64,000 nucleotides of DNA from Owenia fusiformis (lineage: Eukaryota; Annelida; Polychaeta; Sabellida; Oweniidae): NCBI GenBank assembly GCA_903813345.2, contig CAIIXF020000008.1, positions 29,202,005 through 29,266,004 of the forward strand, written 5' to 3'. Each line of letters begins with the position of its first letter. Positions within the stretch are counted from its first letter, which is position 1. Positions 1 through 64,000 of this stretch are shown here, piece by piece. Made by a program: the position numbers and the translations under genes. Under the pieces are notes generated by a model. That model ran no database searches, was not told where the DNA came from, and saw only the letters and a list, made by a program, of their open reading frames with translations.

Positions 1-644
1 TAACCGTCATGTACAAAGTACAAAATACATTTTGAAAATATGAGATGAAGACACTCGCAAAGCGGTATATATAATACTTGTCTTAAACCCATTCATTTTG
101 AATGATGCTGTAGGTGTTTGGGGATGTGACCAACACAAGCTTAGCTTAAAGTATGCAATAATATACACAATAGTGTGCAATACATTTTTATTATGTGTTT
201 TTCATGAGTAAACACTGGAATAGCTACATGTACATGTACATAATGTAAATGTAAAATCTAAAACCTAAAGTAAGAACAAGAACGCTTTCAAGACAGATTT
301 AAAAGCATTTTGAAAATGAGACATGTAAAATCGTAAAATATATTAAAGAGGCTTTTGTTTGAAGACAACATTTGGTTTAAGCATGGGCTCTATCAGATTT
401 ATATATGAACGAATCTGTTCCTTACATTTATGTTTTGTAATTTAAACTAAACAGAGTATCAAGTTTTTTGATAATTGCTAGGTTGGTTGGGTTTAACGTT
501 TAATAAATGTTAATTTTGTTATAACATTATAAACTTGCTACTATAAATTAAATAAATAAAAACAAACGAACATATGCAGTAACATCCTTCCATTTATAAC
601 CATGACGTCTGCTAGATGGCTATGTATTGTGTTCAGTTTTCCAG
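1..644. other. AT-rich non-coding sequence
   Basis: No exon, repeat or RNA gene was recognised here. The stretch is AT-rich with a few CATGTA runs. It ends in a pyrimidine-rich tract and TTTTCCAG at about 637-644, which could be the acceptor of the candidate exon that follows. Confidence 0.4.
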
Positions 645-823
645 AAGGTATGCTAGAATATATTTTGACCCAATAAATAATCACCATAATAGCATCACGC
701 TGTTGTACTCTGACATGCCGTTTGAAATACTGACAAACGGCACTCCTACTAGAATATTATATCAAAATGGCAAGCGTGTAGGACCGGTTCCCAAAAAGAT
801 ACAAAACCCTGAGAACACACAAG
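645..823 (+). CDS. Candidate 5' exon of the fuseless-like gene (tentative)
   Basis: The frame is open from an ATG at 616 (a stop codon sits just before it, at 613) to a donor AAG|GTTAGT after 823. An acceptor-like TTTTCCAG ends at 644, so the exon may start at 645 or the ATG may be the true start. The peptide is polar, with no domain I recognise. It ends in phase 1, which fits the exon at 1944-1999, and that exon ends in phase 0, which fits 2692. This chain of phases is the only support that the exon belongs to the fusl gene. It could also be a chance open frame. Confidence 0.3.
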
Positions 824-1943
824 GTTAGTTTCGTTCATTGCCAAGACCAATACGTGTGCAAAATAGACTTCTGAGTGCAATCATTAGTGATTTTCAAATC
901 ACCTCTTCTGCACTAAGGTTCTAACATACCATTGGAAAGCTGAGAGTGCCAGCTTTACGTATCTAACCTTCGAATTCTTACTTTATGCCGAATTTTACCC
1001 CTTACCCGGATCAAAAGTTGTAAGCCCGGAAAAAACATTAAATGTTTTTTTGCAGCCCGGAAAGAATATCAGAATCTGTAAAATGAAATGTAATATTTTG
1101 TTATGGTTTCCGTTTTTGTGACAGCGGTTGGTGTCCTGCGGCTGGCGTCCGGCGGTTGATGGTTGGCGTCTGTAACAAATTCTTACAACTTCCAGTAACT
1201 TACGAATACTGTTTAGACTGACTTTAACTTTTTTCAAAATCATCTTCAAGTTCTTTGAAGTGCAATAGACAGTTTACCTTCAATGACCTTCTCAAGGTCA
1301 AAAAGGTATCTTTTCAACTTGCTTCAAAATGACCTTTTTTCAAAATCATCTACAAATTCTCAGAAGTTCAAATCTTACTTCAGATTTGAGATGTGTCCCT
1401 CAATTGCCCTCTCGAGGTCAAAAGAGATTCTTTCTGTACCGCAACCTGTCCAGACTGACACAGATTTGGAGTCGGGTGGTGGTATACACATTGTGGTAGC
1501 CATAACAGAACGTTTTTGAAAACTTTATAACGCTACTCAAAGCCAGAAATCACTAAATTACAGAGCGAAATAAAACGCTTAGCTTAAGAAATCCAATCAT
1601 AAATCTTAAAGACACTATATCAGTGTGTATGTATTTTATTCATCAAATAAAAATATGTGATTTACTATTTAGGACAATTAAGAGGCCAAAAAGCTTTGCT
1701 GTGACTAAGCTCTTAATGCCGAATAAGCTGTCTGGTTAGGGGGTTGTTATTATGAAATTAATCATATCAAACAATCGAATATGTTCACGTTTCATCAATT
1801 CGCTTAACGTCCTCAGCAACACCCGATGACGTGTTGAACTTTGAATTAGATATTTCAAATATTGCACATAGGATTCATTTGTACTGATGCCCTATGGTTT
1901 ACATGTGAAACATTTATTTTATTTTCACTCATTTCTCCTCTAG
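824..1943. other. Putative intron with low-complexity patches
   Basis: About 1125-1180 carries GGTTG/GGCGTCC repeats. About 1280-1430 carries repeated AAGGTCAAAA and CAAAATCATCT words, looking like an old repeat. No coding signal was seen. Confidence 0.4.
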
Positions 1944-1999
1944 GAAGGCCAAGCCAATTCAATGACAGACACTACGGGCACAAACACAATTCAAATCAG
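1944..1999 (+). CDS. Candidate short exon upstream of the fuseless core (tentative)
   Basis: A 56-base segment lies between an acceptor (TTCTCCTCTAG, ending at 1943) and a donor (CAG|GTACTG). Entered in phase 1 from the exon ending at 823, it reads GRPSQFNDRHYGHKHNSNQ and leaves in phase 0, directly compatible with the segment starting at 2692. The peptide is polar and histidine/asparagine-rich, as expected of a cytoplasmic N-terminus. The evidence is only splice sites and phase; transcripts would decide. Confidence 0.3.
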
Positions 2000-2691
2000 G
2001 TACTGCTGTGCCTTTATTGTGCTTGTTCTTATGTATTGTACTTGATCCATCTTTATACCTGACTTTAAAATGTCTTTGTCCGTTGACTAGGTATATTTTG
2101 TATTTCAAATTGAGAGGAAGGGTGAGTAAAGGAAGATGGGCTAATCTATATGTTTATCATACTGTTTATGAATTTGTTTAACAATAGCAAAAATGTCCAC
2201 TGTACACCATTCTGAAAAGGATTATTGGGAAGTATTTTGTCCAGGCATTTTAAGTATGATTCTAACATCTGCAATCCTCAAGTTATCGTAAATCCTTCTT
2301 AAAACACATTAATACCCGTGCAAAATAATTGAACGTGTACTTGCCACGTTCATTTGAAAATAAGAATTGAAATCAAAATATTCTGTTTAAGTCAATGCGC
2401 TATGTCTTAGAGGAAATTTATGTTCGTATAGTTTTAGGAATTTAAAATCACATTTTTGATATATTCATTAAACAACGACGTCTGACTGAATATCTTTTAG
2501 AAGGGACTTGTCACTGGTCTATTACTTCATAGGAGCTCATTATTTTATTCATACGAATACAATTTAAATCAAAGGGGACTGTTTGGAATATTCGAATTAC
2601 ATACAGGTCAGCTGGATGTGACAACACAAGTCTTAACTTGAGAAGATCATATGATCATCCACATGTTGCACGTAACACTATTCAAGTATAG
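2000..2691. other. Putative intron, no feature recognised
   Basis: AT-rich sequence with no repeat or exon recognised. It ends with ATTCAAGTATAG at 2691, a weak acceptor for the next exon. Confidence 0.35.
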
Positions 2692-3249
2692 TTGAAAAAG
2701 AAAGTTATAAGGTTACCTAAAATGGAATCGGAAAATAGAGGAAAAAGGGATTATCTACTTTTCGTTGTTGATGTCCTAATAAGTTGTGCTATTTTGACAC
2801 CGTTAAGTGTCGCTTTCTGGAGGGGCACATGGATGTTAATTAATTTTTATATTTTACCAAATGACGCTGAAATTAGAGGATGGTTGAATATCGGGATCGC
2901 TCTGGTCCTGATAACGGCCGCGTATTTCCTAGATGGAACATTCAAACACCACATTAAAAAGCTACAAATAAACAATAACTTTTGTAACAAAATTATCGTA
3001 GTTTTGTTTACTCGTGTTTACACATATGTGTTTGCTGTCAGCAACGTAAGTCACTGGACGGGGGTATGGGAACTTTGCACCATTTATCTTGGAAAAACCT
3101 GGTTGGGAACGATTATACCCGCATGCAGTGCCGCTGTTCTGCTGATGCTTTTGCGAGGGTACTGTAATGTGGTGCATTTCGTACCGTTGGGAATTGCCAG
3201 AGATGGAACTTCGTCGCATTTTAAATGCACGACGAGATTCAAAACAAAG
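2692..3249 (+). CDS. fusl: Fuseless-like membrane protein, exon with membrane segments 1-4
   Basis: This exon encodes the first half of an eight-pass membrane protein of the fuseless family. In Drosophila, fuseless acts at presynaptic terminals and is linked to calcium-channel placement; the role here is inferred from family only. The first in-frame ATG is at 2722. The frame is also open back to a possible acceptor at 2691, which would add LKKKVIRLPK. Numbering from the ATG, hydrophobic segments lie near residues 11-33, 52-70, 91-107 and 128-146. The first is followed by the family-typical WRGTW (W33) and a proline 9 residues later; a weaker HWTGVW follows segment 3. The exon ends AAG|GTGAGC in phase 0, after 176 codons from the ATG. 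No homologue search was run; the assignment rests on recognised sequence style and the repeated WRGxW motif. Confidence 0.75.
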
Positions 3250-3298
3250 GTGAGCTTGTACTTGGAATATGTAATTTCTTATTTAGCACTGTTATAAC

Positions 3299-3665
3299 AC
3301 TCTCATATTTCTCATTCCCTGATTGGTCTAGGTTCTACACGTGACCACGGCTGTACACATGACTGTGAAATATCAAATGATATTCATCAGTTACATCTTA
3401 GTCTAGTGTAATTTGTTTATATATCCCCGGGGTTTGAGTAAGTCAAGTGTATTTCTAATTAGGATTATTACATCACAGTCATATTTCTCATTCTCTGATT
3501 GGTCTGGGTTCTACCCGTGACTGGGCAATAAGAAGAGATATTCCACGGCTGTAAACATGATTATGAAATATCAAATGATATTCACCAGGGCTCTTCAGTA
3601 ACATCTTAGTCTAATGTAATTCTTTTTATATATCCCCGGGGGTTTGAGAGTAGTCAGTTGTAATT
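3299..3665. repeat. Two tandem copies of a ~180-bp unit
   Basis: The unit beginning near 3299 (CATATTTCTCATTCCCTGAT) recurs near 3478. Each copy continues through CATGANTNTGAAATATCAAA and ends in TATATATCCCCGGGG followed by GTTTGAG. The pair sits just after the exon 2692-3249 donor. Confidence 0.7.
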
Positions 3666-3733
3666 TTGATTTTACTCTTAGTACGTACTTTATTTGCAGC
3701 TTGACAGTGACTGTATATGAAACAAATATTATA

Positions 3734-3870
3734 GGAATATCCTATGGTTTTGAAGAAATATCATTTATATCCATGAGTGGATATTGATATCTTCATGAGT
3801 GAGCGCAGCGACTGAGTAAAGATATTTGTATCCATGAGTGGATACAATTGATATTTTTGAAAACCCATGG
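3734..3870. repeat. Foldback repeat with ATCCATGAGTGGAT palindromes
   Basis: The palindrome ATCCATGAGTGGAT occurs twice around a loop containing GAGCGCAGCGACTGAG. The same architecture, with loop GAGCGAGCGTAGCGAG, recurs at 63570-63711, so this is a dispersed foldback family. Confidence 0.6.
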
Positions 3871-3899
3871 GATTGTCCGTTTATCCCATGGGAAATCAT

Positions 3900-4400
3900 C
3901 ATCAGCGAAAAAAGTTGAAAAATATAATTTGAGAAAAAATTTGAAAATATAATTGAAAAAATTGTGAAAAATTGTTGAAATTTTTGGGGAAATTTTGAAA
4001 ATCTTTTTAAATATTTTTGAAAATAATTAAAAAATGTAAAAATAATTTTTTTTTTAAATTCGAAACCATCGAATATCACTTTTAAAACCATCGAATATCA
4101 CTTTTTAAGACGTGATATTCGATTGTTTAAAAGTGATATTCGATGGTTTGCGAATTTTATGCTAAAATATGATATCTAAATCCACATATCAAATATATCT
4201 TCATGTGATATTCGATCTATATCCTTGCAACCATGGGATAATTAATTATATTTAAGAAATATAGACCGAAGGGCATATATAATATCAATGAATGAATGCC
4301 GCAGGGCTAGGCACAAATATGAAGGGAGTGAGGGGTTCGAAAACTTTGGTGCCTAGCCCTTAGGTATTCATTACTCGATATAATACCAGATCTGAGGTCT
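3900..4400. repeat. A-rich tract, hairpin at 4058-4158 and inverted CTAGGCAC words
   Basis: 3900-4050 is a low-complexity GAAAAATTTG tract. 4058-4158 is a near-perfect hairpin built on AAACCATCGAATATCACTTT and its reverse complement. 4300-4370 contains GGGCTAGGCAC and its inverse GTGCCTAGCCC, about 40 bases apart. 4400-5426 holds nothing I recognise. Confidence 0.6.
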
Positions 4401-5426
4401 ATATTACGATTCGAACATGAAAACTCACCAACATTTTTCGAATTTCGGTTAATATCCGTGGCACATTCACAAGATACTATAGTAATATTCCACTAGCACC
4501 TCGGGCTTCGTGAAATATCATTTACTACATAGTTTTACTTTTAATATCTTGAAACAATCTTTCCATCTTTTATTAGAACACTCCTTGAGTTGGGAAATGG
4601 AACCACGATTTTTAATTCGTCAATAAGGAAAATTTATCGACACGCTTGCGTTACAACATTGGCCCTTCTTGACACTAGAAGGATATCTTCAATTTAATAT
4701 TAGCGTTATTTGTTAAAATATGGAAATAACGACCTTTCACTTCTACAAAGTAACAGAATTTTTAAATAACATATCCTAGAAAATATCGGATAAGGACAAT
4801 GAGCACCCTCCACGTTTTTCTCTCACACTCCCTTCCTAATTAACTCTCATTGTACAAGCAATGACACGACATTCGACACAGTTTGACTCAGTCTTGTTTG
4901 TGTATCTCGTTTTTTAAGAAAGTTATCTTAATCTGTATGTTGGCAAAAATATAAGTTACGTTAATAGGGTTAGGTAAAAAGTGATTAATAAAATACGACT
5001 TAAAAAGCTTGAGTTGATGCAGAACGATTCTAAATTCATCATTCAAAGCGCATACCATTCACTGTAAGGGATCTTAAACGATACTTCAGTTAAAACCTTA
5101 TAATAAGATATGAATATTTCCAATAGTAGAAATATTCATTTGATTCATAGTTCAATCGGGTAGTTTACTTAAAACATTTAATGGAACTTTATACCATTTT
5201 ATATAATTCCTTATGTAGGAACTTCTACCAGTAATGTGGTCAATATTTTTATTTCAAAGCCATTCGATTGGCATATGGCACATTATTATGGCAGTATATT
5301 TTCTTATTTTGATATGAAAGGTTTATACCAGTTCATGATAATTAAATAACTCAAGATGATGTAAACAGTACCTCACTATTCAAAATGTGTATGGTACCAA
5401 TTTATTTTATGTGTCAGAAATATATA

Positions 5427-5906
5427 CCGGATTTTCTCGCATATAAGCCCTGGGCGTATAACTGACAGAAGGGGTAATTTCGTCTGTTATTTTACCTCTT
5501 ATTTTTCGCCCATGGGCGTATAAGTGTACTACTTTCGATTTTTGGCCCAGTGGGCGTAAAAGTGAGAAGAGCTGATGAATACAATGGACTACCGTACCTA
5601 CTGTTGTAGTCCTACCGCATGTTTTGTAAGAATTATAAAGGAAATGTCACCTACAACCTTGGAATTAATGTTGAAACAAAGTAACAACCGAACGATCCAC
5701 CACTGCCACTTACGGCACAGCGTTGAACTTAATGTTGAAACAAAGTAACGACAGAACGATCTGCCAGTGACAAAATACTCTTGAATTTATTAAAAAAAAT
5801 TAATAAATAGTCATTTTTTATAGGCCCATGGGCGTATAAGCGTACTACATTCGATTTTTGGCCCATGGGCCTAAATTTAGGGGGGCGTATATGCGAGAAA
5901 ATCCGG
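5427..5906. mobile_element. Foldback MITE, family A copy 1, with TA duplication
   Basis: The terminal inverted repeat begins CCGGATTTTCTCGCATATA and ends with its reverse complement; TA flanks both sides (5425-5426 and 5907-5908). Internal CCCATGGGCGTATAAG and its inverse continue the foldback. No ORF is present. TA duplications fit Tc1/mariner-type mobilisation. A second copy lies at 13761-14169 in opposite orientation. Confidence 0.8.
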
Positions 5907-6054
5907 TAATGTATTCAGATCATCGTTACGGGTTACCCCCTTATATCACATACAACTAGTTCTCAACCGATCTTTCCAGTCACGCATAGTCTTCAACACG
6001 TAATAGAGACTTTACGCTAGTGATGTTTTTCACAACGTAACCGTGAACGCAAAG

Positions 6055-9000
6055 TCAATAGAGAGGTTTCGCAAAACGAATTAGCTAAAACGTATCCGCA
6101 TCCGTATCTCGTTACGTTTACGGATACGTATTTCGATAATTTTCGTTTCGCAGTTCGTTTTTTGAATTACGTAATTATAAACGCATCTCAATCCGTGTTT
6201 AAAAGTCGTGAAAACTAGGGTCAAATAAAAGGCTTCATCTGCACTACGATTTCAAAACACCATTGGGAGTGTCAGCTTTCAGAATCACAACTCCAAAAGT
6301 ATTTTTGGTGAGTGCAAAAATACATATTAACCCTTTCATTCCTAAGGTGTCATTTATTAATTTCATGACATCAATTTCAAAATGAAGAATATCCTTTAGG
6401 CCAGAAAAGATTATTTCTCGGTTTACAATAACCAATTCAGTGTCAAATTATACCTTTGGGAATATTTAAGGGTTTGAAAACAGATAGGCTGAATAGTGGT
6501 CATTAAGTGACGTGCAGTGACTGCATTATGCCACAAAATGCGTAAACATTTCTAAAAATCACTTGCCATACTGCACATGGACCTTTAATTTCATGTTTTT
6601 GCAGCTGTATATTTTGGTAATAATTCAAGATCAAAAAATAAAATAAAATAGCGACTTGGCAAGCCCAAGGCATTCGGAAACCATACGTTTTCACATAAGC
6701 CACCCCTCTTTCCTCATACATGGGCTTTAGTTGAAAACCCATGCCTCATATAAACTAAGGAGGGGAACAAAGTAACATATTTGATCATAGAAAGCGACAC
6801 AAATATATCACTTATGCAATAAAAGTATGTTTTGTATGAGAAATCAACAAAAAATATATTATGTAAAAAGATAAATTAGCATTGTTTTTCTTGAATTCAT
6901 TGAACAACAGGGGACCAACTCATCAGAGAATGACGCGAAGCTAACGCCTACCATGCCAGTTGAATATCTCACCATCATAATACCCTATATCCTCTTTGGG
7001 GTCTACATAGAATCAACTGATAAACCAACAACATAATACCCTAAACCGGCCATTTGTTTCTTATCCCAATAAACACCACAGCCTGATTGGACACAGCCCA
7101 CAACTCGACATATATAACCTATTACAACCAAACACAACCTAGATCACCAATCATGCAACAGTACAATAGAACATAACCCAGTGTCAAAATACTCAGAACA
7201 CAATATAGCATAACCCAGCATCAAAGCCAGCATGGCGCAACCTGACTTACAACCACCAAAACACAACCAACTGTCAGATTAACACAATATGTCACAACCC
7301 AATAACAAGACAACAAAGACAAACACAACCAATTGTTGAATTAACTCAACACAATTGTGCACAATCCAACACTAAACAATAAAAACACAATCAGGCACAA
7401 CCAATAAAACACAACTAAACTAACAACCATGAAAACACATCGAACTGTGAAATTATCAACACACAATTTGGCACAACCCAATGTTAAACCAACAAAAGCA
7501 AACACAGCCCATTGTTCAAGTAACACAACAATTTTTCAAAACCCAAAACCAAACAATCAAAACAAAATCAGGCACAGGCAAAAAACACATTATAATTGTA
7601 ATACCGAGATACACAACTAACTTGGACTAACCCAATTGGAGACAACGCCAATCACACAACACAATCAGACAAAACAAGATACCTCACCCGACTAGCCACA
7701 ACCAGCTAGCCAACCAACAGAACATATTCACAAGAGAAAACAACCCATTATAAGATTAACATAACACAATGGGACACAACCCGATACTAAACCACCAGAC
7801 TAGCAACCATCAAAAGAGAACCTAGTCTCAAACGTACACAACACATTTCGGCAAAACCTATACCTACTTGACACTAACCCACCATTACACAACCAGGCTT
7901 AGTCAAATACTCAATCGATTTACTCAACCCATCAAAACACAATCAGGCACAACCAATAAACCACAACGAAACGTTGATACCGATTTACTCAACTAAGTTA
8001 TTCCAACTGGAGACAATCGCACAAAACTATCGGGGACAACCCGATATCTGCTGAATATATACAACTGAACTGAATATAATTACAACCCCCCTTCCCTATC
8101 ATCACAAGGCTGCTAATGAAGAACACATCATGGACCACTACCCAAGAGTTAGGAACATCTGGGGCCCCTACCGTGACTCATATGTAAGAGAGAAAATCCG
8201 TTACAGGATCTTGATGTTAGGCCTGTCTTTACAAAAATGAAAATAGGAAATGATACGCCAATATCATCATCCTAGGATCAAAGAAATATACTCTACCTGT
8301 TACATAATCACTGACGGTGGTTCGGGGAAGCTTGGGCACTAAACTTTAGGGCACTAGTCTCCCTGGACCCCCAAACGAGGCCGCTTACTATTTGACATAG
8401 AACGCATGACTTGATGCGTGTTCAAGTCAACGGGAAGAAGTTACCTGGCTAGAAATTTTTTAAAATCATTCAGTTTTTCATCATACTGAGCACTTCTCGG
8501 GAGTTTTAAGCCAAAAATGCACCCCCCCTTGCCACAAGCTGGATACGGGCAAGAGTGATGCGGGGCGCCATCTTTAGACCCAATATCACTTTCATTGTCG
8601 AGGTCAGGAACAAGCTACTATACTCAAACTAAGCCCAAGACCCTGCTCTATATGAATTCGGAGCGTGACTTAAGGCACAAAATATATATTCAGGTGGCCT
8701 AGCTGCTAACCATTGGTTTGATGTCCCTAAGAAATTGACTACGGTATTACTATTGGCCCCAGAAACGATAGACCTTACATCTGCCTATTAGCAAATGTGA
8801 CTAAAGCTTTATTTGTAAAAATTGCAGGCCCATCGTTTATAATCAAATATATCGGCAGATAAGGCTATTACTTCATCAAAATTAGCACGACACACATGAT
8901 AACATATGTGTGTTACTAAAATTATACATTTAGGGAAAAATTTATCAAGATTTGAAGGACAAAATAGATACGGAGACAACTACGCACAGAAAGTGTTAGT

Positions 9001-9638
9001 TTACGTACTTTCGGTATTGCTGTTGGTATCACAAACGTATTGAGTACACTTTTACTCCATCGATACGTTACGGATTTTGATACGGGTAGCTAAAACGTTT
9101 TGCGAAACATGTACACTGTAATTATTGCAATACCATTCCATACAGTGTAAAATGAATTGAACATACCATTTGAAAAACTCGATTTATTTCAAACAATAAA
9201 CAAATTCATTCACCAAATTTTAGTCAAATTATACACAGCACACTGTGCTTGTTCATATAGTGATACCTTTAGAACTAAAAACAATAGAATCGAAGAGTAA
9301 AATCGGATACGTAAATGACCAACGTACAGTTGGGGACAAAAATAAATGACAGGTCGATTTTCGATCACCATTTCCTAATTATGGTGGTCTGAAAGCCCAT
9401 AATTTCCAATATTGTCTAGATATATATCCCTTAAAATTTGTATATTTTACATTTTGTATAATCTCATCCACTGATGTATGGCCTCTTGTAAATTCTCTTA
9501 TTTTTAACATGGGAAATCCTCACTTCAGCAAATCCACCTGTCATTTATTTATGTCCCCAACTGTACAAAAGCCTCATAAATACGTTACGGATACGGATCC
9601 GTGGAGCTAAAAAACGTTTTGCGAAACCTCTCTATTGA
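6055..9638. mobile_element. Large terminal-inverted-repeat element without ORF
   Basis: TCAATAGAGAGGTTTCGCAA at 6055 is matched by its exact reverse complement ending at 9638. The match runs 24 bases, then degenerates through GCTAAAACGTATCCG-like sequence. A third end-like copy lies near 9058-9110. The 3.6-kb interior holds no convincing ORF. 6240-6860 and 8100-9050 are featureless, and 6900-8070 is a CA-rich tract. No clear target duplication was found. Confidence 0.6.
6900..8070. repeat. G-poor degenerate ACAACCCA-rich tract
   Basis: About 1.2 kb in which words such as ACACAACC, AACCAATTGTT and GGCACAACC recur at irregular spacing, with strong strand asymmetry (few G on the plus strand). 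It reads as a decayed short tandem repeat. Open frames across it are low-complexity and not credible proteins. Confidence 0.6.
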
Positions 9639-10039
9639 ATCAATACAGTAACGTACATAGCGAGCATACAAAACAAGCGCTACTTCGTCTACTTCAGATC
9701 AGCTTCAGTTTCATGTTTAGAAGGGGAGATTTGCAATTTCAAGTTGCTGTCAACGGGAATCATAATACTCATGTCTATTGAATATTATGCTGGCAATTTT
9801 GATTTCAATGCACGCACGGTATACGCTTTCTGAAGAAAATGATGTGTGTCATCCATATTTTAGCTCCAAATATCTAACGAAACGAGTTTGTAAAATATGT
9901 ATCATGGAAAACCAGCTATATACTATAGGTCTGTGATTAGTTATTCAGGTTTTTTTAGGGGCTTACCAAAATTATCAAACATGACCGGATCTTGGTCAAA
10001 TTTTATACTTATGATGTATGAAAGATTTGTGACAAATTT

Positions 10040-12140
10040 TATTTGTTGTTGCTATGGTAACTATGTCTCTCTTGTTGCCATAGCAACGGTAATTTCAGCT
10101 GGTTGAGTCTACTGTAGACGCCCAAGATTACCATATTACTAAAATCTGACATCATATTTGGACTCAGCAGGTCAAAATTACCTGAAATTGAAATTTTCAT
10201 GAAAAAATTCAAATTTTATATAAAGATACAGCAGTTTATTTCTTACTATGCAGGTTTGTAAGGACCCATATAAAAAACTCAAATTTAGCAGTTTTTTGAA
10301 AATTAAAATAAATTAAATAGATAAATAAATGTTGTGCAACAGTATCAAATATTGTCAAATCTTCAACAACAACGATGTATGATGACCTCCAAACATTTCT
10401 TTATGGTTGTTGCTATGGTAACTATGTCCACCTTGTTGCCATAGCAACAGCAGTTTCAGTTGGTTTGGTCAACTGTAGACCTCTCGGATTATGTTATCTT
10501 TAAAATCTGACACTGTTTTTGGACTCAGCAGGTCATTTATACCTTGTATTGAAGTTTTCATAAAAATATTCACATTTGAGGAAAAGATACAGCATGTTAT
10601 TTCTTATTATACAGGTTTTTAAGGTATCGTATAAAAATATCAAAAGTGATTTTTAGAAAACAAAAACTAAATTAATTAATTGATAAATAGAAGTTGAGCA
10701 ACAGTATCATACATTGTTCAATTTTATTCACTTTTTTGACCAATGACGTTTGATAACATTCTAATATTTTTATTTGGCCATTTCTATGGTAACTTTGTCC
10801 ACTTGGTTGCCATAGCAACGACTGATTTAGTTGCCTTTCTCAACTGAAGACCTTTTGAATTATGTCCTTTCTAAAATCTGACACCATTTTTGGATTCAGC
10901 ATGTCATTTTTATCTATTACTGAGATGTTATAAACATATTTAGATTTTACAAAATTATATTACATGTTAAAGTTTACTACGCAGGTTGGTATTAGGAAAT
11001 AAGGATCTCTTTCAATACATTAATGACTTTAGAGAAAAAATAATGGATGGTGAGAAGAACCATCAAACACTGTTCGGTCTTAATCAATTTTTTTTCTGAT
11101 GATGTGTGATTACCTTTTCATATTTCTGCTTGATTGATGCTATGGCAACTACATGTATGTCCACTGTGTTGCCATAGCAACGATGAATAAAGGTGATTTT
11201 GTTCATTGTATAGCCGCAACTACAAGGTTACAGAAATATAACAATCTGACACCATATTTGGAATTAGTTAATCAAACTTACCTATTGAATATTCAAATAT
11301 GGAAACATTTTTTAAGATACTAACTTTTTACAGCATATTGATGGTTACTAAGAAAATTTAAACCTAGGAAATGACAACAATTTATGAACTTTAAACCGAA
11401 AAATTGAACAAAATATGTCTTTCAGATGTCATTAAACACTGCCAAAATCTCAAATTTCCGAGCCAACTTCATGTGATTACTGTATGACATATCTATTTTT
11501 GTTACTATGGAAACCAGATGTTGGGTTAACCATAGCAAGAGTTATTCAATGTGATTTGATCTCTTCTAGACACCCTGGATAATGCTATGATAAAATTCTA
11601 ACACTATATTTGGACTCAGCAGGTAACCTTTAATATAAATGTTCTAATATAGTATCATGAAGAGATACAACATGTCATTGGTTACCTTGTTGGTTTGAAG
11701 TTTGAAAATTACAAACCATTCAAATTGCTCAATTCAATAAATTTAAGAAAGTTCAGAAACTATAGATGGTAAGGAGCAGCCATCAAACATTGCATAATTA
11801 TAATACATCCATACTTTTGGCATTAAATAACTTTGATATTACTGATTTGCCGTTGCCATGGTAACCACTAACTTGTTTTACCATAGCAACCATTGTTTAA
11901 AGTTTTTTTTTTCATTGTAGACAAACTGGATTATAGTATCCTTAAAATCAGACACCATATTTGCAACCAAGGAAAAATTGTTCACCATTTTTTTTACAAA
12001 TATTCATAAATATGGATTATTTTGGGAGGGTTGAGGATTTTAATATACAGACACACAAATTAATCAATATTGTTTCATAATGCTTTGACATTTTTATTTT
12101 TATTGTTGCTGTTGTACCAAAGTCCCCACAGCAATAAGAA
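10040..12140. repeat. Tandem array (~360 bp period) carrying paired X-box-like palindromes
   Basis: Six recognisable units, plus a seventh decayed one, start their conserved core near 10048, 10409, 10780, 11136, 11501, 11852 and 12101. Each core has two palindromes 26 bp apart in the best copies: GTTGCTATGGTAAC then GTTGCCATAGCAAC. The second form is exact in units 1-4. Unit 6 has GTTGCCATGGTAAC. Downstream of each core, TCTGACACCATATTTGGACT and CAGCAGGTCA-like words recur, showing true unit homology. The palindromes match the RFX X-box consensus GTNRCC-N2-RGYAAC. The array is inside the 30.7-kb fusl intron. Confidence 0.8.
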
Positions 12141-12505
12141 GTTAATTTTTTGCTGTGCAGTGTGCACATCTTCAAACACCCAAGAAGTGTAAAATGCACA
12201 TAAAAGAGTTCAAGAACAAGCACTTACATTCACCAATGAATAGTTATACTTAAATTTTAACCAGTGTACAAGCACCAGCACAACTGTCGCCAGTATGAAA
12301 TAAATTATATAGATAAATCTTCTCAAGTTCACATGGTGTATATATTATATATCTATGTAAGATAAAAAATAATCAGTGTGGCTTAATGAATAAGAGTTGA
12401 TGAATAAAATTTATGAAACTGCATAACAAATATAAAACTCATCTGGATATAATAGGGTGAACTTTTACATACAATATCTTAAATACTCTTGTAGGAATCT
12501 AGCTA

Positions 12506-12816
12506 CTGTAGATACACTTACTTTGGCTCCCGTTTAAATATGACGGATTGGCGGATTCAGAAAATCCCCCAAATTAAGAATCCATCAAATTTCAGTTTGG
12601 AATTTTTGTCCAATGCACTTCAGAAATTAAACTCCAGGGGCCCCTTTTCCTGACAATATGTCATCAATTCTACATTATTCCAAAAGAAATACAGAAAATA
12701 TTTTTGTAAACACCTGTCCTAATGACATAAACATCTACAAAAATTAAAGAGCCACCAATAATTAGAATTGAGCAAATCCGTCAAATTGAGTAGCATCAAA
12801 ATAAGTGTATCTACAG
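12506..12816. mobile_element. Foldback MITE with TA duplication
   Basis: The ends read CTGTAGATACACTTACTTTG and, on the other strand, CTGTAGATACACTTATTTTG, flanked by TA on both sides. GACGGATT follows in both arms. No ORF. TA and the CTGTAG end suggest a Tc1/mariner-mobilised element. Confidence 0.7.
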
Positions 12817-13145
12817 TATAATTGCACTTAAATAGCTATCTACATGTTTGTTTAACAGCTCCTACGAGATCAAAGATGAGTGAAATTGATATTGAACATA
12901 GTTCAAATCAAGAGTCTAGTTCGCAGACTTTTTATGATTGACAAAATCTAAGACCTCGTCCTCTGATATTGTTTCAAGTCAATGATGACAAAAGAATATG
13001 CACATATTCTTTACAATTGTTAATCATAAGAATTACAAACCACTATAATTTTAGAAAAGCAAGGGTTTATGAATACTGTACTCCTGGTAATTTTTGCATG
13101 GTATTATATTTTGCGGATTAACAAGTTGTGGAAAATTAATAAAAG

Positions 13146-13539
13146 AAAGGACGATTCTCGGTTTGGAGAACAGTCTCCTGGGCTAATAATTTTTTTCATG
13201 AAAAATATAGAAATATTACCCAAATTAAACTATGAATATTCAAAAGAGGACCTTTAAGTCTACAAGATGTAAAAATAACAAATTGGTCTGAAGCAGGGAT
13301 AACGCTCAAAAAGACCGATTCAATAAAATACAAGTCTCGATTTGGGGGAAAGAAGTTCATCAGTGTACTGCGCTAATATTTTTTGCGAAAAATCTAGAAA
13401 TATTACCCAAATTAAATTATAACTATTCAAAAGAAGACATTCAAATCTATATTATGTAAAAAAATTAAATATGTCCGAAGCAGGGATAATGCTCATTTAG
13501 ATTGATGAACTTCGTTCTCCAAACCGAGAATCGTCCTTT
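13146..13539. mobile_element. Short element with 26-bp perfect inverted ends and an internal tandem duplication
   Basis: AAAGGACGATTCTCGGTTTG at 13146 extends to a 26-base perfect match with the reverse complement ending at 13539. Inside are two ~190-bp tandem units sharing AGAAATATTACCCAAATTAA and GAAGCAGGGATAA. No clear target duplication. Confidence 0.7.
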
Positions 13540-13760
13540 GAAAAATAAGCTGCAAAAATTGATAATTGCAAAATTTAAAAAAAATGAAATTTAGTGAAAA
13601 TTAGTAGGAAAAGATCAAGGAAATCAAAAGCCTTGACTGATGTAGCTTTAAAAACTTGGTCCATTATCATCATCCTCATTCGAGTCATGATGCATGCCAA
13701 CTTTATGTTTATGTTAATTTAACATAGTTTTGTCTATATTTCAAATGTCACTTTATGATA

Positions 13761-14169
13761 CCGGATTTTCTCGCATATAAGCCCCCCTAAATTTAGGCCC
13801 ATGGGCCAAAAATCGAATGTAGTACGCTTATACACCCATGGGCCTATAACAATGGCTATTTATTGATTATTTCAATAAATTCAAGAGTATTTTGTCACTG
13901 GCAGATCGTTCTGTCTTTACTTTGTTTCAACATTAAGTTCAACGCTGTGCCGTAAGTATACTTTATTTCAACATTAAGTCCAAGGTTGTAGGACTACAAC
14001 AGTAGGTACACGGTAGTCTTTGAGCTCTTCTCACCTTTACGCCCACTGGGCCAAAAATCGAAAGTAGTACACTTATACGCCCATGGGCGAAAAATAAGAG
14101 GTAAAATAACAGACAAAATTACCCCTTCTTTCAGTTATATGCCCAGGGCTAATATGCGAGAAAATCCGG
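13761..14169. mobile_element. Foldback MITE, family A copy 2 (inverted)
   Basis: Same ends as the element at 5427-5906 (CCGGATTTTCTCGCATATA), flanked by TA at 13759-13760 and 14170-14171. Internal landmarks appear in reverse order relative to copy 1, so it is inserted in the opposite orientation and is about 70 bp shorter. Confidence 0.8.
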
Positions 14170-14687
14170 TAACAAGAAGGTAATTTTAAATTTGAGTGTG
14201 ATTCAGGTCATGACAGTGATCATCAGCACAGAAGTTATTGATGATAGCCCAGGCACACTCAATAGATTAGAATCCAAAGTGATATTTGGTTGTGAACAAT
14301 TTCACATTCAGGAATGGCATAACCTGGACTTATAATTTCATTGGACAGCTTACTATATGGATGTATCCTTCTCGATAACAGGATGCTAGATGTAGCAGTG
14401 TATCAAAATCTCTTTCAATCTCTTTTCATTCAAATTAATCCACTAGAACCATATACATATTATCGGTAACTTTACATATGCTCTTACTGTCACCATTTCA
14501 TCCAGATATCCATATTCTGAACGATAGTACTATGTATCTTTGGCATACAGCTTTAGATTTTATTGCTCGAGTCTATGGTTTTTGTTGTGTCATTGGCGAG
14601 CTAGTCTTTTGGAATATGTACCGTAATAATCATTGTTTATTGGATCCAGCACCATCACCACCAGTGGTCCATATATTTAAAACTGCA

Positions 14688-15290
14688 TATCCAGGATTGC
14701 CAAGATTGCCATGTACATGTACGTAATGGGAATAAAACTTGTTTTCAGAGGTTGAGATGATTCATCAGTTGAGAAATCCTGGAATGGTAAAATGTATATT
14801 ATGTATATAATTTCGAAGGAAATGTTTTTGTTTTTTTACAGAATTCAAATTTATTTCTAATAATCAATACAATAGAATACATATGAACAATTTGCCATTG
14901 TTGATAAGTCAACATTATCGGCCATTGGAACAATGTTAATAAAATAAAAATTTATATTCAGAAATACACAAAGTCAAATGATCTATAAAAACTCCACAGT
15001 ATTTACGTTTCTATATGATATTCATGTTCTTATAAAAAATGAGTGAAAAGTTTATATCTAGTCTTTTGGATACAAACCTTGTGATACAAACAACTGCACT
15101 TACATGTAGGCCTATTTGTACTGAATACTGTACACTGATGAATTGGCAAGGTTGGTGCGGAGTCACTTTCATTTGCTGATTTTCCAGTAGATGATTTTCA
15201 AACTGCATAGCCAGGATTGCCAAGTTTTCAGAGGGCGAGATGATGCATTGTTGGAGAAATCCTGGAATTGGAAAATGAATTTATTATACA
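14688..15290. repeat. Two direct copies of a short unit ~520 bp apart
   Basis: CCAGGATTGCCAAG followed by GTTTTCAGAGG, GAGATGAT and GAGAAATCCTGGAAT occurs near 14691-14785 and again near 15210-15270. The interval between is AT-rich with no gene recognised. Confidence 0.5.
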
Positions 15291-15599
15291 CCATTCTACA
15301 TGTACATGATGCATATTTCAAACGAGACGTATAAGGGATGTATAAGTCCAATGATCTGAAAGCTCAATGACTTAAACGTGTATTCTCAAATTAGAATATC
15401 TAGCTTCCCATCACATCCAATGAACAAGACATAAACATTTCTCAATTTGTGATAAGAAGATCAAAAAATCTGAAAAAACATTAATACATGACAGTAGATA
15501 TATTGATCAATTGTTTACTAGCCAGCTGTTATTTCATTTATGTAAAAACTATTGCTTTTATCAATACAATTTATTGGTCTGAGACCAGTTTTACTAAGA

Positions 15600-15960
15600 A
15601 CAAGGCCAAGTGAAATTAGCTGATCTGGTAATATCAGATCATATTAATTAATTTGATAATTATCAAAATAATAGTGTATAGGAATAATTTCATTTTTATT
15701 AAAACTATCGCTTTTATTGCTATATGTTAGAAAACTTCAGGACTGATCTGAATTAGTTTTTCTGCATGATTATATCAGATAATATTGATGATAGCGCTAA
15801 TTTTGATAAATATCAAATTCATCAATAATATCTGATAATGTTAATTTCATATGTGCTCTGTAGGTTATTCCATACTCCAAATTTATTGATAATTGATGAT
15901 TATCAAATTTATCGACTAATTTATCACTACTAGAATTTATCGCTATTATTGATAAAAGTG
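15600..15960. promoter_or_regulatory. Dense GATA/TATC cluster (possible enhancer)
   Basis: About 17 GATA or TATC words lie in ~360 bases, many paired as palindromes (TTTGATAATTATCAAA, TTTGATAAATATCAAA, CAGATAATATTGATGATAG). A rough expectation for this AT content is about four. It may be a GATA-factor site cluster or simply degenerate palindromic repeat sequence. Confidence 0.3.
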
Positions 15961-16348
15961 AGTTTCTGCACCTACATGTACATGTAAATGGAACTGCCTG
16001 TATATTGGTATGAGTAATGTATATTTTGAAAAAAGTAAATGTCACACTCCGATGACTGACATGAAAAACAAGTCTTGCATAAACCCCTGGTCTTTTCCCA
16101 ATCAGTCATTTTTAAATTGACCAATATGTAGACCAATATTTCCATACAGTGTCAAGGGTTCAAAGGAAGACTGAAATATTGTTATGCAATTAATTCAATA
16201 TGGGATAATCATATCATTATATATCTCGTATTAATATTTTATTGTATTTTATTTACCAATTTACCTCAGTGTAAAACTGCTTGTGTCTGCTTGAGACCCG
16301 GGCTTGAGATTGGATTTTCAGCAAAAATCAAACAAATTGTTCCATCAA

Positions 16349-16874
16349 ACTAAGAAATTCTCCATCTAAAATGTCACTCGACTTTTTTGTGATTATGAGT
16401 CTAAGAAAGCATTCTTGAGTTTCAAATTGACTTCTGTGGTTACTTGAAACCATCTTCTAATTTATTCCACTTACCTTTTATTGTTTCTCCAAATATATTC
16501 TTTGAAAATCGGATTTTAAGGGTTTTAATCAGGGTAATTCTGTGCCATTTTATCAAAAATCTTGTTGCTATCTAGAAACAAGCAATTGTGATCTTGTTGT
16601 TACCTAGGAACGAGCAACTGTGATGTCACGTCACACTCATGTTAATTCTGGAATCACATGGCAGCCATTTTGGAAATTTCAAAAAAGTTCCCAATTAAAA
16701 AGGCTAAATGCTGTTTACAAATTGGAAACTATGGCAGAATCAACAAAGGGTTTGTGAAATAATTAGGATATGGTTTCAAAATTATGCACATGACAATATA
16801 TGACTACTAAATGCAGGCAGGGACTTTTAATTGCCAAAAAGTAGAGTGACATTTTAGATGGAGAATTTCTTAGT
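16349..16874. mobile_element. Foldback element with 31-bp perfect inverted ends
   Basis: ACTAAGAAATTCTCCATCTA at 16349 begins a 31-base perfect inverted match ending at 16874. A TA pair sits two bases inside each end and could be the target duplication. No ORF. 16900-17910 contains no gene or repeat I recognise. Confidence 0.75.
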
Positions 16875-17921
16875 CGTCGTTATCGTCCATAAATAAATCA
16901 GGCATCTGTCAGATGTACTTGGAACGGCTTATTGATAGTAAGTATCGATCTATCAACTCAAATACGGCAAGATTCATCGTTAAATAGACAGAACAACGAC
17001 GAAATGTACAGAAAACTGAAATTTCATGTCGACCGGAAATTGTTGAAAATCTCTACCGGATTACGTTACAAGCGACGTCCTATTGGTCAATTCACATTGG
17101 CGCTAACGTAGCCATCTTTAAAACTCCAAATTTTGTAAATAGTCAAATGCGGTAAGTAATTATTAAAAATTAGGGCTATAAATCGAAAATGTGCTCGCAT
17201 AAAATCATTTTCTGGTATCTCTAGTATTGCCTCGAACGCTTTTTGCGTCAATTCGTGCTAAATTGAAGATTTGTTTGTATGAATGCGGGAAACAAAAAAT
17301 TCATCGAAATTAACAGTTTTCAAGCGTTCATTTCTTTATTAATGATCCGATTTTAACGATCATACTCATTTTTGTGGGGAAGGATATGCTTAATCTCTAT
17401 GGAAAAAATCAGGTCAATCCATGCGCTAGATCAAAAGATCCTGCGAGCGAAGTGCATTTTACACTTACTCTGTTAACGTACAGACGCCGGGGGTCATTTC
17501 CAAAAATTTCTAGTTTGTTATATAAAACTTCCTAAACTTGTTTATATGATCAAATATGAATATTTATTGATCAGTGGCAATAAAATAAGACCCAAAAGTA
17601 CAAAAACCTGAATAACTAATCACAGCTACCTCTAGTAACTATCTAGATGGCATATTGCAAGATGGTGTGTAGTCGAACTAGTAACAGACTAAGTACCCAC
17701 TGTAACTGAACGATTGTTTATGTACGAAAACTACAAACATTTGTATGGGGCGATTTATGCTTACAGGTTGACGTTTCGATTTTATATGATTGCTTAAAGT
17801 CTACAATATCCGATTGCACCAAGTCGTTAACGCTGTGTAAATAGGTTCAACATATTGAAAAAATGTTGACACCGAGTCCCTACTCAAAATTTTTCGAATT
17901 GTTCGATTGATATTTTTTATT

Positions 17922-18114
17922 AGACTCCAGATTGAAAATCTGGAGTCTATTGCTTTTGCCTGTTTTCTTATTATTAGACTCCAGATTGAAAATCTGGAGT
18001 CTATTGTTTTTGCCTGTTTTCTTATTAGACTCCAGATGAAATCTGGAGTCTATTGTTTTTGCCTGTTTTCTTATTTTTATTTTTATTAGACTCCAGATTG
18101 AAAATCTGGAGTCT
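17922..18114. repeat. Four tandem 27-bp hairpins (AGACTCCAGATT...)
   Basis: AGACTCCAGATTGAAAATCT followed by GGAGTCT forms a near-perfect palindrome. Copies start at 17922, 17976, 18027 (two bases shorter) and 18088, separated by T-rich TTTTGCCTGTTTTC spacers. The array lies at the left edge of the following satellite-like region. ATCTGGAGTCT recurs at the end of each large unit there. Confidence 0.85.
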
Positions 18115-19575
18115 ATTGTTTTTGCCAGTATTCTTCTTATTATTATTCTTTGGGAGTTTTTTCAGTAACTATGAGGTATCCAGTAAGAACCATAATACAG
18201 TTTATTTAGGTTCAGTATCTAGTTGGTGGGAAATTGGGTCAATTTTTTATCTAGGTCAAAGGTCAAGAACTAGGTCAAATCCAGTACCTTGTCACTTTTT
18301 TCGATTTTCTCAGGCGTCCTTCAATATTTTCGATCTGGGTTTTTTTCATTGTGTTCCTCATAAAAAAGTAGAAATTCTAGGGTCGATTTAGTTTTTTGGT
18401 ATCTCAAACCGATTTCGAGATATCAGTGTCCGAAAAAGAGGTCCAAAAATTCGGTTTTCCGAATCCAATGTCCAGGATATCAGTCTTATAGGAAATTTTC
18501 TCGGAATTCCGAATCTGAAAACCAAATTTCGATCTGATTTCCGGTTCAGAAGTTATGGCGTTTTGAAAATTCAAAAATCGCTAATTTTGGTGCCCCATGT
18601 TAATTCAATGGGAGAAAATATTTTTTTGAAGTGTAAAATACGAGATATAGACTAAGCACAGCTAAACATAATGGAAGCCCATAAAAGAAAGGGACCTCAA
18701 AACCTTCTTTTCATAAAAATTTGGACACCAAAATGCCTAGGTCAAAATCTAGGTCAAATTCATAGTTTTTCCTTATTTTTGCGATTCTGACACTACAGAT
18801 TAATTATATTCTTCGAAATTTTGTATACATGTAGCCAAGAGTGTGCTAATAGTGTAAGCCTTTTGCCGTCAGGAAGTATTTTGACCCACTTTTGAGATAT
18901 GGTGTCCGAAAAGTAGGTCAAAATAAAAAAATCTCCAAATTTAACGTTTGAGTTATCAATTAAGTATAGAATTTCCTCAGGAATCCGAATCTGCAAATCA
19001 AATTTCGATCCGACTTACGGTTCGGAAGTTATGACCATTTTGAAAGCTCAAAAATCGCTAAATTTGGTGCCCAATGTTATGTCAACGGGAAAAAAGATTT
19101 TTTTGAAGTGTAAAATACGAGATATAGACTAAGTACAGCTTAAAATAATGAAAGCCTATGAAAGAACCTAACTAACTTCAAAATTTGGACACCAAAATCC
19201 CTAGGTCAAAATCTAGGTCAAATTCATAGTTTTTCCTTATTTTTGTGATTCTGACACTATATTTAAATGATTTGCTTCAAAATTTTGTATACAGGTAGGA
19301 AAGAGGGTGCTAATAGTGTTAGCCTTTTGCCGTCAGAAAGTATTTCGACCCACTTTTGAGATATGGTGTCCGAAAAGTAGGTCAAAATAAAAAGTTCTCA
19401 GAATTTAACATATGAGTTATGAATTAAAGGTAGAATTTTCTCAGGAATCCGAGTCTGCAAACCAAATTTCGATCCGACTTCCGGTTCGAAAGTTATGGCG
19501 TTTTGAAATTTCGAGAAAAATCGACCTGATGGTATCCTGATAGAAAGTCAAGAGTAGAGAAGAAAATATTGAAAA

Positions 19576-19745
19576 ATGCATCCATCCTTCCTTTGTGATC
19601 CTATCGTATCCTTCTTATCTACCTTTCCTTCGTATCCTCTCCTTCCTATCCTTCCTATTCTATTCCTTCTTCCTATTCTATTCTATCATTCTTTCCTATT
19701 CTATCCTATCCTTCCTTCCTTTTTCCTCCATCCATCCATCCATCT
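19576..19745. repeat. Polypyrimidine tract (CTATCCTTCCT-like)
   Basis: About 170 bases almost entirely C and T on the plus strand, with TATCCTTCC, CTATTCTATT and CATCCATCCATC words. Found only in the first large unit of the array. Confidence 0.8.
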
Positions 19746-21440
19746 TTTTCTGGATGACTCAGCTTATTCTGGATGACTCGGCTAAAAAAAAGTCTAGATC
19801 TGGAGTCTGAAATTGAACTTGTTCAATTTCCAAAATCTAGTTATTCTTCTTTTTTCTTCCTCCTAACAGATTTTCTCTCCAACTATAACATCTTACTTAA
19901 TCCAACTTACATGGTTAACTAAAGAATGTATCCGGCTTTCTGGGAAATTAGGTCAAATTTTTATCTAGGTCAAAGGTCAAGAACTAGGTCAAATCTTACA
20001 TTTTCAACATTCTTCATCATATCTTCGTCAATATTCTTCGTAACTCCTTCATCTTTTTTTCATCGTGTAGCTTTGAAAAAGGCGAATCAAAGATATGACA
20101 TTAGAATTTTGATTACTCTTACCGATTTTGAGATATGGCGTCCGGAATGTAGGTCAGAACAAAAAATTCTCCAAATTCAACATGTGAGTTATGATATAAG
20201 TGTAGAATGATCTCAGGAATCCGAATCTGCAAACCAAATTTGGATCAAGCTTCCGGTTCGGAAGTTATGGCGTTTTGAAAGCTCAAAAATCGCTAAATTT
20301 GGTGCCTATGTTAAGTCAATGGGAAAAAAGACTTTTTCGAAGTGAAAAATACAAGATATAGACTGAGTACAGCTTAACATAATGAATGCTTATAAAAGAA
20401 AGGGACCTCAAAAGCTACATAGCTTCAAAATTTGGACACCAAAATGCCTAGGTCAAAATCTAGGTCAAATTCATAGTTTTTCCTTATTTTTACGATTCTG
20501 ACACTACACTTTAATAATTTACTTCAAAATTTTGTATACAGGTAGCAAAGAGTGTGCTTATAGTGTTAGCCTTTTGCCGTCAGAAAGTATTTTGACCCAC
20601 TTTTGAGATATGGTGTCCGAAAAGTAGGTCAAAATAAAAAAGTCTCCAAATTTAACATATGAGCTATGAATTAAGGGTAGACTTTTCCCAGAAATCCGAA
20701 TCTGCAAACCAAATTTCAATCCGATTTTTGGTTCGGAAGTTATGGCGTTTTGAAAGCTCAAAAATTGCTAAATTTGGTGCCCCATGTTATGTCAATGAGA
20801 AAAAAGATTTTTTTGAAGTGTAAAATACGAAATATAAACTGAGTACAGCTTAACATTCTGAAAGCCTATAAAAGAAGGGGACCTCGAAGGCTATCTAGCT
20901 TTAAAATTTGGACACCAAAATGGCTAGGTCAAAATCTAGGTCAAATTCATAGTTTTTCCTTATTTTTGCGATTCTGACATTACACTTTAATGATTTGCTT
21001 CGAAATTTTGTATACAGGTAGCAAAGAGGGTGCTTATAGTGTTAGCTTTCTGCCGTCAGAAATAATTTTGACCCACTTTTGAGATATGGTGTCTGAAAAG
21101 TAGGTCAAAATAAAAAGTTCTCCAAATTTAACGTATGAGTTATGAATTAAGGGTAGAATTTTCTCAGGAATCAGAATCTTTAAACCAAATTTCGATCCAA
21201 CTTCTGATTAGATAGTTATAGCGGTTTGAAGTCTCGAAAAGTCATCAGATGATATCCCCATGTTAAGCCAATGGAGTCGAAGATAACATTCTTAAGAGTT
21301 GTCTAAATGTCTATATTCTAGCTGACTCAACTTATTCTGAATGACTCAGCTTACAAGTATTTGGATGACTCAGCTTAAAAAAGTCTGAAATCTGGAGTCT
21401 TAAATTGAACTTGTTCAATTTACATGTCTAGTTATTCCTC

Positions 21441-21444
21441 TTTT

Positions 21445-21504
<60 letters not shown>
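21441..21504. repeat. (TTTC)n microsatellite, about 15-16 copies
   Basis: An uninterrupted TTTC run directly after the TCTAGTTATT junction between large units. The equivalent junction near 23085-23110 has only a few imperfect copies. Confidence 0.95.
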
Positions 21505-21506
<2 letters not shown>

Positions 21507-24500
21507 TCCTAACAGATTTTCCCTCCAACTATAACATCTTACTTAATCCAACCTACATGGTTGACTAGGGAATATATCTGGCTTTCTGGGAAATTAGGTC
21601 AAATTTTTATCTAGGTCATAGGTCAAGAACTATGTCAAATCTTGGATTTTCACTAATTCACCACTTTTCTCAGTCGTCTTTCAATATTTTCGCTCCGGGT
21701 TTTTTTCATCATGTTCCTTGGAAAAAACGCTAATTCCGTAAGGCAAATCGTTTTTTGATTACTCTTACCGATTTTGAGATATTGCGTCCGAAAAGTAGGT
21801 CAGAACAAAAAGTTCTCAAAATTCAACATGTGAGTTATGAAATAAGTGTAGAATGATCTCAGGAATCCGAATCTACAAACCAAATTTGAATCGGACTTCC
21901 GGTTCGGAAGTTATGGCGTTTTGAAAGCTCAAAAATCGCTAAATTTGGTGCCTATGTTAAGTCAATGGGAAAAAAGACTTTTTCGAAGTGTAAAATACAA
22001 GATATAGACTGAGTACAGCTTAACACAATGAATGCTTATAAAAGAAGGGGACCTCAAAAGCTACATAGCTTCAAAATTTGGACACCAAAATGCCTAGGTC
22101 AAAATCTAGGACAAATTCATAGTTTTTCCTTATTTTTACGATTCTGACACTACACTTTAATAATTTACTTCAAAATTTTGTATACAGGTAGCAAAGAGTG
22201 TGCTAATAGTGTTAGCCTTTTGCCGTCAGAAAGTATTTTGACCCACTTTTGAGATATGGTGTCCGAAAAGTAGGTCAAAATAAAAAGTTCTCCAAATTTA
22301 ACATATGAGCTATGAATTAAGGGTAGAATGATCTCAGGAATCCGAATCTGCAAACCAAATGTCAATCCGACTTTCTGTTCGGAAGTTATGGCGTTTTGAA
22401 AGCTCAAAAATCGCTAAATTTGGTGCCCCATGTTATGTCAATGAGAAAAAAGATTTTTTTGAAGTGTAAAATACCAGATATAAACTGAGTACAGCTTAAC
22501 ATTCTGAAAGCCTATAAAAGAAGGGGACCTCGAAGGCTATCTAGCTTTAAAATTTGGACACCAAAATGCCTAGGTCAAAATCTAGGTCAAATTCATAGTT
22601 TTTCCTTATTTTTGCGATTCTGACATTACACTTTAATGATTTGCTTCGAAATTTTGTATACAGGTAGCAAAGAGGGTGCTTATAGTGTTAGCTTTCTGCC
22701 GTCAGAAATAATTTTGACCCACTTTTGAGATATGGTGTCTGAAAAGTAGGTCAAAATAAAAAGTTCTCCAAATTTAACGTATGAGTTATGAATTAAGGGT
22801 AGAATTTTCTCAGGAATCAGAATCTTTAATCCAAATTTCGATCCAACTTCTGATTAGATAGTTATAGCGGTTTGAAGTCTCGAAAAGTAGATATGATGAT
22901 ATCCCCATGTTAAGCCAATGGAGTCGAAGATAACATTCTTAAGAGTTGTCTAAATGTCTATATTCTAGCTGACTCAGCTTATTCTGAATGACTCAGCTTA
23001 CAAGTATTTGGATGACTCAGCTTAAAAAAGTCTGAAATCTGGAGTCTTAAATTGAACTTGTTCAATTTACATGTCTAGTTATTTTTCTTTTTTCTTTCTT
23101 TCTTCTTCCTCCTAACAGATTTTCTCTCCAACTATAACATCTTACTTAATCCAACCTATATGGTTGACTAGGGAATGTATCTGGCTTTCTGGGAAATTAG
23201 GTCAAATTTTTATCTAGGTCATAGGTCAAGAACTAGGTCAAATCTTGGATTTTCACTAATTCACCACTTTTCTCAGTCGTCTTTCAATATTTTCGCTCCG
23301 GTTTTTTTTCATCATGTTCCTTGGAAAAAACGCTAATTCCGTAATTCCGTATTTGATTACTCTTACCGATTTTGAGATATTGCGTCCGAAAATTAGGTCA
23401 GAACAAAAAGTTCTCCAAATTCAACATGTGAGTTATGAAATAAGTGTAGAATGATCTCAGGAATCCGAATCTGCAAACTAAATTTGGATCCGAGTTCCGG
23501 TTCGGAAGTTATGGCGTTTTGAAAGCTCAAAAATCGCTAAATTTGGTGCATATGTTAAGTCAATGGGAAAAAAGACTTTTTCGAAGTGTAAAATACAAGA
23601 TATAGACTGAGTACAGCTTAACATAATGAATGCTTATAAAAGAAGGGGACCTCAAAAGCTACATAGCTTCAAAATTTGGACACCAAAATGCCTAGGTCAA
23701 AATCTAGGTCAAATTCATAGTTTTTCCTTATTTTTACGATTCTGACACTACACTTTAATAATTTACTTCAAAATTTTGTATACAGGTAGCAAAGAGTGTG
23801 CTAATAGTGTTAGCCTTTTGCTGTCAGGAAGTATTTTGACCCACTTTTGAGATATGGTGTCCGAAAAGTAGGTCAAAATAAAAAATTCTCCAAATTTAAC
23901 ATATGAGCTATGAATTAAGGGTAGAATTTTCCCAGGAATCCGAATCATCTGCAAACCAAATTTTAATCCGACTTACGGTTCGGAAGTTATGGCGTTTTGA
24001 AAGCTCAAAAATCGCTAAATTTGGTGCCCCATGTTATGTCAATAGGAAAAAAGACTTTTTCGAAGTGTAAAATACAAGATATAGACTGAGTACAGCTTAA
24101 CATAATGAATGCTGATAAAAGAAAGGGACCTCAAAAGCTACATAGCTTCAAAATTTGGACACCAAAATGCCTAGGTCAAAATCTAGGTCAAATTCGTAGT
24201 TTTTCCTTATTTTTACGATTTTGACACTACACTTTAATAATTTACTTCAAAATTTTGTATACAGGTAGCAAAGAGTGTGCTAATAGTGTTAGTCTTTTGC
24301 CGTCAGTAAGTATTTTGACCCACTTTTGTGATATGGTGTCCGAAATGTAGGTCAATATAAAAAGTTCTCCCAATTTAAACGTATGAGTTATGAATTAAGG
24401 GTAGATTTTTCTTAAATTGAACTTGTTCAATTTACATGTCTAGTTAACCATGATACTTACTTGAAAGATAACATATTGTGCTATTGAGAAATGCCATATT

Positions 24501-24989
24501 TAAATTGAGAAAGTACTCATATGGTAAAAGATATGACTGTCCAAAATCACTTGCCATCCTTTACCTTGCCCTTTCACACCTAAACATAAAAAGTACACTC
24601 CGTTGATTCTAGGAGCTCGTCATAACGCAAATCGTCATTCAGATAACCCATCAAGTGCATCTTCAAAATGTATCATTGTCACCTAAATGATATATCAGCG
24701 TCAAATTGATAATGGCAATAACAATTTGCACCTGTTTGCCTTTCTTGCATCCGAACCAACATTTCGACCAAGTGGATTGTATCCTATATGATTAATGTGT
24801 CGCCCTTGTTTCTGTCTTCAAGGGCAAAGTAGGAGAATATAACTATCTACCAATACAATCATGTAGTCCTTTCTTTAACATATACTTAAACTATACGTGT
24901 GGTGATTAGTACACTTGCACCGAATTTATTGTATTCTGTGTGATGGAGTTAATTTGTTTATTTGAAAGCAACTAACAGTACTGTCAACC

Positions 24990-25280
24990 CCTAAAGATTT
25001 TCTCGCGGGACAGATTTTTTAGACCCAGTGCCCAAAATTCGCGGGATTTTGCGGGACATTTAAGGGATTTGCGTGATTGCGCTAATAGGAGATTTTTTTT
25101 TATCAAATTCGCGGGATTTCGCGGGACCATTCGAGGGACAAACACCCTAATTGCGGGACAGTTAACAGGTGTACCACCAAAAACTTCATAGAGGGACAGA
25201 TTTTTTAGACAAAGTGCCCTAAATTTGCGGGATTTCGCGGGACATCCACCTAAATTTGCAGGATGTCCCGGGACATTCAA
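24990..25280. repeat. GCGGGA-rich degenerate minisatellite
   Basis: TTCGCGGGATTTCGCGGGAC and variants recur about ten times. A second cluster lies at 28185-28300 in the same orientation, so the two clusters are direct rather than inverted. Confidence 0.7.
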
Positions 25281-25691
25281 GGGATTTGCGTGATTGGGAC
25301 TAATGTAAAAGCGTGTAGAAGTACTTAAATCAAACTTTCAGATACTGATTAATCAAATATAATGCACCGTTACATTGTAACGTAAATAAACGTCAACACA
25401 ATTTCACAAAATACGCATAGGAATATTATTAAACTTTATTGTAATTTATCAAAAACAAAAACCATGCTTCAGGTGTGATAACCGTAATCTAACACGAAAT
25501 TCAAAAATTCGGAACAATACTTTGCACTTCTGGCGTCGTGACCAACTATGAAACGCTTACCCCCATAATGTTATATATTAAAATGTACCTATTCATATAC
25601 TGTAGGCATGGGCTTTCAATTGAAAGCCCATGATATAGGGGTTCAATTAATCTACATCAAATTATAGGGAATGAGGTTAATTTTCTAGATA

Positions 25692-27891
25692 GAGTTTGTA
25701 TAAAAAACCGGGTACCGGGTAGTAAATCCTCCATGCTGGGTTCAAACTTGGTACCCGGTCGAAAAAAAACCAAAAAACGAAATATACGAATACACAACAT
25801 AATTAGATCATTAGAAAACGTGTAAGATTTGTTTTGAATTTACAAAAATGTATGTAACTTCCTTCAAAATTGAGCTAGAAGCTTCAAATAAAAAGCATTT
25901 TAAGGCTCTTTTCTTCCTCTATCATCTTGGTCATATTTCCATTGGTAATGAAGGGGGGGGGGGGGGTGCGATCGCACCCCCTCCTGGCTACGCCAATGAC
26001 ATTGTAAGACGATTTGAAAAACAAGACAAATCAATCTTACTCTATTTTCAATAGTTCGTATGTTGGTACGTGAATTTTTTTGATTATGATTTAAATCTGT
26101 AAATAGCTATCGTTGCTTTAGCAGAGAGGTGACGTGTGTTAATTTGCATGATGCAACGTGTAAGATTTTGATTATTAATCATAATTTAAGTTATCCCAAT
26201 TTATGACAAAATGTCCACTGAATTACCCAAATGCCAGTAGGTAGTTACCAGTTTCACCACTAGGTGGCTGATTCGGGTCAATTAATATGGCAGGTATATA
26301 AGAAAGTTCCCTTAAACTTGAATATTATCAATTTAAGTGGCTCAATTTTCATATAACCCTTATGTGTCTGATACTTATACTAATGAAAATACGTCCAGTA
26401 AAGCAAAATATTATCTGTCCACTAAAAGAAAAGATATTTCATTTTTTGTGATTTTATAGCATGGGGTCTATGGGGAATCTCCCCGAGCTAGAAGTCACAT
26501 TTTCAAAGAAAATTAATTTTTCAAAGTTGATAAACACTTTTTAAAACCACATTTCTAGATGTAATTTTACATGTAGATTTCAAATATGATATTACTTTGA
26601 CTGGATTTTTAATTTTTAATGACGTAAATCAAGAATATTTCTACTCGCATCTGGGTTATTGTAAATTGTTATGTCTTACAATGTCATAGGCGTAGCCAGG
26701 AGAGGGTGCGATGGTGCGATCGCACCCCCCCCCCATAACCAATGAAAATATGGCAATAACGATAGATGAAGAAAAGTGCCTTAAAATATGCTTTTTATTT
26801 GAAGCTTCTAGCTCAATTTTGAATCATGTTACATACATTTTTGCAAATTCAAAACAAATCTTACACGTTTTCTCATAATCTTATTATGTTATGACGTGTC
26901 GCAAAAAGCTCGCGCACGCATTGTTACACATTTTTGTGGCGTAATCCAGAGGATCCTCGCTTTTAACATGATAGAATGTGACGTTTTTGAGAAAAATGAG
27001 CACTTATGGAAATCCTTTCGTCCTCCACATTTGCCTCTATATCTCAAAATATTTAAGGCGAATAAATCTGATATTGTATATGTATTAACAATGGGTTAGG
27101 AGCATCATAAAACACGAATCAATTGATATTTTAGGTGAAATAAATATACGTGTTGCTGTGCTTGAAAATAGGCGAATGGCGTAAATTAGCCCTATTTTAA
27201 TGAATTTTGAAAACCTTTCGTCCTCCACTTTTCCACATACAACAGAAAACACATACTTTTGTGAACAAAATCAACTATTTATTAATAAACTAGAGTTTAG
27301 GCGCAAAATAATCATGTATGATTTATTAAAAATTGATCTCGTATTTTTTGTTTTATGTACACCTGAAAAGTTGAAGGTACCAAAAAATGAGCAAAAAAGG
27401 TCGCTGTCAACAGATTCTATTTTTCAGACTCTATGACGTCACAATATGGGACGCTTACTAAAATTCATCATTTGAAATAAAACTTCCATCCACCTTTATC
27501 AAGACGAAAAATAAGTATAATAGTCATATATTGTTTGAGTTATGAGCGTTTAAAGACGAAAAATAATTCAAAATGTAACGTGTCAACATGGGATATTTTG
27601 ATGTTTTGATGCCAGATGTTTTGGTAAAAAACTGTTTTTTAAAAACGAACGCGCAAAAAATGTGAACGGATTGTAGTTGATCTAAAATCTTCATCGAAAC
27701 AGCTTTAAAATGATATATAACTTTAATTAGAATATTATATTATAATCCGGGGAATCAAAGTTACATTCACGCGATACCCTTAAAAAACAAATGCGCCACC
27801 TTTTTACGACACGGGTACCGGGTACCGGGTACCAAGTTTGAACCCAGCATGGAGGATTTACTACCCGGTACCCGGTTTTTTATACAAACCC
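25692..27891. mobile_element. Mutator-like nonautonomous element with 10-bp target duplication
   Basis: Inverted ends of about 67 bp begin G[A/G]GTTTGTATAAAAAACC and continue through GGGTACCGGGTAGTAAATCC with one mismatch. TTTCTAGATA occurs immediately outside both ends (25682-25691 and 27892-27901). Long inverted ends with a 9-10 bp duplication are typical of Mutator-like elements. No transposase is present; the interior holds another foldback and low-complexity DNA. Confidence 0.75.
25805..26885. mobile_element. Nested foldback with ~215-bp arms and GTGCGATCGCAC palindrome
   Basis: Arms at about 25805-26020 and 26672-26885 are inverted copies, roughly 90% alike, sharing ACGTGTAAGATTTGTTTTGA, GAGCTAGAAGCTTCAAATAA and CTCCTGGCTACGCC. 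Each arm has a G or C run next to GTGCGATCGCAC. It lies inside the Mutator-like element. Confidence 0.75.
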
Positions 27892-28529
27892 TTTCTAGAT
27901 ATCAGCGTACATTTATTGTAACTCGCGTTTGCTAACATTTGCTCAGTTCTGAGATGAAGGCCACACGGGTAGTAAAAAGGCCAACGTTGGAACTATTTGT
28001 GACCTACATCCCTATTTTCGTAATTAAAATGAAAGTTGAACCCTTCCCCTTTATTTTGATACCAAACAACAGCATGCTAGGTACTTAAAATTAGGTAAAC
28101 TTTACTCCTCAAAAGTGCAAAAACTTAGCTTCTTATATAAGATAAGATAATCAAAATATAGGGGATTGCAACAATTTCGGAAATTCGCGGAGGTCAAAGC
28201 CACATTTTGCGGGACTTCGCGGGACAATGCGGGACACGCGAATTAGCCTAATTTTGATCAAATTCGCGGGATAATCCCGCCATTCGCGGGACACTTGACA
28301 GCTCTGCAACTACATGCACTTTTTTGAAATGTATCTAGTCAAAAAAAATGTTTACTCAAAAAGCATGTGTGAGGTGCTCATATACAACAGTCACGTCCAT
28401 AACATGTCTATGTTAAACTCTCATAGACGGGTTAGAATATTTCATGACAAGGTGAGCATGGGACAAGAACCAATATAAACAATTTTCTGTTGTATTGTTT
28501 ATTGCATAGTCATCCGATTAAGATATGTA

Positions 28530-29575
28530 GGCTGATGATTTTGTTTTATTAGGAAAATCTGAACAAAATCTCAAAAACATGCTAAAGATTGCGTGTAAAA
28601 TTGCAAGTAAATGGGGATTTCGGTTTAGCGAGAAAAAATCCAAGGTCGTGGTAATTGGACAAAAAATCAACAAATTGAAAACCTGGGCCTTGGGCGATCT
28701 CAGATTATCTGAGGTCCAAACCTTTAAGTACTTAGGCATCTTCATTCATCGCTCATTGAAAGATACATTTCATATCATCGAGCAAATGGGTCCAAGATCT
28801 TCAAAATTGAAGAATTATGTAGCATTCACACTGAAGAAGCATCTAAATGTTAAACGTCTTGAATATGGCAACAAACAAGTACCTTACCCCAGTTCTTAAT
28901 GGTTGTGGCATCTGGGTAAATAATACCCAGAGTGTTAATAATTAACTGAAGTCTATTTAATATAATATAGGTAGAAATGTAGGGCAATATTCAGCTTGAA
29001 AATCACACCAGCATATATCGCAGTAATAAATGATTTTGGATGGCCATCATTGTAGTTTGTGCTTATGAAGCCAAAGGTAAACAAAATTTGGGGAAATTTG
29101 TTGAAAACATGAATAACATTTTAACTTCATTGGATTTAAATGGGACGGGGCATGTCCTATAAGTATAGAATGCATATTGAACAAAAAATTGAATGTTACA
29201 TGAAAGACGAAATTATTGAAAGGACATCGCTGTCTTTGCACAGACAAGTTCTTGATAAAAAAGGACGCCAACGTTACCTTGAAAATAATTTTGAATTTCA
29301 AGGTGCACAAATAAAACTCGCGAGATGTGATAGGTTCCAATTAAATGATGAAACCCAAAAATGGAAAACCACTCATCTAATAATCCACACTGCGATTTCT
29401 GTCCTTTTGATATTGAGACTATTGAACATAGATTACTGCATTGCAAACACCATGAAGAGCAAAGAAATGATCAAGTCGATCATACCCTACCCCATACTAG
29501 ATACCTAAACCCCCGCCTATACCAAGACAAACTCCTTGACAAAATTAAGGTGGTTATTGGGTGACATGAAGTAGG
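28530..29575 (+). pseudogene. LINE reverse-transcriptase fragment, decayed
   Basis: The frame reads ADDFVLLGKSE from 28531; the residue before it, expected to be the tyrosine of the YADD catalytic box, is a TAG stop (28528-28530). The thumb-side words WGFRFSEKKSKVVVIGQK and TFKYLGIFI follow. Then comes NGCGIW near 28899-28916 in another frame, and from 29140 a continuing frame that shifts near 29358. It ends with a C-terminal zinc-knuckle pattern CDFCPFDIETIEHRLLHC, typical of Jockey/I/CR1-type LINEs. At least two frame breaks and a stop show it is dead. The 5' part (gag-like ORF, endonuclease) was not seen, so it is 5'-truncated. Confidence 0.75.
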
Positions 29576-30510
29576 ACTTAAATTTGATAGTGTAACTAAG
29601 AAGTTCTTACTCATTACTGGCATTTTACAAGTGTAGTTGAAAATATTTTGGCTAAGATATATCAGTGACGCGAAAGAAACACATTGATCACTTTGGACAT
29701 ATTAGAAAACGCCACATACATCAGACATGTAAAAAAACTTGTTTTACTATAATGCTTATAATTATATGACGTATGTACCTGTATATTACGAAACTTAATT
29801 AATTAAAGCCCCCGATAAATCGGGCTACGTATACCGCCGTGTTTACATTAGGGGATTAGAAGAGTTTATTTTTACTTTAGGTATGCAAGCAATATCAATA
29901 TTTGGCCTTCATGCATGTACTTGTGTGTACAATCAGCATGCCCTTCAATAGTATATAAGCCAGGCTATTCAAGTACAACATAATGTACACTATTTATGTG
30001 TGTACAACATGGGAATACAATTCCCTGGGAAACAAAACACAAATACTTTTTATATGTTCAAAATGAGCCATTTGATTGATGCATACACTTAATACCTTAA
30101 TATATAAACATCTACAAAGTATATCTAATAGTCATTTTCAATTCCAATGGTGAAACTTGCCTGGTTACGATTATATGGGAAATCAACACGGGACGATAGT
30201 TGTTCACCTTCCTGCCTTACCTCTGAAGCCTGTACCCTGGAATCTCTTTATATAGGTTAGCGAGAGCGCTGCGCCTGCGCAGTTTTAAACTTTGGCGCAC
30301 ACTTTAAAGTCATCGAGTCCGAAGTGACTTTTCAAGATAAGACATGATAATTAATCTAATTTATTTCATTCACCGTTGATGGTGATTAATAGTTTTAATA
30401 CTGTTTTTATATTTCATATCATTGTATTGAAAACCACTTCTCAAGTTTGAAATACGATACTTTTTAAACTGTAACCTTCATTGCAATTAATTTCCTGCGG
30501 CGAAGCAGAT
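29576..30510. other. Intronic sequence, no feature recognised
   Basis: AT-rich with one small hairpin (AGCCCCCGATAAATCGGGCT near 29806). No gene signal. Confidence 0.4.
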
Positions 30511-30519
30511 GATCAAACG

Positions 30520-30699
30520 TCAAGAAGGACAGAGATGGAGTATGTGCGGCTTATCACGATGGTATATACAGGGTGTCACAAAGATGGAGTAGGTGTGGCT
30601 TATCACGATGGTACATGTATATACAGGGTGTCACAAAGATGGAGTAGGTGTGGCTTATTACGACGGTATATACAGGGTGTTACAAAGATGGAGTACATG
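30520..30699. repeat. ~60-bp tandem repeat, about 3-4 copies
   Basis: Copies share TATACAGGGTGTCACAAAGA followed by TGGAGTA and GTGGCTTATCACG. CAGGGTGTCACAAA resembles ends of mariner-type elements, but no mate end was found. Confidence 0.75.
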
Positions 30700-30972
30700 C
30701 AGGGGCGGATCTGGGAACCAACAAGGGGGGGGGGGGCCAAACTTCTGGTCTTGAGAAAAAAATTTGGGCCCCTAAAACCCAAAAGTGGGCCCAAATTTTG
30801 AAATTTTGAGGCCCATTTTCTTCAAAATTTGGCCTAAAATGAAAAAATAAGGCCTTAGAAGGCCCATTTATGACCAAAAAGGCCTACTTTTTGGGGCCTT
30901 TAGGCCTTTTTTGGCTCAAAATTTTTTTTGGGCACAAATTTTTTTTCTGGGCCCACCCAAGATCCGCCAGTG
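30700..30972. mobile_element. Short GGCCC-rich element, family B copy 1
   Basis: Starts CAGGGGCGGATC and ends, inverted, CACTGGCGGATC. The interior is rich in GGGCCC, AAAATTTGGGCCC and AGGCCC words. A truncated inverted copy is at 37950-38178. The ends resemble hAT-type termini, but no 8-bp duplication was found. Confidence 0.55.
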
Positions 30973-31039
30973 CTAGTAGGGTTAAAGTACGGCAATTACG
31001 TTCCTTGTCTAGTGGGTCATCTCGTTTGAAGTACATTGT

Positions 31040-32440
31040 CACGATCTAATTACAGAACGGTATCGTTGTCATCGAATTTTGAAATTATTCAAAATTCTAC
31101 ATCACCTTCTGGTCCATAAAGTTCGACCGAAAAAGGTTGCAGCTACATTTATTCAGTTCACACACAGTTTAAAACCAGTTCGGCAACGTTTAAAAAACGC
31201 AGTGGCACCTAGTTTGGTGTGATACAGTAGCTATATAATTTTGCTAACCGTACTATCAAACCAAACTCTAGAACTTAGAACATGCTCAAAATGCACTCGT
31301 GGTCGTGACGTTCTAAAATTAGAACGAGTGACAACGTACTGACGACCAGCTGGACGTACAACGGACGAAACCGTCGTACCTCAATCCTACTAGGGACGTT
31401 TTTACAACGAGTTGAACTGTCTGAGGACGTATTGAGAACGTGGTAGAACTAATTGCAAACGGGTTTAAACTGATTAAGAACGTATACAAGACTGCTTATG
31501 AACGAATTAGCAAAAATATAGCTATCACACCAAACAAGTTGGCTCTGCGTTCATCAAAACTGGTTTTAAACTGTGTGCGAACGGAATGAACGTAGCTGCA
31601 ACTTTCTAAGGACTATTTACGAACTTCATGAACGTTCTTAGAGGGAAGGTGATTTTAGAATTTTGAAATGATTCAAAATTCGATGGCGACCATACCGTTC
31701 TGTGATCAGGTCGTGATGACCTTCTAGACTAAGGGACGCGTTATACGACGTTGCACACCGACCTGGTGCGACCTAAACGAACTGCGAATGAGATGGACGC
31801 ATTGAAGACTGTTTATGAACGAATAGCTAATTATTTTAGACATATTTCTCGACCACAGCCAGATTGAGCCCGTTTTACGACGTTTTCGTAGGACTGGCAA
31901 GAACGGGTAAGAACTAGCTTGGTGTGATAGGGGGTAAGTGAAATTAGAATTCATATATTGCTAGAAATTATTTACTCGTTCATAAGCAGTCTTTAATATG
32001 TTCTTAATCAGTTTAAACCTGTTTGCAGTTAGTTCTAACTCGTTCTCAATACGTCCTCAGACAGTTCAACTCGTTGTAAAAACGTCCCTAGTAGGATTGA
32101 GGTACGACGGTTTCGTCCGTAGTACGTCCAGCTCGTCGTTAGTACGTTGTTACTCGTTTTAATTGTAGAACGTGACGACTACGAGGGCATTTTGAGCATG
32201 TTCTAAGTTCTAGAGGACCTACTCGTTCAAGTATGTTCGATGAAGTTTGTAAATAGACCCCAAACGGTTATAAATACGTCCAGTTCGTTCGTACACAGTT
32301 GAAGCCCGTTTTCGAGAACGTAGTGAGAACTAGTTTGGTGTGATAGTAGGGTAACTCATCCATAAGTAGTCTTTAATACATTCCTAATCAGTTAAAACCC
32401 ATTTGCAATTAGTTCTACCTCGTTCTCTAAATACGTCCTC
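31040..32440. repeat. Large nested inverted repeat with phased AACG/AACT motifs
   Basis: 31320-31510 is the reverse complement of about 31975-32160. 31050-31215 is inverted against 31540-31715. A partial third copy is at 32345-32440. Module borders carry CTAGTTTGGTGTGATA (31207, 31913 and 32330, inverted at 31526). Within modules AACG or AACT recurs every 9-12 bases. No ORF. This looks like a foldback transposon with dense subterminal repeats, not a gene. Confidence 0.7.
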
Positions 32441-32544
32441 AGACAATACGCAAAGAACGGGACAACCATCAGAAACTTTTGAGCATGGTACAAGTTTTGG
32501 ATGACCTACCCGTACGAATGTATGGATCGGATCGGAATTTATAC

Positions 32545-33740
32545 AATACAATACAATACCATTGTCACAAATGGCGGAGATAACCGTTGCTTCAATTAGG
32601 TTTTCATGAACTGTATGTTTAATAGAACAGTTAGAATGAACTCGTTTGGTACAACAATCAATGAAATTGTCTTTGTACTCATTGTATAGTTAAAACATCA
32701 ACAATCAAAATCAGACTTCCGGTTTAGATTCTATGATACGTATGTTTGAAAGGACAAGGTGCAATTATTGGCAAATATCCCTATGGTCAAAATGAATCAT
32801 TCGTAGGTGTAACATGAAGAATAAAATGTCATATAATACTTCAGAAAATATTAAAGTGCTCGGACACACATAAGCTGAGATAGGGATCATTTCGTTCAGT
32901 AAGGTTGTATTGACTTACATGGGGCTGTGCACCATTGACTTAACATGAAGATATCAGCAGATCCTAATAGAGGCCATTGGTTTCCATTGATTATCACAGA
33001 AATACCAAAAATACACTATGACCTGAATCGATTGCAAACTTAATAATTTCACAATACGACACAAATGGTTTAACTCATCAAATGTGCAAATATGAAGTTT
33101 GCAATCGATTCAGGTCATACTTAAAATTAAAAGATTGTACATTTTTTCATCATTTTTTTCCCTACAAAATGGCTATAGAAAAATGCTCCAAAAACAACTT
33201 TTACACTTATCAAATATCATACAAGTTTGTAAAACCAAAGATTATACTATTATAAATCATTATGTAGTAACATATTTGGATAAGATGCAGGGATGCGTAG
33301 GATGTAAATGGATTTTGACAGACACAAAAATACTTCCTGGTTTGGAATCTATGCCTCTACACTTCATGATTGAATTATGACCCTAATAAGTGGCCTATAC
33401 ATCAATACAGTGCTGAATATAGGTCAACAAGATACTAGTGTGCATATAAATGTAATAATTGAAGCAGAATACTCATTTTGAAAAATCAGATGAATTTTTT
33501 TTTCCCATGGGGAGATCCCAATGGAGGGTGTATAAGGTCCTTTCGAAAAATCAATATAGTATCTAAATGTTAAGTCATGGGTTAAGTCAGCTACGTACTC
33601 ACTACTCAGCTACCTACTTACTACTCAGGTACTTATATTTACTCAGTTACTTACTCAGCAATCCACTCCACTACTTACTCGTACTCAACTGCTTACTCAG
33701 CTTCAATCTGGAGACTTAAATTAAACTCAATTCAATTCAA
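32545..33740. repeat. Half-copy of an ATGGCGGA element and diverged array-family sequence
   Basis: CCATTGTCACAAATGGCGGA at about 32558 matches the ends of the element at 39833-40290. From about 32700, ACTTCCGGTTTAGATTCTAT and later ACTCAGCT and AATCTGGAGACTTAAATT words (33580-33740) resemble pieces of the 18-24 kb array, as an older, diverged copy. 33741-33992 holds only the approach to the next exon. Confidence 0.4.
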
Positions 33741-33992
33741 TTTACCATTCTATTAATTAATGAACGAGTAAGACCGAATGAGACTTTACCGTTGTCCAGG
33801 TATTCCGGTGTGTATATACTGTAGATAGGCAGTTTTGCTCAATTTGACAAAAATACTATGTAAGAGTACAAATGATGTAACTGTTACTGGCTGGTAAAAA
33901 GCGTTGTTTATTAAATACAACATTCCCTACATTTGATATCGGTGACAAGAAATTCTCAATGATATTCTTCCATTTTACATTGACCTTTTCAG

Positions 33993-34517
33993 TATGAATC
34001 CAACTGGTGGCGCCATATATTAGACGTTCTGCTAACTACAGTTGTAATTCACAGCCTCGTTGTCGTTTATTGGCGGGGAATGTGGATGTTTCTAGATATT
34101 TTCCTCTTCCCCCGGGATGTGTTTCTATCCGCAATGACTTCTTTCGCTCTTGGTTACCTGGTTACCATAGCGATGATCCCCGCGCAGTTTCCCGCGGCGC
34201 GCGCCTGGGATACGTTGAGGAACAAACCTTTGATGATCAGATTGCTGTTCGAAGATTCCTATTCAATTGTCGCATCCTTAGGGCCAATTCTGCTGTGGAG
34301 GGGGTATTGGATGTTGTATGACGAGTACATATTTCCCAACAATGCACAGTTAAGTTACTGGATAACACACGCCATTGGTTTTTGCGTCATGGTTGCCATG
34401 ATAACTGGAAATACTCTGTTAGGAAGAGGTTGTATGGTGGATGGAGGATCACAAAATACAACAACATTTACTCTGCAATATCTTGAGGATCTTCTACGAG
34501 AAAAAACAGGTTATAAG
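33993..34517 (+). CDS. fusl: Fuseless-like membrane protein, exon with membrane segments 5-8
   Basis: The exon follows a strong acceptor (CATTGACCTTTTCAG) and begins in phase 0 with YESNWWRHILDVLL. It encodes 175 residues with four hydrophobic segments. Two of them carry the same motif as the first exon: YWRGMWMFLDIFLFP and LWRGYWMLYDEYIFP. With exon 2692-3249 this gives eight membrane spans in total, the number described for fuseless. It ends ...TGYK at AAG|GTAATA, phase 0. A second possible donor 10 bases on (TTG|GTAAGC) would not keep phase with the next exon. GC content is higher than in the flanks, as expected of a coding exon. Confidence 0.82.
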
Positions 34518-34768
34518 GTAATATTTGGTAAGCGACTTTTCAATCCTCTGGTGGATGACTAACAGTGCGCATAGTAACACAGGTAACAATGTAACATATA
34601 ATGCATAAGATGCTGAGAGGGTAAAAACATCGTTAATGCAGACATAGTTAGTAATAGGTGACACAATCTTTTGCTAAAAAAATCAGAGAATTTTACACAA
34701 TCTTCTGCAAAAGAATTTAAACCATTTCTGTATGAATTGTGGATGTCTTGTAGTCTTGTATCATAGCC

Positions 34769-34940
34769 CAGGCCCGTAGCCCGCTTTTGTCAAGGGGGTT
34801 CACTTTTCAGAAAAAATCCAGGGGGCTTCACTTTGACAAATTTGGCCCAAAATCACATGATAAATTCTCAGAAGGAATAGTGGCCGGGGGGGGGGGAGGG
34901 ATTTGCCCGAACCCCTCGAACCCCCCTAGCTACGGGCCTG
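34769..34940. mobile_element. 172-bp foldback with CAGGCCCGTAGC ends
   Basis: CAGGCCCGTAGC at 34769 is perfectly inverted at 34929-34940, and ATAGCC directly abuts both outer sides. The interior is G- and C-run rich. No ORF is credible. 34941-35590 has nothing else recognised. Confidence 0.65.
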
Positions 34941-36677
34941 ATAGCCTTTCACGTTGGGCTACTGCCATTATCAATGTTCTGATACAAGACATACGTCCAT
35001 GATATTCGAGCAATGGGCTTAAATCGTTTAGTGTTAGTTATTTTATATCATTATATGTCATCGATCAAGATATGCGTGTTTTTCTTGTTTTAACTAACTT
35101 CTATTATTTCAAATAACATGAAACTCAAACCCTAATGTCTTCAACGGAGGGGGTCAACTTGACCATCCACGATTTTTTCGATAGTACATTTTGCAATTGA
35201 GACCTTAACCTTTGCGCAAAGGGATGTATTTTTGCCTTTGATACTTATGCCTGGGTCACATTTGCTCCGATCCATCGACCGGCGCCTGGCCGACTGAGTG
35301 CATTTGTTCAATATATTCAATTTTGAATAAAATACTCAATCGGTTGGGCGCCTTAGTGAAAATCGGAGCAAATGTGACCAAGGCATTATTCAATGATCGA
35401 ATATTTCCCGGTATGCACTATGCCAGACTGAATACTGTGCAAATAAAACCGAGCAACTAAAATATCTAACCTGGCCACGGTGACAATGGATCAAAGTATA
35501 TGACAAAAACTGGTGTGGGGTAGTTTGCACCTATTTTAGGTAGATTTCAACTAAAACCATTCTAATCTCTCCATTTGCACACTCTTATTCTAGCAATAAC
35601 ATTAACACATCGGAACTAGGCCAAGCAAATGGGCTCATAAAAGGCCCAAACATCCCAAAAATTGCAACAGTTTTTAAATTAGTCTTATATTATGTATTAA
35701 TATCAGTTGAAAAACATATCAAAAATATAGAAAAATGTATGCAGTGGACAAATATGAAATTTCACTTCCTAGTTACCCCCTACAACCCTACCCCAAAATT
35801 GAGTATTGGTAGGAAACAATTTTTTCTTCCCAAATGGAATACTTTAGTCAAGTATTCAAGCTTTATTATGATAGATCACACATTCACAAATAATTAAAAT
35901 ATCATTTTAATCAATTTTGAGACCAGTAATTGTAGTCATTTGACTCCAAAGTATAACAAAATAGGCCACAAAACAGGCATGTTATCACATATCTATTTAG
36001 ATATTTTAGGATCAGTTAGTCAGAAAAGCATGAAAAAAATTATGGTGTTACATATTCATATGAACTTCATATTTGGTGAGTGTCAGAATTCTAAGGTGTA
36101 TACTTAATAAGAAAAAAAATATTTCATTTTCATAGTTTTGCCCCGCCCACTATAAGGGAGGCTATAGTTTTGATGATTAACTCCCACAGTGCATCACATT
36201 TGTATTAGAGTTGAGATCTAAATCATTTATATAGCCTTGTCATCATCTAAAATACAAGTTTTGTGAAGGTTTATACCTTATTAGTATGAAAAATAGGAAT
36301 TATTAGTTGCACCAGGTGAAATGTTAAGGTGACCTCACTTTTATTTGATGATTAATTACATATCACCACTCTGATATTAGGGTATTTGATAACTGCTCTA
36401 TACTAGGCTTATCTAAATAATGTAAGTTGTAGTTTTTGTGGAATTTAATATTGTTTAAATTATTAATTACAATCCGCAATTACAAAATTTGCATATATTT
36501 AAATTCATCAGATAAATAAATCATTACATAAGAGTACATTACTATGGAACTATCAATTGGATGTATAATGCTGTAGAAACGAATTTATGGTTATTAAACG
36601 GAATTTAAACCGACAGAGAACATTAAAATCTCAGATATCTGGGGAGTCTTTCATTAATATAATTTCAGTGCATAGGA

Positions 36678-37950
36678 ATGATGGTAATTCTGTCTGTCAG
36701 GTTGGAAAACATTGAGTGTACATGCGCTGCATTCAGAATCGGATGCAGATATTGTGATTGTGAAAACTGCAATCCAAAGTGTCCAAACCTCAAATACAGT
36801 ACTCATACAGATCTCCTTGTGCTTCTCATTTATCATGCACAAAACACAAACTTCAACATTTTCTTCAAACCTGAACCAAAAGCAGCAACCCAAGAAACAA
36901 AATGTTGGAATATAAATGAAATAAGATTGTCTTTGGGAAAAGTGGTCTGTGACGATATTTTGTTTCTTTTCTGGGGTGTGACATCGCATTCAGGTTATAT
37001 ATGGCATAGACAAGAGTCTATCATTGAGGCAGATAAAAAAGAGTGAGTTCTTGAGAAAACAAGCGGTTGTTTTTAAATTACCAAAAGCACTGGTGATCCG
37101 CTCGATTACGCTTGTCGTTTCGGTAACAAAATGTCTAAACGTCGAAAGTACGATATTTCTTTTTTCCTTTTTTTCACGCGTTGTAGGCAGAATCCCCACG
37201 ATGTTTTTTTCTCACAGAATTGTTGATTTAATTCCTTATTTAAGTTAAATAAACAGTTTGGGTTAAAAGTGCAGATCTTAATTGTTTATCGAAATACCGT
37301 TTATGTAACTTAAGTGAGGAATCAAATCGAAGATTCTGTTGTCTTCTGAACTATTTGTTCGCAAATATGTACATTTTTAAACATATAATACTGATACATG
37401 TTTGTGATAACAATGTTGTGGGAATTCTGCCTACAATGTGTGAAATAAAGAAAAAAGAAAAATCAAACCTTCGATGTTCCGACATTCTGTTACAACGTAA
37501 ACAAGTAGAAAACCAGTGAAATGCAAGCAACTCTGTCATTGCAGAGGAACATGCTCTTTTGTCAATTTATGGTGGAAAAATGGTGAAACCCTAAATTATC
37601 TTAGGCTTCTAAAATTCTATTAAAAGAGAGCAGCAGGATCTGAATTATTGCAGCCCCGTGTTCTTCCTCCATTATCTGATGCTGCGGAATACCACAGTTA
37701 CAGAGTGTACCATCAGATCCAGGAGTGGGAGGGAAATAAACTGCCTCCATTATAATTGGGCTGGGAAATAGGCAACGAAACTATGTACCTGACCAATTGC
37801 CTAAATGCAGCTCCCCTTTCTCAGAGATCATCCATTGTGTGTGTAAGGCAGATTGTATTTATATGAGATGTTCTTGTAGAAAAATGAAAAAGGTATGCAA
37901 AGGCATTTGTGCAAATACCTCCATTACTGATCATGAGAATAATGATGACT
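36678..37950 (+). pseudogene. Broken mobile-element gene (multicopy invertebrate family with C-terminal Cys cluster)
   Basis: 36678-37046 reads THTDLLVLLIYHAQ, then WNINEIRLSLGKVVCDDILF and FWGVTSHS. This is the style of a multicopy family of uncharacterised invertebrate proteins with an (H/V)xTDxxVLL core, WNI and a VC-LLFxHxxTGxDTTS-like motif. The original 'TGCD' is here GVTSHS. The frame shifts near 37023. After the insertion at 37088-37517 it resumes with LPPLSDAAEYHSYRVYHQIQ (about 37663-37722), a stop, and a cysteine cluster CVCKADCIYMRCSCRKMKKV near 37832-37891 (CxC-rich, TSO1-like). The end is cut by the element at 37950-38178. Several stops and frameshifts make it non-functional. 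Family naming is from memory of sequence style, without a search. Confidence 0.6.
37088..37517. mobile_element. Foldback element, family C copy 1, inserted in a pseudogene
   Basis: Starts CACTGGTGATCCGCTC and ends ACCAGTG. The left arm contains CGGTAACAAAATGTC and GTTGTAGGCAGAATCC, which return inverted near 37425-37495. A second locus is at 62871-63300. It interrupts the reading frame of the mobile-element gene, so it inserted later. Confidence 0.75.
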
Positions 37951-38178
37951 AAAAAAAGATTGGGCCCAAAAAAGGCCTTAAGGCCCCGAAAAGTAGGCCT
38001 TTTTGGTCATAAATGGGCCATTTAAAGCCTTATTTTTTAATTGAAGAAAATGGGTCTCAATATTTCAAAATTTGGGCCCACTTCAGGGTTTTAGGGGCCC
38101 AAATTTTTTTCCGCGGAAGTTTTCTTCTCAGACCTGACATTTGCCCCCCCCCCTTGTTGGTTCCCATATCCGCCCCTG
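37950..38178. mobile_element. Family B copy 2 (truncated, inverted)
   Basis: Ends ATATCCGCCCCTG and contains TTGTTGGTTCCCATA, AAATTTGGGCCCAC and GGCCTTTTTGGTCATAAATG, the reverse complement of landmarks in 30700-30972. The other terminus is missing. Confidence 0.7.
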
Positions 38179-38553
38179 ATGAAGGCTGGTGATAGACAAG
38201 GTTGTAACTGATTGTTGTTAAAACATAATAGTATTAAGCTTATTTAATCAGCATTCTTTTTTGCTCTCTATAAGTAAGACACATATATGAAGGTTAAGAT
38301 TACAAAATTAAGGCAGCATTTTCGATAATGAACATAACATAATCGAACCAGGCCCTGTATAAAGACCAGGGATTTACTTTGCGTTACACTAGTTAACTCA
38401 AGAGGATTTATTAATGTAGAAACCTTTGGCTCATTTTTTATTGAATTTCATCTTGAAATGGAACATTCTTCAGTTGAACTTCTTCATTTCATTTCTCAAT
38501 ATCACTGTGTGGTTAAGAACACCTTATTCAAAAGTAACAATTTTTCCTTAATA

Positions 38554-39105
38554 CAGGGCGAGCCAAAAAGGTAACCCAAACAAATCTTAATAATCCAGTC
38601 CAATCATCCTGCATGGATTTAGTGTCATATTTGGCAGAATTGAGTCTTGGTCAATGTATTATCAATCTACCCAGTCCCAGTGGTCTCTAGTGGTCAAGAT
38701 TTTATGGCCATTTTATACCATGCCATGAAATATGGGTGTCATTCCTGGAGGCCAACTTGAACGTATCGTGTTGTTCAAATCAGGAGCATAAAAATCATGT
38801 GTTATGACTCTCATCTTCATTCTTATCTCTTGTTTTAATGTTTCAAGTGTTGTTAGTATCGAAAAAAGGTCCACAGATAAAAAAAACTGGTGGTATTGAT
38901 GTCCAGTCAGTTAGGCACATTTCGATATTTTGAGCACATTTTGTAAATGGCCATAAAATCGTGACTATTAAGGATAGATCAATGACACTTAGTAGAATGA
39001 AAGAACATTGAACAAGGTAATTGTGCTAATTATGATGTCAAACCCATGCTGAATGACTTGGTTATTAACAAACATTTGGTTGGGTTACCTTTTTTGGCTC
39101 ATATT
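38554..39105. mobile_element. Foldback element with GAGCCAAAAAGGTAACCCAA ends
   Basis: The left end CAGGGCGAGCCAAAAAGG continues into TAACCCAAACAAAT. The right end, inverted, gives ATGAGCCAAAAAAGGTAACC. TATGGCCATTTTA and its inverse sit further in. TA precedes the left end. Exact borders on the right are uncertain. 39106-39630 shows nothing else. Confidence 0.6.
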
Positions 39106-39832
39106 AATAAACTGATGTCAGTGACAGGGATATTTAACATTTTGTTGCCTTTTCAAGGACATTTTTTGACCACTGATTGTAACAAATCGTTCTCTGTTTT
39201 ATCAGAAAAGGTATATTATATATCAAATTGAATTTAAAAGGAGAAAACATTTGATAATTTAACAGTTATCAACTAAAAGTAGGGCTTCCCCTATATTTCA
39301 CCTGGCATTTGCTGTTTTTCTACTTTTTTTTGCATAATCCTTTTCTGAAAACGTCAAAAAACTGTTTTCGGGACAAAATAAGCCTTTACAAATAATTTAG
39401 TTGTGCTATTGAGTTCAAATATGACATACCTTGGAAGTAATTAAACAAAAGTAAGGTCACCCCAAAAGTGGATGTGGTAAAATATTGAAATTTCAAATAT
39501 TATTTTCACGCTCAATATTCATTTAATGACCCTGATACTTATCAAAGACAATGTTCAGGTGTACAATACCCTCCTAGATATTTTTCATGCAATTCTGATG
39601 AATTGATACAGAAATAAATACATTGTTATATTAAATTCGGGCTATTTGATGGCCAGGGGGTACCTGGAATGTGACATTTCATATTTGTCCACTGCATATA
39701 TTTTTCTATATTTTTGATATGTTTTTCAACTGGTATCAATATACAATATAAGCCTAATTTAAAAACTGTTGCAATTTTTGGGATGTTAAACTTCCATTTG
39801 CCTAGCCTAAACACACCGACAACGTTAAGGTC

Positions 39833-40290
39833 AGATACCGTTGTCATAAATGGCGGACATTGAAAGGCTAACCGTTGAAATCTCGGTTAGGGATTCAATT
39901 CTTCAATTGGTTCGTTCTCATTTCGTGGGTCACTATCGGCGCTAGTTTTGTATAAGTATTTAGCTCTTGAGGTATAATCTATGAAATCCTAATTTCGTTC
40001 AAATGTGTTTATGAATCGTCACATTATTCCTTTTTCCAAATCATCAAATGCGACAACTAAACTAAAAAACAGACGAGGATATCAGCAAACGATAATACAT
40101 TTTGTGGTGAAGTGGCACATTTTAACCAATAAACTTATTTAGACATATTTAACCCTCTATTAGTAGAAAGACAATTTTATTGATTGTTACCAAAGGAATT
40201 CAATCTAGATGGCATTGCTCTATTAACAAGCAATGGAAGTAAATCGAATCGAACACGAACTTTCGTCCGCCATTTGTGACAATGGGATCT
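39833..40290. mobile_element. Foldback element with ATGGCGGAC ends
   Basis: TTGTCATAAATGGCGGAC near 39840 is matched, inverted, by GTCCGCCATTTGTGACAA near 40265-40282. The match extends outward with AGATACC/AGATCCC. No ORF. A half-copy lies near 32558. 40291-40586 is AT-rich intron leading to the next acceptor. Confidence 0.65.
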
Positions 40291-40586
40291 GCCGTTGCCG
40301 TTGTCATGATGTTCCGGTGTTATTATTAACACGTTTTGGTTAGTTATTCATGTATACAAATTATTTACTTATTTTATTTAATAATCCAATTAATATTATG
40401 ATAATTATATTGATATTATGATATTCATATTATGATATACTGTATATCAAAAGTTGGAAAGTGACATTAATCTCACAAAGGGAAACAAATTTGAAAAAAC
40501 TGAAACTGATATCCATCATGCATATGATGGGTAGTGATCGAACAATGCATTTTATAACTGATATTATATATTTTTCTTAATTCTAG

Positions 40587-41840
40587 GACAATTTCTCCAT
40601 CGCTTCAACCGACACGATCAGAGACGAGAACGACCTAACAGTGGCCCATATAACAACGAATTATCAGCCTCAGACGCCGAAACTGGAAATCATACCGAGT
40701 GTGTCACACACATTATGCCAAAACAACCCGCCTCGGATAGCGCCTGAGGAGGGAACTATGTTGAAAGGGTGCTGGGATGAACCCGATATCCTAGTCCCTG
40801 TTCCCGATGGTCAAGGAGGACTATACACAGTTGAATACAGGGAGAGGAGGCAGTTCCAACTCCCAAGCGTCAAACGCTCTAACACGTTACCCCCTTTGAG
40901 ATATAACCAACGGTATGCTAGGTCTACGATCGGGCGTTCGAATCAAGATCGGTTCGATTCACAAAGGTCCAGTACCTTACCGACGATGAATCAAGGATCT
41001 TTAAACAGGAACATTCCGAAATCAGCGATGAAATCGGGTATACAAAAGTCAAATACAATGCCTCCTTTAAGATTTAACACAATTATACAATATGACACAC
41101 CTAACAATTATGACTCCGTTCCTGACAACGCATCGAGCCATTTGGCCACTACCCCAATAAACAGATCCTTTAAGTCACCAACATATTCAGGAGCTCAAAG
41201 GTCAAGCACTCTTCCAGCAATGACGTCCAGTAACATAAACACCACTCCAATTATGTTCAACACAACACCGATTCGATATGATCCAACGCCAATACGAAAA
41301 GACCTCGTTCCCGCAAACAGTAATGCCATTCCTGAAACAAAGACATTAAGAAAAAATGCAGCTTCCATGGGACGCACTAATCTTTACGACAGTTTTGAGA
41401 CTCAAAAATCTAAGTCTACTATGAATCCGTTACGGTCCACCGGTAAAGCACAGCAAAGTGTTAGCCCTTCGTGGACACCAGTGAGAAGATCAAATACGTT
41501 ACCTAGCAACAGCACACCTTACCTTACAAGATGGTCAATTGTCAATATAAACCGAAACGAACCGACATTCAGAGGTGAATTTCATGACGATCACGGCTTT
41601 CATTCAAGTTCAAAATTTACAAATCCTGAAAGATACGGATTTTTAAATGAAAAGTCTGGATACACCCCTGTTGGTTTAAATAATCCTGGATTCGTGACCA
41701 CTGGTCCATGGTCGGATGATTCTAAACTAAAAACGAGGTTTCGGGAAAACTTGGGAGAAAGTGGAAGAAGTGGCAGAGAAAAACCAGGAAGGAGGAAGGG
41801 AAAAATAAGGTCGTGGAGGTCGTTCAGTGTCTATGTGTAA
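40587..41840 (+). CDS. fusl: Fuseless-like protein, last coding exon (cytoplasmic tail)
   Basis: The acceptor TTTTTCTTAATTCTAG is followed in phase 0 by DNFSIASTDTIRDENDL and 417 residues in all, ending in a TAA stop (41838-41840). The protein from the ATG at 2722 is 768 residues, or about 866 if the tentative upstream exons are real. The tail has no membrane segment and is rich in S, T, P, N and R, so it is probably disordered. Five short motifs recur: RSNTLP, RSSTLP, KSNTMP, RSSTLP and RSNTLP (codons at 40875, 40965, 41046, 41199 and 41487). Four of them fit the mode-1 14-3-3 consensus RSx[S/T]xP; the KSNTMP copy has K for R. The C-terminus is basic (RRKGKIRSWR). A polyadenylation signal follows 57 bases later. 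Confidence 0.8.
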   Translation, partial: DNFSIASTDTIRDENDLTVAHITTNYQPQTPKLEIIPSVSHTLCQNNPPRIAPEEGTMLKGCWDEPDILVPVPDGQGGLYTVEYRERRQFQLPSVKRSNTLPPLRYNQRYARSTIGRSNQDRFDSQRSSTLPTMNQGSLNRNIPKSAMKSGIQKSNTMPPLRFNTIIQYDTPNNYDSVPDNASSHLATTPINRSFKSPTYSGAQRSSTLPAMTSSNINTTPIMFNTTPIRYDPTPIRKDLVPANSNAIPETKTLRKNAASMGRTNLYDSFETQKSKSTMNPLRSTGKAQQSVSPSWTPVRRSNTLPSNSTPYLTRWSIVNINRNEPTFRGEFHDDHGFHSSSKFTNPERYGFLNEKSGYTPVGLNNPGFVTTGPWSDDSKLKTRFRENLGESGRSGREKPGRRKGKIRSWRSFSVYV

Positions 41841-41897
41841 TTTCAGATAGTATGAATCGACATATCCGCAGTTGTTGGGGTATGACGTAGACTGCGC

Positions 41898-41903
41898 AAT
41901 AAA
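41898..41903 (+). promoter_or_regulatory. Polyadenylation signal AATAAA of the fuseless-like gene
   Basis: AATAAA lies 57 bases past the TAA stop of the last exon, within the usual range for a short 3' UTR. Another, weaker candidate lies near 42870. Confidence 0.5.
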
Positions 41904-42638
41904 CTGTCTGACCATGGATTGTTCAACTCATTCAAAAACATTTGAAATAGGTTCAAATCCTGTCACAAAAAAATGAACGACATGATACTGTTTTCAATGT
42001 TAAAAACTGCTATCTTGGTGATATTATTTGATCTGTTGTAATCGTGTTACAATAGAAGAGTTTCTAAATAGCTTTGAAATCTCGCTAATTCTCGTTTTAC
42101 ATGAGATTTTAAGAGATCTGCACTTTTCCCTCTAATGAATTACTTTTCTTTATTTTTGATAGCATATTTGGATTCAGTGACAAATTTTCTCCAATTATAG
42201 CTTTGATTTACACAGTTATGTCATTTAAATCATTTTCCATGACATTTAAAAAAAACTTGGGCCAAATCTTCATTGGTGCAATGCTGAAATTCATTAAAAC
42301 CTTGATTTATACGTATGACAACCAATATTTTAATGTTTAATCACAATATGTACACTGATAGGGCCATCCAATAGTATTCCATTCGAATTTCAGACAGATT
42401 CAACCAACACTTTTTGATAATTCATGAAATTAAGTGACTATTGCAAGTTTCTAGCATTGAATTGAGTGGAGGTCTGGCCCTAGAAAATCAAAGACAAGCA
42501 AGGGTGACATCTATTATGTAAGCATTTTTCAGCTATTTAGAAACTATACAATTGGCAATATATGTATTATTATTGACGAGGTAACTGCTTTGTGCTTTTG
42601 CCACGTCCACGATTGGGCGATACTTCTTAGTTCTTAGA

Positions 42639-42853
42639 TGCAAAGACTTCTCAGATGTAAATACTTCCCAGATGTGAATACTTCTCAGATGTAAATGCTT
42701 CTCAGATGTAAATAAATACTTTTCAGATGTAGAAACTTATCACATGTAAATACTTATCAGATGTGAATACTTATCAGATGTGAATACTTCTCAGATGTAA
42801 ATACTTTCCAGATGTAAATACTTCTCACACGCAAATGCTTCTCAATGTAAACC
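42639..42853. repeat. 17-bp minisatellite ACTTCTCAGATGTAAAT, ~12 copies
   Basis: Imperfect tandem copies vary at a few sites (CTTCTC/CTTATC/CTTCCC; GTAAAT/GTGAAT). They lie between the end of fusl and the transposon at 43128. Other sequence in 41904-43123 shows no gene. Confidence 0.9.
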
Positions 42854-43673
42854 TTGTTTTATTTTCAGTAATAAATTACTTGATAGCCTAGACCTGGCTA
42901 CATATGCCTCAGTCGCATTTGATCGCCGGTAATTGTATACATATTCATATACATGTTTACACATTGGAATACTCTTTTAACCCGAATATCAATATAAAAT
43001 ATGAATCTATATAACACAATCACGAATTTTAGTTTTTTTCTCGTCACATGATATTTCTGAATCTTAATTCGTTAATTGATAATGTTACAAATGTTCAAGG
43101 ATCCAGACTACTTGACAAATGCTTTAAAGGCCAGGGTCGGGTATAAAAGGCCAGTGGCAGTTAGGAATTACATCATATGATGATTTGATAATTTTGAAAA
43201 TCAGAGCTCCATAGGTTTTATTTTGTTTTTCCCTGATAACTTGAAAACTACTGAACAGTTTTTGCTACTTTTTGTCACAGTTCAGCATGAACATATGTTA
43301 ATTCAATATCTTGCTTCTTTTAATTCAAAATATCACTTCATTTTGTATAATTAAGCCTTTTTATTTGAAAATGTACTGGTTTTAAGGGAGGAGTTACTAG
43401 GCAGGGATTTAAATATCTGACCAATGAGGACTCTATAAATTTGTCATGTGATATTTACAAACACAAGCACATGGTGTTATTCTAAGAAAGCAAAGATAGC
43501 TCAGCTGTAGTTATTTGCACTAACCAGAAAAAGTATAAAGTACAAACTTACCTCCCCACTTGTATTTTCTTCACATTACATATCCCCATCATGTATACAG
43601 GTTAATTCAGGTATATAATTATAATTCCACTTATTCAAATGTTTGCTATAAATCCAATGTCATAGGGTCATAA

Positions 43674-45254
43674 TTATGTAAAGATCATATTTAGTACTTT
43701 ATCCCAGATTAATTGCTTGTAATTTGTTGTTGGGGGTTTTAAAATCTTTTTACGTAATGTCTTTCCAGGAGCAACATCTTTAGTCCAAATACTTGTAAAA
43801 TCCCTGTCTACGTTTTCGTTCCAGTGTAGTGTGGTAAGATCTGTCCTCAGTTCATACTGCACATTTCCAAAGGCAATTCTCTTATCATGAAACACATTCA
43901 AAACATTGTTGTAACTTTCAACGTAAAACGTGTCAAGTGCGTCTGTATAATTTTGTGCTTGTCTATACACTATTGTTTTCCTAATTGATTTCTTTAAAAG
44001 TTCCTCTGCAATTGGTGTCTGAATTTTCAGGTAATTGAGTTGATAATTATCCTCTTTGCAACTAGAGTTTATGTTACAATTTTGATGGTTATCTTTATAA
44101 TGTTCAACGATGTTATCAAGAATGTTTTTTAAAACTTCAGGGTCATTGTTGCAATTTCGCATTGCCCAATGGTACTGTTTTTTAATTGGTTCAACCTTGT
44201 CAGACAGTTCCATGTGCCATGAGATACCATGACTGTAACGAGGTCCTTTTGCGACTTTTTCGATTTCTTTCTTTGCCGATTTTCCCCCGTGCCAAGTGTC
44301 GTTTTGATTTTTGGTATTACCAAGACGTTCTCTTACAAGTTTATTGATTGTTTGATTAGCATCATGTGCATGTACTTTCACTTTCACATCACTTTCATCA
44401 AAATGTGTATATATTCTGTCTGTTCCGATCTTTTCATGCCTTTGTGAAATAGGGTCGTCTTGCTTTGTCACATGTTCTGCTCTCAAAACTTTGTGACTTT
44501 CGAGTCCTATACAAATGACATCACAATCATTGGCATTCTTCCTCCATCCGTGACGGGCATCAGTCATTATTCCTATACCATCATCAAGGGGCCTTGTTTT
44601 TTCCTTCTCTTCTTCAAGGGCAATTCTGCAAGATTCTAAAGCTTCAATTTTAATATGAGATGCGAATTCTTGTGTCATAGTTTGCAGTTTTTGTTTTCCT
44701 ATATGCCCAAATTGTGATGTTTTTGTGAGGCTGTCATATTGACTTGGAAGCATACCTGATGTTATGTAACCATGAAAAAATCTGCAATTTACTAAACTTT
44801 GACCATTCGGAAGAGAAGGTGAAGATTTCCATCTGATTGTATGTTTGGCATCACAATGCCACTCAACTGTAACTGCATGGCCGTATTGTTGATAGTCAGA
44901 CCAGTATAGCTGATTATTACACATGGCTCTATGTGCTGAAGCATGATCTACGAGTCTCTGCACTGCAGACTTGGTTGTAAAAAACATAGGCTCATGCACA
45001 TTTTCTCTATCTACTGATAAGTATTCTTGAATGGGCTCATTCTTGGATGCCTCATTAGACGATTCACCTGGAGTGTTGTTCATTAGCCAGAAATCAATTG
45101 CAGTCTCTATTGTTTCTGTGTTGTTTGCTATTACTTCTCTGCTAATTAACTGCTTCATTTTTCTTACTTTTTCCAGAACCCTTGTCTTAGCACCTTCATC
45201 ACCAGGCATTTCTAATTGAAACTTTGGTTTTCTATTGCGTTTTACACTTGTCAT
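43674..45254 (-). CDS. Kolobok-type DDE transposase (526 aa, intact)
   Basis: A single uninterrupted frame. Residues 1-60 are basic then helical and could bind DNA; no THAP zinc finger is present, unlike some Kolobok proteins. Residues 132-185 (WHCDAKHTIRWKSSP, VNCRFFHGYITSGM) match the conserved block before the catalytic core of such transposases. Candidate catalytic residues are D232 in MTDARHGW, D298 in HAHDAN or D319 in NDTWHGGK, and E446 in VESYNNVLNVFHDKRIAF. The NDxWHxxK and ESxNN...KRI patterns are what I associate with Kolobok and related TTAA/TIR transposases. It would cut and insert the element in the nucleus. The start ATG (45252-45254) is the only one giving the full frame. It is divergent from the neighbouring ORF, with 756 bp between starts. 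Confidence 0.75.
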   Translation of the reverse strand: MTSVKRNRKPKFQLEMPGDEGAKTRVLEKVRKMKQLISREVIANNTETIETAIDFWLMNNTPGESSNEASKNEPIQEYLSVDRENVHEPMFFTTKSAVQRLVDHASAHRAMCNNQLYWSDYQQYGHAVTVEWHCDAKHTIRWKSSPSLPNGQSLVNCRFFHGYITSGMLPSQYDSLTKTSQFGHIGKQKLQTMTQEFASHIKIEALESCRIALEEEKEKTRPLDDGIGIMTDARHGWRKNANDCDVICIGLESHKVLRAEHVTKQDDPISQRHEKIGTDRIYTHFDESDVKVKVHAHDANQTINKLVRERLGNTKNQNDTWHGGKSAKKEIEKVAKGPRYSHGISWHMELSDKVEPIKKQYHWAMRNCNNDPEVLKNILDNIVEHYKDNHQNCNINSSCKEDNYQLNYLKIQTPIAEELLKKSIRKTIVYRQAQNYTDALDTFYVESYNNVLNVFHDKRIAFGNVQYELRTDLTTLHWNENVDRDFTSIWTKDVAPGKTLRKKILKPPTTNYKQLIWDKVLNMIFT

Positions 45255-46010
45255 TTCTATTTCTAGTCAGACTTTGGTTCTATTCAATAAGGAGTATATT
45301 GATAATGAAACTGGCTACATTGAATCAAATAGTACTTGATTTCTCTTGATAGCCATGAGTTCTTGAGGGAGGGGGCATTTGATTACTATCTAGTTAGATT
45401 TATACCTAGGATACACAAGAGCTAAGTGAGAGATAATATCTAAATGGTTCTTCCCTCAATTATGTTTGGCCTATCTCTAGCAGACCAAAGGAAATCATGC
45501 TGCAACATTGGAGGGAGTTACAATTAAAATCTAATTTTCAGAAGTTCAATGTTCACATGACAGATAGTTATTGACAAGATCAAGTGAAATTCTAGATTCA
45601 AATTTTGAATCACTCTGTGGATCTCATCAGATCCAAGAATAATGTGTCCCTTGAGAAATGCCAGGGATGTCTATTTCAAAAATATCTAATCTGCAGTTGA
45701 AGGGATCATATCCATGTTTCAAAATCTTACTCTGTACACTATATTGGATCATAAAAAAATTATTTCATTTACTGATTTTGGTATTTCCCCCAATTGGACA
45801 GTGAAAAGTTCAATCCTCAAGGCATTATACTGAATTAGGGACCTGTCATTGTGTGTATTCTCATTCCATGTCTAACAAGGGTAAAATATCAATTAGTTCA
45901 GATACTGAGATAAAAGAAAATGACTGGTCCCACTTTTTCTGGAATTGTTTCTGGAGTTCTTGTACTTGTTTTAGTAACACTTACACACAGCTGGTTATTT
46001 CCAAAAAAAC
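45255..46010. promoter_or_regulatory. Divergent intergenic region of the transposon
   Basis: 756 bp between the start codons of the two outward-facing ORFs. It must hold both promoters if the element is autonomous. No specific box was identified. An open frame at 45853-46041 leads toward the second ORF but has no recognisable content. Confidence 0.4.
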
Positions 46011-46580
46011 ATGGCAACCTCAAAAAGAAAAAAGAAAATAGTATCCTTATGGGTTAATGATGACCAAGAAAGAAAGCTCAAAATGTATTTTGCATCCAAC
46101 AAATGGGAGTGGAAAAATCCTAAACCTGATGACATTCTGAATTCAATTACATACTCAGAAAACACAGATAACGTTAGTGCTAGAGCCCCTGACCCAGAAG
46201 ATCCACCAAGTGACAATGAACCTGATTTAGAAGGTGCATGTGTACATTGTCTGTGTAGGCCATGCATCACCCATGATGACAATCGTCAAATGTGGTGGCC
46301 AGAGAGCGACAGTCCTCCGACAGCGCATAACCACACATTTAGGAAGGAACTATTCAGATCCTTTTGGAGTATCCTATCTAATCGAGGCATATGGAACATT
46401 CCAATATATATTGCCCGAAAACAATTGGCTTTGCAGTCTCATCCAAGATATCAGGGATTAGTAGCAGTTAGTCCCCGTGGACATAAAAGAGAGCTGATGC
46501 CTAACTGTGTTATACGCGTTGTGAGGCAATGGTACCCTAATCCTGAAGGTGTAGACTACATGGGGCACATGTGGGAGTAA
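46011..46580 (+). CDS. Transposon second ORF: P2X7 'ballast'-like zinc domain protein (189 aa)
   Basis: Residues 1-75 are a basic start followed by an acidic, proline-rich linker. Residues 77-85 have C77, C80, C82 and C85 (CVHCLCRPC), then residues 109-180 form a domain ending LMPNCVIRVVRQWYPNPEG and DYMGHMW. The final block aligns in style with the C-terminal cytosolic 'ballast' domain of vertebrate P2X7 receptors, where a Cys-containing strand, a basic helix and an F/YPxxEG-Y turn close the zinc-bound fold. There is no P2X channel segment and no membrane span, so this is a free-standing domain. Such domains occur as stand-alone proteins in many invertebrates. What it does for the element is unknown; a DNA- or protein-binding helper to the transposase is a guess. 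No intron is needed. Confidence 0.65.
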   Translation: MATSKRKKKIVSLWVNDDQERKLKMYFASNKWEWKNPKPDDILNSITYSENTDNVSARAPDPEDPPSDNEPDLEGACVHCLCRPCITHDDNRQMWWPESDSPPTAHNHTFRKELFRSFWSILSNRGIWNIPIYIARKQLALQSHPRYQGLVAVSPRGHKRELMPNCVIRVVRQWYPNPEGVDYMGHMWE

Positions 46581-47054
46581 TAAATATATGAACCTTAACA
46601 ATGAACAATATTTGGAATCAATACATTTAATTTCCACCAGGCTACATATAGTAATAAATATTGGAATGAATAGGAACATAAATAAAACGTAACTCTTTGA
46701 AACATTATGAAACAACTGCATTTGAACATTGGAATCAATTATCATTATGCTTGTTAACAGTAAGAAATGACTTTATTTTTTTAACACATGTTGACCTTTG
46801 AACTTGCTTTGTATGGCAAATGTATATAAACAGAAAAATGCTTTTTCGTGTACTTGAGATATTATTTACTATATAGAATCAAATCATTTGCAATGATTAA
46901 CTCTAGATACATGTGCTTGTGTTTATAAACATTCTGGCAAATTTACCATATGCAGTGTATGGTAACATGATCTTTCACTTGATTGGCTAGTCATTTATGG
47001 GTATTAATGAGGTGGGCTGAACTCAACCATATGGCATGGAAACCTGGCCTTTAA

Positions 47055-47940
47055 GGTATAGCTACATTTTTTCAAATGGCTTATATTGTATAGTCTTGCC
47101 CAATGCTTAATATCAAAGTTTGTTGATGAAACTTTTTTGAAGTTTATTTTTAAGTTTAGCAAATTAAGAAAAGATTGACAAAGAGAAAAAAAATGTTTTT
47201 CAAAATTTTTTTTTTCAAAATTTGTTTCTCAAATTTTTTTAAAAAAGCATTAAAGAAAAACTGTAAATGGATGATAAAAACATATTTTCAAACTTTACAT
47301 GGGGTCTTAAACGTCTATTGTTTTTAGCTTTTGTTGATAGAATTTCCGGTTTAAATCATTTCTGTTCATTATCAATAAAGGAAAACCCATAAGGACTCCT
47401 GGCTCAAAAGGTTACCTATATTCAAAATTGCCGCCATTTTTTTGTCGGGGAAAATTCATATAGGAGCTATAAACCCAGCTATTGTTGCATTAAGATACAT
47501 AGTACAGGTATATGCTTATTACAAATTTATTAAGCTATTAAAGTCTTCAAAATGGTCGCCCCTTTTGTCCAAGAAAATCCCCTTTGGAGATATAAGCTTA
47601 AGAATTATTGTTTGGATTTGCTTTAACATCTCCAAAATGCTCTCTACCAAGCCCATATTCGACAAAAATTAAAATGGCCACCATTTTTGTTGCAGAAAAT
47701 TCAGTTTTTGAGCAATAACTCTGGAATTATTGGTTCAATTTGCGACAAAAAATGGCGGCAACTTTAAAAATAGGTGAGCATTTGAACCAAGTGTCATTGG
47801 AGGTTTACGTGTACCTCTAATTATAATGAACAAAAATAATTTTAAACGGGAATTCTAATCGACTTGGATTTTAAATCGTGCTACTATTGTTGACAGACGG
47901 ACAGACGAACGAAATCCAATTATATTGCTGCGATCCGCAT
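47055..47940. repeat. Repeat-derived sequence with ~115-bp tandem AAAATGGC units
   Basis: 47055-47311 ends ACTTTACATGGGGTCTTAA, like the right end of the element at 58661-59492 (ACTTTACATGGGGCCTTTAA). 47428-47770 has about three imperfect copies of a unit with AAAATGGC[C/G]GCC, GAAAATTC and TAAGAATTATTG/TGGAATTATTGG. 47895-47925 has GACAGACGGACAGACGAACG. No gene. Confidence 0.5.
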
Positions 47941-49924
47941 AATTAAAATCAACAAATATGGCCAAAAAATATTGGAACATTTTTTCCATTCTTTGTAACT
48001 TTTTGTTGGTCATGTATTATCTTGGATACTTTAGGAAAATGAAAAACAATTCATTGTCAACTGCTTGTGTAAATATGAAAATACAAGCTCAACATTTAAT
48101 TACTCAACGTAAGGGTTTCCCGAACACGTCCTCCACCCACCTGAACAATCACTCTGAGATGTATTTGACAGTCATACGTAATGATAAGTTTTGAAACATA
48201 TTCTGCCAGTTTTGAAAAAAGCTGAGGTCAGTTACGCTACATTATCCAAGGAGACAATATGTCTAGCTTCTCGTAGAGATAATTACATATGTTTTAATTG
48301 ATGGAATTGTGTCGAGACCATTTTAAGGGTACATAATGGTATGAAAGATACTATATTTTCAGCAGTGATGTCTCAAGCAGAGACATTTGGAAATTTTCAT
48401 GACACATGTAGAATACAGATCATGACCATGACAAGCTAAATATAAATGTACATATACATATTTTTATCTTTAACATTTTCACAAATAATCGTTTAACAAT
48501 TATTTGAATTTTTGTGAAAATTGAGTAATTTTTTATTGGCCCACCATGGATATGTATAACCTTTTGGGAAAATTTAAAATGTTGCGGAAAAAATAATATG
48601 GGAGATATACCGATGAGGTTTTGAGGTCAATAATGCTGTCTTCACTTCGCCTGGAATCAATGCACCATGTGAGCCGAATACACACATCTATGAACCCTAC
48701 TCCTACATGTTTTTTTGAGCTAAGGAATTTTTTGTCAAAATGGTGCTTTTTCCGACGGTCAATCTTCTTATTGATTTGTTATTTATTTCAAACAATCTAA
48801 ATGCTTGGGTCTTGGAAAAAATCTCTGTATATTGACTTACTTTGACTCATTTTGTGATAAAGGTTGCATTAATGGACGATATTGTGAGTCGTTCTATTTA
48901 ACCCTTTAACTTCTTTCCAAAGTTATAAACTTCTTTTAAATACTCCTCCTTCTTTGGTGAAAGTACTTTCCGATCTCAAATGTTAAGAAGGGAATTATCC
49001 CCAAAAATAATTTCTTAATTGTCCAGCAGATTAAGTAAAGTTATCAAATACTTTATTTCATACGAAATAATGTAAGTGACGTTTAATTTTGTAGAAAAAA
49101 CCTGGTATATTTAAAAAAAAGTTTCGCTAACTTGATTGAAAAATGCCCCCACGCCAGGATGCAGAATCGCAAGCCGATGCCAATATTAAAAGCGCCCGTG
49201 AATTCTATTGAGTAGAACTGAAATCGTAAAGTATTGGAATGACAATGTATCTCAACTGAGGTCACGTTATATATGTCTTGACCCTAGTGTATGCAAACAG
49301 CACAGATCGATATTGTAACGACCTAAGTTGTTTAGCGGTTAGCCATTAGTAGTAGCAGTTAGTCTGTGTCTTAATTATATTTTAAATAATTACAAGTCTA
49401 AACAGGTCCTTGAGCAATTTAACCATTTTCCTCCCACGATCTATTCTTACTCACGATAATTTGTGTGTCATCGTCCACTTTTCACCCGGGACTTTTCACA
49501 AACGAAGGATTATAAACGGAATAATAAGGTTAGTAGCGTATCTGAAAATATCAAATCTGAAAAGTTAGATTTAGCTTGTTGTAAAGAAGTAACATTATAA
49601 CGACATTGTTCTAGTATTCTACCATACATTTATTTACAAACATGAGTATACGTTAAACTTTATTCCGCTATATCGTGAAAATGGCCTCCCTTTTGAAGTA
49701 GTGAAACTGTTCTTGCAAAAAAGAATGAATAGCAACTGTTTTATATACGCTGATGGGAACTTGGATTCTAGAACGGGATACGCGAATTGTATAATAATTT
49801 TAATTCTGTTCATTAGAGTGAAAGCAAAATTCTTATAACATGATATTAAGGTGGATGTACATCTAATACAAAACCGGAACGCACACCCAGCTCAAAGGAA
49901 GAACGTAAAGTTTAGCCATAGTAT
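47941..49924. other. Intergenic, no feature recognised
   Basis: AT-rich sequence without exon, RNA or repeat signals that I can support. Short open frames here have no recognisable content. Confidence 0.4.
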
Positions 49925-50024
49925 TAGGGAGTTTAAGCTTGCATATCGCCCATACAAAGGGATCGCTTAAATATTTTCCGTTCACGTTTAGGTTGTGAAA
50001 AACATTGCAAGCTTAAACTCCCTA
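49925..50024. mobile_element. 100-bp foldback with TAGGGAGTTTAAGCTTGCA ends
   Basis: TAGGGAGTTTAAGCTTGCA at 49925 is matched, inverted, at 50006-50024. The terminal 14 bases resemble the ends at 6059 and 52040 (consensus TRGRGAGKTTWMGC). Confidence 0.75.
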
Positions 50025-50313
50025 TTGACTGCGTGACGTTCAAATACATGATTGAGAAGGAAGCTAAGTTACACGTTTTAAGGAAAATCTGTACGTGAGT
50101 GTATACTATTTTCCGTATACCTCAATCGGCCAAGTAAACAGTACTCATGTGAGAAGTAATCCACAGGGGACCATAATTCTACACGTTCATTTTTAACCTC
50201 CCTGTTATTGAAATTATTTTGAGGAAGTCGACTACCAAGGACACTGATACATGTTTTATGATGGGCTTGAGCTATTATTAAATATTTTTCAACGTGAATT
50301 TCAGATAATTGTG

Positions 50314-50389
50314 ATGCAAGGCCTCATCTTATTATGTGTCCTGATTGCGGGTGTGGTTGCCCAAAATCAAATTGAACCATTTTTCAAAG
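50314..50389 (+). CDS. Small secreted cysteine-rich protein, exon 1 (signal peptide)
   Basis: ATG at 50314 opens MQGLILLCVLIAGVVAQ, a classic signal peptide with a likely cleavage after VVA, followed by NQIEPFFK. A strong donor AAAG|GTAAGC closes the exon in phase 1. An acceptor-like GAATTTCAG ends at 50304, nine bases before the ATG, so a non-coding upstream exon is likely. Phase 1 matches the exons at 54310, 54732 and 55716, and the joined product is 101 residues. No family name is claimed. Confidence 0.7.
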
Positions 50390-51445
50390 GTAAGCTACAC
50401 GTAGTGTTAAATGAAGAAGGCGTTCATTAAAAGCAAAGTATTGGAGAACACAAGGAGGATTGGCAGCCAAAAATCAAACCCGATATTGGCCGATATTCTG
50501 TTGCCTTGCACGGAGCAACTTGGTAACACTATTTCCCATATATTGAAGAATAGCACTGTCATAGAAGTTGGATATTACTATAATATTCGTAAACAATATT
50601 ATAAAATAGACTAGATAATTGGTGCCAATATGAACTTTACAGAAAAAGTGTTACCAGGCAACACAATATCGAGTTTAAATTTTGGCTTCCAATCCTCTTT
50701 GGGAGAATATTTGGAGAATGAATAAAAAAACTAAATCACTTGATGTGAGATATCATTGAGCTTAATGTTAGTACATCTCGAAAGCCCGTGATAAACTTTC
50801 ATTGAAAATATTACGAATAACAACGATGCCACGGTACTGTACATGTTTTACACTCTTGAAAGATCCTGAGATATGAATTAATTGCGTTATGTGACTTTGG
50901 ATGCGTCGGTTGTAAACTGCGTCCCTCTTGGTAAGTGCCTTCCTTAATTGAAATGCTTTTAATATTGTAGAGTTTCCTTGTCCATTTGAAGCTGACACAG
51001 AAAACACCGATTGCTGTCACTACAGGATGAAAAACTCGAGAAGTGGGAAATTTCATGGTGCATGTATGGGTGGCTCTGTCTGGTCAGCAGACATGTGCGC
51101 ATGCGCACGTGCGCGTAACGTAGCAGATTGCGACCCAACCACTTGTGATGGTATGGCCCGAAGGTCGTTATACAATCTTTACGAGGGCTAAAACTGTAAA
51201 ATCTTAGCAATTTCTTGAATGAGACATGCTGAACCTATAAAAAGGGGTGCTGAACTGGTCGTTAAGATTCGAGATTTTTTCTATGCAACGCCCCCCGGCA
51301 TTGCAGACTGTAAAATTGATAAGTAAAGTAAAGATAAGTAAAAGTTTCCTCTCGATATTTTCACCATTTCACTTGTATCCCCTTTCTTTACTAACTGTTC
51401 CGCCATTTTGAACCTCAGAGTTCGGTTATTGCCGGAAACAATATA

Positions 51446-52002
51446 TACTCCTTAAAAAAAGTTAAGGACCAGTCCACATAGGTTCACATGTTAACCCCCA
51501 TATTTTTTTGAACGGCTATTTTCTCGTCTTGGGACAAAAAATAGGATAAAGTAAATAAATCTGTATCTTGATTCTATATTGGTCAGTAAGGTGGTCAAAA
51601 TTACTGTAAAGCTCTGTATCGCTAATTTTGATAATATAAGCGAGACATTTAACATGTCAAATGTAAAACCATTCGATTTTCTACTAAGAAAGTATTTTTA
51701 ACAAATGTTTTACTGAATAGATATTTCAAAATTTGAGTTGCCCCTAAGGCACCATTCCCCATTTGTTTAACATGGGATCTGCCATTTTTGTTAAATTTCA
51801 TGAAATTCATCAATTTTGACATCAAATTTTGACCTATCGTAATGGAGATATAACATTGAATGTCGCAGACTTAATAGAGAATAGAATTAAGATACAGATT
51901 TATTTACTTTATCGGGTTTTCTTTTGTTCCAAACCGAGAAAATATTGGGGTTAAATATAAACCTATGAGGAAAACAACTGGTCCTTAACTTTTTGAGGAG
52001 TG
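51446..52002. mobile_element. Foldback mariner-like MITE in intron 1 of the secreted-protein gene
   Basis: Ends read TACTCCTTAAAAAAAGTTAA and, inverted, CACTCCTCAAAAAGTTAAGG, both continuing GGACCAGT, flanked by TA. Long inner arms also pair (AAATAAATCTGTATCTTGAT and its inverse). No ORF. 50390-51445 shows no other feature except TA-rich DNA. Confidence 0.75.
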
Positions 52003-52039
52003 TATTACATCCACTCACCACGCGGTTTTAATGCGATAC

Positions 52040-52531
52040 TGGAGAGGTTAAGCTACCGTATAAAATCCAAAACGCAACTTAAACGTATCAATCGGCCCTA
52101 TACAAATACATGTAGAGTTCACACATAAATAGCCGTTCAGCTCTAGTGTTTGTTTAGACTACACCATAGCTTGTAATGATTACATAGTATGCCATTGATG
52201 AAGTTCAATAGCTGGTTTTCTAATACATATTTTAAACGAGCTCGTTTCGTAAGATTATTGGAGTTAAATCATGCGTTACATACATCATCTTCTTCAGAAA
52301 GAATTATACTTTGCATCGAAATCAAAATTCCAAGGATAGTATTCAACAGACATGAGTATAATGATTCCCGTTGATAGCAACGTGGAAATTTAAAATCTCC
52401 CGTTCTAAACACGCAACTTTGAAATTGAACGGGTATCTGAGGTAGACTAAAGCGATACAATCCTATGTTGATTCAATGTACTTTGCGTTTACGTATACGT
52501 TTTGAAAAACCGTATTTGCTTAACCTCTCCA
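52040..52531. mobile_element. Foldback element with TGGAGAGGTTAAGC ends
   Basis: TGGAGAGGTTAAGC at 52040 returns inverted at the 52531 end (GCTTAACCTCTCCA), followed inward on both sides by CCGTAT- or TACGG-like words. No ORF. The ends are related to those at 6059 and 49925. Confidence 0.7.
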
Positions 52532-52542
52532 CTGTCACGGTG

Positions 52543-53876
52543 TCCAACCCAAACGCTCTTACATGCACGACAGAGCGTTTCATTCACGTGGAAACGCTGC
52601 GAAACGAAATAAAATGGCGGCTAATGAACATCCCACCATGACCGTAAGTACATGTTTCACTCGTTTCTCTTACATATCATACGTTATGGATGGACAATAC
52701 CCCGAGCAAAGATCTTATTTATTCAACTTCTGGTGGTAAACTTTTATTTGCTTAATCAAAGCTCCGTAGTCTAGATCGAACGAATCTGAAGTTGACGAAT
52801 TGATCACAAATTACGAATTCAACTTGTGACAAATACGTTTATGAATTGTTGATAACTATATTCATTTTCTGCAAACGTCAACAGTACTTCTATACGTGAA
52901 TATCACATCCATCGAATGCTATACTCGAAATTAAGTAGCACATACCTGTACTTCTTAATCCCATTATCACGCCCGGTGGTCGTAAGAAATGAACGGAGTA
53001 GCTGACTTTCGCAAGAAAAAATTCAACAAATCTGGAAGATTTATTTATTCAAGAGAAAGTTTACGATTGAGTTGCTAAATGAATACGTGCAGTACACGGG
53101 GAAATATGTTAGGTCTTCTCGGATTTTTTTTGAACTGATGGGATTCTAAGACATAAGATCTTTTAAAAAAGGCGATCACCAGACGTGATAATTTGGGAAA
53201 TCGTCAGGCAGCTCATCATTCCATCCCGCCATTTTTCTTCCTCCGACGGAGCCTTTCTTTGTTCCTGATGACCATTGTAAATTATTGTGTTTTATGGAAC
53301 TCACAATGTTTTCACTTGGTACCTTTTGAGGTTATGACATTAATGGTTGAGAAATAGGGATCGAAACCAGCCACAGTTTTCTCCTGATGACCATTGTGAA
53401 TTATTGTGTTTTATGGATTATGGTGACGGCTTTTGTGAATGGATGTTGACCCTTTGAAACGCCTATGGACTTGGAGACTGGATTTTATCTATCTCACATC
53501 ATTTGAGACTGAATGCTCTATCTTTTATGAGTACTTGTATCTACAACTATTTTTGATGTTATGAGTATTGGCTATCAATTTCTAATTTTTTTCAACATGT
53601 ATTGTAATGACTTCACTATATATGAAAAGCCCTTGGTGTTCTAGTCTTGGATTGTGATATCGGTTTTTGAATGGTGGGGGAGGGGGTATCAGACATTGTT
53701 TCTTTTCACGTTAGATCACTGTTTTGGGATATATGGGGTTTGTTTTTCTTGACTGTTATGCACTTAGAGTTTGCTTTTTCTTGCTAAGTTCCATTACAAC
53801 GTTTGATCCTTTCCCTTTGGCACTCGTTCTTAGATATTAAGTGAAACGCTCCGTCATGCATGTGTTTGGGTTGAAC
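52543..53876. mobile_element. 1.3-kb element with AACCCAAACGCTC-type inverted ends
   Basis: Left TCCAACCCAAACGCTC with ACATGCACGACAGAGCGTTT; right, inverted, TTCAACCCAAACACATGCAT with GACGGAGCGTTTCA. Inside, TGATGACCATTGTGAATTAT-like sequence is directly repeated about 120 bp apart (53266 and 53385). No ORF. 53877-54309 holds no other feature. Confidence 0.5.
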
Positions 53877-54309
53877 GCCATGATTGTACTCTACCGGAAT
53901 AATATAAAAAATGACATTGAGCAGGGCTGAAATAGCTACCGTACTTTTGCAAAATCCCATCCACTAAGTGTCAGCGCTTTCTACATATTTAGTATTGGAC
54001 AGCGTATAAAAGGGAGGGAGTAGGAATTTTTATTCTACTTCCTGAAATACCGACTTCGCGGTTAATTTCCGTAGATTTTGTTCGTGTCGCGGAAAGAGGC
54101 ATACATAGACTATACTACTGTATCTTTAAGTTTATAAGGAAAGTTTGTCGGTTAGTGAGCCACAACCATAGCAACTATATCCGGTTGTGTGACATTATAA
54201 AATCGCTATTTCTACATTGTACAATTATCTCATCCCAGAGTGATCAAAACTAATGCAACTTTTGGCGTTATAATAGTCCACTTCTTATCTTAATATCACA
54301 CAATTTCAG

Positions 54310-54360
54310 TTCCTCCACACGTGGCGCCCACTGATTGTACAGAAGATGATAACTCTGACA
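54310..54360 (+). CDS. Small secreted cysteine-rich protein, exon 2
   Basis: A 51-base exon between CACAATTTCAG and a donor GACA|GTGAGT, phase 1 at both ends. It encodes VPPHVAPTDCTEDDNSD, an acidic linker with one cysteine. Confidence 0.65.
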
Positions 54361-54731
54361 GTGAGTATTAACCTTGCTATCTCACTCTACTATACCTAAC
54401 CCCTAGAGATGCATAAGATACTCTGTTTGTCCAATTGTATTGTTTAGTATATTTTTGAAAGTACCTTATTAACATCTAACGTCATCCGATAAACCATTCA
54501 AAAGGAATAGACAAATAAAAACAAATACACAATCATTACTAATAAACCAAATGGGTTGCTCATGAACACCAAATGCAAGGTATAGTAGAGTGTATTTACT
54601 GTAGCTCTGTTAAAACGTGTTTCCATTGTTAATCTGGCTTTAATAATATCGCACTTGTTACATATACGCTGGTGTTTGTTAAGCTGGTTCTGCTTGGAGT
54701 GGATGGTGCAGTTTTTTGTGTATTCTTCCAG

Positions 54732-54881
54732 CACAATGTTGTCGTAAAGGCCTGTTATACACGGTTGACGAAGCAGATTCAACTGCTTATGTAATGAAAA
54801 GTGGAAGACTCGTTTGTCATCCAGGCATGGAGTTCTCAATAGAATTCTGCGGATGTATTGGGGAAGCTATTATGGAGCCAG
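54732..54881 (+). CDS. Small secreted cysteine-rich protein, exon 3 (Cys domain)
   Basis: A 150-base exon after TATTCTTCCAG, phase 1 at both ends, donor CCAG|GTATTG. It reads TQCCRKGLLYTVDEAD, then RLVCHPGMEFSIEFCGC. With exon 2 this gives six cysteines in the mature protein. CxPGxxFxxxxCxC resembles the second half of invertebrate chitin-binding (peritrophin-like) modules, but the module is too short to call. Extracellular matrix, mucus or defence roles are possible; none is shown. Confidence 0.68.
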
Positions 54882-55715
54882 GTATTGCTAAGTATTTTTT
54901 ATTCTGATACTCATAGCATCTTTCTGTTTCACCTGAGAAGAAATGAGATGTCATGGTTTATCATGATGAGTATTTTTCAATAAATAGAATACAAAACAAA
55001 AAGATGTTAAGCCGGTTTATATTGAAATCTTGATAATCTATGTCGTTATCTGTATCTTGGTGATGGGGGTTATTTGACACACGTATTTTCATCTGTACCT
55101 TGTCTCTTTGTCCAGTGGTAGGGGGGTATTGTATCCAAGTTGTTTACTTTATTAGAACTGGTTGGTTTTTTTGAGTTCCATCTACTTGCTACATTTTTCT
55201 TAAATAGTCACAAGTGCTACTGGGTTAGTTTTTTTTAGTTAGTTACATACTTTATTGTCAAACTATGATACATAAATTATACATCAACTGACACTTTAAC
55301 AAGTGTATGAAGATGTTTTAGTGACAAAATGAGAATTCAATAATAACTATACATATTGATAGCATATGTATGCATCTAACTTATGGCCAGTGGTGGTGGG
55401 TTGTGGCTGCCAATGTGTGTTACCTCTATTTCGGTTTAGGAAAATGTATGGATGGAAAGGTAGATGAGGTCACAGTATACAATTATATTTCAGCAATTAA
55501 GTTTTTCTTTCTAGTCATTTTAAATTGAAGTAAAGAAGGCAGAAGATCAACCTAATTTCAACAAAGCAAAAACGTCCAGTCCAAGGCAAACAATTAGCTA
55601 CAGCCATGAAAACCGATATACCACACACAGAAACACTTTCCCACACCCCCTCTCACAAAAACCGATTACAAAATGTATACACGTATTAAACTGTGGTACA
55701 ATTTATATTTTATAG
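54882..55715. other. Intron 3 of the secreted-protein gene
   Basis: AT-rich, no repeat family recognised. It ends in TTTATATTTTATAG. Confidence 0.5.
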
Positions 55716-55744
55716 CTGTTACTGAGGACTCTGATGGAAACTAA
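55716..55744 (+). CDS. Small secreted cysteine-rich protein, exon 4 and stop
   Basis: Enters in phase 1 and encodes AVTEDSDGN before TAA at 55742-55744. The full protein is 101 residues. An AATAAA follows at 55830-55835, about 86 bases after the stop. Confidence 0.62.
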
Positions 55745-55829
55745 ACAGAAGAAAACGGAGCATTATCTAAGCTGTTACAATGTCTGCATGAGTGTTCACT
55801 TTATTTGTACATTCGATTGTTATATATTG

Positions 55830-55835
55830 AATAAA
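55830..55835 (+). promoter_or_regulatory. Polyadenylation signal AATAAA of the secreted-protein gene
   Basis: AATAAA about 86 bases after the stop codon on the same strand. The convergent lectin gene's own signal lies about 205 bases further on. Confidence 0.5.
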
Positions 55836-56040
55836 TTGAAGCTATATACACGAGTTGCTTATTCCGACTGTGGGATGGGGAGGGGGGGGGGTGATCCGAA
55901 AGAGTATGTGACGTCACAAGGGGGCATGTTCTCAGCCCTTAGCATATAATAGGATTTGATCCTATATTTCAAATGAACTATAATTCCAATTGTACTTAAA
56001 ATGAGTAAAAATCCAACCTGGGAAACATTAACGAATTTTG

Positions 56041-56046
56041 TTTATT
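56041..56046 (-). promoter_or_regulatory. Polyadenylation signal (AATAAA on minus strand) of the lectin gene
   Basis: TTTATT on the plus strand, about 215 bases beyond the lectin stop codon in its reading direction. The gap to the convergent gene's signal is about 205 bases. Confidence 0.4.
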
Positions 56047-56262
56047 TCTCGAGTGGACCCTTATGTACAAAGTCGTGACTGGATCAAGAAATGAGGTATA
56101 AGAGTCGAGGCAACACCTATATCAAATAGGATGATATATTACTTTGAAATGTACGTTTTCCAGTTTCAAGAAAGTCTAGAAATGTGCTTATGTACTCAAA
56201 AAGCTGCTGACGTCCCCAGGCAAGTAATGTATGTCGTGCCATAGAGGTGGAACTAGCAATGT

Positions 56263-56534
56263 TTACGATTCGCATGTACATTCATTGTCTGGAGTTCCAA
56301 ACACTTCCACTTCACACAAAGTCAAGATGTCATAGCCGGGGCCGTTGGGAGATTCAATGTGACCATTTTCTATCTTTATAAATCGAGTAATGGGAGAATG
56401 AGAGAGTGAAATGAGTTTAGGATCGCTATCTACCGGCCCATCGTGCAGATGCTGCATTTTCCAGTTTGTGTTGTTCGGGTTCATTCCATCAAATTCACAG
56501 GCAACAGCAATGGAGAAATCATGCAGTCGTTCAC
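56263..56534 (-). CDS. F-type (fucolectin) lectin domain, last exon
   Basis: Begins in phase 1 after TTACACTTACACAG with GERLHDFSIAVACEFDGMN and closes the domain with ITRFIKIENG, then YDILTLCEVEVFG and a short tail NECTCES before the stop. The ERL...F.V and LCEVEVFG blocks are landmarks of the F5/8 type C / fucolectin-tachylectin-4-pentraxin fold. The join to the previous exon gives RDDWGERL. Confidence 0.85.
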
Positions 56535-56697
56535 CTGTGTAAGTGTAAATATTAAACAATCATAAGTCATTTTATTTCATGTAGAAAATCAAAAAAATCA
56601 CTTCTGACACCACTTGGGATATTGGAATGGACCAAATGATGTCAGAGTTGCTAAAGAGACATACATTCTAAAAGGAATTGAGGAACATCAGTCTTAC

Positions 56698-56934
56698 CCC
56701 AGTCGTCACGGTTCCAAATTACTATTTCATGTAGATGATACGACTTTCCAAGGTCTACAATCCACCACGGATGAAGTTCGCCAGTTTCCGAATGTGTACA
56801 CGAGTTTTTGGAGAAGTCACCGTCCGTATTACCATCTACGGCTTTTTCAGGGCCATTAGTGTTGACGTCACGAGTGCTAGATTGATACGTCGGTTTTTGC
56901 AACGCTAGATTGGAAGTGGGAAGTATTCCATGTT
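56698..56934 (-). CDS. F-type (fucolectin) lectin domain, first domain exon
   Basis: Acceptor TTTTATATTTCAG, phase 1 in and phase 1 out (donor TGGG|GTAAGA). It encodes NLALQKPTYQSST, EKAVDGNTDGDF, CTH, HPWWIVDLGKSYHLHEIVIW and NRDDW, the N-terminal half of a fucolectin-type domain that binds fucose-containing glycans with calcium. The fold expects two or three more residues at the junction: typical members have R-x-D-C-C-x-E-R, whereas here it is R-D-D-W-G-E-R. The vicinal cysteine pair is therefore absent and the two arginines are one residue closer. The signal-peptide exon upstream (higher coordinates) was not found, so the gene is incomplete at its 5' end in this annotation. It converges on the secreted-protein gene. 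Confidence 0.85.
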
Positions 56935-57884
56935 CTGAAATATAAAACATAATCCTCATATGAATTAAGCTGGCATAGGCGATATGCATGTAGAACAGGG
57001 AAATTTTGAAATTAATCGAATACGGTCAATGGCAATTGTAGGCCCGTCGCTGCATTCCCAAGTGACATAGTTGTCGCTGTTGGGAGCTGCTGTATGGTGT
57101 ATTGAGATAATAAACCTGTGGATAACTGTGGCTGTCGCATGTATTTCTCGATTTCGTAAGGAACGACCGCCGTATTCAAACCGTAGATAAATGCGGCTGA
57201 GGCATAACAGAATCATTCCACTTTGCAATATATGATACGCGGTATACATGATACAAATATATGTCATATTCCGCAACAAATATGACATATTCACTTGCTG
57301 TGTATGCCAGATTCAACTGTGGTATGTGGCTCACAAACTAACCAATGAGAACGCGATACGGAATTCATTGTCAATTACGTCAATTCAACGAACGTACTAA
57401 AAGATTACTATGATTACTGAATCGACATCTTAGTACATTGAATATATCAATTCTTATACAATCAAATAACATACACCAGTACGGTACCTGTATTGTTTAA
57501 TCAGTGAAAACAAATAAGTGTTAAAAATAGGCATTTTTCATGTAATTGAACATAGCTGAAACAAAACGTATTTTTGCTCAACATTTTATGTATTCTAAAA
57601 TAGAATGCCTTTATCTGAAGTACGTCAGCATACTTTTTGATCGTTTCGATTGTAAGTAGCGTTGATATCTGGCTCCAAAATTGTGAATTTCGGTGAAATT
57701 GTCAATGTAACAGGACAACACGCTTTTGAAAACAAATATCTCAATAATAAATGGTCGCATCTTTTAATTTTGATTATGCTGGCATAGAGAACATTCATTC
57801 AGAGTGTGATGAGAGCACCGGATTTGATCTCCACCTATTACCGAATATATAGACTCAATAAAGTAAATGTAAAATTTATTCTGT
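56935..57884. other. Upstream of the lectin exons, no confident exon
   Basis: A minus-strand open frame (57294-56965) ending just before the lectin exon has no recognised domain. About 57235-57310 carries CATATTCCGCA-type words seen again at 61852-62042. Confidence 0.35.
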
Positions 57885-60800
57885 GAAAATCGACATGGTC
57901 GTTAAAACACACCCACGGGGCATTAGGGGAATCCGAGAACAATAGGTTATATGTGGTATTAGCAAGTCCTTGATTCAGTTTATCAGACCATCGTATTCCA
58001 AATCGTGATTATAATTGTGATTGAATTATAATGAGCATTATCTGAAAAATTCTGAAAATTCACCATTTTTCTTGTGAAAAACGACCAAGATGTAATTCAA
58101 ACATGGGCAGCATTCTTGTGTAAAGATGGACACTATTCAAGAAAACATTATATTCACTCTATTTTAACGAAAAGATTTTACGAAATAACCAGCACGACCC
58201 CATCTATGAGCGAATATGGTGTGAAACTGTGACAATCGACATGCGTGAAAATCGACATGGTTATACCATTGAACTCAAAGCAGTAAATTAGTCATTTGTA
58301 TAAATCACAGATGGATTAATTTGATTTTATATGATTACCAATACTCTGATAACACATTTATAACAGTTTTACGGTAATTTACGCATAACGATCAATTGAT
58401 AGACATTGAAAAGATAACAGCTAAATAGTTTTCTCTTTGTTCAGCGTACCTTTTCCATTTTATACGTCTTTACAAAAATACGTTACATGCAAGCAGATGT
58501 CAAGTTATTTGGAACTTCCATAAGCATAATTTACCGAAAAAAAATTATTACAAAAATCACTACGAAGACCATTACAGCCAAAAATGTGTCAACCTCTGTA
58601 AATAGTGTTTCGTTCAGTGCATTCCCGGGGATTGCTGACTGCAATCATAAAGTCTATTAAAGTCCCCGTCTAAAGTTTGAAAATATTTTTTTATCATTCA
58701 TTTACTATTTGTCATTACTTAAAAAGTGATTTTAGAGATTTTTGAACAAAAAAAAAATTTTCCAAAAAAGTTATGAGCATTTCATTTCTGAAATATTCAA
58801 ATTTTCCGCCATTTTTCCAAAAAAGTTGAAATTTCTTAATCATCAAATATTTCTTAATGCATTTCAAAAAAGATTATCTTTTTAACACCAATGCAAAGGT
58901 TGAACAAAGGACACACTATTTCAATAATAAAATGCCATATTTAATGGGCCACTTCAATGTTTTAACATATCAAAAATATTTTGAAACATTAGTGATGTCA
59001 CTAAGGTACCAAAAACTTTTGAAAAAAAATTGTAATTTTTTTTTCGATGTCAATCTTTTCTAAATATGTTAGACTTTCATAAAAAACCAATGTTGATTGT
59101 CTAACCAGGTTAAAAGGAAGAATAAATTATGTTTTAGATATCATTGTACCATTGGTTTCTATGAGAACTAAAATTTTGAAATGCATTTTTCTCAGAACCA
59201 TTTTCATGCACTGATAAGTTCATTTCTCGCTTATTTATGAACCGATTTTCTTAATTTTTTCGGCAAAAAACATGGGAGGATGAATGCTATGCATTGGTGT
59301 GAATTGTGGCTAATTACAAGATATGAGTGACCTCTAAAAGTTGGTTTTAAATAAATTCACAAATTTTGGAACAAAAAGTCTATCAAAAACCACGTTTTGA
59401 AATTTAAAAAAAAAGTTTCACATATCACACTTTGATAACATTGGGTAAGACTACAATTTAAGCCAAAGTGGTTTAAACTTTACATGGGGCCTTTAACGTT
59501 TGGAATCAGTTTCCCTTTCAATGAATGCATCATTCTCAATGGTGAACAGCATAAACAGGCATCTCTAATTTGTAATATGAAAAATTTTGTAGCTTTTCAA
59601 CGATGTTTATTTGCTTATTATTTTTTAATTACGATCTCGGATCTACTACTCGATACATTATTACGATCTGATGTACAATATTCAGTATCCCTTCGTGAAA
59701 CGCAATTCTTTGCAAAACATACAAAGAAAAACAAAAAGTAAGCAATGCTCGAGAATAAAAAAATAAAAAAATCAAGACATGCGGTGCATAAAATTACGTT
59801 CCTCATTGAAAAGTATCGCCAATTGAACGAGCATTATAGAAACATAAAGCACTAGATACGCACGCGACGATAGAGGCAACAAAAGCAAGATGATTTTTCC
59901 CCTCTTCGAAAAATAAAACCGGGGGTAGATCACTAAAAATATATAGACTTCAAGAGTTTCAAAGAAAAACAAAACATCAGAAGAAACAAGTTTGATAGCG
60001 AAAGTTAGGAGATGCGAAATCAGAAATCCGAAAAAGAATCGAGTCTAACACGAAAGAAATTTGTTTCTCTAAAGCGGAAATTTTAGCGACTAAAACAAAA
60101 ATCTCAGAATAAACCAAAGCATAGTAATAAAAACACTTCCAGTTGCCATGGAAAAGGGTTATTGTGATAGGAACTTGGAGAGGGAGAGGGGGGGGGGGTC
60201 ATCTGCGAAGTGCTCCGCAGATAATGGTGTCAAGAAAAACGTCTCTACACCAGTGCAGATGATTTCTATGATTGAACTATACGTCATCCTTAATGGACTG
60301 GACTCGACATCAATATCATGTTTCAATTGATAACGTAGACTCGAGTAGAATAAGGAACGGCTTCTTGATTTGGAATATGTTAAAGTGACATTTCAGATCA
60401 TATCTCGATAGATGATGTTTGTAAGTTCCAATATGACGTAAATGGTTGTCCTGTTGTGATACATGCAGGAAAAACGTCACTACGTCAACCTGCAACTGGT
60501 TTAAGCATGCATTAAAAGCTAAACCCAAAGGAAAAATTACTCAAATAGTAAAAACAAGTCAAAGAACCATACCTGGTATGTGAGATAAAAAAGAAAACAT
60601 ATAAGTGTGTCAAAAAATTATTTTGACGACATGGCATCTGTCATCCCATTGTCTTTCAATCTAAAAATGTAAATCTTGGTTTCATGAATCAGTGCGATGT
60701 TTTGGTAAAGTTGGTGTGAAAAGAATGTAGAAAAGATGTGTTCAGTGCATTTAAACTTTGCGGACGTTATACGTACATGTACATATACTTAGTTTATTCT

Positions 60801-61281
60801 CTTTGGCGATATTTTAGAATAAAATGTGAAACACGACAGGGTTTTGACGGAAACTCATTGTCATTTGTTTCTAATTGTCTTGTGAAAATCGACATGCGGA
60901 TGAAAATCGACATGCGGATGAATAGTGACCTAGCCTAATGATCAATTCTTCCGAAATAAAAGTGCTATCATTTTCTTATCGTCTTAAGCATCATTTTTCA
61001 TGATCGCATCAATTCATGTTTCAATAGAGTCGACTCTTTCGATTTTATTCAAATGAAAAACAAAGGGGAAGTTAAAAATTGAGAAAAACGATAGATTTTA
61101 TTGGTTCATGTTGACAAAGTGATGCAAATCAAAAAGAAAAAGCTTGAAGTCCAAATCCATTTACGATTTTAAAGGACAGTTAAGTACCTCGAGGCACGTT
61201 CTTGGTTTTTTGAAAATCTTGCATTCTAATTTGAATAGCTTGACACATTAATCAGGGGGTCAAGGTGTGAAAATCGACATG
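57885..61281 (+). repeat. Scattered GAAAATCGACATG motif, six same-strand copies
   Basis: GAAAATCGACATG occurs at 57885, 58247, 60884, 60902 and 61269, with one variant (GACAATCGACATG) at 58231. All are on the plus strand, two pairs lie 16-18 bp apart, and the rest are kilobases apart. It may be a repeat remnant or a binding site cluster. Confidence 0.5.
58661..59492. mobile_element. Nonautonomous TTAA-flanked element (Kolobok-like MITE)
   Basis: Flanked by TTAA at 58657-58660 and 59493-59496. Ends read AGTCCCCGTCTAAAGTTTGA and, inverted, AGGCCCCATGTAAAGTTTAA, about 80% alike. The target and AG[T/G]CC ends resemble the full element at 43128. No transposase. The AT-rich interior has poly-A/T runs. 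Confidence 0.65.
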
Positions 61282-61851
61282 TTTGAGACGGACCTTAATT
61301 TCAATTTGAAAATTCGCCTATTTTTCCTTGGAGTTTACTTTAATGCCTTTGGTAACGAATGCACAAATGTATGAAGATATATACTATATATCTATTTGAA
61401 AAAAACATTTTAGGATTTTTTTCACTTTTTAACAAAATTAATTTTACACTTAAGCGGTTTTGAGTGTAATGTTGTTTTGTGTACGTGTTACACGCAAAAA
61501 CACAGTTCAAGGAAAACATTATTACGCATGAATAAAAGGATCTACGTTCGTTAAGCTTATAAGTAATTTTTATATCCAAAATTAACAGTTGACAAAACCC
61601 AGATAAAAGCTTTCAAAAATCACGAGTATATATATATTGTTGTATTGGCAATCACGATTTACACAAACATGATACTTTCAGGAGTATCATTCAGCAATTA
61701 CACGTAATAAACGTACTTAATCAATCCAGGATTCATTTATATTAGTAATCGAAGCACTAACTAAATTGGTAATCCAGCGTAGTTTTACATGTAGAATCGA
61801 TTCTTTCGACCAATCAAATCGAAGCTTTCTGTATCGCGTTTTCATTTGAGA
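59497..61851. other. Intergenic, no gene recognised
   Basis: AT-rich DNA with a G-run near 60180 and the GAAAATCGACATG copies noted above. Open frames are short and unsupported. Confidence 0.4.
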
Positions 61852-62042
61852 TGGCATATTACGCAGTTGAGTATGCCATATTCCGCAGGAGAGTATGACA
61901 TATTCCGCAGTGAGTATCTTGTATTCACTGAAATCAATGTATCGCATATTCACTGTGGAATATGCCATACTCACCTTAAATATATCTGACATATATCTGA
62001 CGTATATGCCATATACCGCAGGTTAGTATGGCATATTCCCCG
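61852..62042. repeat. Repeated GTATGCCATATTCCGCAG words
   Basis: About six copies in both orientations (GTATGCCATATTCCGCAG, GTATGACATATTCCGCAG, GGAATATGCCATACTCA, ATGGCATATTCC). Related words occur near 57235-57310. Confidence 0.6.
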
Positions 62043-62870
62043 TATCACAAATACCACACAACCATGAATATATGTTATATCCCGCGTAACAATATAAGAG
62101 AACGCAAACGTGTCTGTCAACAGAATGATCTATGGTGGACACAAAAGCAATTACGTAAATTACTGCTAAATTCGATCGTAATGTCAGGTAAAAATCTTGA
62201 TAAAATGATTGCACGCTTATCATTCCAGTCACGCAAGAAAACACAGGAATTAATTAAAGACTATTGGTTTCAATAAACGCATATCCTTCCAATTATATTA
62301 TTTATATAAAGCATCATTAAGAACATATAGTCATGTAATCAATAGTTTACTTCTTTCTTCCTATAGAACCAAATAAAAATTCAAAAGACCCTAAATTTAA
62401 AATAGATAATCTCCGGATCCTGTGTAACGATGTTGTTGTTATTGATTGGGAAGACCCCCCTTTCTCGTGATCATATATTCCCAACAGACTTTTTGCTATA
62501 TAGATGGGCAAATAGATGGCAGAATTCTTGTGTTGGTAGAAATTGGAAGGACCAGAATTAATGAGGGACATATGGAAAAAATCACTTATTTTCTTAATCT
62601 ATCAAATATTTCAATTTATATTAACGTAAAAAACATTTGAATATAACTAGCGTACGGTTGTTAACATGTGGATTGTGATTTAGCATTAAAATTGCGATCT
62701 TTATGAGAGTAAATAAACTTTTAACGTTGCATTGTGTTAAATTGGGATTTAGCCCGACCTTTTTAAGAAAAACTTTTCGAAACTGAATAAGGTACGTTAT
62801 ATATGTGCAAATAGAATTTGTTTTGATTGGAAATTAAACAAAGAATTCAAATATGCCACCAAATAAAAGA
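62043..62870. other. Intergenic, no feature recognised
   Basis: AT-rich sequence; short open frames here have no recognisable content. Confidence 0.35.
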
Positions 62871-63300
62871 AGGTGATTCATTCGAACCGTTTTGGTAACA
62901 AAATGTCGGAACATCGAAGATACGATTTTACATTTTCCCTTATTTCACGCGTTGTAGGCAGAATTCCGAATACATTTTTAACACGAACGTGTATCGGTAT
63001 CATATGTTTAAGAAAATTCGAAAAACAGTTAAGATCTGCACTTTTAACCCAAACCGTTTATGTAACTTAAGTGAGGAATTAAATCGACGATTCTGTTGTC
63101 TTCTGAGCTTTTTTTCGCAAACATGTACATTTTGTAAAACATATGATACTGATACACGTTTGTGAGAAAAAAACGTCGGGGGATTCTGCCTACAACGCAT
63201 GAAATGAGGAAAAAAGAGAAATCGTACCTTGGGCGTTCCGACATTTTGTTACCGAAACGAACCGTTTCGGTAACCAGCGTAATTGAGCGGATCACCAGTG
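62871..63300. mobile_element. Foldback element, family C copy 2
   Basis: Left arm GGTAACAAAATGTCGGAACA and GTTGTAGGCAGAATTCC; the right arm is the inverse and ends GAGCGGATCACCAGTG. Same family as 37088-37517. Confidence 0.75.
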
Positions 63301-63569
63301 TAAACGAGATTTCAAATTTGTTTAGCAAAACCTCTATAAATACGTATACATGTTGGGTGATCTGAAGTGTGATTTATTTATGTGCAAGAGTACGCCAAGT
63401 ACAAAACCTATATCACTTTCTTAATTTCTTAATGAACCAAATTCAGAAAAGTTTTCCTGTACAGGGAGATTTTCAAATTATTCAGTGACACAAAATATGT
63501 GTCAATCTGATTGTTGCTGAATTTTCTTTTTAAATTTTTTCCCTGATGATTTTCCGTTGGATAAATAGA

Positions 63570-63711
63570 GGATATCCTATGATTTATGAGTGATATGATT
63601 TTTATCCACGGATTGATATGATATCTGCACGAGCGAGCGTAGCGAGAGAGTGCAGATATCAATATCCATGAGTGGATTAAAATAATATCACGAGTAAATC
63701 ATAGGATGTTC
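63570..63711. repeat. Hairpin foldback with GAGCGAGCGTAGCGAG loop
   Basis: Arms of about 60 bases pair across the loop: ATCCTATGATTTA outermost, ATCCA-GATATC inside, GTGCAGATATC at the neck. It shares its plan with 3734-3870. Confidence 0.7.
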
Positions 63712-63716
63712 TTTTT

Positions 63717-63993
63717 ATTCCATAGTTAAAGTCATTATCAGCATCGTCGGAAATTAAGTGATTTAATTCGAATTTTCCAAATGATCCGGCGATGTTGACA
63801 CTAAGCCTCGTTTTTAGTCTGTAGTAGCAAAAATCCATAAACCATCGCATACGGCGCCGTATGTCATGGCTAAAAAACCGTATGCTATGGTTAAGTGAAA
63901 AGTTGTCAAAAATATCATATTTTACCACTGATTCCAAAAATACCGTTTTTATTTTCACATGTTATCCTATGAATATCATGCTAACTATGGAAT
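63717..63993. repeat. ATTCCATAGTTA inverted pair
   Basis: ATTCCATAGTTA at 63717 and TAACTATGGAAT at 63982 bound a 277-bp stretch that may be another foldback. Short inverted arms only. Confidence 0.4.
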
Positions 63994-64000
63994 AATATCA

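Follow-up and report, generated by a model that had tools for sequence, protein, structure and literature searches.

In the window (the whole stretch of Owenia fusiformis DNA that was analysed, 64,000 nucleotides), we identified a Kolobok-type DNA transposon of 3,923 bp at 43128–47050 that holds two genes in head-to-head orientation. The first, a single open frame on the minus strand (43674–45254), encodes a DDE transposase of 526 amino acids. The second, on the plus strand (46011–46580), encodes a KolX-like protein of 189 amino acids, P0001, which we recognise from its open reading frame, its matching stretches and a family alignment. By their coordinates, the two genes are separated by a spacer of 756 bp (45255–46010), the putative site of both promoters. 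An earlier sequence-only reading had singled out the 189-residue frame, whose limits coincide exactly with 46011–46580, as a P2X7 "ballast"-like domain carried as transposon cargo.

The small gene and its family

P0001 contains a cysteine cluster, C77-VH-C80-L-C82-RP-C85 (46239–46265, plus strand), in agreement with the CxxCxCxxC pattern noticed earlier, and a ballast-like C-terminal block with R160, P164, C166, R172, Y175-P176 and G185-H186 (46488–46577, plus strand). The C-terminal stretch first likened to P2X7, LMPNCVIRVVRQWYPNPEG, is likewise present, and that resemblance is backed by the profile controls described below. We searched the whole genome (498 Mb in 525 contigs), and all match lists from it are lower bounds. 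The P0001 family comprises at least 54 stretches in at least 49 clusters, the window's own included. A chance ORF was rejected because two more genome copies of the frame, 99% identical, are both open, because 43 of the 54 listed stretches are stop-free (11 have an internal stop), and because pN is lower than pS in 21 of 21 pairs from seven aligned lineages; synonymous sites are near saturation, and this last comparison is therefore a rough sign of constraint on the family.

Across ten aligned members (alignment A1), C77 is found in 9/10, C80 in 10/10, C85 in 9/10 and C82 in 3/10, and C80, R160, P164, C166 and R172 are among the residues invariant in all ten. The family thus has about four conserved cysteines (C77, C80, C85 and C166) against seven in the ballast domain. 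As a single sequence, P0001 matched no Pfam family at E up to 1, a phmmer search of the PDB returned one chance hexokinase match (E 2.8), and two tblastn scans of viral contigs gave no relative. An AlphaFold model built from the single sequence reached a pLDDT of 31.7, too low for a usable structure.

Resemblance of the C-terminus to the P2X7 ballast domain

To compare families rather than single sequences, we used A1, a subset of seven of its members (A3, with L028, L031 and L032 left out) and an alignment of thirteen loci from the same genome that match Pfam P2RX7_C, PF20478 (A2). The A2 profile matched P2X7 chains in the PDB at 3.3e-17. Aligned against A2 with hhalign, A3 gave an E of 2e-4, a score of 34.6 and a probability of 47% over 26 C-terminal columns, and all ten members of A1 gave an E of 0.0016, a score of 29.1 and a probability of 16%; these alignments span 26–29 columns, and all profile matches cover about 26–55 C-terminal residues. 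Column shuffles, run on the seven-member A3, scored at best 23.6 in 150 trials (0/150 reached 34.6), and the reversed profile scored 14.0. With an HMM of A2, 5/10 A1 members outranked every one of 5,000 shuffled decoys (E of the best member 1.6e-4; P0001 itself 0.025), and with an HMM of A3, 6/13 A2 members did so.

Both the column shuffles and the two-way enrichment over decoys argue against the view that the second gene encodes a small zinc protein of separate origin whose MPxC..VR.WYP motif resembles the ballast domain by convergence or chance. That view draws on the negative single-sequence searches of Pfam and the PDB, on the shortness of the matched region and on three of the seven zinc cysteines being missing. 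It also draws on two profile results: the A1 profile retrieved no P2X7 chain from the PDB, its matches being a designed repeat protein (1e-4, through the N-terminus) and SsrA-binding protein (1.4), and the human P2X7 fragment stayed among the decoys of the A3 HMM (E 26). Set against these are the identical, gap-free spacing P-x-C-x5-R-xx-(F/Y)-P and the fact that both kinds of gene accompany Kolobok transposases, and we regard an unrelated protein as unlikely. The spacing in P0001 equals that of P570, C572, R578, F/Y581 and P582 of P2X7 (numbering from the accessible text of PMC7016195), and the best HMM alignment extends to the residues preceding the block, where RKALALRQ of family member L014 is paired with RHIAYRQF of the ballast profile. 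Homology of the family's C-terminus to the ballast domain is likely, judging from these sequence comparisons.

The likeness does not extend to a full ballast domain. The P0001 family lacks the set of seven zinc cysteines in three motifs, and P0001 has no match to the curated PF20478; the Pfam P2RX7_C profile touches just 2/10 family members (best E 0.011). At E up to 10 the same profile finds 74 places in the genome, none in the P0001 family as judged by eye (76 candidates scored), and P0001-family and P2RX7_C loci overlap nowhere in the listed matches. As for the proposed profile check, the family profile A3 beats the shuffles (34.6 versus 23.6), and P0001 alone is unmatched in Pfam at E up to 1.

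P0001 shares with the P2X7 ballast the P-x-C-x5-R-xx-(F/Y)-P block and a similar layout of a cysteine-cluster protein. The ballast form of the block, (L/I/V)PSC...IR..(F/Y)P, appears in P0001 relaxed to MPNC...VR..YP, a correspondence drawn from the controlled profile comparison. Unlike P2X7, P0001 is unfused: its 189-aa frame holds no P2X channel. Its CxxC would correspond to the first ballast motif, C85 (in PCIT) to the GxCIT cysteine and C166 to C572; under this inferred correspondence it has no counterpart to the CC pair or to the leading cysteine of WCxC. As three ballast cysteines have no counterpart in the family, we predict one zinc site in the four-cysteine form. Among the P2X7 nucleotide-contact residues in the C-terminal block, P0001 keeps the R578 counterpart alone.

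Partnership of the transposase and the small gene

Most listed P0001-family loci (38/49) have a relative of the window transposase within 3 kb, with the two genes on opposite strands in 38/38 cases; a random place would show such linkage with a chance of about 0.0009. These loci are not independent, since 13/38 are of one type (L023). Seen from the other side, 30/33 transposase matches covering at least 390 residues have a P0001-family gene within 3 kb. The genes are head to head (divergent) at 21 of these 30 near-full-length transposases and tail to tail (convergent) at 9, which indicates that gene order goes with the transposase branch. A stop interrupts the match at 2/38 linked loci, and 7/11 unlinked loci have stops or a frame break.

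PMC9587614 regards Nanor and other ballast-domain proteins as domesticated KolX, which could suggest that the ballast-like gene here is a host gene, either travelling as passenger cargo or serving the host as a domesticated copy. The partnership holds across diverged lineages, both among the 38/49 loci and among the 30/33 transposases, and most unlinked loci are broken; we consider a host gene very unlikely and rejected passenger cargo on these two grounds. We read the gene not as incidental cargo but, most likely, as KolX, which Kol0-type Kolobok elements regularly carry as their second gene.

We also observed a third element branch (L025, L026, L031, L032) in which the KolX and transposase genes are arranged tail to tail. 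Judged from its frames, the KolX gene of this branch seems to be interrupted by an intron that directly follows the MPxCIT motif, and the downstream piece reads VRxSYPN...GHKWQ (L025, L032).

Borders, copies and transposase of the element

The element is present at three chromosomal sites (the window, C1 and C12), in copies that share about 99.5% identity. Similarity among them starts at the left TTAA target-site duplication (43124–43127) and stops at the right one (47051–47054), and each copy lies in different flanks. The terminal inverted repeats are perfect over 8 bp, AGGCCAGG...CCTGGCCT, with termini 5'-AG and CT-3' that follow the 5'-RR...YY-3' pattern of Kolobok.

Searched against Pfam at E up to 1, the transposase matches PF20700 alone (E 9.9e-12). 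In an alignment of eight transposases of the same genome, D232, D298, D319-x2-H322, H385/H390/C399 and E446 are invariant; with roles assigned by motif, they provide the DDE residues, a DxxH motif and a zinc finger between the second D and the E. Kojima & Bao 2022 (PMC9587614) name as Kolobok signatures TTAA duplications, 5'-RR...YY-3' ends, the DDE residues, C/DxxH and a zinc finger that precedes the last E. The invariant residues, TTAA and RR/YY ends fit these signatures, and we therefore assign the transposase to the Kolobok type. The RR/YY termini, stated in that paper as a difference from piggyBac, together with PF20700 as the sole match, DxxH and the zinc-finger residues led us to reject as extremely improbable a piggyBac element with a cysteine-poor KolX-like protein, even though piggyBac also duplicates TTAA and the same text reports KolX-like forms lacking most of the seven cysteines in a few piggyBac families.

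Several smaller observations concern the element and its relatives. The C12 copy (L020, G000:C12:15204600-15209800) carries about 0.63 kb of inserted DNA within its transposase gene, and its KolX frame is intact; the matches flanking the insert overlap by 5 bp, which suggests a target-site duplication. Within the window element, a 23-bp subterminal inverted repeat (43451–43473 and 46910–46932, 91% complementary) may be bound by the transposase. L021, which is more distantly related, has ends of the same kind, bounded by TTAA (AGGCAGG...CCTGCCT, located by motif in a single copy). The pair L023/L051 is 99.9% identical over 4,027 bp, with a TTAA-AGAC start and a GTCT-TTAA end in two different flanks.

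Other ballast genes and P2X loci of the genome

The Pfam P2RX7_C profile found at least 44 stretches in at least 37 clusters across the whole genome at E up to 0.001. With the window transposase as query, 2/37 of the listed clusters are linked within 3 kb. We then used L027, a different Kolobok transposase (PF20700 E 6.4e-9) that is 21% identical to the window's and has the same invariant residues: 11/37 listed clusters have an L027 match within 10 kb, where 0.08 would be expected by chance. Ten of the 11 are tail to tail with the transposase and one is on the same strand; three are copies of one element, leaving 9 independent cases at most. Among the remaining 26 clusters, one at C5:33.25 Mb has a same-strand fragment of a window-type transposase at 71 bp and one at C10:31.92 Mb has a PF20700 match 6.8 kb off, and the listed matches contain no transposase partner for the other 24.

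The complete seven-cysteine ballast gene L029 is present in four nearly identical copies, all with a GACATCT-TTAA end in four different flanks. The left end is TTAA-AGATGTAGTT in both copies where it was mapped. The unit at C1:42.40–42.41 Mb measures 9,731 bp, is flanked by TTAA and holds the ballast gene and a transposase exon, and we conclude that at least one full ballast gene rides a Kolobok-like element. Like the window gene, the seven-cysteine genes L029 and L034 lie near Kolobok transposases; they differ in being tail to tail with the transposase, in belonging to a larger unit and a different transposase branch, and in having the full cysteine set.

The expectation that ballast genes lie beside Kolobok transposases is borne out in part, in this one genome, by 38/49 P0001-family loci and 11/37 P2RX7_C clusters, and finds no support at the 24/37 without a partner. 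Its second part, that such genes sit within TTAA-flanked units, holds for L029, the one seven-cysteine unit with mapped ends.

The genome has six P2X receptor matches, all at C8:33.749–33.768 Mb, and the listed ballast matches on C8 are more than 2 Mb away. Separately, one P2RX7_C-type ballast exon has a YqaJ-type nuclease frame (L038:73–666, plus strand; PF09588 E 2.5e-10) about 1 kb away. Lambda-exonuclease-like nucleases have been reported in KolobokE (Kojima & Bao 2022, PMC9587614, available text). The genome list of YqaJ matches gave no general link to ballast genes; this list misses even the L038 copy.

Relation to published work

According to PMC9587614, KolX is the second protein of Kol0 Kolobok elements, is similar to P2X7 residues 476–595 and has the ballast fold; P2X7 is said there to have arisen by fusion of a P2X4-like gene with KolX. 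The window gene agrees with KolX in being a second protein beside a DDE transposase and in its ballast-similar C-terminus. It differs in having about four conserved cysteines against seven in the ballast region described in that text, although the supplementary alignments of the paper may list such forms, and in giving no significant P2RX7_C match as a single sequence. A steady second gene is present (30/33 transposases), and its putative identity with KolX is drawn from the C-terminal profile match. Zebrafish Nanor, for which the same text proposes an origin as domesticated KolX, is likewise a small stand-alone ballast-domain protein; unlike P0001 it is a vertebrate host gene, and we liken the two by description.

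We therefore interpret 43128–47050 as a young two-gene Kolobok transposon, most likely of Kol0 type, with 46011–46580 as the gene for its KolX-like accessory protein, and put the probability of this reading at roughly 80%. P0001 would most likely be the protein that such elements normally encode beside the transposase, here in a Kolobok that moved recently, and a reduced relative of the P2X7 tail domain. The proposal that the domain rides on a DNA transposon, which would offer a route for its spread and capture, is upheld in its first half by the TTAA-flanked Kolobok element; the capture route had already been described in PMC9587614, where the transposon origin of the P2X7 ballast domain was published in 2022.

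As far as our searches show, two findings are new in the literature covered: a four-cysteine form in intact Kolobok elements, which may already be contained in the supplements of PMC9587614, and the co-occurrence of two kinds of ballast-bearing element, with ends mapped for both. In PMC9319628, the mentions of Kolobok and of P2X7 are unconnected. Ballast genes throughout animals, and their "ancestral synteny" with two linked markers, are described by Rump et al. 2020 (PMC7016195); the accessible main text contains no word starting with "transpos".

More tentatively, and at less than even odds, we suggest that several Kolobok branches use ballast proteins as a normal part of their machinery, and that a four-cysteine (probably one-zinc) form and a seven-cysteine (two-zinc) form have both moved recently within one genome. 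If so, the two-marker synteny of Rump et al. would reflect gene order inside a transposon rather than in the host, and donors of the kind that supplied the P2X7 domain would be mobile to this day. With ends mapped in a single genome, reduced and full ballast-type proteins both travel in recently moved Kolobok elements, and these two travelling forms support the published transposon origin of the P2X7 tail.

Possible role of the KolX-like protein

The element inserts at TTAA, its two genes keep a steady partnership and the small protein is under constraint. In the mechanism we propose, KolX would be a small protein, stabilised by zinc, that acts together with the transposase, possibly in assembly of the transposition complex or in binding DNA or nucleotides, and would be kept because elements lacking it move poorly. 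The conserved counterpart of R578, a nucleotide contact in rat P2X7, may hint, as a guess, at binding of nucleotides or of DNA phosphates. The part that KolX plays in transposition could be studied on these elements, and with it the original purpose of the captured domain.

Tandem arrays

A different arrangement was seen on contig C513 (L054, G000:C513:1-9900), where units of about 3.35 and 3.82 kb follow one another in tandem. Each unit encodes a 691-aa transposase and, on the opposite strand, a 125-aa protein that appears His-Me finger nuclease-like from a motif recognised by eye. Similar arrays on contigs C313, C418 and C443 are suggested by the spacing of PF20700 matches, the sequence-level reading being that of C513 alone. 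The L054 array resembles the KolobokP multimers described in the available text of PMC9587614, and the 0.47-kb difference between its units would fit one extra terminal direct repeat.
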